This document shows positions 1 through 64,000 of a DNA stretch of 64,000 bases, in pieces (the stretch's first letter is position 1; every line of letters starts with the position of its first letter). The notes beneath the pieces are model-generated. The model did not search any database, was not told where the DNA came from, and saw nothing but the letters and a program-made list of their open reading frames with translations. The stretch comes from Aurantiochytrium sp. KH105 (taxonomy: Eukaryota > Sar > Bigyra > Thraustochytrida > Thraustochytriidae), in assembly GCA_003116975.1 (NCBI GenBank), contig BGKB01000014.1, forward strand, positions 514,601 to 578,600, written 5' to 3'. The position numbers were made by a program, and so were the translations under genes.

Positions 1-7
1 TGCTTGC

Positions 8-685
8 ATGAGTGAATCTTCTGTGCCTGCATCATTAGCAAATTCGTCACTATTGGCTGCACGGTGCGGTGTCGCGCAAAGGTCGGCTCGGTCGACAATC
101 CAACTCCGAGGCTTGGCTGGGAAACCTCAGGTCTTTATTACGGGTACCGCTATCCAAAGCCATGAGGGCATGGTGCGGTTTATCGACGAAAAGGGAACGA
201 ACCACGGCGTGATCCCGATCGAGCGCGCTCTGGAGGCAGCCGCCAAGGCAGAGATGGAGCTCTTGCAACTCAAACCTGCCGACCCGGAACAAAAAGAGCT
301 CCACAAGGCCGTACCAATTTGCAAGCTCATGGATGTTGCCAAGTACAAGTACGATCTTGACAAGAAAGCATCCAAGGCTCAGCAGCAGTCGCGCCTTCAT
401 GCGAAACAGAACACTTTGAAAGAGCTCAAATTCGGCACAAATATTGAAGCCAACGATCTCGAATTCAAAGTCAGCCGTGCCAAGCAGTTCATTGAAAAGG
501 GGTTCCAGGTGCGCATCACGATTGTTCTGCGACGATCTGCGAAGATTCCTCCCAACATGCGCAAACAGCGCGCATTCGAGATTCTCAACGAGGTGACCTC
601 GAGCTTTTCAGGTGTTGCAAAGGAATCTGCGAACGAGCGCAAGGTCATGGGCGGATCAGTGCGCACGACCTTTACGCCACTGTAA
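8..685 (+). CDS. Organellar (probably mitochondrial) translation initiation factor IF-3
   Basis: IF-3 binds the small ribosomal subunit and promotes subunit dissociation and start-codon selection. The 225-residue protein has both family domains. The N-terminal domain (about residues 50-115) contains VRFIDEKG, GVIPIERALEAA and VPICKLMD. The C-terminal domain (about 130-225) contains KELKFG, IEANDLEFKVSRAKQF and VRITIVLR. About 40 residues rich in Ser, Ala and Arg, without acidic residues after position 3, precede the first domain and look like a mitochondrial targeting peptide. The first ATG lies only 7 bases into the window, so an upstream start or exon cannot be excluded, although the protein looks complete. 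It is convergent with the coiled-coil gene that ends at 911. Family and reading frame are secure; the compartment is inferred from the N-terminus. Confidence 0.9.
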   Translation: MSESSVPASLANSSLLAARCGVAQRSARSTIQLRGLAGKPQVFITGTAIQSHEGMVRFIDEKGTNHGVIPIERALEAAAKAEMELLQLKPADPEQKELHKAVPICKLMDVAKYKYDLDKKASKAQQQSRLHAKQNTLKELKFGTNIEANDLEFKVSRAKQFIEKGFQVRITIVLRRSAKIPPNMRKQRAFEILNEVTSSFSGVAKESANERKVMGGSVRTTFTPL

Positions 686-839
686 CAACATCTCTCTGCC
701 CTTTGTCACGTCTTTTTCACCCCGCGCCCCTTTTCTCATTTCTGCGTCAATGACGACATGTCAAAATGATGAACAATCAATCTCATGCCGTGCGGTCTAC
801 TTTTCATGTTAGCAAGCAAATAATTCGATACAGGTCTGT

Positions 840-866
840 CCATGCACGGCAGCAAGCCGTGCATGG
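840..866. other. Perfect 11-bp inverted repeat (hairpin) between convergent genes
   Basis: CCATGCACGGC (840-850), a 5-base loop, and its exact reverse complement (856-866). It lies 155 bases after the IF-3 stop and 45 bases beyond the stop of the opposing gene, so it would sit in the 3' region of either transcript. A GT-rich run follows at about 887-907. A role in 3'-end formation is inference. Confidence 0.6.
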
Positions 867-910
867 TAAATAGGGAAATGTTTTGTGCGTGTATGTGTGT
901 GTGTGTGTCG

Positions 911-3172
911 TCAGCGAGCCCCTGAAGACCTTCGTCGCTGGCGGGTCTGAGTCTGGGCTTGAGACTGACTGTGAGACTGGGTAGATGAGGTAGTCGAGCT
1001 CGCCGCAGAGGCCGCACCCCGCGGCCTCTTTTCCTGAAGCAAGAGCTCGAGCATCTGTACGCTTTGTTCATGATCATCTGTAATTCGTTGCTCCAAAAGG
1101 TCGAGTCTCGCAAGTGCATCGCGCAATCTGTTATCGAGACTTGCATTATCGATCTTGCGTCCAACGTCCAGCTCGTGCATAGCTCGACGCAGGTCCGCTG
1201 AGCACTCTTCGCGTACCATCTCTGCCCTTTCCTTTGCAAGACGTTCAAAGACCTCCATTTCAGCACCAGTTGGGGCAAGCACGTCCATATGCTCACCTCG
1301 CTCGTAGCGCTGCTGGTGCTGGTGCTGGTGCTGGTCCTGGTGCAGGTGCTGCTTTTTTTCTTGAAAAGTGTCTTGCTTGGCTCGGGCCTCCTCCAAAGAA
1401 ATTCTCACCTGCACAATCTCTTGCTGAACGATGTCGAGGGTATCTGCGAGTCGAGGCGTCTCGTTCTGGATCGAGGCAGCTGCATCTTCAAGGGCATAGA
1501 GTCGCTGCTCCACATCCGGCTGAAGTGCAGCTTGGGCTTCATGATACTTGGTCTGAAGATCTCTCTTCTCAGACTCCAGAGAGGCGACCCGTCCGGCGAG
1601 GGCTTCTACGAGGTTCATGAGCCTACGCTCACTCTCGATACGCGCCTGGATCGCGTTTTCGTCGACCCACTGCAGCTCGTCGTGCAGACTACGAAGGGCT
1701 CGTCTCAGTTCACTTTCGCGGCCCAAGCTCGAAGTTTCGCGTGTCCCTTCGGGATTGTCGTAGGCCAATGCATCGTCATCAAGGTCACCACCCTGAAAGC
1801 CACCACCGTCACGAAGCTCTTCCTCATCCATGAGCTCTCCTTCGTCATCGTCGTCGACGGCGCCCGAGTATTCTACTCTTTCGCCTCGTCGGGATCCAGA
1901 GCGTGCACGATTGTCATCTTCGTAGTCATAGCTCGCGTACGCATCGCGCTTGTGATCCGAGCGCCGACTTTGAGCCGCAAGCGACCTATCCTGCTCGAAG
2001 GAGCGACCAGGACGTTGATCCGAGCGCGACGACCAATTCCTTTCTTCATCGCGTCTTGCAACGTGGCGTCCTCCACCTTCCCGAATTGGCTGGTCGCGAT
2101 TTACAGACTTGTAATTGGATCGCGGTTCGTGATTTTCGTACCGTGCGTTTTCTTGTGAAGACGAAATTCGTCGCTCGGAGCGATGAGACTCAGGAAACTT
2201 GTAGGAGTGCTCGTCGCCGTCGACGCGGTATCGGTGGACCCATTCTCCGCGACTACTGTCGCGATGAGCATTCGCGTCGCCATCGTCATTCTCCATATCA
2301 TTTTCGTAAAATCTTTGAGACCTCGAAAAGCCGGCAGAGTGTGGTCGACGAGAGGCTCGCGCGGAATGGTTTTGGCGCGGCGGTGTGTGGCGAGAAGACT
2401 CTTTCACGCGCTGATGTGACGTGTATAAGGCAGATCCGGCTGATCGTCGTCTCGCGATGGCTTCTGGCGGCGCAACATGTCGCAAGGCAGACTCGTATGA
2501 ACGTCTTCGCATGTGCGGACTCCACTGAGGCGACAATGGAGAACGGCCTAGCGCCTCGGATCCGCGGATTTGGGGTGCTTTTGATTTAGGACTCAGCCCT
2601 GTTCGCGATGGAGATCTCGATGTGGTCGAATGCGTTGACGATGCTGCTGACTCTGGCGACCGATAGGCGCTGAGAAGTCCTGCTGATCTTCGGCGGGCAG
2701 TCGCACCCTGCATTCGTACAGGAGAGTGATAGGATTGAGAAGACAACGCTGAGGGTGACGACGATACAGTAAGGAGTGGTGCTGGAGACGACGAAGGTTG
2801 CGGGGGCGTTCGTACCCGAGAAGCGCGTTGCTGCTGCCGTATAATTGAGGCAGCGCTCTCAATATCTGTGGAGATCTGTTCGCGCATGAGGTCAAGCTGT
2901 TGTCTCAGCGTGGAGACCTCATCTTCGTCTGCATTGAGCCTGCCAAGTGCCTTTTCCAAGGCTGCGCATGCTTCAACGTGTTTCTTTTGCAGATGTTCGA
3001 GCTCTGCGCCTTGAAGATGCTCAACGGGACCATGCGATGCTCCAAGCTGGTCTGGAGTCACGCTGCTTTCTGCCCGACTCTCTGTTCCTTGCCCGTTGGC
3101 CTCGCTGCTGGACACCGGGACGTCCTCCTGGCGATCATCGTTGCAGTCGGGGTCGGCGGTTGTTGTTGTCAT
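911..3172 (-). CDS. Coiled-coil, Ser/Arg-rich protein of unknown function
   Basis: Predicted 753 residues from the ATG at 3172. The frame stays open for another 53 codons upstream, but that part is Cys/Pro-rich and looks like leader. Around residues 60-125 there is a heptad-rich helix (ELEHLQKKHVEACAALEKAL). The middle, about residues 130-480, is very rich in Ser, Arg, Asp and Glu and probably disordered. The C-terminal third (about 490-720) is again helical with heptads, interrupted by a short Gln/His repeat, and the tail is basic and Ser-rich. No catalytic motif is visible. The C-terminal coiled coil faintly recalls SF-assemblin/giardin-type cytoskeletal proteins, but I cannot support that assignment. 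A structural or scaffold protein is the most cautious reading. Confidence 0.75.
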   Translation of the reverse strand: MTTTTADPDCNDDRQEDVPVSSSEANGQGTESRAESSVTPDQLGASHGPVEHLQGAELEHLQKKHVEACAALEKALGRLNADEDEVSTLRQQLDLMREQISTDIESAASIIRQQQRASRVRTPPQPSSSPAPLLTVSSSPSALSSQSYHSPVRMQGATARRRSAGLLSAYRSPESAASSTHSTTSRSPSRTGLSPKSKAPQIRGSEALGRSPLSPQWSPHMRRRSYESALRHVAPPEAIARRRSAGSALYTSHQRVKESSRHTPPRQNHSARASRRPHSAGFSRSQRFYENDMENDDGDANAHRDSSRGEWVHRYRVDGDEHSYKFPESHRSERRISSSQENARYENHEPRSNYKSVNRDQPIREGGGRHVARRDEERNWSSRSDQRPGRSFEQDRSLAAQSRRSDHKRDAYASYDYEDDNRARSGSRRGERVEYSGAVDDDDEGELMDEEELRDGGGFQGGDLDDDALAYDNPEGTRETSSLGRESELRRALRSLHDELQWVDENAIQARIESERRLMNLVEALAGRVASLESEKRDLQTKYHEAQAALQPDVEQRLYALEDAAASIQNETPRLADTLDIVQQEIVQVRISLEEARAKQDTFQEKKQHLHQDQHQHQHQQRYERGEHMDVLAPTGAEMEVFERLAKERAEMVREECSADLRRAMHELDVGRKIDNASLDNRLRDALARLDLLEQRITDDHEQSVQMLELLLQEKRPRGAASAASSTTSSTQSHSQSQAQTQTRQRRRSSGAR

Positions 3173-3477
3173 CCTGTGTGGTCCAAGGAGAGGTGTGTCG
3201 GCGAGGGCGCAAAAGCAAGCAGGTAAGCAGACGGATGACTCGTTCGGGGTCGGCCACGAGTCACTCGACCGATCTTCCCCAAGCCTCTCTGGGCCTTCTC
3301 TGCTCAGGACCGCCGCGACGGCCACCGTCAAAGATGCTTGCTTGCTTGCTTGGGCTCGGTTGGTAAAAAATAAATTGCCCGGTAGTCAGAGATAAAACGG
3401 TTTTATTCTTTTGTCAAGAACAGCAATCATGATGAGGTTGTCTAGGCCTAGTACGTAACAAGTGAACAATGAATGAA

Positions 3478-5809
3478 TTAGAGGTAAATAGCAGCTCGAG
3501 AACCCAAGGCATTGCGAAGCGTCTGGTGCGCATCTTCCGTAATGAGAGGAAGACTTCCAAACTCTACCATGGTGAGGTTCTTAGAGTAATTGGCGAGATC
3601 GTGGATACACGAATCGTCGAGATGCTTGCATCCGCTGAGGTCAATTTGCTCGAGGGCTGGGCAACCCTTTGCAATTTTGCTGATGGAACTGCTCGTGATG
3701 CTATCACAGGAGCGCACATCCAGCACACGCAGCAAAGGACAGTGTTTAGCGATGGCAACGATGGCATCATCGTCGATCTTGCATGCAGAGACATCGAGAG
3801 CGCGCAAGGTTGCCCCGCATCCCTCGGCAAGCGCCTCAATCCCGAAATTGGAAATTTTGAAGCAACGATGCACATTGAGACTCTCGAGGCGCTTGCAATG
3901 CTGCGCGAGGTGCTTGAGACTGACGTCAGTCAACTCGAAGCAGCAGTGCACGGTGAAGTGTCGAAGGGTGGCGCCGCAGCCCCGAGCCACAGCCTCCACG
4001 CCACGATCGGTGATTTGCCGGCAGCACATGACCCCGAGCTGCTCGAGTTTGGTGCAGTGGGTCGCAAGGGCCATCATGACCGCATCTGAGACGTTGGCAA
4101 AACCAGTCGAGCCAATGTCGAGCGTGCGGAGATTTTTGCAGACCGAGAGAAGATTAATGAGGGACTCATCATCCATGTTGCAGCACCGGAGATCAAGATG
4201 CTCGAGATCGGGGCACTTGGACGCCAACTTGGTCAGGCATTTCGACGGCTCTGTATTTGCAACACGCTTGCACGCACGCAGACGCAGCGAGCGAAGTTTG
4301 GTACAGTTGTTGGCCAGGATCTCGACGGACTTTGTGGCGATGCGCGAGCAGCCGCTCAGGTCCAGAGACTCCAGGTTTCGCGTGTAATGGGCAATCATCT
4401 CTACGCGGTCGTCAATCATGTTGTAGCACCCCGCCGCGTTAATGTGGCGCACATTGCGACACCTCCGCAAGAGCCACTCGACATGTTCTTGATTCCAGCG
4501 ATGGTCCCAGCGGATATAGGAGATCTGCTGCAGGACCAAGTTGTTTTTGTGAAAGAATGTGCTGCAGACTTCACGGGAGTGGAAGACCTCTGCCATTTCC
4601 AAAAAGGAGCACAGAAGCGGCCACATGTCACCTCCCATGACTGTAAAGAGTCGACAATCGTCGTTGGGTCCCTTGGCGTCGGGGTCCAGCCGGCTTTTCT
4701 TGCGGGTGTCGACGCCCGTCTCGACGTCAGTTTCGTCTTCGCCGCCGCCGCCGCGCGACACGGACAGGGTATCGTACAGAGGCGAGCCGTCTTCGGCGTC
4801 GCCATCTGCGCCCGGGTCTGCATCGTCGTTGCCATCGAGGCGCTGTGTCGGGTCATTCGCGAGAGCATAGGCATCAGAAGACGACGAGGATATGTCGCGA
4901 GACGCGCGCTTTGATGCGCGGCGCTTCCGATGCCTCGATGACGGTGGCGCACCTGCCACCTCTGCGAGTGCGTGCGGTGGCGAAGTCGTGGTCGCTGCGG
5001 CAAAATAGAATTCGGGTGCAAACTGCATGAGCTGAGGTTGAGGCTGATCGCTCGTGCCCCCGCCCATTGTAGAAACCACTTCGTACTCTGGGCGGGCCGA
5101 TGACGGTGCTGAGGATGACGACGAGGAAGAGGCTTGCTGCTGCTGCTGTTGTTGTTGTTGTTGTTGCTGCTGCTGCTGCTGCTGTTGCTGCTGAAATTGC
5201 TGAAACTGTTGAATTTGCTGTTGCATTTGCTGTTGCTGCTGTTGCGGCTGCATGTTTCGCGGTTTCGTTGCGTCTCGTAGCATTTGGGCAAGAAGAACAG
5301 CTGCATCGTCGTGACGAATGGTGTTTTGCGAGGTCCCAGTGGAAGCTCCGGCCATGCCGACCTGAGGAGGAGACGAATTCGCTTGCACGGCCTGCATGAC
5401 TGGAGCGGCCATTTGGGGAGTCAGGTTCGGGGCGCCAGGCGCAGAGACAGCCACAGGAACTGCCCCTGGGGGAATGGGGCCACCCGTGGCGACAAAAAAG
5501 GAGGGCGGTCCAGACCTCGAGGGACTATTGTTATTGCTGTTGTTGTTGCCGCTGTTGTTGTTGTTATTATTGCTGCTGCTGCTCGCATTGTTGTCATTGT
5601 TGCCGCCGCTGTTATCACCATTGCTATGGACACTGCCTTGGGCTTTGTTGTTGTTGTTATCGTTGTTGTTCACGTTGTCTCTGGCAGGCGCAGGGGAAGG
5701 CGAATTGGAAGCAACAAACTGTCGTTGCAACTCCATCAAATGCGAGTGTTGCATGCTGTTCATGATGCCAATGTTATATCGCACATGGTTGTGGCCATCA
5801 GGCTGCTGC

Positions 5810-5850
<41 letters not shown>

Positions 5851-6723
5851 CTGCTGCTGCTGTTGTTGTCTTAAAACAGAATGCCGCTGCGTGGCCTCTG
5901 CGACAGAAAGGCCCACGCTTGATGGCGGGGCAGTTCCTGGCCTCGCTGCAGGGGGCGAAGTATGCATGGGATACGAAGCGAGCGTGTGCTGATGATACTG
6001 GTCGACCTCGGGCGTACGCGGTCTACGTCCTTGCATGGTCTCATTCGCGTTTCCCCCGAACGGACCAGCGGGGAGTTGCACCTGAGAGCCAAACATGAGA
6101 GGCGGCGTGCGCGCCACATTGGTAGAACGGCTAAGGCGCGCTCGCGTCGACCCGGAAGCATGTCCCGACTGGCTCCCGTCAACGATATTATGGTGACCGC
6201 CCGACCGAGAGGACGATGCATGCTGCCCGGATGGGAAGCGACCGCGACGTTTCGTGCGCCGGGAACGTTGACGCCCAATGGATTGCTTTTCGAAACGCTG
6301 AGCCTCCTTTGAGTCAGGAGGGTAAATAATAAACTCGTACTCGAGAAAGAAGGAGTGCTGTGGATTGCCAAAGAAGATACGGTCTCCTTGACGGAGCCGC
6401 CGCGGGTCTTCGGGCGTGAGTTTCTCTCCATTGACGAAGACACCGTTGACAGATTTGTTGTCTTTCACTTGCCACCACGTCTCGAGCTCTTCCTTGATGC
6501 CTTCGGAGGTGAGGACCCGCGTCTTTTCGCCCTTGCAGTGCTCGAACTTGGCGTGCACGCGCGAGAGAAAACTCGGGTGCTCGTCGACATACAAGAAAAC
6601 GTCGCAGATCTCTCCATTGCGGCCCACCTTCATCTCGGAGGGCTCATCGTTGCGTCCGGGCAGGCGGAACGAGGTGGGCGTCGCGCCGCCGACGGGGCGC
6701 TTCAGCCGCAGAACGGCCGTCAT
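3478..6723 (-). CDS. FHA domain - poly-Q/poly-N linker - F-box - leucine-rich repeat protein
   Basis: A 1,081-residue protein. An FHA domain (about residues 29-126) shows the phosphothreonine-pocket signatures KVGR, SRVHAKF and NGVFVNG. A linker of about 550 residues has two glutamine tracts (about 284-307 and 491-530) and asparagine-rich runs. An F-box-like segment (about 688-728) contains MWPLLCSFLEMAEVFHSREVCSTFF. At least ten cysteine-type LRRs (about 735-1081) carry repeated LDLSGC and LDVRSC motifs as in AMN1/FBXL proteins. By family knowledge, F-box plus LRR proteins are substrate receptors of SCF ubiquitin ligases. The FHA domain would add phospho-Thr recognition. The ATG at 6723 follows a GC-rich spacer and opens directly on the domain-bearing frame. 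The combination is unusual; each domain call is strong except the F-box, which is moderate. Confidence 0.87.
5135..5253 (-). repeat. Imperfect CAG/CAA (poly-Gln) tract
   Basis: A CTG/TTG run on the + strand encodes the second glutamine tract of the FHA-F-box-LRR protein. Mixed codons, with interspersed Phe, Met and Ile near one end, suggest an older or stabilised repeat. Confidence 0.9.
5802..5870 (-). repeat. CAG/CAA (poly-Gln) tract
   Basis: About 23 consecutive Gln codons, mostly CAG, in the linker of the FHA-F-box-LRR protein. Likely length-variable between strains. Confidence 0.9.
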
Positions 6724-8432
6724 GGCTCTTTCTTTCTTTCGCTCACGCCTCCGCGCCCCTCTCCTCGCCGAGCTCGCGTCGCGTCGCTGCGCGGCGCTCG
6801 CTGTGCGGCGCTCGCTGCGCGCCCTCCCGCGAGCCCCCGCTCCTCTGCACGCGTGCTAGCGTGGAAGCGTGGAAGCGAGCGAACGAGCGTGCGAGCGTGC
6901 AAGCGAGCGTGCGGAGTCTGCTACCTTTCTCGCTCTGCCCGTCCGCACGCACGTCCGTCGCCCGGGTCGGTCGGTCGCTCGCTCGCTCCTCTCTCGCGCG
7001 CGCGCTCTTCGCGCTCGCGCCGGCGCTCGCGCTGTCCTCGCCGCGGCCTTCCGCGCGCCGCTCTCGCCGCCGCCTGCGCTCGCGGCCTCGTCTTCTGGGC
7101 TCTGCCGGGCTCGCGGGTCGCGTGCGGGTCCACGCCGGCGACGTCGCCGCCCGGGCTGGAGAGAATAGGCGAGGGGCGAGAACAGTCGGGAATAGACGCG
7201 AGTAGTCGAGAATAGGCGGGAACAATGGAGAATGGGCTAACAGGCAGGAAGAAAGAAAGAAGGGAGCGCGGAAGGAGCGCAAGCAGAAGGAAGGGAGAAA
7301 GCAGGCGCCAGGCTGCGCCTCTTCGCCTTGTTGCCTTGGCTTGGCTCAGCCTACCTCACCGCTCCGTTCCGCGCGAAAACGACGCGGCGCGACGCGGCGC
7401 GACGCCGGAGGGCGATCGGCCTGCGCGAGCGAGCGCGCGCGCGCGCGCGGAGGCGCGGGTGGAGCTGGAGGGCGCGGGAGGGCGGGCGGGTCCTGGCGGA
7501 TGGGGGGATCTGGTCGATCCGGTTTGAATCTGATCAGCCAGGCTGAGCTGCAGCTCGCCGACCGAGCCTGCCGCTTCGAGCGCGGGACGCAGCGGAGGCG
7601 CCGGCGGCGCGAGGGCGCGGGCCTGCGGAGCTCCGGCGGGACGGCGCGCGGGAGCCAGCCAGCCAGCGAGCGGGCGAGCAAGCGGGGCGCGCGCGGGGGT
7701 CCTCTTCTGTTTCCGGTCTGCGAGGGGTCGGGCGAGGCCGGGCGCCTCGTTTCGGGTAGGTAAGCGCTACGGATCTGTACCGGTGGGGCCGGCAGAGGAA
7801 CGGGGACGGGCGCGCGAGTTTGCGCCCGTAAAGGGCGGATAAAAGGGGGGTTTGCGACCGCAAAGGGCGTAAAGTTCGCGCGCGTCGGAACCCTTTGCCG
7901 GGGCGTGAAACAGTCGGGCTGTGGGGGATGGGTCACTTGCGCGGCCGCGGCACAAGTCGGAGTTGAGGCGACCAAGGGGCGAGCGGCGGGCGAGCCTCGG
8001 AGAAAGGAGCCCCCCCCTCCCACACCGTGCGAGTGAATGGTGAGTGAGAGTCTTCGAGAGCGACTGCGACATGCGAGCACCACTCTCGGAGCGCATTGGC
8101 ACACAGGTCCCCTGCTTTCTTTTTGTACTCTCAAGAGTGAATATGTCCATTCCTTTCGCTATCCATCTTAGTGTGGAAGGGAGCAGCAGCCGGCAGCTGC
8201 AGCCAGGAAGGTCGCTTTTTCATTCTTCCAAAGACATTTAGGAGGCAGTTGTGTTGCGATCATCATGAATAAGTGTTGTTCAAGCTGCAGCTACCGACTT
8301 CAATTGGCTCTGCTTCTCCATTTTCCCTTTCCTTTCATTTATGGTGATTATTATTGGGCACCCAGGTAGTCAGTCAGTCCATTCGCATCTTATTCCAGAA
8401 AAAAAGATAAGATAAAAGTAAAGTCAGGCAAA
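6724..8432. other. GC-rich spacer without a supported gene
   Basis: About 1.7 kb between the start of the FHA-F-box-LRR gene and the end of LAMTOR2. The left 1.2 kb is extremely CpG-rich, with GAGCG/GCGAG-type simple sequence (about 6850-7080). Open frames here are compositional and give Arg/Ala/Pro-rich nonsense on both strands. The part after 8200 is AT-richer and probably holds the LAMTOR2 3' end. It presumably includes the promoter of the gene starting at 6723. Confidence 0.6.
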
Positions 8433-9140
8433 CTAAGCATTGACGCCAGCGACAGTACCGACCGCAGAGGCATCACCAGCAGCATCGTCCATCTCAAGGG
8501 AGGCGAGCACGGGGCTCAAGGCGTCTCGCAGACGTCCCAGCTCTTCGCGCAAAACACGCGTAGAAGCATCGCGGCCAGCAGCAGCCACAATGTACCCGTC
8601 ACACAATTTCATCGCGCCAATGCGACCTGATTCGCAGTTCAAGACGAGCATGTCGAGATCACCTCCCTGAATGCGCGCGCCAGCATGTTGGTAGTCATTC
8701 CACAGGTTGGAGAGAATCGCGGCCTGGACCTGTATTTCGTTAGATAAGAGCAAAGAAAAAATGCTAAACGTCAGCTTCCGTACGTCTCTCATACATGACA
8801 CGACCCGGTCTCTTCTCCGAGGCCCTTTTCGGAGGCCCTTTTCGGAGGCCCTTTTCTGTTCCTTTCTCATTTTATTTCTTCTTCTTTTTTCAAACGTACC
8901 TCCGTGCTTGACATTCTTGCACTCGGCAACTTGGCTGACCCAAGGAGACTTCCGTCCTCGAGCATCAGTCTTTGCGCGTGTTTCAACATGTTAGCCTTTT
9001 TTTCTGAGGATTTGGTCCAGCTCAACACCTCGCCGTCGCAGAGCATTCCATCATCGCCTCGGATCTACTTACAGTGAAGACTCAATCCCATTATGATTAA
9101 CTTGCTCGAGCACCCTGGGAATCGCTCTGGCCTTGATCAT
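8433..9140 (-). CDS. LAMTOR2: LAMTOR2/p14 (Roadblock/LC7) Ragulator subunit, three exons
   Basis: Hand-built model with exons 9140-9073, 8969-8900 and 8729-8433, giving 144 residues. Intron 1 (9072-8970) starts GTAAGT, has a CTAAC branch site and ends AAAG. Intron 2 (8899-8730) starts GTACGT, has CTAAC and ends ACAG. The spliced protein begins MIKARAIPRVLEQVNHNG, continues LLMLEDGSLLGS, then AILSNLWNDYQ and LVLNCESGRIG. This follows the order and spacing of the LAMTOR2 Roadblock fold (compare TQVLSQANTGG, LLLNNEGSLLA, AIASNIWAAY, MDCMEGRVA in the human protein). An acidic/Ala-rich tail of about 20 residues extends past the human length of 125. By family knowledge it acts in the Ragulator complex that anchors Rag GTPases to lysosomes for TORC1 signalling. 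Both introns keep phase and domain, so the model is strong. Confidence 0.88.
8821..8855. repeat. Short tandem repeat inside LAMTOR2 intron 2
   Basis: Consecutive copies of a roughly 14-base unit (GGCCCTTTTCGGAG) lie within the intron. It is probably a slippage-generated minisatellite with no coding role. Confidence 0.7.
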
Positions 9141-9919
9141 CTTCTCCTGGAAGCGCCCTTCGCGACGCTGACGAGCTATAGCTAGCTAGCTAGCTTGCTA
9201 CCTTGCTGTAGCTGTAGCTGTAAAATCAAGCGGGCTGTTGGAGCGCGTTTGGCTTTTCGCGCCCTTTTCCGCCTCCTGCAGGGTATCGCGCCAGCCGCGG
9301 GGCGTGCGCGCGCAGCAACAAAGCGCAAGATCACTCCTTGCGCGCGCGCCCTCGTCTCCCTCCTGCGCAGCGGCCGCACGCGCAGCGGTCTCGTCAACTA
9401 GGTCTGGGTTTGCGTCTTTGCCGAGTCTCACATCATGGCGGATCGGGTTTATCGGGGAATCTTGTTTTTTTCAAAATGGAACGGATTTCACTACATTTCG
9501 ACCTCAAAAATCGGAACGGCAAGAGAACGGACGCGAGCGCGATGATTCGCCGACGCGCAAATCCGCTTCGCACGGCGTGCTCGAGGTCGAGCCCGCGCGC
9601 GACGCTCGGCGGGGCCGCGGCGGCGCCCGGCCGCGCGAGCGCAGGAGGCCGAAGACCGGCGCCGCGCCGCGCAGCGGAACCCTCGCGCGGTGCTGCGCCA
9701 CGCTGCGTGCCGCGCAGCGCGTCGCAACCCAGCGGCTGGCGCGGCACAGCGGTTTGGGAGGGCGCAAGACGACTTTTTGAAAAACAACTCGCTTGCCTGG
9801 CCGCGCCGCGCGCGAACGCCCCGAGGGGAGGCGAAGGGAGGGCGGGCGCGCGCGAGCGCACGGTCACGCAAGGGCTGCGATAGGTTCTAGACACGCGCAC
9901 GTGCGCGAGAAAAGAAAAG
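9141..9919. promoter_or_regulatory. Divergent promoter region, LAMTOR2 / multi-bromodomain gene
   Basis: This 0.8-kb spacer separates two divergently transcribed genes and must hold both promoters. It includes a (TAGC)n stretch at about 9178-9195 and a CpG-dense block (9280-9890). Long open frames on both strands are compositional. I see no convincing TATA box. Confidence 0.55.
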
Positions 9920-12900
9920 ATGGGCAGGGCTGCCGACGCCCCCCTCGCCACAATCCCCATCAAGATTGCCAAGCCATGGGTTGACAAACAGCGGTACTGC
10001 GGCGATGAAGAACGCGCGCGCAAGTTGGACGAGACTTTCCCATGGGAGAAATACCGAGATACATGCATGTCTATCTCCAAAGAGATGGTCGCTGACCCGG
10101 ACGCCAGCGAATTCGTCCCAGAGTTCTCCGCCACCAAGTATGCAAACTATGTCAACTTTGTAGGCGAGCCCGTGACTCTCGATACGATTGCCAAGCGCCT
10201 CAGCTCCCCGGGCGGAGATAAAGGCATCAAGATCGACTCCTTTTCCAAATTCTTTTATCAAGTCATCACCGTCTACGTCAATGCCCTGCGGCACTGGCGT
10301 CTCTTGCCAGATTTGCGCACCATTGCGTACACTTTGCTGGATCGATTTCGCGAGCGCGTCTTCTCCGCCTTTCCCGGCAGCGCTGAAATTGTTCAGCACG
10401 ACCGGCTCACGGACCAGGCGCGCCTTGGCGTGTGCCGCAAGGCGCTAGACACTGTGCTCGCCTCGCTGTCGGGACTCTCGCACAAGAGTATCGCGCAATT
10501 CAGTGTCGAAGTGTTCTTTCCCGAGACTTATCCGACGTTTCCTCGTGAGCACAATGATCCCGAGAAGCCGCCGCTCTCGCTCCTCGACGTTGTGAATCGC
10601 CTCAACTACGGCGACTATTACGTCAACGTGAGCGCCTTCGCTCGTGACGTGGACTTTGCGCTCCGTTCCTGGATCGACTTTTCCAAAACGGTCCCTGCCC
10701 AGTCGGCGCTCGCTGCCAAGCTGTTCAGACTGGGCGAAAAGGTAAGCGCGTTCCGCGCCAAGTTCCGAACAACCTTGCCGAAGCGTCTCAAGAGCGCAGG
10801 CGTGGATCCCAACGAGTCTGGGATTGGCATTGCGCAACTCGCAGACACGCCAACGGGTAAACTAGATCGTGACCAGGTGCGGGCGCTTCTTTACAGAATC
10901 CTGGATCTCTTAAAGGACCTGGACGAGTACAATGCTTTCCAGGACCCTGTGGACGCTGTTAGCCTCCACATCAAGGACTACTTTGAGCTCATCAAGGAGC
11001 CCATGGACCTCGGCTCCGTCCAGGCGCTCATTCCATTCTACCATACCATTGCAGACTTTGCAAGGGATGTACGACTCGTATTTAAGAACTGCGCCCTATT
11101 CAACGACCCCAAGGATGTCATTGCCATGTCGGGCAAGAAAATCAGTGAGGATTTCGAAAAAATATACCTCCTGCATCTCAAACCCCGCATCGACGCCATG
11201 GTAAACACAGACGAGGAGATCGCCAAAGCCGGGACACGTCCCAACCCAGGACACTTTCGCGAGTTATATTTTGCCAACAAGAAGGAGGACCCTTCCGCAG
11301 CGAAGGAGCCCAAGCAGGCGCCAGCCGCTCCGGCCAAGGCCGATACCCCCAGTGCTGCCGAGAGCAGCGGGCCCGTCGATGCCTCAGGGTTTCCTGAGGC
11401 CAAGGTCTGCAGGCAGGTCATGAACAACATTATGAAGATGCCCGAGTCTCAAGGCTTCAATCTGCCCTTTGACTGGAAGGCAGAGGGGTTCATGGAATAC
11501 CCCAAACTGATCAAGGAGCCCATGGATTTTTCCCAAATCGTTGACAAGCTTCGCCACGGCAGCTACGACAGTCTCGCAGGCTTCCATCATGACGTGGGGT
11601 TGGTTTTTACGAACTGTCGCACCTTTAACGATGAGCGCTGTTCCATTTACACGGCAAGCGTCAAGGTGGAGCGAAAGTATCGTAAGCTCATGGAGAAAAA
11701 GCTTGGAGCCGAGAAAACCTCTACTCTTTGGTCGCAAAAGACCCCTGGTCCTGCCGCGCCGACACCTGTCGACACCGCGGCCGCGGCACCGCCGCCTCCG
11801 CCGCCTCCTGGGTCGACGTCGGCGTCATCGGCATCACAAAAGAATGAGGACGCTGCCAACGGCACGTCTCCTGCCGTGAAAAAAGAAAAGCCCGCCTCCT
11901 CTGCCGCGAAGAGCGGCTTTTCGCGCAAAGAATGCAAGCGCATTTTGGACGATATTAAGCGACTCTCGGCTGCAAAGCCTTTTCTTTCACCCGTCAAGGC
12001 TTCCGAAGTCCCCGGCTACAGCGACGTCATCAAGCGACCCATGGACTTAAAGACTGTGGGTCAAAGGCTGAAGAGCTTTACTTCGGCCGAGGAATTTGCT
12101 GAAAATATGCGACTCATCTTTGACAACGCGCTTCTTTTCAACAAGGTCGAGGACCCCGCTTGGCCGATTCGAAAGTGGGCCAGCGAGCTCAAAGACACCT
12201 TTGATCGTATGTATCGCGAGCGCATCGTCAACGCCAAGCCAGCTGCGAGTCCGGCCAATAGCAGCGCTGCCGGCAGCGTGACGCCCGCTGGTGGGGCGGC
12301 GGCAAAGCGCCCGCGCCCTTCGAGCGATGGCGATCTCAACGAGAGTGACAGCGCGTCAGGGGCAAACAAGTCGAAGAAGCCCCGCGTTTCGTCTCCTGCT
12401 CCCACGGCTAGCGCTTCTGTTCACCCTTCTCAGAGTACGAGCGATCGTCCGAAGACCTTTATTCGCATCAAGCAGCTCGACGACAAATCGAAAAAGAAAA
12501 AGAAGAAGAAGCGCGATAAAGAAAAGTCAAAGGACAAGGCCAAGGATGGTGAGGATGGCCTGAGTGAGGATGAGTCGGCTGTTAAGGCTGAAGACAAAGC
12601 CTCGGCCGCTGCCGTCAATGGCACATCATCTGCCACGGCAAAAGAGGCTGGTAGCGGAGCAGCGGCCAAGGCGACCTCACCACCGCCACCGCCGCCACCG
12701 CCACCACCACCACCGTCGTCGTCTGCTGCCAAAGCAGGAAAGCCTCCAGGTGGGACAAAGATTAAAATCAAGTCACCAAGTGGAACCAAGTCGCCAGGTG
12801 GACCTCCCCCGCCACCCCCGCCTCCGCCGCCGCCTCCTCCGCCTCCGCCGCCGCCGCCGCTCAAGTCGGCCCCGCATAAGGTGACGATCCGGACACCGGG

Positions 12901-15859
12901 TTTAGGTCCCATCAGTATTGGCGCCAAACGACCTTCGGAGTTTGCGAACGAGGCTTCGAGCTCCCGACGTAAAAAGTCGAAAACAAGCGGCGGCGATCGA
13001 TCCGGGGTGGCCTTTGATGCGCCTCCCGAGCCGCAGCGTGAGCTCTTGCCTTTTGAAGAGTCAGCCAAGCGCCAAATTTTCAAACTGGCGCGTACCGATT
13101 GGGGCTCGCTGTACTTTCGCCAGCCGGTATTGGAGTCCTTTCCCGATCTCGAACAGCATTACTTGAGCATCATCAAAAAGCCGATGGATCTGCGCACGAT
13201 CCTGACCAAGCTTTATGACGGCGACCACTACAACAGCTCTGACGATGTGGACAAGGACGTGCAGCTCATGCTGAACAACGCGATGAAATTTAACGACGAT
13301 GCAACCTCGCGACACATGCGCGAGCAATTCACTCATCTTCGCGAGTACTGGCGACACCTTTTGGGTGAGTGCTCGGACCGACCTGCCTCGGAAAGGGACG
13401 CGCTTCGCACCGAGCGCGAAACCAAGCTTGCAGATGCAGAAATGAGTATCACGCAGCGCGGAGGCAGCCTCTTGCGCAAGCTCATGTCCAGCCGCAATCC
13501 GGACAATAAGATCTTTATGCATCCCGTGGACACCAAGCATTACACGGATTACCTTAGCATCATCAAGCAGCCCATGGATCTAGGCACCGTAAAGTCGCAG
13601 CTTGACCGCTCCATGTATGATGTCGCGGGCGGCTTCATCCAGTTTGCCAAGGATATTCGCACAATTTTCGAGAACTGTCTCGTGTACAATCCTGACTTAC
13701 CGGGCAACGTCGTTGTTCGCGAGATGGCCATTCGGATGCGCGACCTCTTTGAAACAGAATGGGCAAGCCTCACCTGTGACGTGCTCGAACGGTTCGAACG
13801 CCACAAGCTTGACGAGGAGCAGCAGATTGATCGCGAGGTTGAAAGCGAGCTTGCGTCAACGAACGCGACGGACGCAGCTGAGATTGAACGAATCAAAACC
13901 GAAGTGCGCGCGCGTATCGAACGCGAGCGCGCGCCGCGCAAGAAGAAAAAGAAGAAGAAGAAGAACCGGTCGCGCGACCTTGACGAGCAGGGTGGCGGCG
14001 GCGACGACGACGATGACGCAGAGGAGGAAGAGGAGGAGCATGATGATGACGACGGCGAGGTGGATATTTCCATGCTCATGTCCGACGATGATGAAGGGCC
14101 GCCTCCAGATGATCACGAAGATGACGAGGACTATTTTGATCTTGTACGGCCAGGCCGTCGCAGCGGGGGCTCGCGCAACCATGGTGGTGGGCACGCGCAC
14201 GCGCACATTTTCAATTCGGCGCGCTACGTCCCTGAGCGTTTTGACGACAGTGACGATGACGATGACGTTGACTTTGCTGGTTTTGTCTCGCATATGGAGG
14301 CACGCTCGAGCAAACCAAAGGTTGATCCAGCAAAGTATCGCGAGTACCTCGTGCAAGTCGAGCATGCCAAGCAGCAGGCGCTACGTCGCGCGGAGGCGCT
14401 GACGAAGGAACGACAGGCGCGCGCCGAACAAGCTGCGCGCCGCGCCGAGCGACAACGCCAGCGCGCCGCGGAGCAGGAAATTCGACTCGAAGGCACGCCG
14501 CCTGCCGTGCTTGAACACGAGCAAATCGCTCGAGTACAGAGCATGAAGTTCCGCATTCATCCGGCGAAAAAGCGTCTCGCTCGCTTTAACGGAAGAGCGC
14601 GCAGCGTGGACAAATTGGAAGACGGTTTTGGGGAAGAGGACGATGAAGAAGGAGAAGAAGAAGAGGTAGAGGAGAAACGTAACGATCGTTCTGCGACCGT
14701 CGCGCCCTCACCTGCGGCAACGACGGCTCCTCGAGCGGACTCGCAGGTTCGTGAAGATAAAGAGGTGGGCGACGAGAAGGAGTCTGGCGCTCCCTCGGCG
14801 TCAATTGGCGCAGGGACTACCGCTGCTGAGCCATCAGTCCCCGCGGAGAGAAGCAGCGACGTGGCTGGCAATGATAACAAACAGACCAAGGATGTCGGTA
14901 GCGGTAGCGGTGGCGGCAACGGCGGCGGTGACGACGACAATGACGACGTCATGATCGTTGATGAAGGCTCAGGCAGGGGAAATAAGAGTCTTTCCATTTC
15001 CGCGGAACTTGCGGCAATGCTACCCGTGGTGCAAATTGAGTGCAAAGTGCCGCATAATGTGCGGCGCGATCCTGCCAGGCCGCGGCGGCCACTCGTGGTC
15101 GGCACGCCAATGTGGACCCCGGAAACGCCAGGAAGCCTCGGTCGTGGAACGCCCGGCTCAGCAACGCCGGGACGCAAGGCCGGAAAGGGTAAAGGGCTGA
15201 ATCTGGTGCCAGCCGCCAAGCTGCTCCTGCAGGCTCGCGCGGAACAGCGTGTCCTCTTGATTGAAGGCGTGCACATTTGCTTCGGAACGGTGTTGATTGG
15301 TCTAATCAAAGAGGCCGAGGCACCAAACATTGACAAGATGCAGCAATGGCGTCCGCGCTCTGACGAGCTCGAAGGTGCTTCAATGCCATACAATGTCAAG
15401 CTGGCACCCGACACAAACTTTTCGCAGCCCACTGTCCCTGTGATGACACGTTTCTTGAGTCGTAGCGCGGCGTCTGCGTCAGCTCGCAAGACATTTTTGC
15501 GTGCGGTTCAGCGCATTGTGCAGCTGCCTACGCGCGCGAATCAAGGCGACAACGCCCTACTTCATCCTGGTGTCCGCACCGCTCGGCGTTTCATGGAGAA
15601 GCGCATGCCCACTGACACTCGAGACCTTGATCCTGCTGATGATGACACCGCTGCGCGGGATCTCGCCGCGCTCAAGTCCTGGAAGGTGTATGGGGAGCAC
15701 GGTCTGCTCACCTGCGAACCTGAAATGCAAATTCGTGCGGGCCGGCCCTACGTCGCTGTACGCTACGTGGCGCTTGCGGGCAATGTCGCTGTCACTGTCC
15801 GCGACGAGCCGCTTTTGCTGGCAACAGCGCCTTCGAGTCGCCGGACAAGCATGACGTAA
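9920..15859 (+). CDS. Multi-bromodomain (polybromo-like) chromatin protein
   Basis: A 1,979-residue protein with five clear bromodomains at about residues 323-416, 489-594, 668-766, 1044-1144 and 1174-1284. Each carries the ZA-loop signature (IKEPMDLGSV, IKEPMDFSQI, IKRPMDLKTV, IKKPMDLRTI, IKQPMDLGTV) and an acetyl-lysine-binding Asn region (FKNCALFND, FTNCRTFND, FDNALLFNK, LNNAMKFND, FENCLVYNP). A divergent bromodomain-like stretch lies at about 60-160. Linkers carry Lys-rich probable nuclear localisation signals (about 855-870, 1340-1350) and three polyproline runs (about 618-625, 918-929, 963-980). A long acidic segment follows (about 1355-1415). The last 250 residues form a conserved-looking region I do not recognise. 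Tandem bromodomains read acetylated histones, as in the polybromo subunit of PBAF/RSC remodellers, but no BAH or HMG box was identified. The ATG at 9920 is the first in frame after the CpG block. Confidence 0.9.
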   Translation: MGRAADAPLATIPIKIAKPWVDKQRYCGDEERARKLDETFPWEKYRDTCMSISKEMVADPDASEFVPEFSATKYANYVNFVGEPVTLDTIAKRLSSPGGDKGIKIDSFSKFFYQVITVYVNALRHWRLLPDLRTIAYTLLDRFRERVFSAFPGSAEIVQHDRLTDQARLGVCRKALDTVLASLSGLSHKSIAQFSVEVFFPETYPTFPREHNDPEKPPLSLLDVVNRLNYGDYYVNVSAFARDVDFALRSWIDFSKTVPAQSALAAKLFRLGEKVSAFRAKFRTTLPKRLKSAGVDPNESGIGIAQLADTPTGKLDRDQVRALLYRILDLLKDLDEYNAFQDPVDAVSLHIKDYFELIKEPMDLGSVQALIPFYHTIADFARDVRLVFKNCALFNDPKDVIAMSGKKISEDFEKIYLLHLKPRIDAMVNTDEEIAKAGTRPNPGHFRELYFANKKEDPSAAKEPKQAPAAPAKADTPSAAESSGPVDASGFPEAKVCRQVMNNIMKMPESQGFNLPFDWKAEGFMEYPKLIKEPMDFSQIVDKLRHGSYDSLAGFHHDVGLVFTNCRTFNDERCSIYTASVKVERKYRKLMEKKLGAEKTSTLWSQKTPGPAAPTPVDTAAAAPPPPPPPGSTSASSASQKNEDAANGTSPAVKKEKPASSAAKSGFSRKECKRILDDIKRLSAAKPFLSPVKASEVPGYSDVIKRPMDLKTVGQRLKSFTSAEEFAENMRLIFDNALLFNKVEDPAWPIRKWASELKDTFDRMYRERIVNAKPAASPANSSAAGSVTPAGGAAAKRPRPSSDGDLNESDSASGANKSKKPRVSSPAPTASASVHPSQSTSDRPKTFIRIKQLDDKSKKKKKKKRDKEKSKDKAKDGEDGLSEDESAVKAEDKASAAAVNGTSSATAKEAGSGAAAKATSPPPPPPPPPPPPSSSAAKAGKPPGGTKIKIKSPSGTKSPGGPPPPPPPPPPPPPPPPPPPLKSAPHKVTIRTPGLGPISIGAKRPSEFANEASSSRRKKSKTSGGDRSGVAFDAPPEPQRELLPFEESAKRQIFKLARTDWGSLYFRQPVLESFPDLEQHYLSIIKKPMDLRTILTKLYDGDHYNSSDDVDKDVQLMLNNAMKFNDDATSRHMREQFTHLREYWRHLLGECSDRPASERDALRTERETKLADAEMSITQRGGSLLRKLMSSRNPDNKIFMHPVDTKHYTDYLSIIKQPMDLGTVKSQLDRSMYDVAGGFIQFAKDIRTIFENCLVYNPDLPGNVVVREMAIRMRDLFETEWASLTCDVLERFERHKLDEEQQIDREVESELASTNATDAAEIERIKTEVRARIERERAPRKKKKKKKKNRSRDLDEQGGGGDDDDDAEEEEEEHDDDDGEVDISMLMSDDDEGPPPDDHEDDEDYFDLVRPGRRSGGSRNHGGGHAHAHIFNSARYVPERFDDSDDDDDVDFAGFVSHMEARSSKPKVDPAKYREYLVQVEHAKQQALRRAEALTKERQARAEQAARRAERQRQRAAEQEIRLEGTPPAVLEHEQIARVQSMKFRIHPAKKRLARFNGRARSVDKLEDGFGEEDDEEGEEEEVEEKRNDRSATVAPSPAATTAPRADSQVREDKEVGDEKESGAPSASIGAGTTAAEPSVPAERSSDVAGNDNKQTKDVGSGSGGGNGGGDDDNDDVMIVDEGSGRGNKSLSISAELAAMLPVVQIECKVPHNVRRDPARPRRPLVVGTPMWTPETPGSLGRGTPGSATPGRKAGKGKGLNLVPAAKLLLQARAEQRVLLIEGVHICFGTVLIGLIKEAEAPNIDKMQQWRPRSDELEGASMPYNVKLAPDTNFSQPTVPVMTRFLSRSAASASARKTFLRAVQRIVQLPTRANQGDNALLHPGVRTARRFMEKRMPTDTRDLDPADDDTAARDLAALKSWKVYGEHGLLTCEPEMQIRAGRPYVAVRYVALAGNVAVTVRDEPLLLATAPSSRRTSMT

Positions 15860-16329
15860 TATCATGGTAAAGCCAAAGCGAGCATGCGTAGTATGTCGAG
15901 GTCTCTTTACTACTTGCACGCCCGCGGGGTCCACCCTTTTTTCTTTAAAATGTCAGTCTTTGCCTGTCTTACGTTAGTCACTATAACACAATGCAATGAA
16001 CCATCTATGACTCTGCTCAATGTGGCCCGCCAGCCATAGCATCCGCAACCGCGTGCAGCGCAGCATCCATGGCATGCATCACCACAACTCCTCTCCTTCT
16101 CCTACCATTGACGATTCGTCCGAGAGCGGCTTTGCTTTGCTTTGCTTTGCTTTGCTTTGCTTTGCTTTGCTTTGCTTTACTTTGCGCGGGCGCGGGCAGC
16201 GAGAGCAAACAAGAGAGACGGGCACTGCGTCCGCCTCTACAGCAGTGCAAGCGAGCGCGGCAGGGCAAAGAAAGCTTGCCTGGCACGCACCTCCGCAGCG
16301 AGCGCAAACGTGGAGATAAGGACAGAAAG
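15860..16329. other. Spacer between the bromodomain gene and the RbgA/MTG1-type GTPase
   Basis: Holds the 3' end of the bromodomain gene and the leader of the GTPase gene, with a pentanucleotide repeat at 16131-16185. An in-frame ATG at 16069 would add 87 residues to the GTPase. Confidence 0.6.
16131..16185. repeat. (TTTGC)11 pentanucleotide microsatellite
   Basis: Eleven 5-base units, one of them a TTTAC variant. Because 15 bases equal five codons, the repeat is open in all frames. In the frame of the downstream GTPase it would encode the hydrophobic period LLCFA. Confidence 0.95.
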
Positions 16330-17325
16330 ATGGCGGCCATCAACTGGTTTCCGGGCCACATGCACAAGGCGCGGCAGGAGATCGCGACGCAGATGAGGCG
16401 CGTGAAGCTTGTGATCGAGGTCCTCGACGCGCGAGCACCGTTTAGCAGTGAGAACCCGCTCGTACCCCAGCTGCGAGGAGAAACGCCTTCTCTCAAGGTG
16501 CTCAACAAGGTCGACTTGGCAGACGCAGAGCAGACTGCACGGTGGCTCGAGCGCCTCGAGCAGGAGCCCGGTGTCGTGGCCGTTCCTGCGCGGGCCACGC
16601 ACCCTTCAGACGCCCAAAAGGTGTTGCAACGCGGCGAAGAACTCTTGCGTACGGGGAGTAACAAAGCGTCTCTCGTCATGATCCTCGGCGTGCCGAATGT
16701 CGGCAAATCGACACTCATCAATGCCATGGCTGGCAAAAACGTGTGCCGTACAGAGAATCGCCCTGCAGTGACGCAGCGTCAGCAAAAGATCACCTTGACG
16801 CCCCGAATCACCCTTCTCGACACGCCGGGTTTCCTTTGGCCGCGTCTGGCACCTGCCGAGTGCGCATATCGGCTGGCCATAAGTGGTGCTATCAAGGACG
16901 GCATCTTTGATTTTGATGAAGCCGCGAGCTTCTTGCTACACCATCTTGTGGGCGTGTACCCCGAAGTGTTGGCAAGTGCATATGATTTTGAGTCCCCCGC
17001 TCCGGATGAAACCAATGCGGCGGAGTGGACGCGCTCGGCTTTGCGAGCAATCGCTTCAAAACGAAACTTAATGCGCACGGGAGGCGTACCTGACCTCGAG
17101 CGTGCGGCAGAGGTTCTGGTTCGTGATTATCGCCGCGGCAGGCTTGGCAGGATAAGTCTCGAGTCACCCGAATCGGTGGATAGTGACGAGTATAGACTTG
17201 GCAAAGAGGATGGCATTCGGCAGGGTGCGGAACGTCGCAGCGAGCGACGCGACGAGCGCCGCCGCTTGCGAAAGGAACAGCGCATCGCTGCCAAGAAGGA
17301 GGCTGCCGGGAAGCTCCGCTTTTAA
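16330..17325 (+). CDS. Circularly permuted ribosome-assembly GTPase, RbgA (YlqF)/MTG1 family
   Basis: Predicted 331 residues from the ATG at 16330. The family hallmark WFPGHMHKARQEI is at the N-terminus. The G motifs occur in permuted order: G4 NKVDL (about residue 60), G1 GVPNVGKST (about 119), then G3 DTPG (about 161) followed by FLWPRL and GAIKDGI, typical of bacterial RbgA and mitochondrial MTG1. The basic C-terminus is Arg/Lys-rich and could bind rRNA. These GTPases act late in large-subunit assembly in bacteria and organelles. An upstream in-frame ATG (16069) would add a repeat-coded hydrophobic segment and a basic stretch that might serve for organelle import. I prefer 16330 because the conserved domain begins there. 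It is convergent with calnexin. Confidence 0.88.
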   Translation: MAAINWFPGHMHKARQEIATQMRRVKLVIEVLDARAPFSSENPLVPQLRGETPSLKVLNKVDLADAEQTARWLERLEQEPGVVAVPARATHPSDAQKVLQRGEELLRTGSNKASLVMILGVPNVGKSTLINAMAGKNVCRTENRPAVTQRQQKITLTPRITLLDTPGFLWPRLAPAECAYRLAISGAIKDGIFDFDEAASFLLHHLVGVYPEVLASAYDFESPAPDETNAAEWTRSALRAIASKRNLMRTGGVPDLERAAEVLVRDYRRGRLGRISLESPESVDSDEYRLGKEDGIRQGAERRSERRDERRRLRKEQRIAAKKEAAGKLRF

Positions 17326-17400
17326 GAACATTTAAAAAAAGAGAAGCGAAGCCATCATAACTCTTTTGGCGGCTCAAAAGGGAACGAAAGTGGAAACGAG

Positions 17401-17461
17401 GGTCGCATTTGCTAGATCACTTGCTCTTGGTCATCATGCCAATGCGCAAGCAAAGGCGACC
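17401..17461. other. 13-bp inverted repeat between convergent genes
   Basis: Arms at 17401-17413 and 17449-17461 pair at 12 of 13 positions (GGTCGC and TTTGCT with AGCAAA and GCGACC) around a 35-base loop. It lies between the stop of the RbgA-type gene (17325) and the stop of calnexin (17611). Function unknown; possibly a 3'-end structure. Confidence 0.5.
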
Positions 17462-17610
17462 GTTCAAGGCCTACCTACGTGCGCAATGTTCGATGATCGA
17501 TGATCACAAGATGTAATAGTATTATGAAATAGCTTTGCTTTTTTATAGAAGAGGTGGACCATCCCAGAGTGAGCACACCAAGGCCAGTTATGTTATTGTA
17601 AATCAGTTGC

Positions 17611-19251
17611 TTAGTTGGCGCGATTCACCCGACGCCGCGGGCCAGTCGCCTCGTCCTCATCATCATCCTCATCATCGTCATCTTCCTCCTCGTCGTCGTC
17701 CTCGTCAGCGGCATCATTTTCAGCTTCTGCCTCTGCCTCGTCGTCGTCCCCGGCCGCCGCATCGTCATCCTTCTTGTGAAGAGCAACGTCATCATCATAT
17801 TCTTCGGGGGCACCAGACATGCACATGACCATGAGCGCCACAAGCACGGCAAGTCCAGCCGCTGCTGCGCCAAGGCCAACGGCAATCGGCGAAGCCTCGT
17901 AAAGCTCCATGACATAGTCAATGTAGTCACCAGCGTACCACATGACATAGCCCTGAATTGAGCCCTTTTTGTACTCTTCCCAGCGGCTGTTTTGTGCTGC
18001 CTGGGCGGCCTCTTCCTTGACCTTTGCCTTTTCGTCCGCCTGCTTGGCAAGGAACTCCTTGTCAATAAAGTCTGCAGCCTCCTTGACATCGTTGCCGATG
18101 ATGATGTTATCAAAACGAAGGCCCTTGTCGTTGGCGAGAATCTCAATCGCGACAGCTCCGATAGGCTTGATGGTGGTGACCGGGCTGGCCTCCTCAAAGT
18201 AGGCCGGGTTCTCAATGCGACGCGGCTTCCACACACCCTTGTACTCGGGATTGTCGATCATCGGGGCGCTCCACTTGCCCTTGTAGTTCGGGTTGTCAAT
18301 CATCGGGGCGTTCCACTCGCCGCAGCCGGGTCCGGCAGTGCACTTGGGGTTGGCCACGAGCGGGGCCTCCCAAATGCCATCGTCCTCTTCGTCCCAGTCT
18401 TCCGGCTCGGACGCAGCGGGGTCCGGAACCTGATCTGGCTCATCGTCGAGCCAGCCTTCGGGCTTGACGGCGTCCGGGTCCGCGATACGCTTGGGTGCAT
18501 CCTCATCCCAGTCGTCGGGCTTGCTCGCCTCGGGATCGGGGATCTTGGCCTGGTCAACCCAGTCGTCGGGCTTTTCGTCGTTGGGGTCATCGATTTCCTT
18601 GGGCTGCTGGAAGGGCGGCGAAAAGGCTTCATCGTCGGTGAGCGAGCCCTCGGCTTCCACCTTGCCGTCGACCTTGACCTTGAAGGTGTTGTCCGGATGG
18701 ACCTCGAGCGTGTAGACGTGCGAGGTGCGGTCGCGGACCGAAGTGACCTTTTTGGTCATGTGCTTCTCCTCATACTCTTTGGTGACCGGGTTTTCCTGTC
18801 GGAAGATGAGGTGCACCTTGTTGTTGGCACCGCAGTTGTCGGGGCCAAACATGATCGAGTACGGCGAGGACTCGACGAGGTCCTTTGGGGTAAAAGCATC
18901 ATCCTGCTCCAAGAGCTTGAGGTACGCGCCGCTGCAGGAGACCCCCTCCGTGAACTTGACCTCGTACTGCGCCACAAAGGGCTTTTCACCGTCGCCGACG
19001 GGGATCGGGTTCTCGAACTTGCGCGAGATTCCGTAGAACTTGTGCGGCTTGACGGTTTGCAGACCCACGTCGCCCGTGTCCTTGCTGGTGTCGAAGGTCC
19101 ACTCGGAGCCGGCGTAGCGGTCCGAGGCGCTCTTCACCCACTCTTTCTCCACATTCGCGCCCTCAAAGCTCTCGCGGAAGTTGATCGCCTCGCACTGGCC
19201 CAGCGCGAGCGCAGCGACGGCGGCGTACGCCGCCACAAAGGTCGTCCTCAT
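17611..19251 (-). CDS. Calnexin, ER membrane lectin chaperone
   Basis: A 546-residue type I membrane protein. Its signal peptide is [20 protein letters not shown]. The lectin domain contains [18 protein letters not shown] and [11 protein letters not shown]. The P-domain has four type-1 repeats (as in [15 protein letters not shown]) followed by four type-2 repeats ([22 protein letters not shown] and relatives). Four plus four repeats fits calnexin rather than calreticulin, which has three plus three. One transmembrane helix (about residues 465-487) is followed by a strongly acidic cytosolic tail ending near [10 protein letters not shown]. Calnexin retains monoglucosylated glycoproteins during ER folding. 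The ATG at 19251 was chosen because it begins the signal peptide; the frame stays open for another 84 codons of Pro/Arg-rich leader. Confidence 0.96.
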
Positions 19252-20007
19252 CTCCTGTCGCACCGGCGAGCTCGGGGGCTGCTGGCGGGGCTGGTTAGCT
19301 GGCTCGCTGGCGGGCTGCCTGGAGGGGCGGGCGGGCTGCCTGGCTGGCGGCACGCGCGGGGCAGTCTCGATTGGAGTCTGGCCGCGACCTCGCGACGGAT
19401 TCTGGGTCGGGAACGTGCCAGCCTGGAAAAACGTCCGGGATCTTCTCGAAGCCGCCGCAACCGCCGCCTCTCCGCCGCCCACTTGCGCCCGCGCCGCACG
19501 CACTTCCCGTCCCCTTTACCCCACTTGCGCGCCCCGCCGCAAGTGGACCTCTTGTTCTTTCCGCGTTCCACCTCTGCACAGCGAAGAACGCTTCTCGCGG
19601 CGAAAGCAAGGGCGGGGGCACGGGGCGCGTTTCGCGTGAAAGGCGGAGGCCGCGCCCACCTTTGGTGCCGAAGGTCGCAGCGTCCGGCGCGCCCGGCGTG
19701 ACCCCCTGCCCCTTTTCTCGCCTCCTGCGAAAGCGCGGCGGCGCAGACCTCGAGCGCGAGGGCGGTCCACGCGAGCGCGGTGGCGGCGGGCGGCCGCGAG
19801 ACGCTCTGCTGGCGGCAGACCCGCGGACGCCGCCCTGCGGACGCCGTCGCTGCTGAACGCGCGTGCGCACACGCGACGGACAGTGAAGATTGAGATTGGT
19901 TTGCACGTGCACGCACCGACGCAGCGCAGGAAAGGCAAGGCAAGAGCACAACACGTGGCCCTTGAGCACGCTCGAGACGGACACAGGTGGCGCGAGGCGC
20001 GAGGTCG
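19252..20007. promoter_or_regulatory. GC-rich divergent promoter, calnexin / type II glycosyltransferase-like gene
   Basis: About 0.75 kb between two divergent starts. It is CpG-dense with direct repeats of a CTGGC/GGCTGG type (about 19280-19350). Open frames across it on both strands are compositional. No clear core promoter element was seen. Confidence 0.5.
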
Positions 20008-21498
20008 ATGCAAACGCCGCTCCGGGAGGATCTGCACTTGTTGGAGAGGCCCGGCTACGGCGTGAGCGAGGAAAGTCTGCTCTCGCATAGAGCGAATACA
20101 GGTGCGGTGGTGGGGCCCACGCTACGGACGAGGACCTCGAGCAGCGAAACGCAGTCGTCCTCGAGAGGTCGCACGGCTTCTTTTCGAGGCCCGGCACTTG
20201 CGCCGTCTGCTCTCGCGGCAAGAAACCGACGCGCAAGCTTGTCTCACTCGCGCGCAGACCATTTCCAGTTTCAGGCGTCTGACCTCCACATGCGACCAGG
20301 CAAGGGGGCCATGCTTGCCGAAGGTGAGAGCTATCGGGATCGTGGATCGAGCGATAATGTGCGTCTGATTGTGTCGGACGGCAATGGCGACGCAGAGGAT
20401 GACAAGCTCAAGCGCAAGGTGTTTTCGCCCCGTGGGCTTCGCAGGTTCTCTCTACAAGCTCTCCGTCTTCATGCCGAGCGGGTGGGCCCTGCAAAGCTGC
20501 TCGCTTGCGGCGCAAGTGTTGTCTGTGTAATTCTCGTGTTTCTCATGTGGCTCTATCCAGAGTATATTGGTAGTGACATTCCAACCTTGGTGTTTGGCGG
20601 AAGGACTTGCATGGTGTTGGACTCGTTTAACATTGAGGTGGCTGGAAACGCTAACCGCATGGATAGCCTCATCATCGCCGCGGAACTATCGCGATCGAAG
20701 GGGTATGACTATCTCGCTGTGGATGACGTGTGGCAAGCTTGGATGTGCAAGGTCTATAGCGACGAATCAATTGACAACCTCAAAGCGATCATTCCCGTCA
20801 TTCCTCTGAGTAAGCCGTACACTTCGGAAAATTGCGTGGCCTTTGCTCGCATGTACCAGAGTGGGCAAGTGAAAAAGCTCGAGGACACGTGCGAGACCGG
20901 GTGGAGCCACTCGTCTTTTTACAGATACCCTTGGCATCACAAGGCCCCTGGAGAGCTCTTCCCCTTTGGCGATTGGCGATACCTCGCACCTACGGGCAAG
21001 GGCGCATTGGATGCGACGCTGGCACGCCTGGAGACGATTCGTTCCGCCCATCGTGGGAAGAAGATTGTTGCGGTGCATCGACGCTGGCTCTCGCGTTCGT
21101 GCGTTAAACCAATTCAGTTGAGCGAGCTTGACAAATACGACGAGTACGAAAAGTATTGTCATTTGACGCCTGATATGGTGCGTTCCTATCTTTCCCAGTC
21201 TGGGATTTCAGAGGACGAGGCACATGTCATTGTGAGCACCGACGGTCTTGTCCCGGAGGAAGATGCGTTGTTTTCCATGTGGCAGATTGAATCTGAGGAC
21301 ATTCCTTTTATGCAGCAGGTGTGGCTTTGGGTCTATGCCGACGTTTTCATTGGCAATCCGAAGTCAACGATCGATCAGGCAGCTTGCCGCTGGCGCACCC
21401 TCTACTGTAAGGATTGTTTGCCTTGCCTGCCGCAGGATCTCTTTGTGCGTGCGCACACGGGTTTCAAGCAAGGCTCTGTCCCTGTTCATGTACCCTGA
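20008..21498 (+). CDS. Type II membrane protein, putative fucosyltransferase-like glycosyltransferase
   Basis: Predicted 496 residues from the ATG at 20008; Met codons further in (such as MRPGKG) are alternatives. A cytosolic Ser/Arg-rich tail of about 165 residues is followed by one hydrophobic helix (LLACGASVVCVILVFLMWLY, about 165-184), then a lumenal domain of about 310 residues with 12 or more cysteines. The lumenal part has GKKIVAVHRRWLSRSC, HVIVSTDGLVPEEDALFSMW and WLWVYADVFIGNPKSTIDQ. The last resembles the C-terminal DxFIGNPxST motif of GT10/GT23/O-fucosyltransferase-type folds, where it contacts GDP-sugar. A type II topology fits a Golgi enzyme. Substrate unknown. The family assignment rests on short motifs only, so I hold it moderately. 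Confidence 0.6.
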   Translation: MQTPLREDLHLLERPGYGVSEESLLSHRANTGAVVGPTLRTRTSSSETQSSSRGRTASFRGPALAPSALAARNRRASLSHSRADHFQFQASDLHMRPGKGAMLAEGESYRDRGSSDNVRLIVSDGNGDAEDDKLKRKVFSPRGLRRFSLQALRLHAERVGPAKLLACGASVVCVILVFLMWLYPEYIGSDIPTLVFGGRTCMVLDSFNIEVAGNANRMDSLIIAAELSRSKGYDYLAVDDVWQAWMCKVYSDESIDNLKAIIPVIPLSKPYTSENCVAFARMYQSGQVKKLEDTCETGWSHSSFYRYPWHHKAPGELFPFGDWRYLAPTGKGALDATLARLETIRSAHRGKKIVAVHRRWLSRSCVKPIQLSELDKYDEYEKYCHLTPDMVRSYLSQSGISEDEAHVIVSTDGLVPEEDALFSMWQIESEDIPFMQQVWLWVYADVFIGNPKSTIDQAACRWRTLYCKDCLPCLPQDLFVRAHTGFKQGSVPVHVP

Positions 21499-22101
21499 TC
21501 GGTGCAACAGCGGTTATGGACCGAGATGATTGGTGATGGGTTGTTTTTTTTAGGGGAACGATCACGGTGCTCATTGTCGGCTCGTTGTTCTTCTTTCCGG
21601 TCATGACTTTTTGTTTGCAGGCAAAAGAAAGTAGCGTGTAAACTGTTCGACCGATGCAAAAGCATGCACATTGATACACGTTGATGCACGTGCGACATTG
21701 TAGAGCAGATGCATATCAAAGAATGTAAGATTATTGACAATACTGCTTTGCCTGTTCTCGAAATATGAAAAGACAAACACTAGCAGCGAGAGGTGTTTTC
21801 AACGAGTAAAGGAGAAAGGACAAGCCCACTCGAGCAAGGCCTCTGTTTCAGGATGAGGGAGGTTACATTTCAAGAAAGATGCAAGGTAATGACAGTAAAA
21901 CCAAAATCAAACCATTTGAAAACATGGTAAAGATGATACGGCCGCGACCGGCCAGCGAGAAGCGAAGCTCCTTTCATTTTCTTTTCTTTTCTTTTTTTCT
22001 TCTTTTTGTTCTTCTTGGCCGTCTCTTTTTCCCTCTTGATCATTTTGGTTATCGTTGTCGTTGTCGTTGTTGTTGTTGTTGTGGTAAAGAACTCAAATCT
22101 T
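21499..22101. other. Spacer between convergent genes (glycosyltransferase-like / GARS)
   Basis: About 0.6 kb of AT-richer, pyrimidine-rich sequence (TTTTC and GTT runs at about 21975-22085). No gene, tRNA or strong hairpin seen. Presumably the two 3' ends. Confidence 0.5.
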
Positions 22102-23637
22102 TTAGGCAGAAGAAGAGGACGAGGTGCTGAGAGAACGCGCAACGAGGACGGCAGTGAGAACGGCAACGCCGGCGACGGCAACCGCCAGACCCACAGCGTT
22201 TTGCGGATCGGCAAGGGCCTCCTTGGCGCGAGCGAGAAGCTCACGAGGCGCGGTGCCCGAGGGCGTGCCGGAGGACAGGGCGCCAGCAGACCTTCCGCCG
22301 ATGGCGCGGTGGCCAATGTCCTGGCGGTACTGCATGCCCTCAAAGTTGATTTTGCGCATGCCATTGTAGGCGAGAAGGAGAGCCTCCTCGAGCGAGCGCG
22401 AGCAGGCGCTAACAGCAAGGACACGGCCACCAGAGGTGACAAGCGTCGAGTCGTCCGTGCCAGTGAGAGCGGTACCGGCCTGAAAGACCTTGACACCGGC
22501 AAAGGCATCAGCATCGGCGATGCCCGTGATGCGCTTGCCCTTTTCGTAGCTACCAGGGTAGCCCTTGGAGGCGGCGACTACGGTGGCCGCAGAGTAACCC
22601 TGCTTGCACTCGATGGGACCGGCGTTGACCAGGTTTCCCTCGTCGCAGGCGAGCATGATCTTGTAGAGATCAGAGCGCAGCAGCATAAGGACGGCCTGGG
22701 TCTCGGGATCGCCGAAGCGGCAGTTGTACTCGAGGACCTTGGGGCCAGCAGAGGTGAGCATGAGACCCGTGTAGAGCAGGCCAACAAAAGGAAAGCCCTC
22801 GGCGCGCGCGCCGGCCACCGTGCGCTCGACAATGTTCTTGCGCACAAAGGTTTCGAGTTCCTTGGTGAGCACAGGGGCAGGGCAGTAGGCGCCCATGCCA
22901 CCCGTGTTGGGGCCCTTGTCGCCATCAAAGATGCGCTTGTGATCCTGCGCCGGGGGGAGCAGGTGCACGCGCTCGCCGTCCGAGAAGGCAAAGACGGAGA
23001 CCTCGGGGCCATCCATGAGCTCCTCGACGACGACTTCTGCGCCGGCCTCGGCGCCAAGCTCCTTGTCGACCATGATGGACTTGAGAGCATCGACGGCCTC
23101 CTCGGTGGTGTCCGGGAGGATGACGCCCTTGCCGGCCGCGAGGCCAGACGCCTTGACGACAACCTTGTGCTTGGTGGTGACCTCGCGCACGTACTTGACG
23201 GCGGCTTCGTAGTCCGTAAAGCTGCGGAATTCGGCCGTTGGGATGTTGTGGCGAATCATAAAGGCCTTGGAGAAGGCCTTGGAGCCCTCGAGGCGAGCGG
23301 CGAGCTTGGAGGGTCCAAAGCACGGGATGTTGGCCTCGCGCAAAGCGTCCGCGATGCCATTCACGAGGGGCACCTCGGGTCCAACGACGACGAGCTCGAT
23401 TTGCTTTTCGCGGCAGAAACGCACGACGGCCTCGTTGTCGTCGACGTTCAGTTCGCTCTTGGGCACGTTCTCGATTTTGCTCGCGCCCGCGGCGCCCTTG
23501 CCGGAGGCCGCGGTGCCGCCGTTGCCGGGCGCGACGAGCACCTTGGCCACCAGCTGGCTGTGGCTAAGTTTCCACGCCATGGCATGTTCGCGTCCGCCGG
23601 ACCCGACCACCAGCACGCTCGCGCCGTCGCCGCCCAT
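22102..23637 (-). CDS. Glycinamide ribonucleotide synthetase (GARS/PurD) with a C-terminal membrane anchor
   Basis: A 511-residue enzyme of de novo purine synthesis, catalysing phosphoribosylamine + glycine + ATP to GAR. Diagnostic motifs are VLVVGSGGREHAMAWKL at the N-terminus, VVGPEVPLVNGIAD, the ATP-grasp segment VVKASGLAAGKGV, GPNTGGMGAYCPAP, and EYNCRFGDPETQ. It is monofunctional; no AIRS or GART domain follows. After the normal end of GARS come about 45 extra residues including one hydrophobic helix of about 20 residues (NAVGLAVAVAGVAVLTAVLV, about 479-498) and a short Arg/Ser tail, the layout of a tail-anchored protein. The ATG at 23637 is set by homology; the frame stays open upstream as Ala/Arg-rich leader. 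Enzyme identity is certain; membrane anchoring is inferred. Confidence 0.95.
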   Translation of the reverse strand: MGGDGASVLVVGSGGREHAMAWKLSHSQLVAKVLVAPGNGGTAASGKGAAGASKIENVPKSELNVDDNEAVVRFCREKQIELVVVGPEVPLVNGIADALREANIPCFGPSKLAARLEGSKAFSKAFMIRHNIPTAEFRSFTDYEAAVKYVREVTTKHKVVVKASGLAAGKGVILPDTTEEAVDALKSIMVDKELGAEAGAEVVVEELMDGPEVSVFAFSDGERVHLLPPAQDHKRIFDGDKGPNTGGMGAYCPAPVLTKELETFVRKNIVERTVAGARAEGFPFVGLLYTGLMLTSAGPKVLEYNCRFGDPETQAVLMLLRSDLYKIMLACDEGNLVNAGPIECKQGYSAATVVAASKGYPGSYEKGKRITGIADADAFAGVKVFQAGTALTGTDDSTLVTSGGRVLAVSACSRSLEEALLLAYNGMRKINFEGMQYRQDIGHRAIGGRSAGALSSGTPSGTAPRELLARAKEALADPQNAVGLAVAVAGVAVLTAVLVARSLSTSSSSSA

Positions 23638-25248
23638 GGTGTCTTCGCGGGCGCCTGCCTGCGCCGCGGGCCCCGTCCCCTGCTCGCCCCCGGCCCCGCG
23701 TGCGTGCGTGCGTGCGAGCGTGGATGCGTGCGTGCGCGCTGCGACCAGGCCAAGCCAACACACGCCTTCGATCTCTCTTTGGATCTCAGAGTGGAGTGCG
23801 AGCAATCAGTGGAACTGGCGCCGCGCGACTGGTTCGCGGCGCAGGCAGCCGGGTGCGCGGGGCGCGGCGCCGCTGCGTTAGGCCCCTTTCCGCTTTCCTG
23901 CCCCGCCTGCAAAGGGGCGCAACCGACCGCGGAGATGATCCGAGTCATCATCAGCCAGGATGAGGAGTCCGCGAGAGTCCCGGCAGGGACGGAGAAGTTC
24001 GAGGACGCGAGACTTGCCGGGCTGAGATCGTAAAGACCGCAAGATGTTTCGTTTGGGTGGGGGGGGAAGGGGGGGGGGTGATAGGTTGCGCAGCGAGCCC
24101 AAAGCGATAAAAGAGATTGACTTTGGTGTGCAGGATCGGGGCAAGTGGGGCCAAGGCTGAGCCAAGAGGATAATTACGTAGTGGCCTAGCATGAGTTTGT
24201 TTTGCATGACGTGGAAAAGGCAGCGAGTGCGTTTTCAGCCTGCGAGGACTTGTCGACAACGTGAAGTCGAGGCAACAAAACCACCTTTCCTCTCTTTCGC
24301 TCTAGGCCCTTGCTTTTCACTGCTTACTACTTTTCCTGTCTGTGCACTCCATTGCAGCGGTGCCTTCTTGCTTGCTTTATGCATGAGTCTTCGGATCCCC
24401 CCGTGTCATTCCTCGCGGACGTTTCCTAGCCAGTGGTCAGCCGGCAGATTGCCTCCACACAAATGATCCCGGCCGCGAACCCATCCTATCTAGGCCTATG
24501 CACGCATGCACACGAGTCACTTCACTTGCAGCTGTTGCTTCCCCCCTTCATACCTCTCTTTTGTTACTAGCTACGACCCACTCCGTCGGTCCTCGTCAAC
24601 AATCCACCAACCACAACAGCCCGAGGCCGCGCAAGCACGCCGCGCTCGAACAGGTCCTCGAGGAGCTCGAGAGCCTCGTCGCAGAGCAGCGTAGCGCAGC
24701 GCAGCGCAGTGCAGCGTAGAGCAGAGCAGCGCAGAGCAGAGCAGAGCAGAGCAGGGCGAGCCTCTGGTCGGCAGAAGACCAAGCAAGCCTGCGCACGGAC
24801 CCGGGCCGGCGGAGTCCATTCAACTCGAAGGCTGCGACGGAGACCCAACGACGCGGTCGCGGCCGCCGCTCGAGCAGGCCGCGAGGGCGCTGCCGGCGGC
24901 TGCTGCGCTGCGCTGCGCTGCTGCAGACGCTCGACGCGAGCGCAGGCAAACGCGAGGCGGCACTGGGCAGGCCTCAAGGTGCTGGCGTACGTCTGGCGAG
25001 CGACGCGAGGCAACGCGAGGCGACAGGCGCGGGAGGCGCGGACGTGAGCAGGCCGCAGAAGAAGAGGCCTCGGGCGACGGCGTGTCAATTGTGTCGTTTT
25101 TCAAGAAACTGGCGCCTTTGCAAGAGTTCGTTTTCACGAGCTGATCGCGAATCCAGCGCCGTCGTCGAGCATTGAGTAGCGAGTCTTGGCGAGGCAAAGC
25201 GTGCATGCTGCAGAGGAGGAGGCTCGCGGCACCCTTGGAGCTGCGAGA
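23638..25248. other. Spacer between divergent GARS and the first 7TM receptor
   Basis: About 1.6 kb with no supported gene. It contains a G-rich run (24055-24079), possibly G-quadruplex-forming. It also has a GCAGAGCAGA-type repeat (about 24688-24765) and a CpG-dense block up to 25060. It must carry both promoters. Open frames here are low-complexity. Confidence 0.5.
24688..24765. repeat. Imperfect GCAGA/GCAGC simple repeat
   Basis: A run of 5-base units (GCAGC, GCAGA, GCAGT) upstream of the first 7TM receptor gene. Non-coding low complexity. Confidence 0.75.
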
Positions 25249-27132
25249 ATGGGTTCGCAAGTGACCAGTGATATGTGGGCCATCGCCGAGCAAAAAGCCA
25301 TTGCCTTTACACCAAAAGCAACTGCAATGCTCTCCCTTGTCGGGTCCGTGAGCATCCTTGGGTCGATTACCCGGAGGCTTCAGCGCGGCGAAGAGAGTCG
25401 ACAATACCACCGGATCCTCTTGATGATGAGCATGTTTGATTTCATCGGGTCGGCGTGGTTCTTTGCGTCCACATGGCCCATGCCGAGTGACACGAAAAAC
25501 GTGTACGGGGCGATCGGTACCGTTGGCTCATGCACGACGCAGGGCTTCTTTTTGCAGTTCAACCTGGCGGTGCCGTTTTATTACACCTTTCTTTCGGTGA
25601 ATTATGTGTTGTCTATCAAGTACGAGTGGCGAGAACACCAGCTGCGCAAGATTGAACCCTATATGCACGCCGCGGCGATTCTCTTTCCCCTGGCCACCGC
25701 AACGGCCGCCATCCCATTAGATTTGTACAATGCGGCCGGAATGTGGTGCTGGATCGCCAAGTACCCGTTAACGTGCACCTCAACACAGTATGCCACGACC
25801 GAACTACCGGCCTCGTGCGAGCGCGGCAACAATGCTGCAATATACCAGTGGAGCTTTTTCTATGCGCCACTCTGGGCGCTAATGATTGTCGCGCTCGTGG
25901 CCATGTTCATGGTGTATCGGCACGTTTGGCGGCAGGAGAAGCGGATTTCGCGATTCATCGATGCGACGCGCTCGGGCCGCGCGTCCTTTAAAAAGTCCAA
26001 GCTTGTGGCCGTACAAGGAGGGCTGTACGTGGCTTGTTTCTACCTTACGTGGATCTTTGGCACGATCAATCGCCTGTATCAGACCGGGACGGGGAAGAGC
26101 AACTTTGCTCTGACCTTTTTGCACAGCTTGTTTGTCCCGCTGCAGGGCTTTCTCAACTTTTTCGTCTACATCCGTCCGCGGTTCTACGCCCACGTTGCCA
26201 ACGAAGGAAACAACAAGTCGTGGGGCATGCGCCTCCTCACGCTATTTGAGTGTCCCTGCTGCCCTCACGGCGAGGCGCCCAACAGAAGTTTTACAAGCCG
26301 ACGGAGCGGCGACGAGGAGCCCGAGCCCTCGCCCGTGGGCGGCGCCGGGCGACGTGCCTCGGCCAAGAATGGTGACGGCCTTCCGCACACGTCGTCGGGT
26401 CGCGGCGGCATGAGCAGGAACGTGGACTTTGCCCAGGGCCCCTATTCAACAGGCAACGCGGCGACCACATCGAACGGGAACTCCTCGTCGAGTGTGCAGG
26501 AAATCATCCGCTCCGTCGATGTGATTTCGCGGCGGCAAGAGAAGGAGGCGTCCACGACGGAGTCTGTGACGCCGGTCTCTGCGCCGACGCCCGTGCTTTC
26601 GGCGGCGGAGGACGATATTGCCGGGAACGAGGGCGTCGAGAGCGCGGATCTTGGTGCGAGTGCAGTCGAGAACAAGGATCTTGGTGCGAGTGCGGTCGAG
26701 AACGAGGTTGGCGACAAGGACACGCGCTTTACGAAGCTACAAGATGAGAATGACAACGACAAGAGGGGCAAGGACACGGAGGGGGGAATTTCGTATGAGG
26801 CGGCGAATGGCGGGCCCAGCTCCCACGCAAGAAATGGCAGTGCCGCCGTGCAAGTCGAGGCCGCTCGCAACGGCGCCGCGCCTCGGGCCGCCGGCGATGA
26901 TGATGTTGTTGTTGTTGATGATGATGATGATGGTGATGCCGATACAGGGAGCGATAGCCCTGACACGGACGCCGAGTGTAACTTTGTCCTCGAAGCCGAA
27001 GCCGAAGACGAGGCCAAGGCCGAGGCTGCGAACAAGGACTCTGACGCTGCGGCCTCGCCACGCGAAGCGCGCTCGCACGGCGCCTCGAGCGATGGGTACG
27101 CCAACGCGACGACCACCGTGCAGCTGGTCTAA
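25249..27132 (+). CDS. 7TM receptor of the cAMP-receptor-like (Dicty_CAR-type) GPCR family, copy 1
   Basis: A 627-residue protein from the ATG at 25249. Seven hydrophobic helices occur within about residues 20-330, among them MLSLVGSVSILGSI, ILLMMSMFDFIGSAWFF, FYYTFLSVNYVLSI, APLWALMIVALVAMFMVY and FVPLQGFLNFFVYIRP. The order matches the Dictyostelium cAR/secretin-like family. An extracellular Cys lies near GSCTTQGFF and a CWIAKYP Cys-Trp motif in loop 2. A cytosolic tail of about 290 residues is Ser/Asp/Glu-rich with an internal duplication. It presumably couples to heterotrimeric G proteins; the ligand is unknown. A paralogue follows 1.4 kb downstream in the same orientation. The start is uncertain because a further in-frame initiator lies 21 codons upstream, and an upstream exon, as in the paralogue, is possible. 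Confidence 0.85.
   Translation: MGSQVTSDMWAIAEQKAIAFTPKATAMLSLVGSVSILGSITRRLQRGEESRQYHRILLMMSMFDFIGSAWFFASTWPMPSDTKNVYGAIGTVGSCTTQGFFLQFNLAVPFYYTFLSVNYVLSIKYEWREHQLRKIEPYMHAAAILFPLATATAAIPLDLYNAAGMWCWIAKYPLTCTSTQYATTELPASCERGNNAAIYQWSFFYAPLWALMIVALVAMFMVYRHVWRQEKRISRFIDATRSGRASFKKSKLVAVQGGLYVACFYLTWIFGTINRLYQTGTGKSNFALTFLHSLFVPLQGFLNFFVYIRPRFYAHVANEGNNKSWGMRLLTLFECPCCPHGEAPNRSFTSRRSGDEEPEPSPVGGAGRRASAKNGDGLPHTSSGRGGMSRNVDFAQGPYSTGNAATTSNGNSSSSVQEIIRSVDVISRRQEKEASTTESVTPVSAPTPVLSAAEDDIAGNEGVESADLGASAVENKDLGASAVENEVGDKDTRFTKLQDENDNDKRGKDTEGGISYEAANGGPSSHARNGSAAVQVEAARNGAAPRAAGDDDVVVVDDDDDGDADTGSDSPDTDAECNFVLEAEAEDEAKAEAANKDSDAAASPREARSHGASSDGYANATTTVQLV
26641..26706 (+). repeat. In-frame tandem duplication in the receptor tail
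   Basis: A roughly 30-base unit encoding DLGASAVEN occurs twice in succession, at about 26647 and 26677, with a single base change seen between the copies. It indicates a recent duplication within the disordered tail. Confidence 0.8.
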
Positions 27133-28255
27133 CGCTGACGACGATGACGCGCGAAGTCTCGCTCGCACGCCAAGAACCAACAGCCTTGAGGAGGCGCGCG
27201 AGGCTGATCGCCTGCGCTCTGCCGTGCTTCCTTGGCGGGCGACATCGCCTGCTCGGACCATGCAGGCCTATCCTTCCTCCTCCCGGGTTCTAGGGGTTGC
27301 TTTTGCTGCTGGCTTGCGTGCGACCCGGGCGCCGCCTTGCGCCGCAGCTTTGCTGGAACTTTGAGGGCGCGGCAGCGGCCATAATCGATCGGATAGCCTC
27401 GCCTAGGCCTAGTAAAGCTGAGCTCTAAAAATCGTAACGGGCTTCTTCTTTCTTGTGATTGACAGTGAATCGACGTGCGACTGCGAGCGACCATGGCGAG
27501 CGAGCGAGCGTTTTTCCAGGCTGCGGTCGGTCGAGAGGACGGAAGCTCTCGCTTGATCGATCGCTTGACTTGACTTGACGTGACAGCTCGACTGCGGCCA
27601 GAAAGGTCGTCACGAGGGGCGCGCGCGGGCGTGTGCGTGTCCAACAATCCTTGCGCGAATTACTTCCACCACCACCACCACCACGACGTAGTACAACTCG
27701 CTGTTGCTGGTGTGCGCGTCTTCTCCCATTTGCGACACCCGCGCTGGCCGCAGTGTCAAGCTGCACCTGGCTGCTGCCCCTCGCTCGCCCGCCCGCGCCG
27801 CCCTCGACGTCCTCGTCCTCGCCCTCGACCTCGCGAGAGCGCCGTGCCTGCCTCATCTCCTGCAGCCATGCGCGCGCACGAGCGCCCGCTTCCGGCCGCG
27901 AGCGCCGCGCGACGAGGGCGTCTCGCCCCGCCTCGCCGCGGCGCACGAGCGCCCTCGCCTCCACCGCGAGCGTCTCCCGCGGCACGCGCCGCGCGGCCTC
28001 CGCGCACGCGCGGTGTTCCCGCCCGCAGAAGTGGCGGCGGCCGCGCCGCGGGGCGGGGACGAGGCGAGGCGGCGAGAGCGGCGGGGAAACCGACTGGCCG
28101 TGGCCGGTTCTCCCGCGGCGGCCGGCAGGTCTGGCTGGCTTGCGCGCGTCCCGCGGCGGGTTTGTCCGGAGGCAAGGCGGAGAGAAAGGCGGGAAAGAGA
28201 GGCGGAGAGAAAGGCGGAAAAGAGAGGCGGAGAGAAAGGCGGAAAAGAAAGGAGG

Positions 28256-28257
28256 GA

Positions 28258-28352
<95 letters not shown>
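28256..28352. repeat. (AAAG)n tetranucleotide microsatellite
   Basis: About 24 near-perfect AAAG units, purine-only on the + strand, about 230 bases upstream of the receptor 2 start codon. Confidence 0.95.
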
Positions 28353-28353
<1 letters not shown>

Positions 28354-28399
28354 AGGAGGGAAGGAGGGAAGGAAGGAAGGAGGCGCGGAGGGAGGCGCG

Positions 28400-28515
28400 C
28401 GCAGACAATAGACAAACAGACAGGCAAGGCAGACAGAGACAGAGAGAAACAGGCAGACAGACAAACAAACAGACAGAGAGACAGACAGGCAGGCAGACAG
28501 ACAGACAGACAGACT
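28400..28515. repeat. GACA-rich microsatellite
   Basis: Interrupted GACA/GGCA tetranucleotide units just upstream of the receptor 2 start codon. Confidence 0.85.
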
Positions 28516-28579
28516 CTGTTCGTCGGCCGAGGCGAGCAGCGAGGCCGGCGGGCGCGCTGCCGGCGCGGCGCGGCGCGCC

Positions 28580-30502
28580 ATGGCGGACCTGCACCTGCCC
28601 ACCGTGCGGTACGTGGACGCGGAGGAGAGGCGGCGAGGAGAGGCGCGGACGTGGAGCGAGCGAGCGGGCGAGCGGGCGGTGGATGGAGATGGATGGATCG
28701 ACGGATGGATGGATGGATGGATGGATGGATGGATGATTTGAGAACGAATGGAGGCTTGCGACGCCGCGCGAGCAAGCGCGCAGGCGGCGCGAGCGCAGGC
28801 GAGGGCAAGCGAAAGGAGAACGGAGGCCAGCGCAGCGCAGCGCAGCGCTCCGCCGCGCAGTGCCGCGGCAGCGGATGGCGCCGGCCGTGCGCCGTGCGCC
28901 GTGCGCCGTGCGCCGCTCCGCTCCGCGCGTCTGCCTCTCCGCGCTGACTCGCGCGTAGTGTAGAGAGAGAGAGAGAGAGAGAGGGGAGAGACACAGAGGG
29001 GGAGTGAGAAAGGGGTTATGGTTGTTGGGGAAGGAGACGAAGGAGGACGGCGAGCAGGGCGACATACAGCGAGGCGCGGGGCGAAAAAACTGACGGAGTT
29101 GCGAAACACAGGACGCTGACGAGGGTCTCGGCCGTCTTCTCCCTGTTGGGAGACTTTATCATCATCTATGGGTGCATGCGGAAGGGACCGCGGCACTGGT
29201 CGACGTAAGTGAAATCGGTCGTGATCGAAGGAGGAAATAGTGGAGGAAAAAAGGAGCGGTCCCTTTCTCCCCCCCCCCCCTCTCTCCAAAAAAATCTCTT
29301 CTATCCATCAAATATTTGATGTGTTGCGCGACCCTCCAGACAACTGACACGAAAAGACGAATCCCACCTACAGCTACTTTCGCATCATTTTCTTCATGAC
29401 GCTGTCGGACCTTATCGCGTCCACCGGGTACATGATCTCCGACTATGCGATTCCGCCACCCGACGGGGAAGGATGGCAGAGCCTCTGCATCATGCAGGGC
29501 GCCTTCGAACAGGTCGGCCTCGGGGCCATCCTCTTGAACGCAGCCCTCTCACTCAACTACTTTCTCATTCTCAAGCTTGAATGGCCCGCAGACTACATTG
29601 AGGGCCTCGAGCCGTACGGGTTCGCCTTTGTCTTCATTTTCACCTTTATTTGCACCGTGGCGCCGATTCCATTGAACCTGTACCATAACGCCATCATCTG
29701 GTGCTGGATTGCGGACTTGCCAGCAGATTGCACGGGATCCTCCGCCGTAGAGTGCGCACAAGGCAACAATGCCTTCAATTACCAGCTCTATTTCTTTTAC
29801 GTGCCTCTCTGGTTTTGCATCATCTTCACATTTGTCATGATGTCTCTGGTCGTTTCGGTGGTGTACCGTCAAGATCGTGCTGTGCGCAAAATGGTCGAGT
29901 CGGAGCGGAAAAAGTTCGAGACCACCAAACGTATCATCATTCAGGCTGCTCTCTACGTCGGGGCCTTTGTCCTGACGTACATCTTTGTCACCATCCTGCG
30001 GGTCCAAGACTTTGTCACGGGGAGTCCTGGCGAATACACGACCTATCTCGCGGTCTTCTTTGTGCCTTTGCAAGGCCTTTTTAACCTGGCAGGCTTTATT
30101 TTTCCACGCACCGTCAACGCGCGGACGCGCCTCAAAAATGCACCACTACGTCTCAAAATTCTATACGTGTTCTTTGTTGTCGAAGCTTCGACCGTACAAA
30201 AGGAGATGAGGAAACGCGCCAACGACCGACCTCGTCAGCCAAGTCAGTCTCGCGCGCCGAATCTACCCGGCAAGCTCAGTCAAGCAAGTATTGGCGGCAC
30301 CGGTGATGATGACGACGACGACAGCGAATTGGGGTATGCTCGCCCCGACTCTTCGTCTTCCGCCCTCTCTCAGAACCGGGTGTACGAGTCCGAGGACATC
30401 AACTCGTCTTACAATGGCACTGAAACGTCTCCCCCTTCAAGCAAGGAGGACCCGGCCGAGCCGGAGTCTGAAGTCCACGAGATTGAACGCTCTCAACTTT
30501 AG
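28580..30502 (+). CDS. 7TM receptor of the cAMP-receptor-like GPCR family, copy 2, three exons
   Basis: Hand-built model with exons 28580-28608, 29112-29204 and 29374-30502, about 416 residues. Exon 1 is only 29 bases (MADLHLPTV plus a split Arg). Intron 1 (28609-29111) begins GTACGT and ends CACAG after a CTGAC branch. Intron 2 (29205-29373) begins GTAAGT and ends CTACAG, also after CTGAC. Splicing restores TM1 ([16 protein letters not shown]) and the start of TM2 ([15 protein letters not shown]), aligning with copy 1. Five more helices follow, then [26 protein letters not shown] and [15 protein letters not shown], as in copy 1. The C-terminal tail (about 130 residues) is Ser/Glu-rich. Presumed G-protein-coupled receptor of unknown ligand. 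The downstream gene region is the IS607 element on the opposite strand. Confidence 0.87.
28679..28735. repeat. (GGAT)n microsatellite in intron 1 of receptor 2
   Basis: About 13 GGAT units, partly interrupted. A (GA)n run of about 22 bases at 28961-28984 lies in the same intron. Confidence 0.9.
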
Positions 30503-30883
30503 ATACTTCCTCTTTGTTCTACCCTACGTCGTCGAGATTCTCTCGTCCACCCTGTGTTTTTTGTACGTAATTTCTCTCCGCTTTGTTGTTGCTCTTTCGG
30601 TTTCGTTCTCCTCTTGCTCTTTTCCTTTCTCTCGAGCACTCGTTCGTGCCAACTATCGCATACTGGACAGTAATTACTGTTCTCAGGAATAATTTGTGCA
30701 AGGGCCAGTCCCGACTTGCCAAAGAGACCACCCGCCCCCCTTATACCATTATCAAACAGACTTTTACAAAGTACATTTGGTGATCGCAGGCCGTAGACCA
30801 CGCTGTAGAACGCCGTTACTGTTAATTATCTCTTCAAATAATAGAAAATGTAAGCCGCAACTAGCACAAGTTTACCAGAAGAG
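30503..30883. other. Spacer holding the 3' end of receptor 2 and the left part of the IS607-type element
   Basis: No gene seen. It has a perfect 14-base palindrome (ACAGTAATTACTGT, 30667-30680). On the minus strand the stretch just after the Fanzor stop (about 30883-30690) is where the guide (omega) RNA scaffold of TnpB/Fanzor elements usually lies. I could not recognise its fold by eye. Confidence 0.45.
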
Positions 30884-32197
30884 TCACTTCGTGCACGAGA
30901 TGGATTTGATGTAGATATTTCGAGCACTGTTGATGTCTCTGCCAACGGAGAGACCACAACGATCACAATTATATCGTTTATTTCCACCAAGATTGCGTTT
31001 CACGTATCCGCATCTTGTGCAGGCTTTTGAAGTGTACTCTTCAGGAACGGCCAGCGTGTTTCTCACATGTCCGTGGTCTTGAATGAGTTTGTCGCGAAAG
31101 CGACAGTGAGAAAGCATTTGTATCTAGCGCTTCGCAGCTCGATGGGGTTTGGGTGATTTGAGGATGACACCTAATTTACCAACCCGGATTTCTTGAAAGT
31201 TGTCTAGAAGAAAGCGAATGATCTTGTTGTGTGTGTCTTTGACTTTGTTCTTCATTTTTGCCCAAAGCATTTGCTCTTTGCGCTTGTAGGTCTTCTTTCT
31301 ATGGATGCGACTTCCAGTCTTTTCATCCCCATCCCGGGAGCTTCTGATCTGGTCGATACGCTTTGCCAAGTCGAGCATACTGTAAGACTTGAAATTTCCA
31401 CGTTTCTCAGAACCAGTGGTACGTGGCAAGACGTTGAGTGTTGCACATAGTTTCGCATCGTTCGAATTCCTCGCCTGGCATCAGGTCTTTGGGAATGTCC
31501 ACTTCATTATTGTGGATCAATAGAGTGTTTGAAAGTCACGAGCACCTGGATCGAGTGTCGCGTCCTTAAGAGGTGCTGGTTTGAGCTTTTCTCGCTTTTT
31601 CTGATATGGATTGATCAGGTACCAACGATCAGGTTCTTCGTAAAGGATTTTGCAGTCCTTTTTAATCTCGGGGAGCTTTCGATTTCGCTTTCTCGAACCT
31701 TGACTTTTGTACCGCAATGGTCCAAATGGTTCAGCTTTGTCGTCAACATCCAACTTCCACCTATATTTTTTCATGAGGAAGATGAAGTTGTCGTCAAATG
31801 CATTATTCTTGGCGAACATACACTTTTGCACTGGAATAACACCAAAACCTCGCTTGTCGCGCCTTGACGGAAAGCGCATTTCGAACTTCTTCACGTTTCC
31901 AGCTTTTTTGTTCGAAAAGGTGGATTTGTAAGCAGCTGCTAGACGACGCAGTGTGTCACCACGCATTGTGTATGGGACAGTCTCAATCTCTTCATCGAGC
32001 TTTCGTTCCTTCTCGACTTCGCGATTCAACGCTTTACGAGTTGGTCCAAGAAAGTATTTTTTCATCTCCGCAAAATGAGTGCCTACATTTCCTTTCTTGA
32101 TATGCTCAAGAGCCAGGTTCCACAATGCACGTAGTGCGTGGTGAATTTTGGCAAAAATCTCTCTTTGACGAAGTGTTGGTCGTAGCTTAACTTTCAT
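30884..32197 (-). pseudogene. Fanzor2/TnpB-family RNA-guided nuclease (tnpB-like), interrupted
   Basis: The likely start is the ATG at 32197, giving MKVKLRPTLRQREIF, a typical TnpB beginning. The first motifs are ALRALWNLALEHI and YTMRGDTLRRLAAAYKS. RuvC-I LDPGARDFQT follows near 31530, and LDNFQEIRVGKLG marks the RuvC-II region. Next come SHCRFRDKL and VPEEYTSKACTRCGY, holding the alternative catalytic Glu of Fanzor-type proteins. The second zinc-finger half is YNCDRCG, and RuvC-III is GRDINSARN. All this lies in one frame over about 437 codons, broken only by three in-frame stops (TGA at 31517-31519 and 31481-31483, TAG at 31124-31126). Catalytic Asp-Glu-Asp and all four zinc cysteines survive. 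About 30 extra, poorly fitting codons sit after RuvC-I. No GT-AG intron removes the first stop while keeping the motif, so I call it a young pseudogene. Confidence 0.87.
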
Positions 32198-32813
32198 CGA
32201 TCTTACAAAGTCGCTTTCTTCCTCGTCGGCTGCTTCGTTGACCATGGAGACGACACCCGAAGACGGTGATGATTGAGACGAGGTCTTTGACGAGTTCACC
32301 TTGTGGTCCTCCATCGTCTTCTTGTCCATTTGGATGGACAACTCGAATTGAGGCTCCTTTGGAAGTGACAATCCACTCGAGCAAGTCGAATGCGAATTTA
32401 CAGAGACGGTCTCTATAGGTAACCACGACTTCTTCGAGTTCTCCACGCATTGCGAGTTCCAGAATGGAACGAAGACCGCGTCTTTGGAAGTTGATACCCG
32501 ACCCGATGTCTTGGATGACTTGGTGATTGGGGAAGTTTTCTTCGAACCAAGCGACTTGTCTGGAGAGTTCGTCTTTCTGCGCTTTGCTACTGCCTCTTGC
32601 ATAACATAGTCGACGTCGCTCAACTTCCGTTTGCCCAGGAGTGCCCGACCGAACTGGTGTCAAAGTCCTCGCTACATACTCGTCGGTGCCCGCCTTTTGT
32701 TCTGTAACTTCTGACTTTGTTGTCGTTAGCGTATAATTTCATATTGTATCTCTGTGTAGACCGAGCCGCACAGCGGCGACTCCAATGGAGACGTAGTGTT
32801 GTTAATCTGACAT
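32187..32813 (-). pseudogene. IS607-family TnpA serine recombinase, frame-disrupted
   Basis: Read from the ATG at 32813. A MerR-like helix-turn-helix is recognisable as YVSIGVAAVRLGLHRDTI, then (other frame) YANDNKVRSYRTKGGHRR, then (third frame) YVARTLTPVRSG. The small catalytic domain follows: VERRRLCYARGSSKAQKDEL with the nucleophile Ser of the YARxSS motif, INFQRRGLRSILELAM, VVTYRDRLCKFAFDLLEW, VHPNGQEDD and VFGCRLHGQRS. There are two frame shifts (near 32748 and near 32683) and one stop codon just after the ATG. The catalytic half (32663-32187) is an intact frame. The family normally cuts and joins at a GG core without target duplication. The stop at 32187-32189 overlaps the fanzor start region, implying the genes were once coupled. 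Confidence 0.87.
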
Positions 32814-33416
32814 CGAGCGACACCACCAACCCGAGTTTCGGTTTTGCTGGAAACGATTTGGTCTTGCTTTCGATTCAGGTCACTTCCACACCCGTTCGCA
32901 TCGTATAGTCCTGAGAAACAACGTACCGACAAAATAATACACATGGTTCTATTTGCTGTAACAGCGTTAAAGTTAGCCCTCGTAGGATCAGAGAAGAATG
33001 AGAGAGAGAGACAAGAGACAGAGAACGAAAAATACAAAGTTGATTCATGTGAGGCTCATACTACTACTACAGCGACCACGCTGCACAATAAGATGGCTGG
33101 CTGATTTACAGCGCCGCAGCGGCCGTGCCGCGCGTGCCGCGCAGTGTGTAAACGCGCCCGCCGTCCCCCCTCCCCCCCTCGTCGCCCTCGCCCGCGCACG
33201 CGACCGCACGCCAGGGCGGCAGACCCGCAAGGCGCAAGGCAGCAGGCCTCTTCGGGCTTGCTCCCCGCGCACGCCTCGCACCAGCGCCCAGCCCCGGCAC
33301 GCCCGGCTCCCCTCGGCCCCTCGGCCCGCGCCGCCGCGCGCGCCCCGCCCGCCGCAGCGCCCGCGCCGCGCGCCGCGCCCTCGCGCCCTCGCGCCGCCCG
33401 GCCCCGCGCCGCCGCC
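32814..33416. promoter_or_regulatory. Right flank of the transposon and promoter of the WD40-Roc-COR-TIR gene
   Basis: Composition changes abruptly near 33100 from AT-rich element-like DNA to CpG-dense DNA that runs to the start codon. A short GAGA/GACA run lies at 32998-33022. The CpG-dense 300 bp is the likely core promoter and leader. Confidence 0.5.
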
Positions 33417-36400
33417 ATGGGCCGCATCGGAGGCCACGTAGAGTGCGTCGCGCAGACCGCCGACCTCGTGCTCGCTGGCAGCGGCGAAGGCACGTCCGTG
33501 TACGCGTGGAGCAAGGAGGACGGCGCCCTCGTCTTCGAGATGAAGACGCCCGACGGCCGCGGGGCCTGGGCGATGGCCGTGCAGGGCAAGCTCATCGCCG
33601 TGGGAACTGCCGGCGGCGGGCTCTTTCTTATCGACCTGGCCACCGCCTCCGTCCTGCACGCCCTGGAGGGCCACACCGACGGTGTTCGGAGCGTCATCTT
33701 CGACGGCGACGAGATCATCTCCGGGTCTCAGGACAAGACAATCCGTGTCTGGGACAAGATGAGCGGCCGAGAGACCTTGAGGATCGACGCCGGGGCGTGG
33801 GTCTACAGCGTTGCCGCCCACGAGAACCTGCTCGTGGCCGGGTTGAAAGACAACACCGTGCGCGTCTTCGACCGGGCCAGCGGCGGCCCACGCCACGTCC
33901 TCACGGAGGCGACAGGCGAGGTCAACGCGGTCGCGATCGACGCGCAGCGCATGGTGAGCGGGTCCGACGACAAGAAGGTGAGGGTCTACGCCGTGCCTTC
34001 CTTCCAGCTCGTGTCCTCGAAGGACACACCTGGGTGTTGCGCTCTGTCGCGCTCGAGGGAGACCGCATCGTGAGCGGGTCCGGCGACGAGACGGTCAGAC
34101 TCTGGGACGCGCGCAGCGGAGACGCGCTGCACGTCTTGCGAGGACACTCGAACTTGGTGAAGTCGGTCTCTCTCTTGGGGTCGGAGATCGTGAGCGGATC
34201 TGGCAGCTTTATAAGTACGGACAACAGCGTGCGCATCTGGGACGCGGAGACGGGCGCCTCGACGCGCGTGCTGGACGGCACGGAGGCCGTGCGGCCCATC
34301 GAGGACGTGCTCGGCGGCCCCGCGCCTACTGCGGCGGCGAAGGAGGCGCTCCAGGCGGCGCTGGCGAACGGGGACCCCGCGGAGCTGGGCCGCTGCAAGC
34401 TCATGGTCGTCGGCCAGGGCGCCGCCGGCAAGACGTCCACGGTGCGCTCGCTGCTGGGCTTGGCGCCGGAGAAGAATCACATCTCGACGGAGGGCGTCGA
34501 GCTCACGCGCACCGATGCAGAGTCCTGGAAAAAGAGCAAGGACTTCGACAGCGGGTTTGAACGCCAGGCGTACCGCGTGGCGGCGCTGCGCATGGCCGTG
34601 CAGGAGCAAGCGGCGAGCAAGAAGCGGCAATCGCTGCCGAGGCGCATGTCTCGCGGCATTGTAGACGTCGTACGTCGACGTTCCTCTGCGGCGCGGCCCT
34701 TCGTCGCAGAGGAGCAAGTGGAGCTGGTGCCCGAGGCCGAGGTGGCGCGGCGATTCGACATTGCGGAGATCGAGCACATGGCCGGCCAGACGCAGTCGGG
34801 CGAGAAGATCAAGTTTACAATCTGGGACTATGCAGGTCAGGACGTCTTTTACGCGCTGCACCACATTTTCCTCACGCGCGAGGGCGGCGTCTTCATGCTC
34901 GTGTTCAACATGCAAGAGCTCATGGACAAGCGCGTTCAAGCCTCGGACTATCTCCGCTTCTGGCTCAATTCGATCCAACTTCACGCCCCCGATGCTCCTG
35001 TCATTCTGGTTGGCTCCCACTACGACAAATCCGCCAACAATGCTCGCGCTGTAGAAAAGATTCTTCGCGACGACTTTCAGGCTCAGCGCGGCGTCAAGTT
35101 GGTCGAGAATCGGGCCGAAAGACTTAGTTTCTTCCCAATCAACAACATGGCGTCTGCTGCCGACCGCGCCACAGATCTACGTTCCGTTGTCGAGAAAACA
35201 GCGTCGAGCCTTCCATCGGTCTCGCAAAAGATCTCGCTCCGCTGGCTCAAGGTGCTCGACGACCTCATGAAGCTCGATTGCGACCACGTTCCGTTTGCCA
35301 AAGTACAGGAGTTTGCGACCAAGTACCACGCAGGGGATCAGACAGACGAGCTGCTCAAGTTCTTTCACGAGCTAGGTATGCTTGTACACTTGCGTTCCAC
35401 GGACACTCTGCACGACAAGGTCGTCATGAATCCGCAATGGCTTCTGGACAAGCTTTCTCGCGTGATCGCCGACGAAATCCATGTGGAGGACATTTACTAT
35501 GACGAAAGGCTTGCTGAGCTTGACCTCGAGGAGGATTTTTGGCACTTGAGGCACCGCGGCATCGCCTCGCGTAGCCTGCTCGAGTTTCTATGGGACAACG
35601 AGGAAGTCGACTATCTTGCAGGATTTATGGGCGACACCATGCTTGCGTCAGATTGGGCCTTTCCCGAGGATTTCATCCGCGCGAAAGCTCGAGACGGCGA
35701 AGCACTGTACCTTGTGAGCAGTCTTCTTGGGGACGCGCACGACGCCGAGCTCATCGCAGATATCGAGAGCATGGCCCCAGGTCTGACGTGCGTGCTCGAC
35801 TTCTCCGACCTTTTCCTTCCCAACGGCGTCTTTGCGCGCCTCCTGTCCTTGTGCGCCAAGTACAGCAGTACGTGCGGGGCGCAGAGCAACCCGCCGCGAC
35901 TCAGTGGGCGCCACGCCCTTATCTGCTTTGGGCTTTCTGAGTTTGCTCTTGAGGTGCGTGGCAACCAGATTTGGCTACGGGCTGTGCCTGGCACCTACCG
36001 ACCGGCCAGTACGCTCAAGGTTTTGATCAGTATGTTTAAGGGGGCTCGCGATGCCGTCTTCCAACGTCTTCCGTGGAAGCTACACCTCCAGTCCCCCGTG
36101 GACGCGTCCATTTTGGTTTCCTACGACAAATACATGGCCGCTCTCGATGCCAAACTCGCCGTGGTCAAGGCAGTCGGCATGGGCAACGCCCGCGTGTCGG
36201 ACTTTGCAGCGTTCTTCAACGATGGTTTGCTTGACGACGACAAGCACGACACGGGTCCGGTCGAGTCCGTTCCAATGCTCGCGCTGCCTCCAGGCACGCG
36301 TTGGCACGTCTTCATCAGCCACAAGCAGTCCGAGGCTGGCGATGCCTGCAACCTCATTGCAGAAAAGCTCCTTAATCGCGGCCTCAATGTCTGGATTGAC

Positions 36401-36733
36401 CAGCGCACCAAGGGCAATTTGTCCACGACGGAGATGCGCGACGGCATCAGAGCTTCCAAGTGCTACCTTTTGTTTCTCACCAAGTCCGTCTTCAAGTCCG
36501 ACGCCGTTTGCATGGAGCTCGAGACGGCTTTAGAGGCGGAGAAACCCATCTTGCTTGTGCACGAGAGCAATCCAGATCTTCCGGCTTTCGCATCGTTTTC
36601 GACATATATTTCTTCTGCACCGGACGCTGCCAAGTTCCTCTTCGACAAACGGGAGTCCATGCCTTTTCAGCGTCGCCTATATCTGGCCGAGGGCTTTTAC
36701 AAGGAGCTCATTGCACGCATCAACGCAAGTTGA
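33417..36733 (+). CDS. WD40 - Roc - COR - TIR multidomain protein (one frame break)
   Basis: About 1,105 residues if the frame change near 34010 is bridged. The ATG at 33417 has a strong context (GCCGCCATGG). Seven WD40 blades (33430-34270) end in IRVWDKMSG, VRVFDRASG, VRLWDARSG or VRIWDAETG. The Roc GTPase has P-loop LMVVGQGAAGKTS (about 34399), G3 WDYAGQDVF (about 34822) and G4-like VGSHYDKS (about 35006). The COR region lies about 35210-36030. A C-terminal TIR domain (36295-36600) begins WHVFISHKQSEAGDACNLIA and continues AVCMELETALEAEKPILLV; the Glu at 36515-36517 fits the NADase position. Blades 1-5 lie in one frame and blade 6 onward in another, offset by one base at the blade 5/6 joint, consistent with a one-base deletion or a sequencing error. 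By family logic it is an NLR-like sensor: propeller sensing, GTPase switch, TIR output. Confidence 0.85.
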
Positions 36734-36995
36734 CGTGGCGTGGAGACCACGAGACACATATTGTTTTTAGGTTAGGTTTGATGAAATGTTCTATCTTTGC
36801 CTGACTCTCTCTTTCCATGCAACCAATTGCTGCATACAGCATGGTTCACTGACCGTCTGGCTCTTCAATTCTCGATAAATGCTCGTATCGAGGGCCTGCT
36901 GGGAGACATCGTTGGAATCCCCCCCCCCCCAAAAAAAAAAAAAAAAAGGAAAAGAAAAGAAAGAAACTGAGTCGAGCTTAGCAGCGTTGCTTCCT

Positions 36996-37028
<33 letters not shown>

Positions 37029-37505
37029 CTTCTTCTTCTTCTTGGCTTCTTTTCTCTCTCCTAAGCCTGGATTGGGATCAACAAGGCTACGGTCACATCA
37101 CATGGCATTGAATTTCCGAATAGGCCTAGACCGAGTGTCTCGCAGAACAATAAAGTGGTCTAACGGCTCGGAGCGTTTTTTGCGCGAGATCAATTGTCGG
37201 CACAGACTCGCTTCACAAGCTACGCCTGCGCCGAGAGCTCTGGCAGTGCGCTACCAGAGGCTCCGGGCGCGCGGCCGACGACGACGCAGGAGCGTCGCGG
37301 AAAGGCTGCTGACGCCCGGGCCGCAACAAGATCCCAAGACTGACCAAGAAAAATCACTTCGCATCGTGAGCGGACACCGTGCACGCGCACGCACTCACCC
37401 ACCCACCAACCCAACGACGAGGTCAAACAGAGACAGACAAAGTAGCCGCCAATTCACGCTCGCGTCTACAAACGAGTAGTACGATCAACGCAACGCTAAA
37501 AGCCA
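36734..37505. other. Spacer upstream of the giant HECT ligase gene
   Basis: About 0.77 kb containing a C-run next to an A-run (about 36919-36949) and a (TTC)n microsatellite (36999-37043). No gene seen. It holds the 3' end of the WD40-Roc-COR-TIR gene and the promoter of the HECT gene. Confidence 0.55.
36999..37043. repeat. (TTC)n microsatellite
   Basis: About 15 TTC units in the spacer upstream of the HECT gene. Confidence 0.95.
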
Positions 37506-40500
37506 ATGGGCAATGCAGAGTCCGGATCGCGCAGCGCCACGCCGCTTGGCGGAACAGGCGCTGATCCTTTCGACGCCCTCCCCTCCGCGGACATGGATGC
37601 GCACTATCTCCGCGCATGCATGGACGAAATGTTCGACAAAGACCTTGTACGCAAGAACTTTGTCTCTTCGGTCAACGCCGCAAGCCTGATCGACGATCGC
37701 GATGCCGCGCTAAACTCGCCAAGCTCGCCTACGAGCGCCTCCGTGGAGGAGGCAGAGGCTATTGCCGATGCAGTCGCGTGCCTAGCATACCCATACGACG
37801 CTGCTGCGCGCAGCATTACGGTGCAGCGCCTTACCAAAGGACTCACGGAGAATTGCCGCGAAGAAGATCCCTTCACTACGACCGTTGACCAGCGCATCCA
37901 TTTTCTGCGATGCATGCATGCAGCCATGATGCGCGCTTGGCCGCGTCGAGCGGCGCTTAAGGGCAAGCATCGTCAGTCAGACGCTCTTTCCGGAACGGAC
38001 CGAAAGACCGCTTTGCTCCGAAAGGTTCTGCTCAACATGCACGAGCACGACGACCACGAGGACACGAGTCCAGACGATAATCACTTGATGCTGCCTGGAG
38101 ACGGCCTCAACACTAGCCACGAAGAACTCTCCGAGGCCGAAATGCGACGCCGACGTCGCCGGCGCCGGCGACGTCGCCTTGCACAAAATTCCATCGACAA
38201 CGCTCCGCGCGATCGGCAGAATCAAGAATCTTTTGGGGCGCCTGATCTGGCAGCAGAAGCCACCTCCTTCGGCCTTTCTCATCCCGTGCGCCTTGGACTT
38301 AGTCTCTTTTTTACCCTTTTGGATTGCATTCAGCAAGACGAGGCGTGCACCGTTGACCAATACGTTCAACTCGTTCGGGAGATCCTTCCCATTGCCCAAA
38401 GCCTCGGGCCCGAGCTACTCGGCCATGAAATCCCCGCGATTCGCGAACCTTCACGAGACGATGTGCAACATGCAGGCGGGCTTGCAGGGCAAGGACTTGG
38501 ATATAACGGGACCGGCCCAGGATCTGAGGGCCCTGCCGAAAAGATGAACGAGCTCCCCCCCGTTGGCGTCCTCAATGAAATTAGCGAATTCCTCTATCGT
38601 GCGGGTACCTCGCGTAAACTCGTTGGCCTCGGTTCGCGAAACTTTTTGGAAGAGGAGCTTCTTCTCGGCGGAGCGCGCACCGGAACTCTCGGGTCTGCGA
38701 GACCTTCGAGTGCGAGTAAATCACGATCCATGGAACTGGCTCGTGGGGACCGGAAAATCGGAACCGACGAGGACTCTCGCTATGGTCACGACCATCATGA
38801 TGTCGACGCACAGCGCTATCACGAGCTTGCGCTCTCTGCCGAAGAGCGAGCTCAGGCTATAGAGTCTCTTTTCACACTGGCTCTCGGACGCGCAAAGCTC
38901 GTCGATTTCCTCCTTTGTCTCAAGGTGCTCCTCGAGGACGCTGTGGCAGACGCTGCGGCATCATCATCATCGCTGCCTTCCGCGGCAAGTCTTTCCGTTG
39001 AGACCGCACGTAAGCTGGGGAAAAAGGATGCCATGACTCCGTCCACGTCTCCAACGGAGGGTTTGGCGGTGTTCCCCACAGCCACAGCAACGGGCGCTCT
39101 GGCGGCTAGTCCTGACCGCGGCGAGCGATCTCCGGACCACTTGCCCGCCGAACGCATGCAGAAGCGCGGCTGGCGCACCGTAGAGGACCTTATGATGGGT
39201 GTTGATGCCCAGGAAGCAGAAATCAAGAGCGGCGTTTCTCCGCTCACGGCGAGTCTTCCGGCTGAAGGGATCCTTGCCGATGCGTCAAGCTTCGCTCCAA
39301 CAAGAGCAGCCTCTGTATCTGGCGTTGGCGCCAGCGCCGCTGTCACATCGGGAATGGGTCCTTCAGCGGCCAGTGCCTCGTCAACCGACATTACTTCTAT
39401 GGAGGGCTCGCAAACGATCGTGCCACTATCAGAACAAGAGCAGCGTGAATTGACAGGGGCTGCTGTGGGCGGGACCAAGCCCCGCATCGCGGCACGCCCT
39501 GGAACGGGCGAGAAGACAGGAGGCGCACTGCCGAGTAATAACAATTTCGAGCACGACCATATCAAATCTGCGACCACCAATCACAGCAGTAGTAGCAGCA
39601 ACACCACCAGCAACAACGTTTACAACAACCACCGCAATAACAACTTCAACAACAACAACAACAATAACAACAACAACAATGAGGTCGAGGAGCAAAGATC
39701 CCCACGCGAAAGACGTATCCGTGAACAGGCGCGCCGATCAAGTTCGCAAAAGGTGCAGCCAGGTTCACTGCGCGCCCTCGACCTGTGGTCAAAGCTCATG
39801 CAACTGTCCGAGGTTGACACCCGAGAACTTTTCAAGGCCCACATGCTCGGCGCCAAGGCCGAAGAGGTCGAAGTATGGAGCTTTGGCCAAAATTCGTACG
39901 GTGAGCTCGCCCACGGCGATACAATCACTCGAAAGGCACCCAAGGAAGCAGGCGTTTTGAACGGCAAAGACGTCGTTCAAGTGGCCGCGGGCAATGAGCA
40001 CACCATTGTCCTCACAAGGAGCGGAAAAGTATATGCAGTCGGTTACAACGACAATGGCCAATGCGGTCAAGGGAACACGGGCCGCGTGGCCCATCTCTCC
40101 AACATCGAGTTCCTGAATAACAAGAACGTCGCTCAAGTACATGCCTACAATGGCTGTGAACACACGCTTTGTGTAACTCAGGAAGGAGCTCTTTACTCGT
40201 TTGGCTACAACTATCGAGGCCAGCTCGGGCACGGAAACACGACTTCAATATCCATTCCTCAGCTTGTGCCCGGATTTGGCATCCCAGGCCGCAGGGTTCG
40301 CTATGTGTCCTGCAGCTATTACCATAGCGTCGTGGCTACAGACAGTGGAGAAGTCTTTTCCTTTGGACGCAACGACTTTGGTCAACTGGGCCATGGAGAT
40401 ACGCTCGATCGCAAAGAGCCCGCGCGCATTGACGCGCTCTCCACAGGCGAACACGTCGTTTCAGTCGCGTGCGGGCAGTACCACACCATCGTAGCCCTGG

Positions 40501-43500
40501 CCTCAGGGTCCGTCTACGCCAGCGGAAAGAATGATTACGGTCAGCTCGGTCTGAAACTTCCAGAACCACATCGTCGCATGACCATTGTGCGCGCCTTTGG
40601 CAGCAAAGCCATGGACCGTGAAAGCGACGACTGCATCAAAGAGCTTCGCTGTGGCTACTACCATACCATTGCGCTCAGCACGACGGGAAAACTCTGGGCC
40701 TTTGGGCGGAACGACTATGGACAGCTCGGCATTGGGTCCACGGCGCAAAAGGTCTTTGGTCCTCGTGAAGTCGAGGACCTTGACGGCAGCACCACTCGCG
40801 TGGTTCGCATCGCCGCTGGATGTTATCACTCTGTGGCCGTGGACCACAACAATGTCATGTACGTCTTTGGTCGCAACAATCATGGCCAATTGGGCTGTGG
40901 GGACTCTCCTGAGCGACCTTCGCCCTTGCCTCTCAAGTCCTTTGCTGGATCTCGTATTGCCGATGTGGCTGCAGGCTTTTATCATACCATCGTTCTCGTG
41001 GGCGGTCAAGATGCAGACGAAAAGGAGCATCTTGACCAGGATGAAAGCTTCCTTTTTACACCCGAGCAACACGAACTTCGCGACTTTGTCATGCAAGAAC
41101 GCGAGGCGCTGGCTGTGCGGCGCAAACTGCTTTCCCCTCTCGAGCTCGCATTTCACACCTTGTACAACCTCGATCGCATGGGATCATATCATGCGCGGCG
41201 ACAGGAAAGCGTGCAGCGATGGCGCGGCCAGCGAGCATACCCAGCGCTTGACCCTCTAGCCGAGCTCGATGAAAATCCGGCTTCGCGCGCCACGGATCGC
41301 AGAAATCTGGCCGTGCCAAGTACGCTCTCTCTTGGCGGCCATACGAGTGCTGCGGCGAACACCCGCCCTGCATCCAATGCAACGGGAACGCAGACTTTGT
41401 TGCCGCCAGGAGACCTTCCCTTTTGCATTGACAGCGATCCCCGGACTCTCGTTCTGCTCGTCTATCTCGCCCGCCTCTGCACTTCGCAGGCTGACGCATT
41501 GCATTCCGAGCCTGGATGCGAGCGCTGGACATATATGGCACTTGCGCTGCTGCGACTGACGCGAAACAACCTTGCGCAGCTTCTGTGGAGCGGGGCGGGC
41601 CCGAGATTGCAGCACGAAATGCAAAACCTTGAGTCCGAGCCATTGTCCCTTGTTCGCGCGCTCGATGAAGTGCATCGGTTCGCCCTTGACACGATCGAGA
41701 ACCCTCCGCGTCTCAAGAGTCGACACGACACGGAAATGGCTCAGGCTATTGCGTCCGAGGTGCTCATGACAGGACTTGAGCTCTTTTACCCAACACAAGA
41801 GCTTCAGGTACAGCTTTTGGCCTCACTCATGGCGGAAAATGACGAGACTGACGAACGCGAGGAAGAGTGCAAGAGCGAGAGCGAAAATGAGACCAGGGAA
41901 GAAAAGGACCTCGAGCGAGAGCAAGAAAAGAGTCTCTCCCGAGGCGGCGCTCCTGAACTTCGCAAGCAACTCGCCGCACGAAGCCGTGCTGTGGCGCAGC
42001 AGCAACAGCACCAGCAACATCAGGAGCAGCACGATATTCTTCCCTTCGAAACCCGCATCTCGCCCCGGAGCCCACTCTTCAAGTTCCAGCGCACGTCTTC
42101 ACCTGCAGTGTTTTCCAGGGGGCTCAAACGCTACCTGTTGGAACCTCTTTTGCGCCGTCTGGCCGATGACGAGCTCGTCTCGGCAATGATTCCATATCAG
42201 GCAATTCTGTTCTCGAGCGAAGCCGAAACCTCGGCGTCGCGGCCGGGACGCGCTCGCTCGCTCAGCAAGCACAATGAGGACGACTCCTCGGTGGCTCTGC
42301 TGTCAAGTCTTCTCTCGAGTCTGGTGAGGCAGATTGGGGCGGAGACGGGGCGTGCCATCTCTGCAGGTCTGCGCAATCCTGCCAACACGAACGGTTTTCT
42401 ACAGCTCCTTCTGGCGCTGCAAAAGCACCTTCTCAGCTGGGCGGCCAACTCATCGCATCCGACCGAGAGCTCTGTTGAAGGTCTTCCGCGCACGGGTCAG
42501 TACCTGGATGACCTTCTCGATAAGTTTGCCGCGGCAGTGCCTGGACTCGGGTCCTCCGTTTCCAGCTCGTCGCTGATGTCTTCATCCTCAGGAGTCTCGC
42601 GTGAGTCCACTCTGGACACGAACTCGCCGGAATCTGCGGTCGCAGACGCGCAGCCGCCACAGCAGCAGCAGCAGCAGCAGCAGTTGCATGATCAGCACGA
42701 CACGAATAGCGACGATACGGGCGGTTCCTTTGCTTGGAACCTCGAGACATCAAATTCTACCGCTTGGGACTGTCTCCTCCGGTACGCCGAACTTGTGCTG
42801 CGCCAGTCCAACGACGAACTTGCTGCAGTGGTCACACCCGAGAATCTTGACGCTCTTGCGCAGAAATCTGTTGTGGCGCGCGTTCTTCCCTCTCTCATTA
42901 TGGCATTGTCGCTCTTTGCGGATCGCACGTACTTTGCGAGACGTCTGTTGCCACGGGTCATTGACACGCTGCGTGTCGTTGATCAGACTGCGCAGAAATC
43001 GCCCCCACTTCTCGCCGCTGATCAGGAGTATCGTTTGGCATCGGAGCGCTTTGGTGGCTCGAAGATCAAGTCGAAAAAGAAGCGTGTCGAGGAGGCCTTG
43101 GCACTGGCAAGTTTGCCATGGCTTCTGCAGCTTGAAAAGGCGCTTGCAAGCCTTGGTGGGAAGCTGGCTGCCACGCTCGTGGGTGGCCACGTTGAGGGAG
43201 AAGCTCGTCAGCTGGAGCAAATCCCCGGTCCTGACGAGATCCGCGAATCGTACGTGGTATGGCGAGATGCAACTCTATTCAAGGGCGGTTTAGATGCGCG
43301 CATCATTTCGCGCGTCTCCCCCAAAAGCAGCATTCTTCCAATGCTTCACATGGCCGCAAATGGTGCAAGCGGGGTTCATTGGGTAGACCGTGAGAAGAAC
43401 CGACCGCCAAGCGCCAGTGTGCACCGTAAATCGGGTAGCTCGAGTGCGCACAAGCTCGGCTCAGACTGGTTCAAGATGTTCTCCTTTGGTGAGCAATTAC

Positions 43501-46500
43501 GCTTCGTCCAGCGCATTCAGCGAGGCACAGAGCCCATTGTTGACGCCATTCGCGCAGCCCATGCCAAAGCAAATTTCGCCTACAACGTGACTCTTATTCA
43601 GGGCCGCGGAAACGGAGGCGCCGACGCTTCGGCGTTGGAAAAGGTGGAAGCTTGCATTTTTGCCGCAGTGCTCAAGCACACTGGCGCATTGTTGGACGCC
43701 ATTCTCTATGCGCATAATCATGACGCTCCCGCCGCAGCGGCGCCACCGCCCCCGCGTGTGCTGGATTGCTGGCGCGCGGCCGCCGATGTTCGCATGCATC
43801 TCGTTCGACTTCGTTCGCAATTCATGGCTAGTGCGAGCGACGACGCACAAGCAAGCGATGACAACAATCTCTTTCATGCTTTTTGCGCAGGGTACTTGAA
43901 GCGTGCGCAGTTTTTGCTTCTTTTTGGTAGTGCGATCGCGGCCAAGACTGCGCGAGCCGGTGCCGTTCGTACTGAGAACCCGCATTGGAAGACGTTGCGA
44001 GCCGCCGTGTGGACGGCAATTCGCTGGAAGCGTCTCACTCGGGAGGGCATCCAGTGCAAGGAGGCTTTGTCAAGCACAGCCTCGGACAATGGCATGGTGC
44101 ACCTGGTCATTCGCTTCATTAAATGTCCGACAGACCTCACTGTTGCTGCGGATCCGAGCGCGCCGCCAACATCGCCAACCAAGAAACCCGCTTCGCCATC
44201 CAAGCGACGAAAGCAGCTGATGCAGCAGCAATACTTTGACCTCGGTGCGCTCTTTTGGATGATCATCAACAACTGCCGACGCGCTTATTTACGAACTTGC
44301 GGTCTCGATTCTTTTCGCCGTCTTCTCGCCACTCCAGAACTCGTCTCACCGCGCACAGATGTCTTGCGGCATCTTGCACCGTCGCTACGGCTTCCCGGAG
44401 ACCTTGCGTCAATGCTCATCTGTGGCAAGGACCGCGTTGGGACATCTGGCGCGGGCAGCTCGCAAGGCCAAAATGGAGACTCTAACGGCGCTGGCGCCGC
44501 AAGCAGCGCGGACTCTGCACACACCAGCTCGCGTAATGGAAAAGTATCCGCAAGCGGCAATGATGCAGTCGCCAACACCGCGTCTGGGCTCAGCGCGGCG
44601 GGACCTGCAGCTTCCTCAGCGGTGCAGGCATCCTTTGTGCAATTGTACACCGACTTGGCCCACGCACTTCGATCGGCGCTGCGAGAAGATGGTAAAGCCT
44701 GCGCACAGGAGCGGCTTTTGCTTCTCGATGCTTGGGCTACGTCGCTTGGGCCAATTGATGCAGATCTTTTGTGCAGTACCGGTCTCTTGGAGACGCTGCA
44801 AAACGCGCTGCAGATGGACCGCGAGATGGACCGCCAGGGCGAGGAAGACAAACAATCACTTTCGCAGCACCAAGGCCGCTCCAGCAATGGTAACGCAGGA
44901 GGTAAAGCGGCGCTCGACTCGGAAAAACGCCGCAAGAAACAGATTGGAAGAGCCGCATGGACGCTCTTTCGCCTGCTACTCGCGCAGATTGGCGACGAGA
45001 GCGACAGCGACGGCAGACTTGCTTCACTGCTCGATGTTTTGTACGCCGAAATGCAAGCTAGTCTTGACATGATGTTACCAACACAAAGTCACACCGAGGC
45101 GGGAAGTGGCACCGATGCTGGCACAGAGGAGAAACACGGCGGCAGCGGCGGCGGCAACGGCGGTGCAGGTGGTAGCAATGCCAGCAGCAGCAAACACTCG
45201 TATGAGCTCGTCAAAGCTCCAACACGCGTTAACAGCGTGGGCGGCGGCTTGGTTCTCGCTCCGCCAAGTGCAGCAGCTGATTCGAAGCGCGGTCAGAGCG
45301 CCGCCAGCAACGAGTTGTACGACGAAGACGATCGCGAAGAGTTCTCGTTGTCGTTCTGGGTCTTTCCAGAGCGCCAAGCCTCGGGACTCGATCGCGTGCT
45401 GGTCATGCGAGGAAATGCGAGCGTCCAAGCTCCAATATTGACAATCCGTGATCTCGATAGCCGTCTCGAGCTATGGAGTAGCATCGACGACGATGAAACG
45501 GAGCGTGTCGTTTCAAAGGACGCCATCCTCCTCAACGCGTGGACCCATGTGGCCATTGTTATGGATCAGGGCAAGCTTCGGCTCTTTATTAATGGTGATC
45601 TGGATGGCCAGCAACAATCGTCCTCACCCCACGTATTGTCTGCAGAGCAGAGCGCGCAATTGCCAATTTGCGTCGGAAAGCCCAATCTCGATCGCATGCT
45701 CAGCGGATTCGAAGGATACGTGGCGCAGCTCAAGTACCGGACACGAGCGCTGTCGCCAATCCATGTGCATGTGATGTTTGACCAAGGCCCCCCTCAGCAC
45801 TTGCGCGTTCTCGATCGTCACTGTTTCCAGCTTGTGGTCCTGCAGCAGACGCTTACGGAAAGTGCGATTGGACGCAAAAGCCTCGCCATGCCCCGCTGGC
45901 TCCGTATCCACGCAAGACTCATCCGCTATGGAACGCCTCGTGTACAGCAGGCTGTCTTGCGTCTCTGGCGCGTGCTTTTCCCCTCAACACACCCAAGCGA
46001 GGTAGCTCCACATGTCTTGGCGCCTCTGATTCGTGCCAAAGACGGACTGTCTTATACGGGGGAAGACTTTATCGACTACTTGCTTGCGCAGATTGGTGTG
46101 GGTGTATGGCACTCGAAGGAATCTCCAACCCCGCCCCTGAGTGCTTCAAGCACGGTGGGCGTAGAGTCAAAGGAACAGGCCGAGCCAACGACGCCTGCGC
46201 TCGAAGAGCGCGACGATGACGAGTCAAAGACCGCGCGAACAGAGGCCAAGGATGAGGTCACTAAAAAAAATACCTCTTCTACAATGCCTACGGTCTCTTC
46301 GACGGCGGCGGCTGCGGGTTCGAACAAAGATGCAAAGCACAAACACAAAAAGCTAAGTCTCGAATGCGATACTAGCGTGGGTCGCTGGCGCCGGCGAGAT
46401 GTGGAGGTCAAGCCGTCTGCCTTGAGCGGCTCGAGCTCGCACCATAGTTTTGCCCTTGCCTCGGAGCTCGTCATGCTCGTGCGACTCCTCTCTGCGAACG

Positions 46501-49500
46501 AGGAGTGGTCCTCAATGCTGAGTGCGCGAATGCAAGATGCCATGTCGGACATTAGCACGCACCTTTTTAGCCCCAAGCGTCACAAGAACGGGGAGAACAG
46601 ACCAGTCGAATTCGAAAGCAGCAGTGTACACGCGCTTCGCAGTGTAGGTACTCTTGCTGTGCTCGGCGGTCACAACGAGAGCCTTCGCGTCGGCGGACGC
46701 GTTGCCATGACACATGCAGACATTACTGCCACCGTTGTGGGCTGGGACGAAGCAACGTCAAAGTCCGCTCTCGTTGTCATGACTCCAAAGCGATCAGGAA
46801 TCGACCCAATGCTTGAGGATGAAGATGCCCACGAGTCCACAGAGGACCCGAAACAGGCTCAGCAGCAGCAGCAACTCATTCACGCTCAGCAGCAGCTCAT
46901 GCAGCAGAGAGAATCTGCACCCCCCGCGGACAAGCGCTCAATGAAGGCTGTGCGTATGAATTCGGAGGAGCTTATTCCGATTCCCGAATTCGGATCGCCC
47001 TTTGCCAATCTCTCTCCACGCCGACGCGTAAAGGTCGATGGCTCCTCGCAGCACGTAAATAAAGATGACTCGTCCCGGGAGTCGAAACAGCAGCGGCCAA
47101 ACCAAAGGCAGCATTCCCCTGAAACAACTTTGGAGGACTCCTTTTACAGATTGCTGCGCCATCTTTTCGTTGTGCCATTGGATGCAACAACTACACGATC
47201 AAAGACGGTTCTTCTTGCGCAGTGTCGAGCCCGAACGCTTCGGGTGTTGCACGAGCTTCTACAGACGCTTGATTGCAACTTTGAGGAGCTTTTCGAGCGC
47301 ACAGCAGATCATGGCGAGAACATTGCGGTCTCGCTGCTCAAGCTTGCAGTGCGGAACCTCAAGGAGAAGCGTTTCGTCACAATGGAGGGTATGGAGATTC
47401 GCGCAGAAGAGTTGCGCAAGCGTCTGCATACGCTTCGGCATGCCCAACACGCCTCGGAGCCATCGACCTCAATTGCAATGAGCGTGCCCTCATCCGAGCA
47501 CGAAGAGCGTCCTGCCTCCTCGACGCCTAAGATAGGAGGTATCTTTGGAACCCGCGTCGAGGCTGAGTCTGCAACGTTTCAAGGCCATGGCGACAACGTC
47601 GACGATGAAGTTGCCGTGCTCATGTACAGCGAGGACGAGGACGACGAGGCAGACGACGGAGAGATGGAGGATGGCCTAAATGATAGTCAAGGACTTCATG
47701 CGCTGCGAGCAAGTCTTCGAGGCCCAGCCCCGGACCTCGACGGTGATGATATGGGTTTGACCTCATCTTCGGAAGAAGACGACGATGATGATGACGATGA
47801 TGAAGAGGAGGATGATGAAGACGACGAAGAGAATGATGAAGAGGATGGAAACGGGGCCGCAGGTCATCGACGCGCGAATGCGAACGTAAACGCGAACGCA
47901 AATGACGGCTCTCCCGGAGGCCTTCATGGCGAAGGAGCTGCTGGTGAGCCGCCTTCGAGCAGTAATGACCCACCTTCGTACCTCGTAGACGAGCTAGTGG
48001 CCATGGGTTTTCCCGAGGAATGGTGCGTGGTTGCGCTTCGGATCCAAGGTTATGACCTCATTGCAGCTTCGACATGGATCGTAGACAACCTGGACATGCT
48101 TAGCTCAACGCCCTTGAGCGAACTCATCCCTCCCTCGTTGATGGAGTCCAAGACGTACGACGAGGACGACGTTCAGGCCGTGCACTCGACGGAGCAAGGC
48201 GGTCATCTCGCAACGAATTCTCGTCTTTCTCTGGACGAAATGCCCATCGTCGAGCCTATTGAAGAAAAGGTGGTGCAGGCGGCGCAGGCGATGACACCAA
48301 AAGCGGACGAGGAGCGCCGACGACGGCGTCGTCGGCTGCAGCGCGCCAAGGCAAGCCTAAGACGCATTGATGAGCCTTTTCAGCAGCTAGAGGTGGCTTT
48401 TGGGGATGACGTCTTTGAGGACGATCACTTTCGTACAGACGCCTGCGCAAGTTATGGATACGGTTACAAATGCGGCGCTCTTGGCCTATACAATGGCGTG
48501 CACGCGGAAGGTACAAAGCAGGATGCCGCTCGCGAGGCCTTCCGATCAGAAATCGCCTTGCTCAATTTTGGGGACCTCGAAAAGCTGTGCGCCGAGCTCG
48601 AAGAAGAGCTCTCGATCCTGTATGCTCGTTCGTGCCTGATCCTACTTTTACAACGCTGGCGTGAATGGCCGGCAGCGGATGTACAGTTCGACAAGGTCTT
48701 TCTCAGTGAAGAGATTAACTTTGCCAAGTTTCTGCGTCTCGTACTCTTCCGTGGACCACAGCTCATGCCTGCCTTGCTCGATCACTTGCTCGAAACCAAC
48801 CTTCCTGGACTTGTGCCCATCACTCCACCGCGTGCAGGGTCTGCTGCTGAGCTGGAGATGCTGCATCCTCGACTTGGAGGAAGTGCCGAAGATCTCTTTC
48901 CCGCCGACGTGGGAAGCATGGATCCGCACGCTACAAAGGATCCGCACCATCAACAACAAGAGGACCGTAAGGGTCGGAAAGCGCTCAACAGTGCAGCTGC
49001 GGCAGCTGGAAGCATTTTGCGACTGATGATGGATGCTCTCAAGCCAAGCCTGGTGCAGCTTCTTCGCAAAGATCACAATGGCAAGCTCGGCAATACCCTG
49101 ACTGATTTCGTGTTGCGGGATCTCGAGACTGCTGCGCGAAGTGAGGAGCATGTCGAGCAACTCTGGGGTATGCGAGAACTCAGCTGTAGTGACTTTCAGC
49201 TCGCGCGAGCTCCGTGCGTCGAGTTCGACACGTGGGTGCTCGGCATTTTACAAAATGAGGGCGTCGAAGCGACCTTGTCAGAGAATGCCTTCAAGAGCTA
49301 CGCCAAGCTTTTGGGTGCTCCAAATCTCCCTCTCAAGAGCCTGGCGCTCAAGAGTCTCGTCAAGGTATTACGAAAGACTCCGGAACTCTGCCGGGAGCTT
49401 CCATACCAGCGTCTCTTTGCTGTGAGCCAAAGACGTTCCAATCTCGAAGCGCAGGGTCAGCGTGTGTTCTACTCCAAGTTCCTCTCGGCTGCGGTGGAGG

Positions 49501-52500
49501 TTCTTGGTCTCATGAGGCAGGTGCTTCCGGGGACGCGTCTTTCCCTCGCCAATGTTGAGACCTTTGAGCTCGGGGAGAGAGCTTACCGAGGTGATCTTGC
49601 CGAGCACGCATGTGCGGGGCCCGAGTCCCTCGCGGACACTCCATGTGCGTCTTGCCTCGAGACATCATGTGCGGCGAAATGCGCAGACTGCGACGCTATT
49701 CTTTGCGAACCCTGTGCACAACGACACGAGGTGAGCCATGAGCTAATTCTCTCTCCATGCTGTCGCGAGGTCGCAGGGGAGTCAAAGCCAAGCCAGGAAA
49801 ATGACCAGCCCGAGGCGTCGGGCGTGAGAAGTTTTGTCGTGACTTCTACGGACTGTGAATGTATTGAGGTGGCGTGGCATGTTGATCCTGGGTTCGACAG
49901 CGAGATCGTGCTGCAAGCCAATGAAAAGGTGTTTTGCGTGACGGAAATGAACGGCTGCAGCTTTCGCTTCACGGGCCTGCGCGCTGGTTCAACGTACCAG
50001 GTGGCACTTTACGTGCTTACCAAGAGTGGAGAGCGCTCCAAGGTTGCCTCGCACAAGGCAAGAACCAAGGATCGCCTAGCCTTTGAGTTTGACCCGTACA
50101 ACTGTGGGCCAAACATTTGTATCACGGACAAGGGGCTATGCGCGCGATTTGCGGCGACCGAGTCGTGGAGCACAGTGCTTGCCACACGTGGGTACTCTAG
50201 CGGCGTGCATTCGTGGCAAGTTCGCATCGACGAGTCTGATTCGCCGTATTTGTTTGTTGGTGTGGCTTCTCGTAAGGCTTGTCTGCAGACCTTTCTTGGT
50301 GGCGACGAGCATGGATGGGGCTACATTGGTGACCGGGCTCTGTACCACAAACGGAATCGTCTGAGCATATACGGTGATCGATTTGGTCAAGGCGATGTGC
50401 TCTCGGTCACACTTGACATGGATGCCGGAACGCTTGCCTTTGCTCGAAATGGCAAGGACCTCGGGGTCGCACTCGATGGCCTTACAGGTGTTTTGTACCC
50501 CGCCTTTGCGTTTTATTCGGGCTCACAGGTCATCAGCCTGGTCAAGAAAAGTCTATACCGGCGCGACGTGACCACAGACCCTGCCGTGCCCACTACGGTC
50601 TTCACCGACGATATATTGACTGCAGTCGGCACAGTGGACCGATTTCTCAGCGGTGACTACGCCGCCAACGCTGTTTTGGAGGGCGCGGCCTGGGAGTCTC
50701 ACCAAGACTGGGCGGCGCAGAAGTGGACGCGTGTGTGGACCCGTCTTGGCAAGGACTTGCGCTTGACGCGTCCTGGAAGGCTGCAAAAAGTGCAAACGCA
50801 CCTTGGCACGGGCACGGTCGTAGGCCTTGGCCCTGAAGATGATGCGCGATTGTGGGTGACCTACGACGAAGCGCAGAGCGCTGGGGCCTGGCCCATTTCA
50901 CTGGACGACGACCGACTGACGGTTCTCAGCGAAGAGGAAATCCAGTCACCAATTGCAAACGTGGCCATGAGCAAGGAAGCGTTTTCCTCCAGTCTTCACG
51001 CTTTCGAGGCAGCAACGGCTATTCAGGTCGACAGGGACCTCGTCGCGGAGCTTGGTGCGTATTGTGAGCGCAAGGGCTGCAGTCCGTTCGAAATAGGTCC
51101 CGATACTTTTGCGACGGACGTTCTTGCAGGGCTCCAGCTGCGAAGCCGCGCGAGGGTAAGTTTGGAGCAGGCTACAGCCCGTTTTGCGCTTCTCAAGGCG
51201 CTAAATGAGCGCTTTGAGGTTATCTTGCCGTGGTTTGCAGCGCAAATGCAAGCCGACCCGAGAGCGGTCATTCTTATCGAAGGGGACCTTGCTGGACATA
51301 CCTCTGCGGCGTCAGCGGGCCCAGAGGGGCCCAATTGGGCTCTTGCAAGCCTACCGCAGAAATTGAGCTACTTTCGAGGTCTCATCTTTTGGCACGTGAA
51401 AAAACAGCTTTTGGAGCGTCTGCTCGAGCGCTCCGCGACGGTGCCGAAGCGCGCTGAAGACGACTACGAATACCCGGAAGAGCTCCCGCAGCTCATGCTT
51501 AATCGGCCCAAGGCGGCATTTTCTCGAACGCTCCCGGATCCGGAGTCGCGACTCAGCTTTTCGCTCTTTGGCCAGGCGTTTGACGAGCTTCACTTTTTGG
51601 AGCCACGCATTCTACGCATTGCCTACTCGCACCCCATGGACGAGGGCCAGGCCCGCACCTTTAAGGTAAAATTCGAGGGTGAGGGTGTCGACGACTATGG
51701 AGGCCCCTACCGTGAGGTGTTTTCGCAATGGTCGGGCGAGCTCACGGCAACAACACTTTCTCCGGATGGCGCAGCGGAAGAAGGACATCCAGACCAGGAT
51801 CTTGGCGAGGGAGGTGGCTTGGGGAACGGCACCGAGTCTGGGACTGGCGGCGGCGACGACGATGCCGAGGACAAAAAGGACAATCAGCAGATGCAATGCG
51901 TGCTTCCGATTCTTCACCCATGCCCGAATCGCCAGCACGGGGTTGGCGCGAATCGCGAAAAGTACGTCTTGCGGCCGGACCCCAGTCAGAGCGCGGATCC
52001 GAGTGCGATGGCGCGCGGGAAAAAGGACAGCGGCGCGCACCTTTTGCTGGAAATGATCAATTTCTCGGGTCAGCTCTTTGGCATTGCCATGCGAACACGT
52101 GCCCTTCTCAATGTTGACCTTGCCAATCTTGTGTGGAAACCACTCGTGGGCGAGTCGGTTGTCCTCGAGGACCTGAGAGACGTGGATCATAGCACTGTCG
52201 CTCTTGTCGAGCAGCTTCGCACGGCTGATCCGGCGTATCTCGAGGCCATGTGCGAGGAGCTACGATGGAACACATCCCTAAGTGATGGCTCGCGCGTGGA
52301 GTTGGTGCCAGGTGGCCATCACTTGCGGGTAAATCCCGCGGACTGCGAAGATTACATACGGGCTCTGTTGCATGCCCGTCTACGTGAGGCGCAGCAAAGC
52401 ACGGCCGCACTACGCGACGGCCTTGCATCTGTTGTGCCGCGAGCTGCGCTCAGTTTGCTAACGCCAGAAGAGCTGGAGCGCAAGATATGCGGAGCTCCAG

Positions 52501-52958
52501 AGCTAGACGTCGACCTTCTGCAGAGCTGCACGGAGTATGACGATGACCTCTGCGAATCCGATCCACATATTCAGTCCTTTTGGCGTGTACTTCGCAACTT
52601 TCCAAACAAGCAGCGACAGATGTTCTTGCGATTTGTATGGGCTCGCTCTCGTCTTCCTGCGACCAAGCACGACTTTCCGCAGCACTTGAAGATTCAGGCC
52701 CCGGTCGCCGAGGGTCCTCGTGAGAACCCAGACATGTGGCTGCCGAAGGCGCACACGTGCTTTTTCGCACTCTCGCTGCCCAAGTATTCTACGGACGAAA
52801 TCATGGAAGAAAAGCTGCGCTATGCCATTACGAATACGACGGAAATGGACGCTGATTTTAACATTAACCAGTCTGAAAACCAGCATTGGCAGGCGCCCGA
52901 CTCTGCCGACGCTGCGGGTCGCGCGTCTCCGGTGCTGCGCATTCAGACCTCTGAATAA
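37506..52958 (+). CDS. Giant HERC-type E3 ubiquitin ligase (RCC1, LamG-like, UBA, B-box, FN3, SPRY, HECT)
   Basis: One 15.4-kb frame without introns, 5,150 residues. Domains in order: RCC1 propeller (about residues 788-1167; repeats such as FGRNDFGQLGHGD and FGRNNHGQLGCGD); LamG/concanavalin-like fold (about 2611-2752); acidic run then UBA (about 3487-3535; VDELVAMGFPEEWCVVAL); B-box zinc finger (about 4037-4085; CASCLETSCAAKCADCD); FN3-like (about 4105-4189); SPRY (about 4197-4347; SGVHSWQVRID); and C-terminal HECT (about 4695-5115). The HECT part has DDYGGPYREVFSQW, GIAMRTRALLNVDL, FLRFVWARSRLP and the catalytic loop KAHTCFFALSLPKYST, with Cys 5085. HECT enzymes take ubiquitin onto this Cys before passing it to substrate. 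Gln-, Asn- and Asp/Glu-rich runs fill the linkers. The order most resembles HERC1-like ligases, but with a single RCC1 propeller. The tail of about 40 residues beyond the catalytic loop is longer than usual. Confidence 0.95.
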   Translation: MGNAESGSRSATPLGGTGADPFDALPSADMDAHYLRACMDEMFDKDLVRKNFVSSVNAASLIDDRDAALNSPSSPTSASVEEAEAIADAVACLAYPYDAAARSITVQRLTKGLTENCREEDPFTTTVDQRIHFLRCMHAAMMRAWPRRAALKGKHRQSDALSGTDRKTALLRKVLLNMHEHDDHEDTSPDDNHLMLPGDGLNTSHEELSEAEMRRRRRRRRRRRLAQNSIDNAPRDRQNQESFGAPDLAAEATSFGLSHPVRLGLSLFFTLLDCIQQDEACTVDQYVQLVREILPIAQSLGPELLGHEIPAIREPSRDDVQHAGGLAGQGLGYNGTGPGSEGPAEKMNELPPVGVLNEISEFLYRAGTSRKLVGLGSRNFLEEELLLGGARTGTLGSARPSSASKSRSMELARGDRKIGTDEDSRYGHDHHDVDAQRYHELALSAEERAQAIESLFTLALGRAKLVDFLLCLKVLLEDAVADAAASSSSLPSAASLSVETARKLGKKDAMTPSTSPTEGLAVFPTATATGALAASPDRGERSPDHLPAERMQKRGWRTVEDLMMGVDAQEAEIKSGVSPLTASLPAEGILADASSFAPTRAASVSGVGASAAVTSGMGPSAASASSTDITSMEGSQTIVPLSEQEQRELTGAAVGGTKPRIAARPGTGEKTGGALPSNNNFEHDHIKSATTNHSSSSSNTTSNNVYNNHRNNNFNNNNNNNNNNNEVEEQRSPRERRIREQARRSSSQKVQPGSLRALDLWSKLMQLSEVDTRELFKAHMLGAKAEEVEVWSFGQNSYGELAHGDTITRKAPKEAGVLNGKDVVQVAAGNEHTIVLTRSGKVYAVGYNDNGQCGQGNTGRVAHLSNIEFLNNKNVAQVHAYNGCEHTLCVTQEGALYSFGYNYRGQLGHGNTTSISIPQLVPGFGIPGRRVRYVSCSYYHSVVATDSGEVFSFGRNDFGQLGHGDTLDRKEPARIDALSTGEHVVSVACGQYHTIVALASGSVYASGKNDYGQLGLKLPEPHRRMTIVRAFGSKAMDRESDDCIKELRCGYYHTIALSTTGKLWAFGRNDYGQLGIGSTAQKVFGPREVEDLDGSTTRVVRIAAGCYHSVAVDHNNVMYVFGRNNHGQLGCGDSPERPSPLPLKSFAGSRIADVAAGFYHTIVLVGGQDADEKEHLDQDESFLFTPEQHELRDFVMQEREALAVRRKLLSPLELAFHTLYNLDRMGSYHARRQESVQRWRGQRAYPALDPLAELDENPASRATDRRNLAVPSTLSLGGHTSAAANTRPASNATGTQTLLPPGDLPFCIDSDPRTLVLLVYLARLCTSQADALHSEPGCERWTYMALALLRLTRNNLAQLLWSGAGPRLQHEMQNLESEPLSLVRALDEVHRFALDTIENPPRLKSRHDTEMAQAIASEVLMTGLELFYPTQELQVQLLASLMAENDETDEREEECKSESENETREEKDLEREQEKSLSRGGAPELRKQLAARSRAVAQQQQHQQHQEQHDILPFETRISPRSPLFKFQRTSSPAVFSRGLKRYLLEPLLRRLADDELVSAMIPYQAILFSSEAETSASRPGRARSLSKHNEDDSSVALLSSLLSSLVRQIGAETGRAISAGLRNPANTNGFLQLLLALQKHLLSWAANSSHPTESSVEGLPRTGQYLDDLLDKFAAAVPGLGSSVSSSSLMSSSSGVSRESTLDTNSPESAVADAQPPQQQQQQQQLHDQHDTNSDDTGGSFAWNLETSNSTAWDCLLRYAELVLRQSNDELAAVVTPENLDALAQKSVVARVLPSLIMALSLFADRTYFARRLLPRVIDTLRVVDQTAQKSPPLLAADQEYRLASERFGGSKIKSKKKRVEEALALASLPWLLQLEKALASLGGKLAATLVGGHVEGEARQLEQIPGPDEIRESYVVWRDATLFKGGLDARIISRVSPKSSILPMLHMAANGASGVHWVDREKNRPPSASVHRKSGSSSAHKLGSDWFKMFSFGEQLRFVQRIQRGTEPIVDAIRAAHAKANFAYNVTLIQGRGNGGADASALEKVEACIFAAVLKHTGALLDAILYAHNHDAPAAAAPPPPRVLDCWRAAADVRMHLVRLRSQFMASASDDAQASDDNNLFHAFCAGYLKRAQFLLLFGSAIAAKTARAGAVRTENPHWKTLRAAVWTAIRWKRLTREGIQCKEALSSTASDNGMVHLVIRFIKCPTDLTVAADPSAPPTSPTKKPASPSKRRKQLMQQQYFDLGALFWMIINNCRRAYLRTCGLDSFRRLLATPELVSPRTDVLRHLAPSLRLPGDLASMLICGKDRVGTSGAGSSQGQNGDSNGAGAASSADSAHTSSRNGKVSASGNDAVANTASGLSAAGPAASSAVQASFVQLYTDLAHALRSALREDGKACAQERLLLLDAWATSLGPIDADLLCSTGLLETLQNALQMDREMDRQGEEDKQSLSQHQGRSSNGNAGGKAALDSEKRRKKQIGRAAWTLFRLLLAQIGDESDSDGRLASLLDVLYAEMQASLDMMLPTQSHTEAGSGTDAGTEEKHGGSGGGNGGAGGSNASSSKHSYELVKAPTRVNSVGGGLVLAPPSAAADSKRGQSAASNELYDEDDREEFSLSFWVFPERQASGLDRVLVMRGNASVQAPILTIRDLDSRLELWSSIDDDETERVVSKDAILLNAWTHVAIVMDQGKLRLFINGDLDGQQQSSSPHVLSAEQSAQLPICVGKPNLDRMLSGFEGYVAQLKYRTRALSPIHVHVMFDQGPPQHLRVLDRHCFQLVVLQQTLTESAIGRKSLAMPRWLRIHARLIRYGTPRVQQAVLRLWRVLFPSTHPSEVAPHVLAPLIRAKDGLSYTGEDFIDYLLAQIGVGVWHSKESPTPPLSASSTVGVESKEQAEPTTPALEERDDDESKTARTEAKDEVTKKNTSSTMPTVSSTAAAAGSNKDAKHKHKKLSLECDTSVGRWRRRDVEVKPSALSGSSSHHSFALASELVMLVRLLSANEEWSSMLSARMQDAMSDISTHLFSPKRHKNGENRPVEFESSSVHALRSVGTLAVLGGHNESLRVGGRVAMTHADITATVVGWDEATSKSALVVMTPKRSGIDPMLEDEDAHESTEDPKQAQQQQQLIHAQQQLMQQRESAPPADKRSMKAVRMNSEELIPIPEFGSPFANLSPRRRVKVDGSSQHVNKDDSSRESKQQRPNQRQHSPETTLEDSFYRLLRHLFVVPLDATTTRSKTVLLAQCRARTLRVLHELLQTLDCNFEELFERTADHGENIAVSLLKLAVRNLKEKRFVTMEGMEIRAEELRKRLHTLRHAQHASEPSTSIAMSVPSSEHEERPASSTPKIGGIFGTRVEAESATFQGHGDNVDDEVAVLMYSEDEDDEADDGEMEDGLNDSQGLHALRASLRGPAPDLDGDDMGLTSSSEEDDDDDDDDEEEDDEDDEENDEEDGNGAAGHRRANANVNANANDGSPGGLHGEGAAGEPPSSSNDPPSYLVDELVAMGFPEEWCVVALRIQGYDLIAASTWIVDNLDMLSSTPLSELIPPSLMESKTYDEDDVQAVHSTEQGGHLATNSRLSLDEMPIVEPIEEKVVQAAQAMTPKADEERRRRRRRLQRAKASLRRIDEPFQQLEVAFGDDVFEDDHFRTDACASYGYGYKCGALGLYNGVHAEGTKQDAAREAFRSEIALLNFGDLEKLCAELEEELSILYARSCLILLLQRWREWPAADVQFDKVFLSEEINFAKFLRLVLFRGPQLMPALLDHLLETNLPGLVPITPPRAGSAAELEMLHPRLGGSAEDLFPADVGSMDPHATKDPHHQQQEDRKGRKALNSAAAAAGSILRLMMDALKPSLVQLLRKDHNGKLGNTLTDFVLRDLETAARSEEHVEQLWGMRELSCSDFQLARAPCVEFDTWVLGILQNEGVEATLSENAFKSYAKLLGAPNLPLKSLALKSLVKVLRKTPELCRELPYQRLFAVSQRRSNLEAQGQRVFYSKFLSAAVEVLGLMRQVLPGTRLSLANVETFELGERAYRGDLAEHACAGPESLADTPCASCLETSCAAKCADCDAILCEPCAQRHEVSHELILSPCCREVAGESKPSQENDQPEASGVRSFVVTSTDCECIEVAWHVDPGFDSEIVLQANEKVFCVTEMNGCSFRFTGLRAGSTYQVALYVLTKSGERSKVASHKARTKDRLAFEFDPYNCGPNICITDKGLCARFAATESWSTVLATRGYSSGVHSWQVRIDESDSPYLFVGVASRKACLQTFLGGDEHGWGYIGDRALYHKRNRLSIYGDRFGQGDVLSVTLDMDAGTLAFARNGKDLGVALDGLTGVLYPAFAFYSGSQVISLVKKSLYRRDVTTDPAVPTTVFTDDILTAVGTVDRFLSGDYAANAVLEGAAWESHQDWAAQKWTRVWTRLGKDLRLTRPGRLQKVQTHLGTGTVVGLGPEDDARLWVTYDEAQSAGAWPISLDDDRLTVLSEEEIQSPIANVAMSKEAFSSSLHAFEAATAIQVDRDLVAELGAYCERKGCSPFEIGPDTFATDVLAGLQLRSRARVSLEQATARFALLKALNERFEVILPWFAAQMQADPRAVILIEGDLAGHTSAASAGPEGPNWALASLPQKLSYFRGLIFWHVKKQLLERLLERSATVPKRAEDDYEYPEELPQLMLNRPKAAFSRTLPDPESRLSFSLFGQAFDELHFLEPRILRIAYSHPMDEGQARTFKVKFEGEGVDDYGGPYREVFSQWSGELTATTLSPDGAAEEGHPDQDLGEGGGLGNGTESGTGGGDDDAEDKKDNQQMQCVLPILHPCPNRQHGVGANREKYVLRPDPSQSADPSAMARGKKDSGAHLLLEMINFSGQLFGIAMRTRALLNVDLANLVWKPLVGESVVLEDLRDVDHSTVALVEQLRTADPAYLEAMCEELRWNTSLSDGSRVELVPGGHHLRVNPADCEDYIRALLHARLREAQQSTAALRDGLASVVPRAALSLLTPEELERKICGAPELDVDLLQSCTEYDDDLCESDPHIQSFWRVLRNFPNKQRQMFLRFVWARSRLPATKHDFPQHLKIQAPVAEGPRENPDMWLPKAHTCFFALSLPKYSTDEIMEEKLRYAITNTTEMDADFNINQSENQHWQAPDSADAAGRASPVLRIQTSE

Positions 52959-53279
52959 AATGCTGAAAGGAATGATTTGTATGTTTTCTCCGTTGTTGTC
53001 TTTTGGTTTCTTTTGTTTTGGTAGGGAGGCGGGGGAGAACACTGAGAAATGTCACAATCTCAGGGTAATTGTGACGTTTATTTTCAAAGATCATTCTTGA
53101 TAAGAAATGGAACCATTTTGGTGCCGACCTTGCTCACAATGGTAAGATCGCCTTACTTGCCGAGAATAATAATAATCATGTCCTGGGTAGAGCCACCAAA
53201 GACTGAACGTTTAAACATCAGTGCGAAACGCTAAATGGTCATGTGCTGTTTGGAAGAAGTATAGGAAAAAATGCTACGT
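52959..53279. other. 3' spacer between the convergent HECT and JmjC genes, with hairpin
   Basis: 320 bp, AT-rich, no gene. It holds a perfect 8-bp inverted repeat (GTCACAAT at 53051-53058 and ATTGTGAC at 53068-53075, 9-base loop). Confidence 0.55.
53051..53075. other. 8-bp inverted repeat between convergent genes
   Basis: GTCACAAT, a 9-base loop, then ATTGTGAC, about 95 bases beyond the HECT stop. Comparable in position to the hairpins at 840-866 and 57456-57476. Confidence 0.5.
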
Positions 53280-54749
53280 TCAAGACGTGGGCGACTTGAA
53301 CTGGTCCAGCGACACGGAAGCTTCACCGTTGTCTGCTTCTGAACTCGTTCCGAGCGGGGCCGTGATGGACGCTTCGCGTTGCAGGCGAGCTAAGACGGGA
53401 AGCAATTGAGCATGAGTACTATGCGGGGAGACCGCAGCTTGGTCGGCAAGTGCAGACATGAAGACAGCGAGGTCCTCGCGAAGTACCATGTTCATTGCCA
53501 CGGCGACTGTTACCCCGCGATTCTGCACCTGGTGCGGCGCCCCACTTGGGATGAAAATGACATCGCCTGGTCCGACAAGTGCGTCGAAAATATCGACAGC
53601 GGGAAGAGTCGTCTGTGGCTCTGCCAAAAACAGAGACTCGTGAAAGGTGCCCGGGTTCATCACATCCTCGGCGAGAAGATTGCGCATATGCTGAGGTACG
53701 ATGCGCCAGTGCTTTTGTCCATGTGTGACAGCCATCCAGGCCGAAGAAGAGCACCAATCGGCATGCAGACCGGATCCCGAGTTCGAGCCACTGACAAAAA
53801 CGCTGGGCCAATAGTCACGAAAATTCGCCCAAAAGGGCGAAAGCCAAGAAGGTACACGCTGCAGCAGGTCTTCGGCAAAGTATGCGGGTATGCGGAAGGA
53901 CGATAAGAGTTCTGGACAGATGCGCTCAATAGGTTCGTCGTGAAGGTAAAGGTCAGAGCCCTCGAGTGTGGAGAAAAACGTGTCCACGTCAACCGTAGCA
54001 ACCCGCTCCAGCTTTGCCCACGACGTCGCATTGTCCGAAACCCGTTTGAGTCTCACCCCCTTGAGACTGCATTTCTCTCGTATTGCCTCTGGGCTCGCAA
54101 AGGACTCGAACAGGGCGTCGAGACCTCGCAAAATCACCGGGATCCCGGGTGACACGAACGAGGTGTGAAACTCCGACACCGATAGATTCGCAGCGTCGCG
54201 AACTGGCATCGGAATGATCCTCGCCTGTGCTGCGGACAAAGTCGGCTCCGCGGCACGCCGCGCGTGCGCAAGACGACTCTCGAGCTCGCGCTTCGATCGC
54301 AATGCGCGTGCGAGGCGATCACGCGCGTGATGCAGTTCCGCCTTGAGGGCTCGCTGTTCTTGGACGATATCTTGCTCAAGGATCGAAGTGTCTCGATGCG
54401 GCGCGGCGAGATGCTGCAAGTTAGAAATTACGGCCTTTTCCCAGATGGTCGCGACCAGCATGTCGCACTGATCGCCGTCCACGCGCAGATCGGCGCACAA
54501 CTCAAGCGCTTCCGCCACTGCTTGGGCCGGACTCTCGCCGATCGGCACGCGGAGCTCCGACCCGTCGTCGACCCTAACGCTCTGCCACGCCACGGGGTCT
54601 CGATCCTCGCACGCCGCCTCCTCGGCAGCGGTCTTGACCCTGACAACATCGTCTTTGGCGACCGCGAGCAGCGCCGCGAACCCGAGCCAGATCGCGAGTC
54701 GAGCGAGAGCGAGAGCGACCAGCATCACGCTTCCGGATCGTGCGGACAT
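53280..54749 (-). CDS. Secretory-pathway JmjC (cupin) oxygenase-like protein
   Basis: Predicted 489 residues from the ATG at 54749, where a hydrophobic leader begins (VMLVALALARLAIWLGFAALLAVA, about residues 8-32). A coiled-coil segment (about 125-170; LKAELHHARDRLARAL) precedes a JmjC/cupin-8 domain (about 185-440). Iron and 2-oxoglutarate ligands are visible: HxD in SGLHADWCSS (His 329, Asp 331), the Lys of GQKHWRIVP, and the distal His 406 in FIPSGAPHQVQN. JmjC proteins of this compact type hydroxylate or demethylate protein side chains; a lumenal member would act on secretory proteins, as JMJD8-like proteins are thought to. The substrate is unknown. The leader could also be a type II anchor. 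Divergent from PRMT7 over 335 bases and convergent with the HECT gene. Confidence 0.85.
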   Translation of the reverse strand: MSARSGSVMLVALALARLAIWLGFAALLAVAKDDVVRVKTAAEEAACEDRDPVAWQSVRVDDGSELRVPIGESPAQAVAEALELCADLRVDGDQCDMLVATIWEKAVISNLQHLAAPHRDTSILEQDIVQEQRALKAELHHARDRLARALRSKRELESRLAHARRAAEPTLSAAQARIIPMPVRDAANLSVSEFHTSFVSPGIPVILRGLDALFESFASPEAIREKCSLKGVRLKRVSDNATSWAKLERVATVDVDTFFSTLEGSDLYLHDEPIERICPELLSSFRIPAYFAEDLLQRVPSWLSPFWANFRDYWPSVFVSGSNSGSGLHADWCSSSAWMAVTHGQKHWRIVPQHMRNLLAEDVMNPGTFHESLFLAEPQTTLPAVDIFDALVGPGDVIFIPSGAPHQVQNRGVTVAVAMNMVLREDLAVFMSALADQAAVSPHSTHAQLLPVLARLQREASITAPLGTSSEADNGEASVSLDQFKSPTS

Positions 54750-55084
54750 GCGCGTCGACCTCCTCTCTCCCCGCGCCGTGCTTCTCGCCGCGCTGCCTCG
54801 GCAAGGGCGCCTCGCTCGCCTTCGAGGTCTCCGATCTTGGTTTGTTTCGGTTCCTTCGTTCCTCGGGCTAACTGCGACCAACTGTAAACAAGGATCGATC
54901 GACGGGATTCAAAACTTGCAGGCAGCGTCTGAGCGCCGCACGCCGCGCCGCAGACAAAGCGCGAACGAGGAGGGCGCGGCGGCCGAGGGCGGAGCGGCCG
55001 CGGCGCGGAGCGCGGCGGACCCCGCGCGGGCGGGAGCAGGCGCGCGGCGCGCGGCGGCGCGGCGGGCGCCGAGCGCGGGCGGAG
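54750..55084. promoter_or_regulatory. Short divergent promoter, JmjC protein / PRMT7
   Basis: A 335-base CpG-rich spacer between two divergent ATGs. It must contain both start-site regions. No core element was recognised. Confidence 0.55.
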
Positions 55085-57334
55085 ATGCAGACCTCGCATG
55101 CGGCGTGGGGCGACGTGGTGCTCTTCGAGGCCGCGAGCAAAGAGGACGCCGCGGCGAAGCTGGAGGGCGAGGATGTCAAGGTCGAGGCCGATGCCGACGC
55201 CATGCCTTCCAAGATCGTCGCCGTGGCGCCGAGCGTGCTCCCGAGGGACGTCGACGCGTCAGACATTGTCGCAGGAGAACCCGTCCGAAGAGGGCAGGCG
55301 GCGCGCGCGCTTGTTCTCGCGACGAAAGCGCGGATGATGCTGCCAATGCTGAACGACACGCTGCGAAATGAGGCGTACGAGCGCGCCATTGTGGAGGAGG
55401 TGCGGGCTTTCGCGGCAATCCATGGCCGAGGCCCACGCGTGCTCGATATCGGAGCGGGAACCGGCCTTTTGTCGGTGATGGCGGCCCGCGCAGGGGCTCG
55501 AGAGGTTGTCGGGTGCGAGATGAACGGCGTCATGGCCGCTGTGGCGCAAGACGTCGTTCGCGCCAATGGTTTCGACGGCTGCGTCAAAATCCTCGCGTGT
55601 CGTTCCACAGAGTTTTCTCTAGATGCCGAAGAGGAACCTTTTGATTTGGTCGTCACTGAGACTCTTGATTCGCATTTACTTCGTGAAGGGATCTTGCCTT
55701 CGCTTGCCGACGCCCTTGACCGTTTAGCCCGGCCCGGCGCCGCTGTGGTGCCCCAAAAGGCGCGTATCTACGCGCAGCTGTGCAACACAGAGGTGGGGCG
55801 CACTGGCGTCGGAGAGCTCGTTGTAAGGGATGACAAGGTCCTCGGCCTTTCTGAGAGACGCACTTCACGCCTGCCGACGCCCAAAGATCGCGATGGACAC
55901 ACCGATATCAAGTTCTCAAGTCGGGATGAAATGCATAAGATGATTCTCCTCGGCACTGTTGAAAAGGTTTTCGACATTGCCTTTGCAGACGCCAAAAGCA
56001 TTGAAGAGTTCATTCGCTGCGAACCAAGCTCGATGATCTCGAGCGATGATAAGACTGCAAATGCTGTCTGTGTTTGGTGGGAAATTGACGTGCATGCAGG
56101 AAGTGAAGACGCGCCAGACCCGGAGCCGAAACGCCCGAGACTGGAAGGCGACAAAGCGGTTCAGACGGTTCAGACCCGCAACTGTCCCCTTACAAATATG
56201 CCCAATATCCCAGAAACAGAGGCGCAATGGCAAGATCATTGGTTTCCAGTGGTATACCCGCTTGTGGAAGCTGGACCCTCCATCGAGGTCGGCTTTGGCC
56301 GTACAGAGACGGAGATCTTTGTGCAGCAACTAGAATGGAAACCCGCACCAGCTGAGACGTCGGCCATCACGACGGAACTGAACACATGTATGGATCCGTT
56401 GCGGCTTTTACAGGTTGTAGACCACGAGCGTCAGGAAGCTCTTCGAGGGGGACTCGAAACTCTTGTGGAGGCGCAAACGTGTTCGACGATTCATTTGTGG
56501 GACGTTGGATCCGGTAGCCTCGTAGCGTTTGTAGCAGCGCAATTTGAGAAAATTTGCGCTGTCAAAAGTTTGGAGACGGACTACTTTAGCCTGGTTATGT
56601 GGAAGCGCCTTTGCGATGAAGCATTCTCGGGTAAGGTGGAAGTGTTAGCCTCGCTTCAGGACGAGGAGCCTCAGGATTCTTCGGACCGTGCACTGTTGGT
56701 GTGTTCGGACTTTTGCTACTCCCATTTAGGTGCACGACGCGAATTTGTCGGTGGATTGCAATTTTGTCTGCAAGCGCTAGCGATTCAACGGAGGCTGCAG
56801 ACGTCTTGCTTCTTCTTTCCGGGAACAGTGACGATCGAAGCGCGGCTTGTTCGACTGCATGCAATTGGCAAGGCGCTGCGTGCACCAAGCGAGATCCGAG
56901 GGTGCAAGCATCCTGTCGACTGGCACGCTGCTGAGCAAGATTTTTTCCTTGAGCTTGACATTGACGCATACGAACACGAAGAATTGTGCGTGGCACAAGA
57001 TGTTCTGACATTGGAGGTGGGCAAAATTTCGGACGCGGGCAAAGCAGGTTCTGTTACTTTTGAGATAGACGACGAGGCGGCTTCCCATGAGGCTGTTGTA
57101 GTTCTTTCGTTGCGCAGTGCTCTTCCGCGCGCGCGCGCGACGTTGGCTCCAATTCTTCTACAAGTCCCACACTCGTCTACGGGCGCGACGCCAAGGCGCA
57201 CGCAAACTACATTCTCGAATTTGGCAACTTTATCGCTTGAGCGGAAGACGTTGGAATCGAAGCACGAGCTGGAACTTGCCGTGACGTTGCACCTCGATCG
57301 AGAATCGATAAACGCCCCCAAGACCGCAAGTTGA
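55085..57334 (+). CDS. Protein arginine methyltransferase, PRMT7-like tandem enzyme
   Basis: A 749-residue protein. The first methyltransferase module (about residues 85-330) contains LNDTLRNEAYERAI, SAM motif I VLDIGAGTGLLSVMAARAGA (about 118-137), and the substrate-Arg loop VTETLDSHLLREGILPS (about 190-206), which matches the SELFDTELIGEGALPS loop of PRMT7 rather than the SExMGxxLxxExM loop of PRMT1-type enzymes. A second, weakened module (about 440-740) has a degenerate motif I (WDVGSGSLVAFVAAQF). Two tandem modules are the PRMT7 plan, and PRMT7 enzymes make monomethylarginine. The sub-family call (PRMT7 rather than PRMT9) is moderate. The ATG at 55085 ends a GC-rich leader; the first about 80 residues are family-atypical. 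Confidence 0.85.
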   Translation: MQTSHAAWGDVVLFEAASKEDAAAKLEGEDVKVEADADAMPSKIVAVAPSVLPRDVDASDIVAGEPVRRGQAARALVLATKARMMLPMLNDTLRNEAYERAIVEEVRAFAAIHGRGPRVLDIGAGTGLLSVMAARAGAREVVGCEMNGVMAAVAQDVVRANGFDGCVKILACRSTEFSLDAEEEPFDLVVTETLDSHLLREGILPSLADALDRLARPGAAVVPQKARIYAQLCNTEVGRTGVGELVVRDDKVLGLSERRTSRLPTPKDRDGHTDIKFSSRDEMHKMILLGTVEKVFDIAFADAKSIEEFIRCEPSSMISSDDKTANAVCVWWEIDVHAGSEDAPDPEPKRPRLEGDKAVQTVQTRNCPLTNMPNIPETEAQWQDHWFPVVYPLVEAGPSIEVGFGRTETEIFVQQLEWKPAPAETSAITTELNTCMDPLRLLQVVDHERQEALRGGLETLVEAQTCSTIHLWDVGSGSLVAFVAAQFEKICAVKSLETDYFSLVMWKRLCDEAFSGKVEVLASLQDEEPQDSSDRALLVCSDFCYSHLGARREFVGGLQFCLQALAIQRRLQTSCFFFPGTVTIEARLVRLHAIGKALRAPSEIRGCKHPVDWHAAEQDFFLELDIDAYEHEELCVAQDVLTLEVGKISDAGKAGSVTFEIDDEAASHEAVVVLSLRSALPRARATLAPILLQVPHSSTGATPRRTQTTFSNLATLSLERKTLESKHELELAVTLHLDRESINAPKTAS

Positions 57335-57455
57335 AAATACCCTTTAATTTTTTTTGTTTGGAATAAACAAGCTGTTCTTTTCGGGGCTGTCTTAGTGTGC
57401 AAAGAATCACACGGAACAAGGGGTCCTAGTATGAAATCAAAAAGACATGTCTCGT

Positions 57456-57476
57456 CGCTGGTTGGTTGCACCAGCG
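57456..57476. other. 7-bp hairpin between convergent genes
   Basis: CGCTGGT, a 7-base loop, then ACCAGCG, in the 200-base spacer between the PRMT7 stop and the stop of the type II membrane protein gene. Confidence 0.45.
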
Positions 57477-57534
57477 CTAGAATGTCATCTTAGGGAAAGA
57501 CCACGACGATTGGAATAAAATCGACTGAATGAGT

Positions 57535-59358
57535 CTAGCTGAAGATAAAGCCCTTGGCTTGGTCGACCACAACAGAGGAAGCCTCGCCGCTGACAAAAGA
57601 AGAGATCAGATCCGTAGTCACGGCTCGCTTGGTGGCCTCGGATGCGGCCTCAATGTCGCAATTAGGAGATACAGTCATGAGCAGTGGAGTTTGGGTCTGA
57701 CTTTCAACAACAAAGTCGAGACAGAGATGCTGCACGAGACGAATATCGCCGAGATCATCAGCTGGACGTGAGGCACCAAGGCGCACAGCTGTGTAGGCAG
57801 CTGCTCGTCGTAGATCCTCCTGAAAGGTCTCGGGAAGTGCGTTGCTCGCATGATCTGCAAACGGCATGGGCTCTGTGTCTTGCGCCAAGACGGGAAATCG
57901 CATGCTCACCGTTGTGTCAGCAGGTTCACGTCCTGCAAAGGGCGCGTAGTCCACTGTCGCTTTCACAATATCGCCCGTGTTAAAGGTGGCAAAGAGTTCG
58001 GGCGCGGCGCGACGAATGACGAGCCAAGAGCGGACCATGAAGGCCCTGTTGGTACCAGGCCAGAGCATTTGCGATTCAACAAAGGGAGCGCCGACAATTT
58101 TCGGTTTGTCTGCAATGTACGCCTCCTTTTGCAGTAAGGCAGGCACGTTCGAGGCCTGCACAAGCTGCGGTTTGCCTGCGCCCATGGCCTGCAGAACAAG
58201 GATCGGCGCGGGCGATCTCTGGGATGCCTCGACGAGTTGTGGTCGATCTGTCTCTTGAAAGAAGCGGTAAAAGTGGCGCACCCGTTGAGCCACAGTGACT
58301 GCGTCTTGCGCGCGCGAGGGCAGAATGGAGCCCAAAGCACCTTGAAAGGCGTCTGCGTCCGTAAAGACAAATCGCACCCCTTGGCCACCCGTGTAAGCAG
58401 CGCAAAAGATGGCGTGCTGACCACCTGGGTCCTTGGCCGCAATGGCCTTTGGATTAGGACAGGTCCGGCCATAGGCCAAGAGGATAAGCGGCAGGCCAGG
58501 ACCAGCGTGGCGCGAGTATCCTGCCTCGGAGAGCGCTGACTCGAGAGCGATTACCGATGCCGACTTGGAGCTCTTGGAGGGGTCCGCAAGCACAGCAAAG
58601 GATCCCGTGGAGGAGAGCTTGTCCTGGCTGGAAGATCCAGCAGTATTCTGGGTTTCTGCCTCGGGCTCGTCGTGCTCGTCATTGGTGCTGGCTTCAACGG
58701 CAGCGTTGTTTGAAGAGGCGCCATCAGATCCACTGCCAAAGACTGACGAGACGACACTGGAAAACATGCTAGACACAGAGGATGGTTTCTTGGCGAGTTC
58801 ATCAAGGTTGCTCGGGGTCGGCGGCACGGAGAGCGCCGGGTCGGAAAGTGGAGATACGTAGGCATAGTCGCGCACGCGGAGACTCGTTGGCAGCTTGGTG
58901 ACTTTTTCGAAACGATCCTCGACCATGCGCTGGCGCTTAATGAGGGCTTCCATGCGCGCCTCTGCCTCGGCGTCAACGTCGAGAATTGGTTCGGCCAGGC
59001 TCTCGCCGTGTCGATAAAGGTAGTAGATGATGCTATCTTCGAGCTGCTGATGAAGCTCTTGCAAGGCCTCCGTCTTGCGCACAGGACTTGCGATGAGGGT
59101 CTTTGTGAAAGGGTTTTCCCATGGGTGGGTGGAATCACCTTGATACGTCGAGAGCGAGTTGTCGAACTTGAGTTTGGCCTCGGCGATCTGGCGCGCCTCC
59201 TCCTCCTTGAGCAGGTCTTCGTTTATCCTGCGGATCTTTTCGTACTCGTGAATGAGGCCTGTGCCGTCGTCCACTTTGACGTCGAGCAGGTCTAGGATGA
59301 AGACGCAAAAGTACAAGCTCATGACGAGCAGCACCGCGCCGAAAGGGTGCCGGCACAT
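57535..59358 (-). CDS. Type II membrane protein of unknown function
   Basis: Predicted 607 residues from the ATG at 59358. One N-terminal transmembrane helix (FGAVLLVMSLYFCVFILDLL, about residues 6-25) is followed by a Glu/Lys-rich helix (about 40-65) and a second helical stretch (about 95-155). A Ser-rich linker (about 180-265) leads to a compact C-terminal domain of about 330 residues. That domain includes GLPLILLAYGRTCPNPKA, HFYRFFQETDRPQL, FMVRSWLVIRRAAP and RLVQHLCLDFVVESQ. The last two segments recall the ATP-grasp/tubulin-tyrosine-ligase-like arrangement of paired strands before a terminal acidic motif, but the normal catalytic motifs are not evident, so I leave the function open. Golgi or ER membrane topology is inferred. 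Confidence 0.75.
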   Translation of the reverse strand: MCRHPFGAVLLVMSLYFCVFILDLLDVKVDDGTGLIHEYEKIRRINEDLLKEEEARQIAEAKLKFDNSLSTYQGDSTHPWENPFTKTLIASPVRKTEALQELHQQLEDSIIYYLYRHGESLAEPILDVDAEAEARMEALIKRQRMVEDRFEKVTKLPTSLRVRDYAYVSPLSDPALSVPPTPSNLDELAKKPSSVSSMFSSVVSSVFGSGSDGASSNNAAVEASTNDEHDEPEAETQNTAGSSSQDKLSSTGSFAVLADPSKSSKSASVIALESALSEAGYSRHAGPGLPLILLAYGRTCPNPKAIAAKDPGGQHAIFCAAYTGGQGVRFVFTDADAFQGALGSILPSRAQDAVTVAQRVRHFYRFFQETDRPQLVEASQRSPAPILVLQAMGAGKPQLVQASNVPALLQKEAYIADKPKIVGAPFVESQMLWPGTNRAFMVRSWLVIRRAAPELFATFNTGDIVKATVDYAPFAGREPADTTVSMRFPVLAQDTEPMPFADHASNALPETFQEDLRRAAAYTAVRLGASRPADDLGDIRLVQHLCLDFVVESQTQTPLLMTVSPNCDIEAASEATKRAVTTDLISSFVSGEASSVVVDQAKGFIFS

Positions 59359-60702
59359 ATTGGCCGGGCAACGTGCCACAAGCCCTCCGTCGTGCGCTGC
59401 GTCTCCAGGAAATGAGAACGACCCTGCCCGGCTGCACCACTGCCGCCAGACCGTGGCCGGGAGCGGGGCCTGGCTCCGGGCGAGCGGTGTCTCCTTCTTG
59501 GGCGGCCAGGGCCACCCGGTCCTCCCGGCGCGGGCGCGGGCCTCGGCTCGCTCGCCCGAGTCGCAGCCTCGTCGCGGTCTGCGCGCCGGCCCCGTAGGGC
59601 GCCAAGTGCGTTGATATGCGCAAGTGGGGGTTGGGCCTCGGCGAAGTGGGTTATACTGGACGTCAAGTGGACAATTGCATGGTTCAAGTCGAGTATGCGG
59701 GAGGAGTCGACGATGGTGGAGAGGGCTGCTAGTAGGGGGGGAAAGGGGGAAGGAGAAAATATAAGGCGGGAGTTACTTGAAGAACGAGGGATAGGCCCAT
59801 AGTCCTAGATTGTTGAGAACTCGAAAGGCTATGATAACCAAAGGACGAACTCGAAGAACGAGGCAAATAATTATATGACGATCTATGGCAAGTGTATCCG
59901 CCATTGCCATCATGGCAATCAACCACTGCAAAGAATCAATCACTGCTCGCAATCGACCTCAATCATCCGACCAGCCATCCATGCATCAACAATCTCGTGA
60001 TGCAACCAACCGTGGTGACTGCGACTGCGACTGCGACTGCGACCACCAGCGCATGAAGGTGGGCGTGTTTTCCACCTTGGAAGCAGTCATTCCGAGTCAC
60101 CAGCCGAAACGTCTATTGGGGAGATCCGTTAAAAAACACGTATACAACTGTCACTGTCACTTGAAGTTGAAGCCACAGTCGCACGACAAGCGCCGCTTAT
60201 GACCCTCGTTCCTGGAGGTCGCCATGCACGCCCATACCACGGCATCCACACCCGGGGGGCCGGCGCCGCATGCTGCCTGCCTGGCTGCCTGCCTGGCTGC
60301 CTGGCGCTCCTTGTGGGTCCGGGAGGAAGTCCAGCGGGCGGGCCGCGCTCTCGCCTCGCCTGCCTCGCATGCGCCGCCCGGGGTGGTCGAGAGGCAGGCG
60401 GGCGCCGCGGGCGACGACGCCCGAGGCCCTCGAGCGCCGTCGCGAGGGCGAGGCGCAGGCGGGCGGGCGGGCAAGAAGGCGCGGCGGCGGGCTGGACCGG
60501 CAGGGCCCTGCGTCCACTTCTGGCGCCGTCTCTCATCGCACATTCTTTCGCCGCCGACCGATCAAACAAAGTGCGACGGGGCGCAGCGCCGGGACCGCGC
60601 CGCGGCGCCGCGACTGTCCGTCTCGCGGGCGGCGGCGGCAGGGCGGCGGCCTCGCGCGGCGCGGCAGTCGCGCGACGCGCCCTCGGCAGCGGCGGCCCGG
60701 CG

Positions 60703-60853
<151 letters not shown>

Positions 60854-61556
60854 CGGCAGGGCGCGGCCCGCGCGGTCGCGGAGGCAGCACGTGCACAGGA
60901 AACCGCGGCGGCAGGAGGAAGCCAAGCCGGCTGTTTCTGCCTCACTGCCTGCCACTGCCAGCCGCTGCCGCTGCCGAGCCTTGGAAGCGCGGGCGGCGGC
61001 GCCCAGGGCCGCGCGAGGAGGACGCAGCGGCGCCAGCCAGACCCGCTGCCCGCTCGAATTGGACAGGCCGAGGCGGCGCAGCGCAGAGCAGCGCAGCGCA
61101 GCGAGCAGCAGGCAGCGAGGCCCAGCTCGGACGCAGAAGCTCCGTCCATTTCCATCGTTTCACTAAAACCCCAGTCAGCGAGCGGAGTTCGAGTCCGAGC
61201 CTGGAGCCGAGTCCGAGCTCGAACTCGGGTTCAAGTGTGAGCCAGAGTCCAGTCTGCACGCCAGGGCCACCGCCGTGGCCCCAGACGCGGCCGGAAGGAG
61301 AAACGAACGACGAGAGAGAGAGTCCAAGTCTGCAGCGCCCGCTGGACTCCAGCGGCAGGCTGCAGGACTGCGCTATCGCGCAACGCACAGGCGAGGCGAG
61401 GCGAGCGAGCGAGTGAGCGAGCGAGTGACCCGACCTGACCAAAGCCAACCCACCTTGGTAAGCAAAGCATTTAGCTGAGCGATAACTAGGCGGTGACTGA
61501 GCAGCTTGAGTGGCTGACTGCAAGTGGGCGAAGGAGGGAAGACCGCCTGCGAAGAG

Positions 61557-61860
61557 GTGAGTGGATTAGGCGTGCGTTCGACCCTCCACATTCCCCTTTC
61601 TCGGCTGGACCTCGCTCGCGCGTACGTGTTGCGCAGGCGACCGCTTCCGCGCATCTGTGTTTGCTCTGCTTTACTTTGCCCGTCGCGGCTCAGCTGGCCC
61701 ACGTGCTGGAAAGGCAGCTTCATAAAAGCTCCTGTCTCCGGAGCGCGAGCACGAGCAGACGAAGACTAGACGGTACAGCAGGCCAAAGGCAACACACGAC
61801 CAAGCAAAAGTAAAACTCTTACCTCCCTCCCTTCCCTTCCCTCCCCCTCTTTTTTTCCAG
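61557..61860 (+). other. Candidate 5'-UTR intron of the 7TM-RGS gene
   Basis: A donor GAG|GTGAGT at 61556/61557 and an acceptor with a long polypyrimidine tract ending TTCCAG at 61860 bracket 304 bases. The downstream leader of 35 bases has an in-frame TAG just before the ATG at 61896, so the intron would lie in untranslated sequence. Confidence 0.5.
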
Positions 61861-61895
61861 CGCAAAGGAGGGAGACCTACGGCGCCGTCTAGGCA

Positions 61896-63890
61896 ATGGT
61901 GAGCAGGTCGTTGCTCGCGGGCGTCGGCTCGCTGCTCGTACTATGGTCTTTCAATATTGGTGTAGCCATCTTTTACAAACATCGAGAGCTGCGAATTCGA
62001 GGCCCGCGGGAAACCCTAGAAGTGGCCATTTTTGTTGCCGGCTTGGCTTCCTTCGGCATGTTGAATATCTTCGATGAGCCGTTTTTACCGTGTTATGGAT
62101 ACATGCTTTGGGGCCTCGTTCCGATGGTCTTTGTATGGCCTGCCTTTTATTTGTACATCACGAGGTATGCCCGTCTTTACCACATGCACCGTCTTCGAGC
62201 CAAGAGTAACACTTCTGCCAAGAGCGACGCCACGGCCGTGACCCTTGCCGGGGATGTGGTGCAGCCTAGCTCGCGGCTGGCTGCTCTGGCTGACAAGGCT
62301 ATCGAATTTTCGACTGCAATCACCTCAAAGCAACGTTTACGGACCCGTGTGCGCAGCTGGCTCTTGTTGTTTGTCATCCTCGCAAGCTGCCTGCTCGGCA
62401 TGTACGCCGTCCATTTGGATACTGACGGGGCGCCCACCATTCCGCTTACATACGAGGATTGCCGGGAGACTCCAGTTTCCGACGGAGTGTGCGACCTGTC
62501 GATTCAGGGCGACTGCCCCACGCAGCTCGAGCCGCTCTGGTACATGTGCTTTTCCGTAATGCTCGTGGAAGGCGGTTTTTTCCTTATTCTCTTGTTCGGC
62601 ACGATCTTGGACATTGGACGCGAGGCTTCAAAGCGCGGCGATTCGCTCGGTATCAAGACCATGCTCCAGCGCATGGGTCTTGATGCAGCATTAAGCATGA
62701 TCACCTTTTGCGTTCTTGTTTTCGCCCACTTTTTGGGTCATCTTCCCGGTCGCTGGATCTTCATGGCCTTTGTCCCATTCATCATTTCATTTTACATTGA
62801 TCTAACGCTCATCCCAAGCATTCGTGCCGTGATTGCTATTCGCCATCGACGGAAGCTCATCAAGGAAAACGGTCTCATGGATAGCGAAGACCTCGGCAAG
62901 GTAATGAAGATTGAGGATTGCAAGAACCCCGCAGAGCTGGCGCGACTGCAAATGCTGGTTCGCCTGCAAGCTTTCATTATGACCAAGGAGGGCTACCGCA
63001 CAATGCACGAGCACTTGGCCATGGAGTTTGGTCTTGAGTCGCTCCTCTTTGTGACGGAGGCCGTGAACTACGCCGCAGACTTTGCCCACTTTGGCGAGGA
63101 TGCCGATGCGGGCGAGGAGAAACCAAAGTCTCAGACGGGGGACAGCAAGTTTTCCCAGGCAAGCCAAGCGGCCTCCAGCACGCTTGACGAGGTCGACGAA
63201 GAGAACGAGACCAAGAGTCCGGCGAATGCGAATACGGGGCAAAATGGTGACACGGATGACAAGTCGCAGACGCAGACGCAGACGCAGACGTCCCTGCACG
63301 AGCAGCCCTTGGCCCGAGCAGGAAGCGAGGTTTCTGCGCGATCCACCACCACGGGTGAACGCTCCAAGCGCAAGCGCAAAAAGAACGCAGAGATGGCGCT
63401 CGTGCCCAAAACCTCGGTAACCTCGCACAACCTGCAGCGCAAATTGCGAAACCCTTTCAGTGCGATGCGCAAAGAAAAGACGAACGCGGCGGTGCTCACG
63501 GAAGAGGACATGCAAAGTCGATGCGTTCAAATCTACTTTAAATTCGTGCATCATAATGCGCCGTACCAGATTAACATTCCGGCGAGTATGCTCGCTCGTT
63601 TTCGAGGCATTGGCAAGGTCACGCGTGATCTCAAGCCAAATCACACAAGCATTGCCGATCTGGAGACCGGCTCCACTGCAAGCTCGCACAATGGGGAATT
63701 CGAGGCCACACCCTCTGTCTTTAATGACCTCATTCTCGAGGTGCTCTCGATGGTTTCTCGCGACTCGTTCCAGCGATATTTGGCTCGCTCTGTGAACCGC
63801 AAGCTTTGGGACAAGTTCGATGCCGCGGCCAGCCAATTCGAGGTGCTCACGGAGGTTTCTTCCGCGTACGAATCGGAAGCATCGACCTGA
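61896..63890 (+). CDS. 7TM-RGS protein (seven-transmembrane regulator of G-protein signalling)
   Basis: A 664-residue protein. Seven hydrophobic helices occur within about residues 5-310, including VGSLLVLWSFNIGVAIFY, EVAIFVAGLASFGMLNIF, SWLLLFVILASCLLGMYAV, VMLVEGGFFLILLFGTIL and FMAFVPFIISFYIDLTLI. An RGS-like domain is split in two. The first half is at about 345-390 (LQAFIMTKEGYRTMHEHLAMEFGLESLLFVTEAV). The second half is at about 545-650 (VQIYFKFVHHNAPYQINIP, then LILEVLSMVSRDSFQRYLA). About 150 low-complexity Ser/Thr/Gln-rich and basic residues lie between them. By family knowledge RGS domains speed GTP hydrolysis on G-alpha; 7TM-RGS proteins such as plant RGS1 join a receptor-like membrane part to that activity. 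The RGS call rests on helix pattern and end motifs. Confidence 0.8.
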   Translation: MVSRSLLAGVGSLLVLWSFNIGVAIFYKHRELRIRGPRETLEVAIFVAGLASFGMLNIFDEPFLPCYGYMLWGLVPMVFVWPAFYLYITRYARLYHMHRLRAKSNTSAKSDATAVTLAGDVVQPSSRLAALADKAIEFSTAITSKQRLRTRVRSWLLLFVILASCLLGMYAVHLDTDGAPTIPLTYEDCRETPVSDGVCDLSIQGDCPTQLEPLWYMCFSVMLVEGGFFLILLFGTILDIGREASKRGDSLGIKTMLQRMGLDAALSMITFCVLVFAHFLGHLPGRWIFMAFVPFIISFYIDLTLIPSIRAVIAIRHRRKLIKENGLMDSEDLGKVMKIEDCKNPAELARLQMLVRLQAFIMTKEGYRTMHEHLAMEFGLESLLFVTEAVNYAADFAHFGEDADAGEEKPKSQTGDSKFSQASQAASSTLDEVDEENETKSPANANTGQNGDTDDKSQTQTQTQTSLHEQPLARAGSEVSARSTTTGERSKRKRKKNAEMALVPKTSVTSHNLQRKLRNPFSAMRKEKTNAAVLTEEDMQSRCVQIYFKFVHHNAPYQINIPASMLARFRGIGKVTRDLKPNHTSIADLETGSTASSHNGEFEATPSVFNDLILEVLSMVSRDSFQRYLARSVNRKLWDKFDAAASQFEVLTEVSSAYESEAST

Positions 63891-64000
63891 GCTGCAAGCG
63901 CGCAGGACGCTGCATTTGTTCTCGTCAGGTCACCCTCGCCATGAAGGCCCGAAGAAAATCTCTAAAGGAAAAAAATTAGGCCTATTGCATGTGTATTTTT

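Follow-up and report, generated by a model that had tools for sequence, protein, structure and literature searches.

IS607-type elements that carry a Fanzor2 nuclease have been described from eukaryotes and their viruses (ISvMimi_1, ACa-1/-2 and others; Bao and Jurka, 2013, PMC3627910), and bacterial IS607 TnpBs of the same type, the pro-Fanzors, from bacteria (PMC10711439). As set out in the text of the latter, the Fanzor lineage is defined by a DPG motif together with an alternative glutamate. The main text of PMC3627910 nowhere uses the word "overlap"; it is likewise absent, together with "reading frame" and "N-terminal", from that of PMC10711439, where the gene layout goes unnamed. Our literature searches returned no report of a nuclease frame overprinting tnpA.

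Fanzors are under study as genome editors. Here we describe an IS607-type element in a 64,000-nucleotide stretch (the window) of contig BGKB01000014.1 of the thraustochytrid Aurantiochytrium sp. KH105. Judged from its sequence and that of its relatives, it is probably a dead copy from a Fanzor2 lineage in which the nuclease frame opens in or just upstream of tnpA and the nuclease takes an N-terminal segment from part of that frame.

Results

Identity and state of the window element

The window element is confirmed as an IS607-type transposon; it comprises a gene for a serine transposase (tnpA) and one for a Fanzor2-type TnpB (Table 1). When the separate open reading frames of the window were compared to Pfam, Resolvase, the only TnpA domain matched in this copy, and Cas12f1-like_TNB exceeded their cut-offs; two further TnpB models scored below theirs. 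Sister copies pass the guided_TnpB model NF040570 and the IS607 transposase model NF033518 (cut-off 110; L041 171.7, L059 118.2, with L058 just below at 109.8), and the TnpA of L041 has the domain order MerR/HTH_17 then Resolvase. Nine other places in the genome match the window element over approximately 1.9-2.07 kb at 87-90% DNA identity, so that the match is not due to chance. These profile and genome searches thus bear out the serine recombinase and the Fanzor2/TnpB nuclease proposed in the first-pass annotation. The motifs listed there (DPGARDF, CTRCGY, YNCDRCG and GRDINSARN) are all present in the window frames, and its YARxSS catalytic motif reads YARGSS. The extent of the element is 30813-32978 rather than 30680-32917, as determined from sister copies and an empty site.

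Table 1. Features of the element and its flanks, in positions of the window.
Feature	Position	Strand	Basis
Flanking host gene, 7TM receptor-like	29396..30502	+	PF05462, 21.4 bits (cut-off 21)
Whole IS607-type element	30813..32978	-	GG to GG (CC on +; right end 30813-30814, left, high-coordinate end 32977-32978); sister copies, empty site on contig C76
Conserved right-end non-coding part after tnpB stop	30813..30883	-	Sister copies; ends ..TAACGG
tnpB/Fanzor2 core (HTH, RuvC-I DPG, alternative Glu, zinc finger, RuvC-III)	30884..32197	-	ORFs, Pfam, sister copies
Cas12f1-like_TNB match	30884..31117	-	49.0 bits (cut-off 26.3)
OrfB_IS605 match	31124..31429	-	27.5 bits (below cut-off 30.5)
Nested insertion, 54 bp (57-bp match), end fragment of a high-copy repeat	31467..31523	-	Repeat matches in genome
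HTH_OrfB_IS605 match	31517..32623	-	19.5 bits (below cut-off 21)
Part of the +1-frame upstream extension of tnpB over tnpA	32197..32623	-	Open frame 31517-32623
tnpA (N-terminal HTH, then resolvase domain), pseudogene	32187..32813	-	PF00239; mapped on sister L041
Resolvase PF00239 match	32187..32663	-	58.9 bits (cut-off 23.3)
+1-frame motif PFWNSQCVENSKKSWLPIE inside tnpA	32411..32467	-	+1-frame column conservation
Flanking host gene, WD40 + Roc-COR + TIR, two adjoining frames	33417..36733	+	Pfam

The nuclease is of the Fanzor2 type, and the IS607 element that holds it belongs to a eukaryote, as genome size and host genes show. In both families found in this genome (see below), sister copies carry the DPG of RuvC-I and the alternative glutamate just before the zinc finger, and the window copy retains the DPG and EEYTSKAC. 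The CxxC...CxxC zinc finger and RuvC-III are covered by PF07282, which was above its cut-off in 25 of 25 matches of the genome, three of them (C11, C18, C27) weak. Among solved proteins the closest is "TnpB-like protein L79" (9b0l; E 3e-25 and 2e-24), which we take to be a mimivirus protein. Copies of the first (the window's) family, read by eye, have GG at the left in 9 of the 11 that reach this end and AACGG at the right in 16 of 16 rows; insertion is at GG, a two-base core common to both ends, with no longer target duplication. The second family has GCCG at the left and GCG at the right, and the empty allele of its copy L060 differs by a few bases.

The window copy itself is a dead pseudogene, a point absent from the first-pass annotation, as are its nested insertion, the empty allele and the overlap of the nuclease frame with tnpA. 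When mapped on L041, its tnpA contains two frameshifting insertions and two stops in the reference frame. The tnpB core is interrupted by the nested insertion, which puts an in-frame stop into RuvC, and by one further stop. The possibility that the 54-bp insertion is an introner was dropped, as elsewhere in the genome this sequence forms the end of a longer repeat.

The nuclease frame across tnpA

Among 37 Fanzor-type IS607 rows from this genome, environmental viral contigs and Chromatiaceae, all with a tnpA of 115 codons or more, the open nuclease frame covers 377-756 nt of tnpA, and the frame relation is +1 in every row with a long overlap. Stops were compared with synonymous shuffles preserving protein and codon usage. 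The 23 Fanzor-type clusters hold 39 stops in the +1 frame over tnpA against 119.8 expected, a depletion significant at P<0.05 in 16 of them; the combined Fisher value of 5e-21 overstates independence, the clusters being related by descent. In the +2 frame they hold 271 against 299 (Fisher 0.04). Nine ordinary plasmid IS607 elements, among them L198, which has the DPG and a glutamate that could not be typed, contain 100 +1 stops against 100.8 expected and 130 +2 stops against 150.8 (Fisher 0.018); L197 and L204, with an unannotated tnpA, were excluded from these controls. The remaining seven of the 30 clusters were not Fanzor-typed, having an ordinary TnpB (L116, L119, L131) or a fragmentary one (L156, L113, L171, L091), and together give a +1 Fisher P of 0.0016, the lowest being L156 (0.004). 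Within this genome the first family is depleted of +1 stops (P 0.004), and the second family taken alone is not significantly so (P 0.25, 0.36). The stop, four-fold and wobble counts all omit loci with fewer than 115 tnpA codons from the first Met, namely contig edges and broken tnpAs (e.g., L140, L165, L166, L177, L186), and Trichormus L193 is outside all three sets. In this lineage, then, the second frame stays open beyond chance given the tnpA protein and codon usage, which suggests that a Fanzor-type nuclease family may write its front part across tnpA in that frame.

Synonymous sites were examined over the same region. In 22 of 23 pairs, which are not independent of one another, the four-fold sites of tnpA in the overlap changed less than four-fold sites in the tnpB core, with P<0.05 in 15 of the 23; four of the 27 candidate pairs had fewer than 20 four-fold sites and were omitted. 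For L058/L059, both from this genome, 25 of 66 overlap sites changed as compared to 87 of 133 in the core (P 2e-4). No slow-down was seen in the window's own family (L041/L045; 11/82 in the overlap, 10/154 in the core), where shared substitutions in the overlap are highest at tnpA third positions. Ordinary IS607 pairs among L206, L207 and L208 showed none either, and three pairs with L194, also included in this control, gave P values of 0.70, 0.15 and 0.014; L205, which has no annotated TnpB, was excluded.

Conservation of the conceptually translated +1 frame points the same way. In the Fanzor set 16 columns are at least 70% conserved, against 1.0 in shuffles (z 15.5), and they sit well inside tnpA; in 22 other tnpAs (the nine plasmid controls, L116, L119, L131 and ten GTDB tnpAs) there is 1 against 1.4. 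At four-fold tnpA codons the wobble base can be fixed: one column has C in 19 of 20, although its most frequent tnpA residue occurs in 9 of 23. The resulting +1 motifs occur in most of the 23 representatives (P[YF]W in 19, loose LWLP..TD in 16, loose SWFS in 18), the SWF part being missing from L041. Wobble conservation is nevertheless partly without frame specificity: the +2 frame of the Fanzor set is also above shuffles (9 columns against 2.3; mean z 11.9), as is mean conservation in the 22 other tnpAs (+1 z 6.7, +2 z 4.4), with z values of 1.3 and -0.5 in a subset of 12 of these sequences. As to the start of the extension, no ATG column is conserved beyond chance. A spacing suited to leaky scanning was considered and rejected, the first +1 ATG being no nearer than in shuffles.

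An open +1 frame could instead serve a programmed +1 frameshift or a natural fusion, so that TnpA and TnpB are made as one fused protein and the nuclease has no start of its own. The invariable +1 relation, the lack of a conserved start codon and a Helicobacter plasmid element (L204) that holds both genes in one 632-aa frame would all fit, but the conserved columns lie well within tnpA, and the 520-aa L79 record, whose alignment begins at residue 77 within the extension, includes part of it; we consider a fusion unlikely. It is rather improbable that these are ordinary Fanzor2 elements with a short overlap, the open frame being a by-product of chance, composition or relatedness. In L041 the canonical tnpB start does overlap the tnpA end by only 11 nt, its family lacks the slow-down, and the +2 frame and other tnpAs exceed shuffles too; such an origin is contradicted by the stop counts (39 against 120 in the 23 clusters, 100 against 101 in the nine controls) and by the fixed wobble bases. 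It is very improbable that the conserved wobble bases are due to a signal at the RNA or DNA level within tnpA, such as a regulatory RNA or an internal promoter, and not to a protein: the raised +2 frame and the existence of IS607-linked guide RNAs speak for it, but such a signal would not strip stops mainly from the +1 frame, and the known IS607 guide RNA, as described in the text of PMC10711439, extends past the transposon boundary at the right end.

The right end

Fanzor2 elements are characterized by a right-end guide RNA (reRNA/omegaRNA) with a pseudoknot. The conserved non-coding part at the right end of the window element is expected to be the end of a guide-RNA scaffold, and is here regarded as putative. 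By single-sequence energy, the right ends do not fold more stably than their shuffles (z from -0.99 to +0.93), and a search for a guide RNA at this end gave no Rfam match. The right end of the second family yields a 36-pair consensus with 92.8% of cells paired, derived from the same five sequences that were scored; six of its pairs changed on both sides, in two independent lineages.

Families in the genome, their entry and the host flanks

The genome (76 Mb) contains 18 places of the window's family, and five of a second family, including three near-identical intact copies; the related intact copies guessed at in the first-pass annotation thus exist. In the window's family, substitutions shared among copies fall on codon positions 1/2/3 as 15/13/37 in tnpA and 45/36/67 in the tnpB core, and private ones as 47/42/43 and 32/30/40, respectively, a pattern of past purifying selection. 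A single entry for both families was rejected on the TnpB tree (AU p 0.004; the group was named after the tree had been seen, and three long or gappy rows were excluded), and the past horizontal entry proposed earlier fits two such unrelated families. On the TnpA tree, the two families and L091 lie on the same side of a fork that has weak support and at which long branches come together. Viral contigs searched with this genome's proteins or alignments gave no relatives; motif patterns alone matched. From these comparisons neither a bacterial nor a viral donor can be named.

The homologous contig C76 carries the empty site, with a single GG in place of the GG at both ends of the filled site, and both window flanks continue colinearly on it without the element, which supports host linkage. 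An element-free allele is also present for the intact copy L060. Contamination from a bacterium or virus, or misassembly, to which the GC content of the element (0.45-0.49, lower than most of the window) might point, was rejected as extremely improbable on account of the empty allele and colinear flanks and of the many copies, in various stages of decay, on different contigs. PfaD was found in frames of 1845-2152 aa on four contigs, as would fit the PUFA synthases of a thraustochytrid.

Discussion

The reading we prefer is an independently started nuclease whose front part overlaps tnpA. By analogy with IS607, an intact TnpA serine recombinase would excise the element and insert it at a GG dinucleotide, with nothing in common beyond this two-base core. 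As in published TnpB/Fanzor work, Fanzor2 would be guided by an RNA from the right end and flanking DNA, and would cut the empty target, favoring retention of the element. The nuclease frame opens inside or just upstream of tnpA, in +1, and stays open over approximately 125-250 codons of it; part of this stretch may be translated as an N-terminal nuclease segment, selection on the frame being seen for the lineage.

According to the abstract of PMC10711439, this IS607 lineage had properties that made it suitable for eukaryotes. We tentatively suggest, as a possibility that is itself doubtful, that in Fanzor2s and their bacterial ancestors the N-terminal segment is dual-coded with the transposase, that both starts lie near the 5' end of the mRNA, and that a capped, scanned mRNA could make both proteins, a trait enabling the move to eukaryotes and viruses.

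If the nuclease begins inside tnpA, annotated starts may lie downstream of the true one, perhaps in Trichormus L193 among others, constructs of the core alone would miss a conserved segment, and the two genes cannot evolve independently. The host genome, with its intact near-identical copies, decayed copies and insertion-free alleles, offers a test bed.

The eukaryotic and viral elements of PMC3627910, as described there, likewise combine a TnpA_IS607-like serine recombinase with a Fanzor2, lack inverted repeats and target duplications and have the same C-terminal motif set; those reported here differ in their host, in the presence of two unrelated families in one genome and in the +1-frame overlap with tnpA. 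The pro-Fanzors, in the account of PMC10711439, are alike in the DPG, the alternative glutamate and the IS607 TnpA. We found such elements in Chromatiaceae (L086-L088, from Allochromatium, Chromatium and Thiocystis; 41-44% TnpA identity) and in Trichormus (L193, tnpA broken); the Chromatiaceae proteins have lost zinc-finger cysteines, and the long overlap is already present in them.

Ordinary bacterial IS607 elements (ISCfe1/ISChh1 type, and others on plasmids) also have a serine transposase gene followed by tnpB. In those on plasmids, however, the annotated tnpA/tnpB overlap is -32 to 50 nt and the open frames are 14-184 nt, there is no +1 stop depletion, and synonymous sites are not slowed in the trio tested. 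In overprinted viral genes, the same nucleotides are read in different frames to give two proteins, and synonymous change is slowed; here, in contrast, the arrangement belongs to a transposon lineage that a protist shares with bacteria and environmental viral contigs, and the second frame encodes a putative extension of a nuclease rather than a separate small protein.

Identity and boundaries of the element

The open reading frames of the window matched the resolvase domain and the TNB zinc-finger domain of Pfam, with the OrfB/TnpB helix-turn-helix and RuvC parts slightly below the cut-offs. Sister copies in the same genome exceeded the NCBI models for the IS607 transposase (171.7 and 118.2 bits, cut-off 110; a third, L058, was marginally under it at 109.8) and for the guided TnpB (108.1 and 142.9, cut-off 100). 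Together, these matches confirm the first-pass annotation of an IS607-type element in this segment.

The location was also confirmed, but the extent first assigned, 30680..32917, had to be revised. In aligned sister copies the right boundary is sharp at ...AGTAACGG, and the element starts directly after GG on the left. Read by eye, AACGG stood at the right end in 16/16 aligned rows, and of the 11 copies whose conserved left end is reached, 9 have GG in front of it, the exceptions being L055, which has no GG, and L043, which is ambiguous. Contig C76, homologous to the window, carries both flanking genes and an empty site, CACCCTCGTAGG, whose window counterpart is CC-element-CCC; long blocks of the two are 88-96% identical, and a 122-bp block beside the element 80%. 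Because of the sister-copy ends and this empty site, the element was placed as tabulated, with one GG core copy on each side, as would be predicted for IS607 recombination; according to PMC10711439, IS607 crossover takes place between GG dinucleotides.

Coordinates of the features discussed (window positions unless stated)
Feature	Position	Strand	Remark
IS607-type element	30813-32978	-	
54-bp insertion in tnpB	31467-31523		start of repeat ATTGATCCACAATAATGAAGTGGACATTCCC..., present in at least 20 other places (L067-L080)
First +1 motif over tnpA	32411-32467		
TnpB of Trichormus variabilis plasmid A (L193), own coordinates	annotated from 2004; frame open from 1476		open over a tnpA fragment

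Copies in the host genome

Searching the genome at the DNA level returned 46 matches, and 10 places, the window among them, span about 1.9 kb or more. By our own count the family comprises 18 places, besides one 152-bp right-end fragment on C179; the remaining matches are pieces of family places, a 57-bp repeat or host flank. Among 12 aligned copies, tnpA is unbroken in two and the tnpB core in four. The window copy bears two frameshifting insertions in tnpA, and one stop and the 54-bp insertion in tnpB, the latter being only an end fragment of the repeat behind it. Substitutions shared between copies cluster at third codon positions, whereas those private to one copy show almost no such bias; the family was once selected as protein, and its copies then decayed singly. 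A copy on C179 (L053) has an internal deletion with both ends kept and is likely a non-autonomous element; another on C120 (L054) resembles it, although its joint contains a stretch of N and its left end is truncated.

A second family, about 25% identical to the first in the TnpB core, occupies five places (contigs C165, C242, C266, C200 and C201). In three of its copies the frames of both genes are uninterrupted, and these three are almost identical along about 2.45 kb, bearing out the earlier suggestion of related intact copies elsewhere in the genome. In L057 (C201) and L058 (C200) the left part is a different sequence beginning GGTGGTGTGGCGAAGAGG, and the tnpA frame is missing its normal start as well as some of the HTH.

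For the intact copy on C242 (L060), the homologous contig C48 (L084) is without the element, the junction being a few bases off a clean IS607 core. The 20 bases from one base past the right end of L060, which would be the predicted guide position, are identical in the C48 allele; intact element and element-free allele coexist despite this match. L059 has a partner contig without the element and with a rearranged junction, and no homologous partner contig was found for L061. Homologous contig pairs in the assembly (C14/C76, C242/C48 and C165/C9; 88-96% identity in the long blocks compared) are diverged haplotypes or the mark of a hybrid. PfaD-like domains in frames of 1845-2152 aa lie on four contigs, pairing by equal scores; along with the size of the genome and its host genes, they suggest that the host is a thraustochytrid.

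A TnpB frame extending across tnpA

In intact copies the TnpB frame extends far upstream over tnpA. Motif scans of viral contigs yielded 52 and 47 stretches, many Fanzor-type IS607 elements among them. In 37 Fanzor-type rows with a tnpA of at least 115 codons, four from this genome and three from Chromatiaceae included, the TnpB frame runs over tnpA for 377-756 nt in the +1 frame. Other Fanzor-type rows, with a shorter overlap, lie at contig edges or have broken tnpAs. Ordinary-TnpB elements from the same viral scans overlap by 23-32 nt (three with a full tnpA) or 38 nt (two with a tnpA remnant).

Stops were counted against synonymous shuffles in which the TnpA protein and codon usage were held constant. 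Over tnpA in 23 Fanzor-type clusters, 39 +1 stops were present versus 119.8 expected (P<0.05 in 16 clusters; Fisher 5e-21), and 271 +2 stops versus 299 (Fisher 0.04). Nine ordinary plasmid IS607 elements, used as a control, had 100 versus 100.8 in +1 and 130 versus 150.8 in +2.

A four-fold degenerate site of tnpA falls on a second codon position in the overlapping frame. Within the overlap, such sites changed less than the four-fold sites of the tnpB core did; this held for 22 of 23 pairs (P<0.05 in 15), although some sequences belong to more than one pair, so that the pairs are not independent. Examples are L136/L154 (12/63 vs 44/96), L173/L189 (5/48 vs 41/86) and, from this genome, L058/L059 (25/66 vs 87/133). 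Ordinary pairs (L206/L207/L208) gave 0.58-0.62 in tnpA and 0.50-0.56 in tnpB. The sole pair without the reduction, L041/L045, belongs to the window's family, within which the counts of substitutions give no support for a second protein across tnpA; the support there consists only of the +1 openness (P 0.004, shuffles) and the first motif.

The Fanzor set had 16 +1 columns conserved at 70% or more, versus 1.0 in shuffles, and 22 other tnpAs had 1 versus 1.4. The +2 frame of the Fanzor set was also raised, though less (9 versus 2.3), as bases shared between the frames would raise it. By mean conservation the Fanzor set reached z 20.3 (+1) and 11.9 (+2). The other tnpAs also exceeded shuffles (z 6.7 and 4.4; z 1.3 and -0.5 for 12 of the 22 alone), so part of the wobble conservation is general. 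The +1 motifs P[YF]W, LWLP..TD (loose) and SWFS (loose) occurred in 19, 16 and 18 of 23 representatives and depend on fixed wobble bases: C in 19/20 four-fold codons where the commonest tnpA residue is present in only 9/23, and T in 17/18 in another column.

The closest solved protein was TnpB-like protein L79 (entry 9b0l), presumably of mimivirus. A full-frame profile aligned to it from residue 77, inside the extension, so the deposited 520-aa L79 holds part of the extension; a profile of the extension alone had no match in the PDB. No conserved start codon was found for the +1 extension, and ATG spacing in that frame was nothing special; a TnpA-TnpB product made by frameshifted fusion is a less likely alternative.

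In the cyanobacterium Trichormus a 578-aa frame crosses a tnpA remnant, and of this frame the record annotates the last 1209 nt; judged by the frame, the annotated start may lie too far downstream. On a Helicobacter sp. plasmid (L204) tnpA and tnpB form a single open frame of 632 aa, which is either a natural fusion or a sequencing artefact.

Relationships and comparison with known systems

When Fanzor2s from viral contigs were included in a TnpB tree, a grouping of the two host families was rejected (AU p 0.004, for a group chosen only after the tree had been inspected). Since they do not group there, the host genome was probably entered by two or more lineages; the TnpA tree did not resolve one entry from two.

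DPG and, ahead of the zinc finger, the alternative glutamate are present in both families; PMC10711439 gives this combination as the fingerprint of Fanzors and pro-Fanzors. A GTDB scan with TnpA gave 22 relatives, Chromatiaceae being the nearest (41-44%). The Chromatiaceae TnpBs adjoining tnpA share DPG and the alternative glutamate with the host families, but have lost zinc-finger cysteines. These three (L086-L088) are pro-Fanzor type TnpBs outside cyanobacteria, with a degenerate zinc finger (YTSKTASWTG); in addition, their tnpA end reaches 212 nt into the TnpB core.

Full-text searches, with most subscription papers outside their coverage, gave no report of the long tnpA/tnpB overlap layout among the matches listed, and no paper on Fanzor in thraustochytrids was found. 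Neither IS607 nor tnpB occurred in the matches listed for overlapping-gene literature, nor Fanzor2 in those listed for N-terminal extensions, and the main text of PMC10711439 is without 'overlap', 'N-terminal' and 'reading frame'. In the IS200/IS605 element ISDra2, tnpA and tnpB overlap in part, according to PMC12477157.
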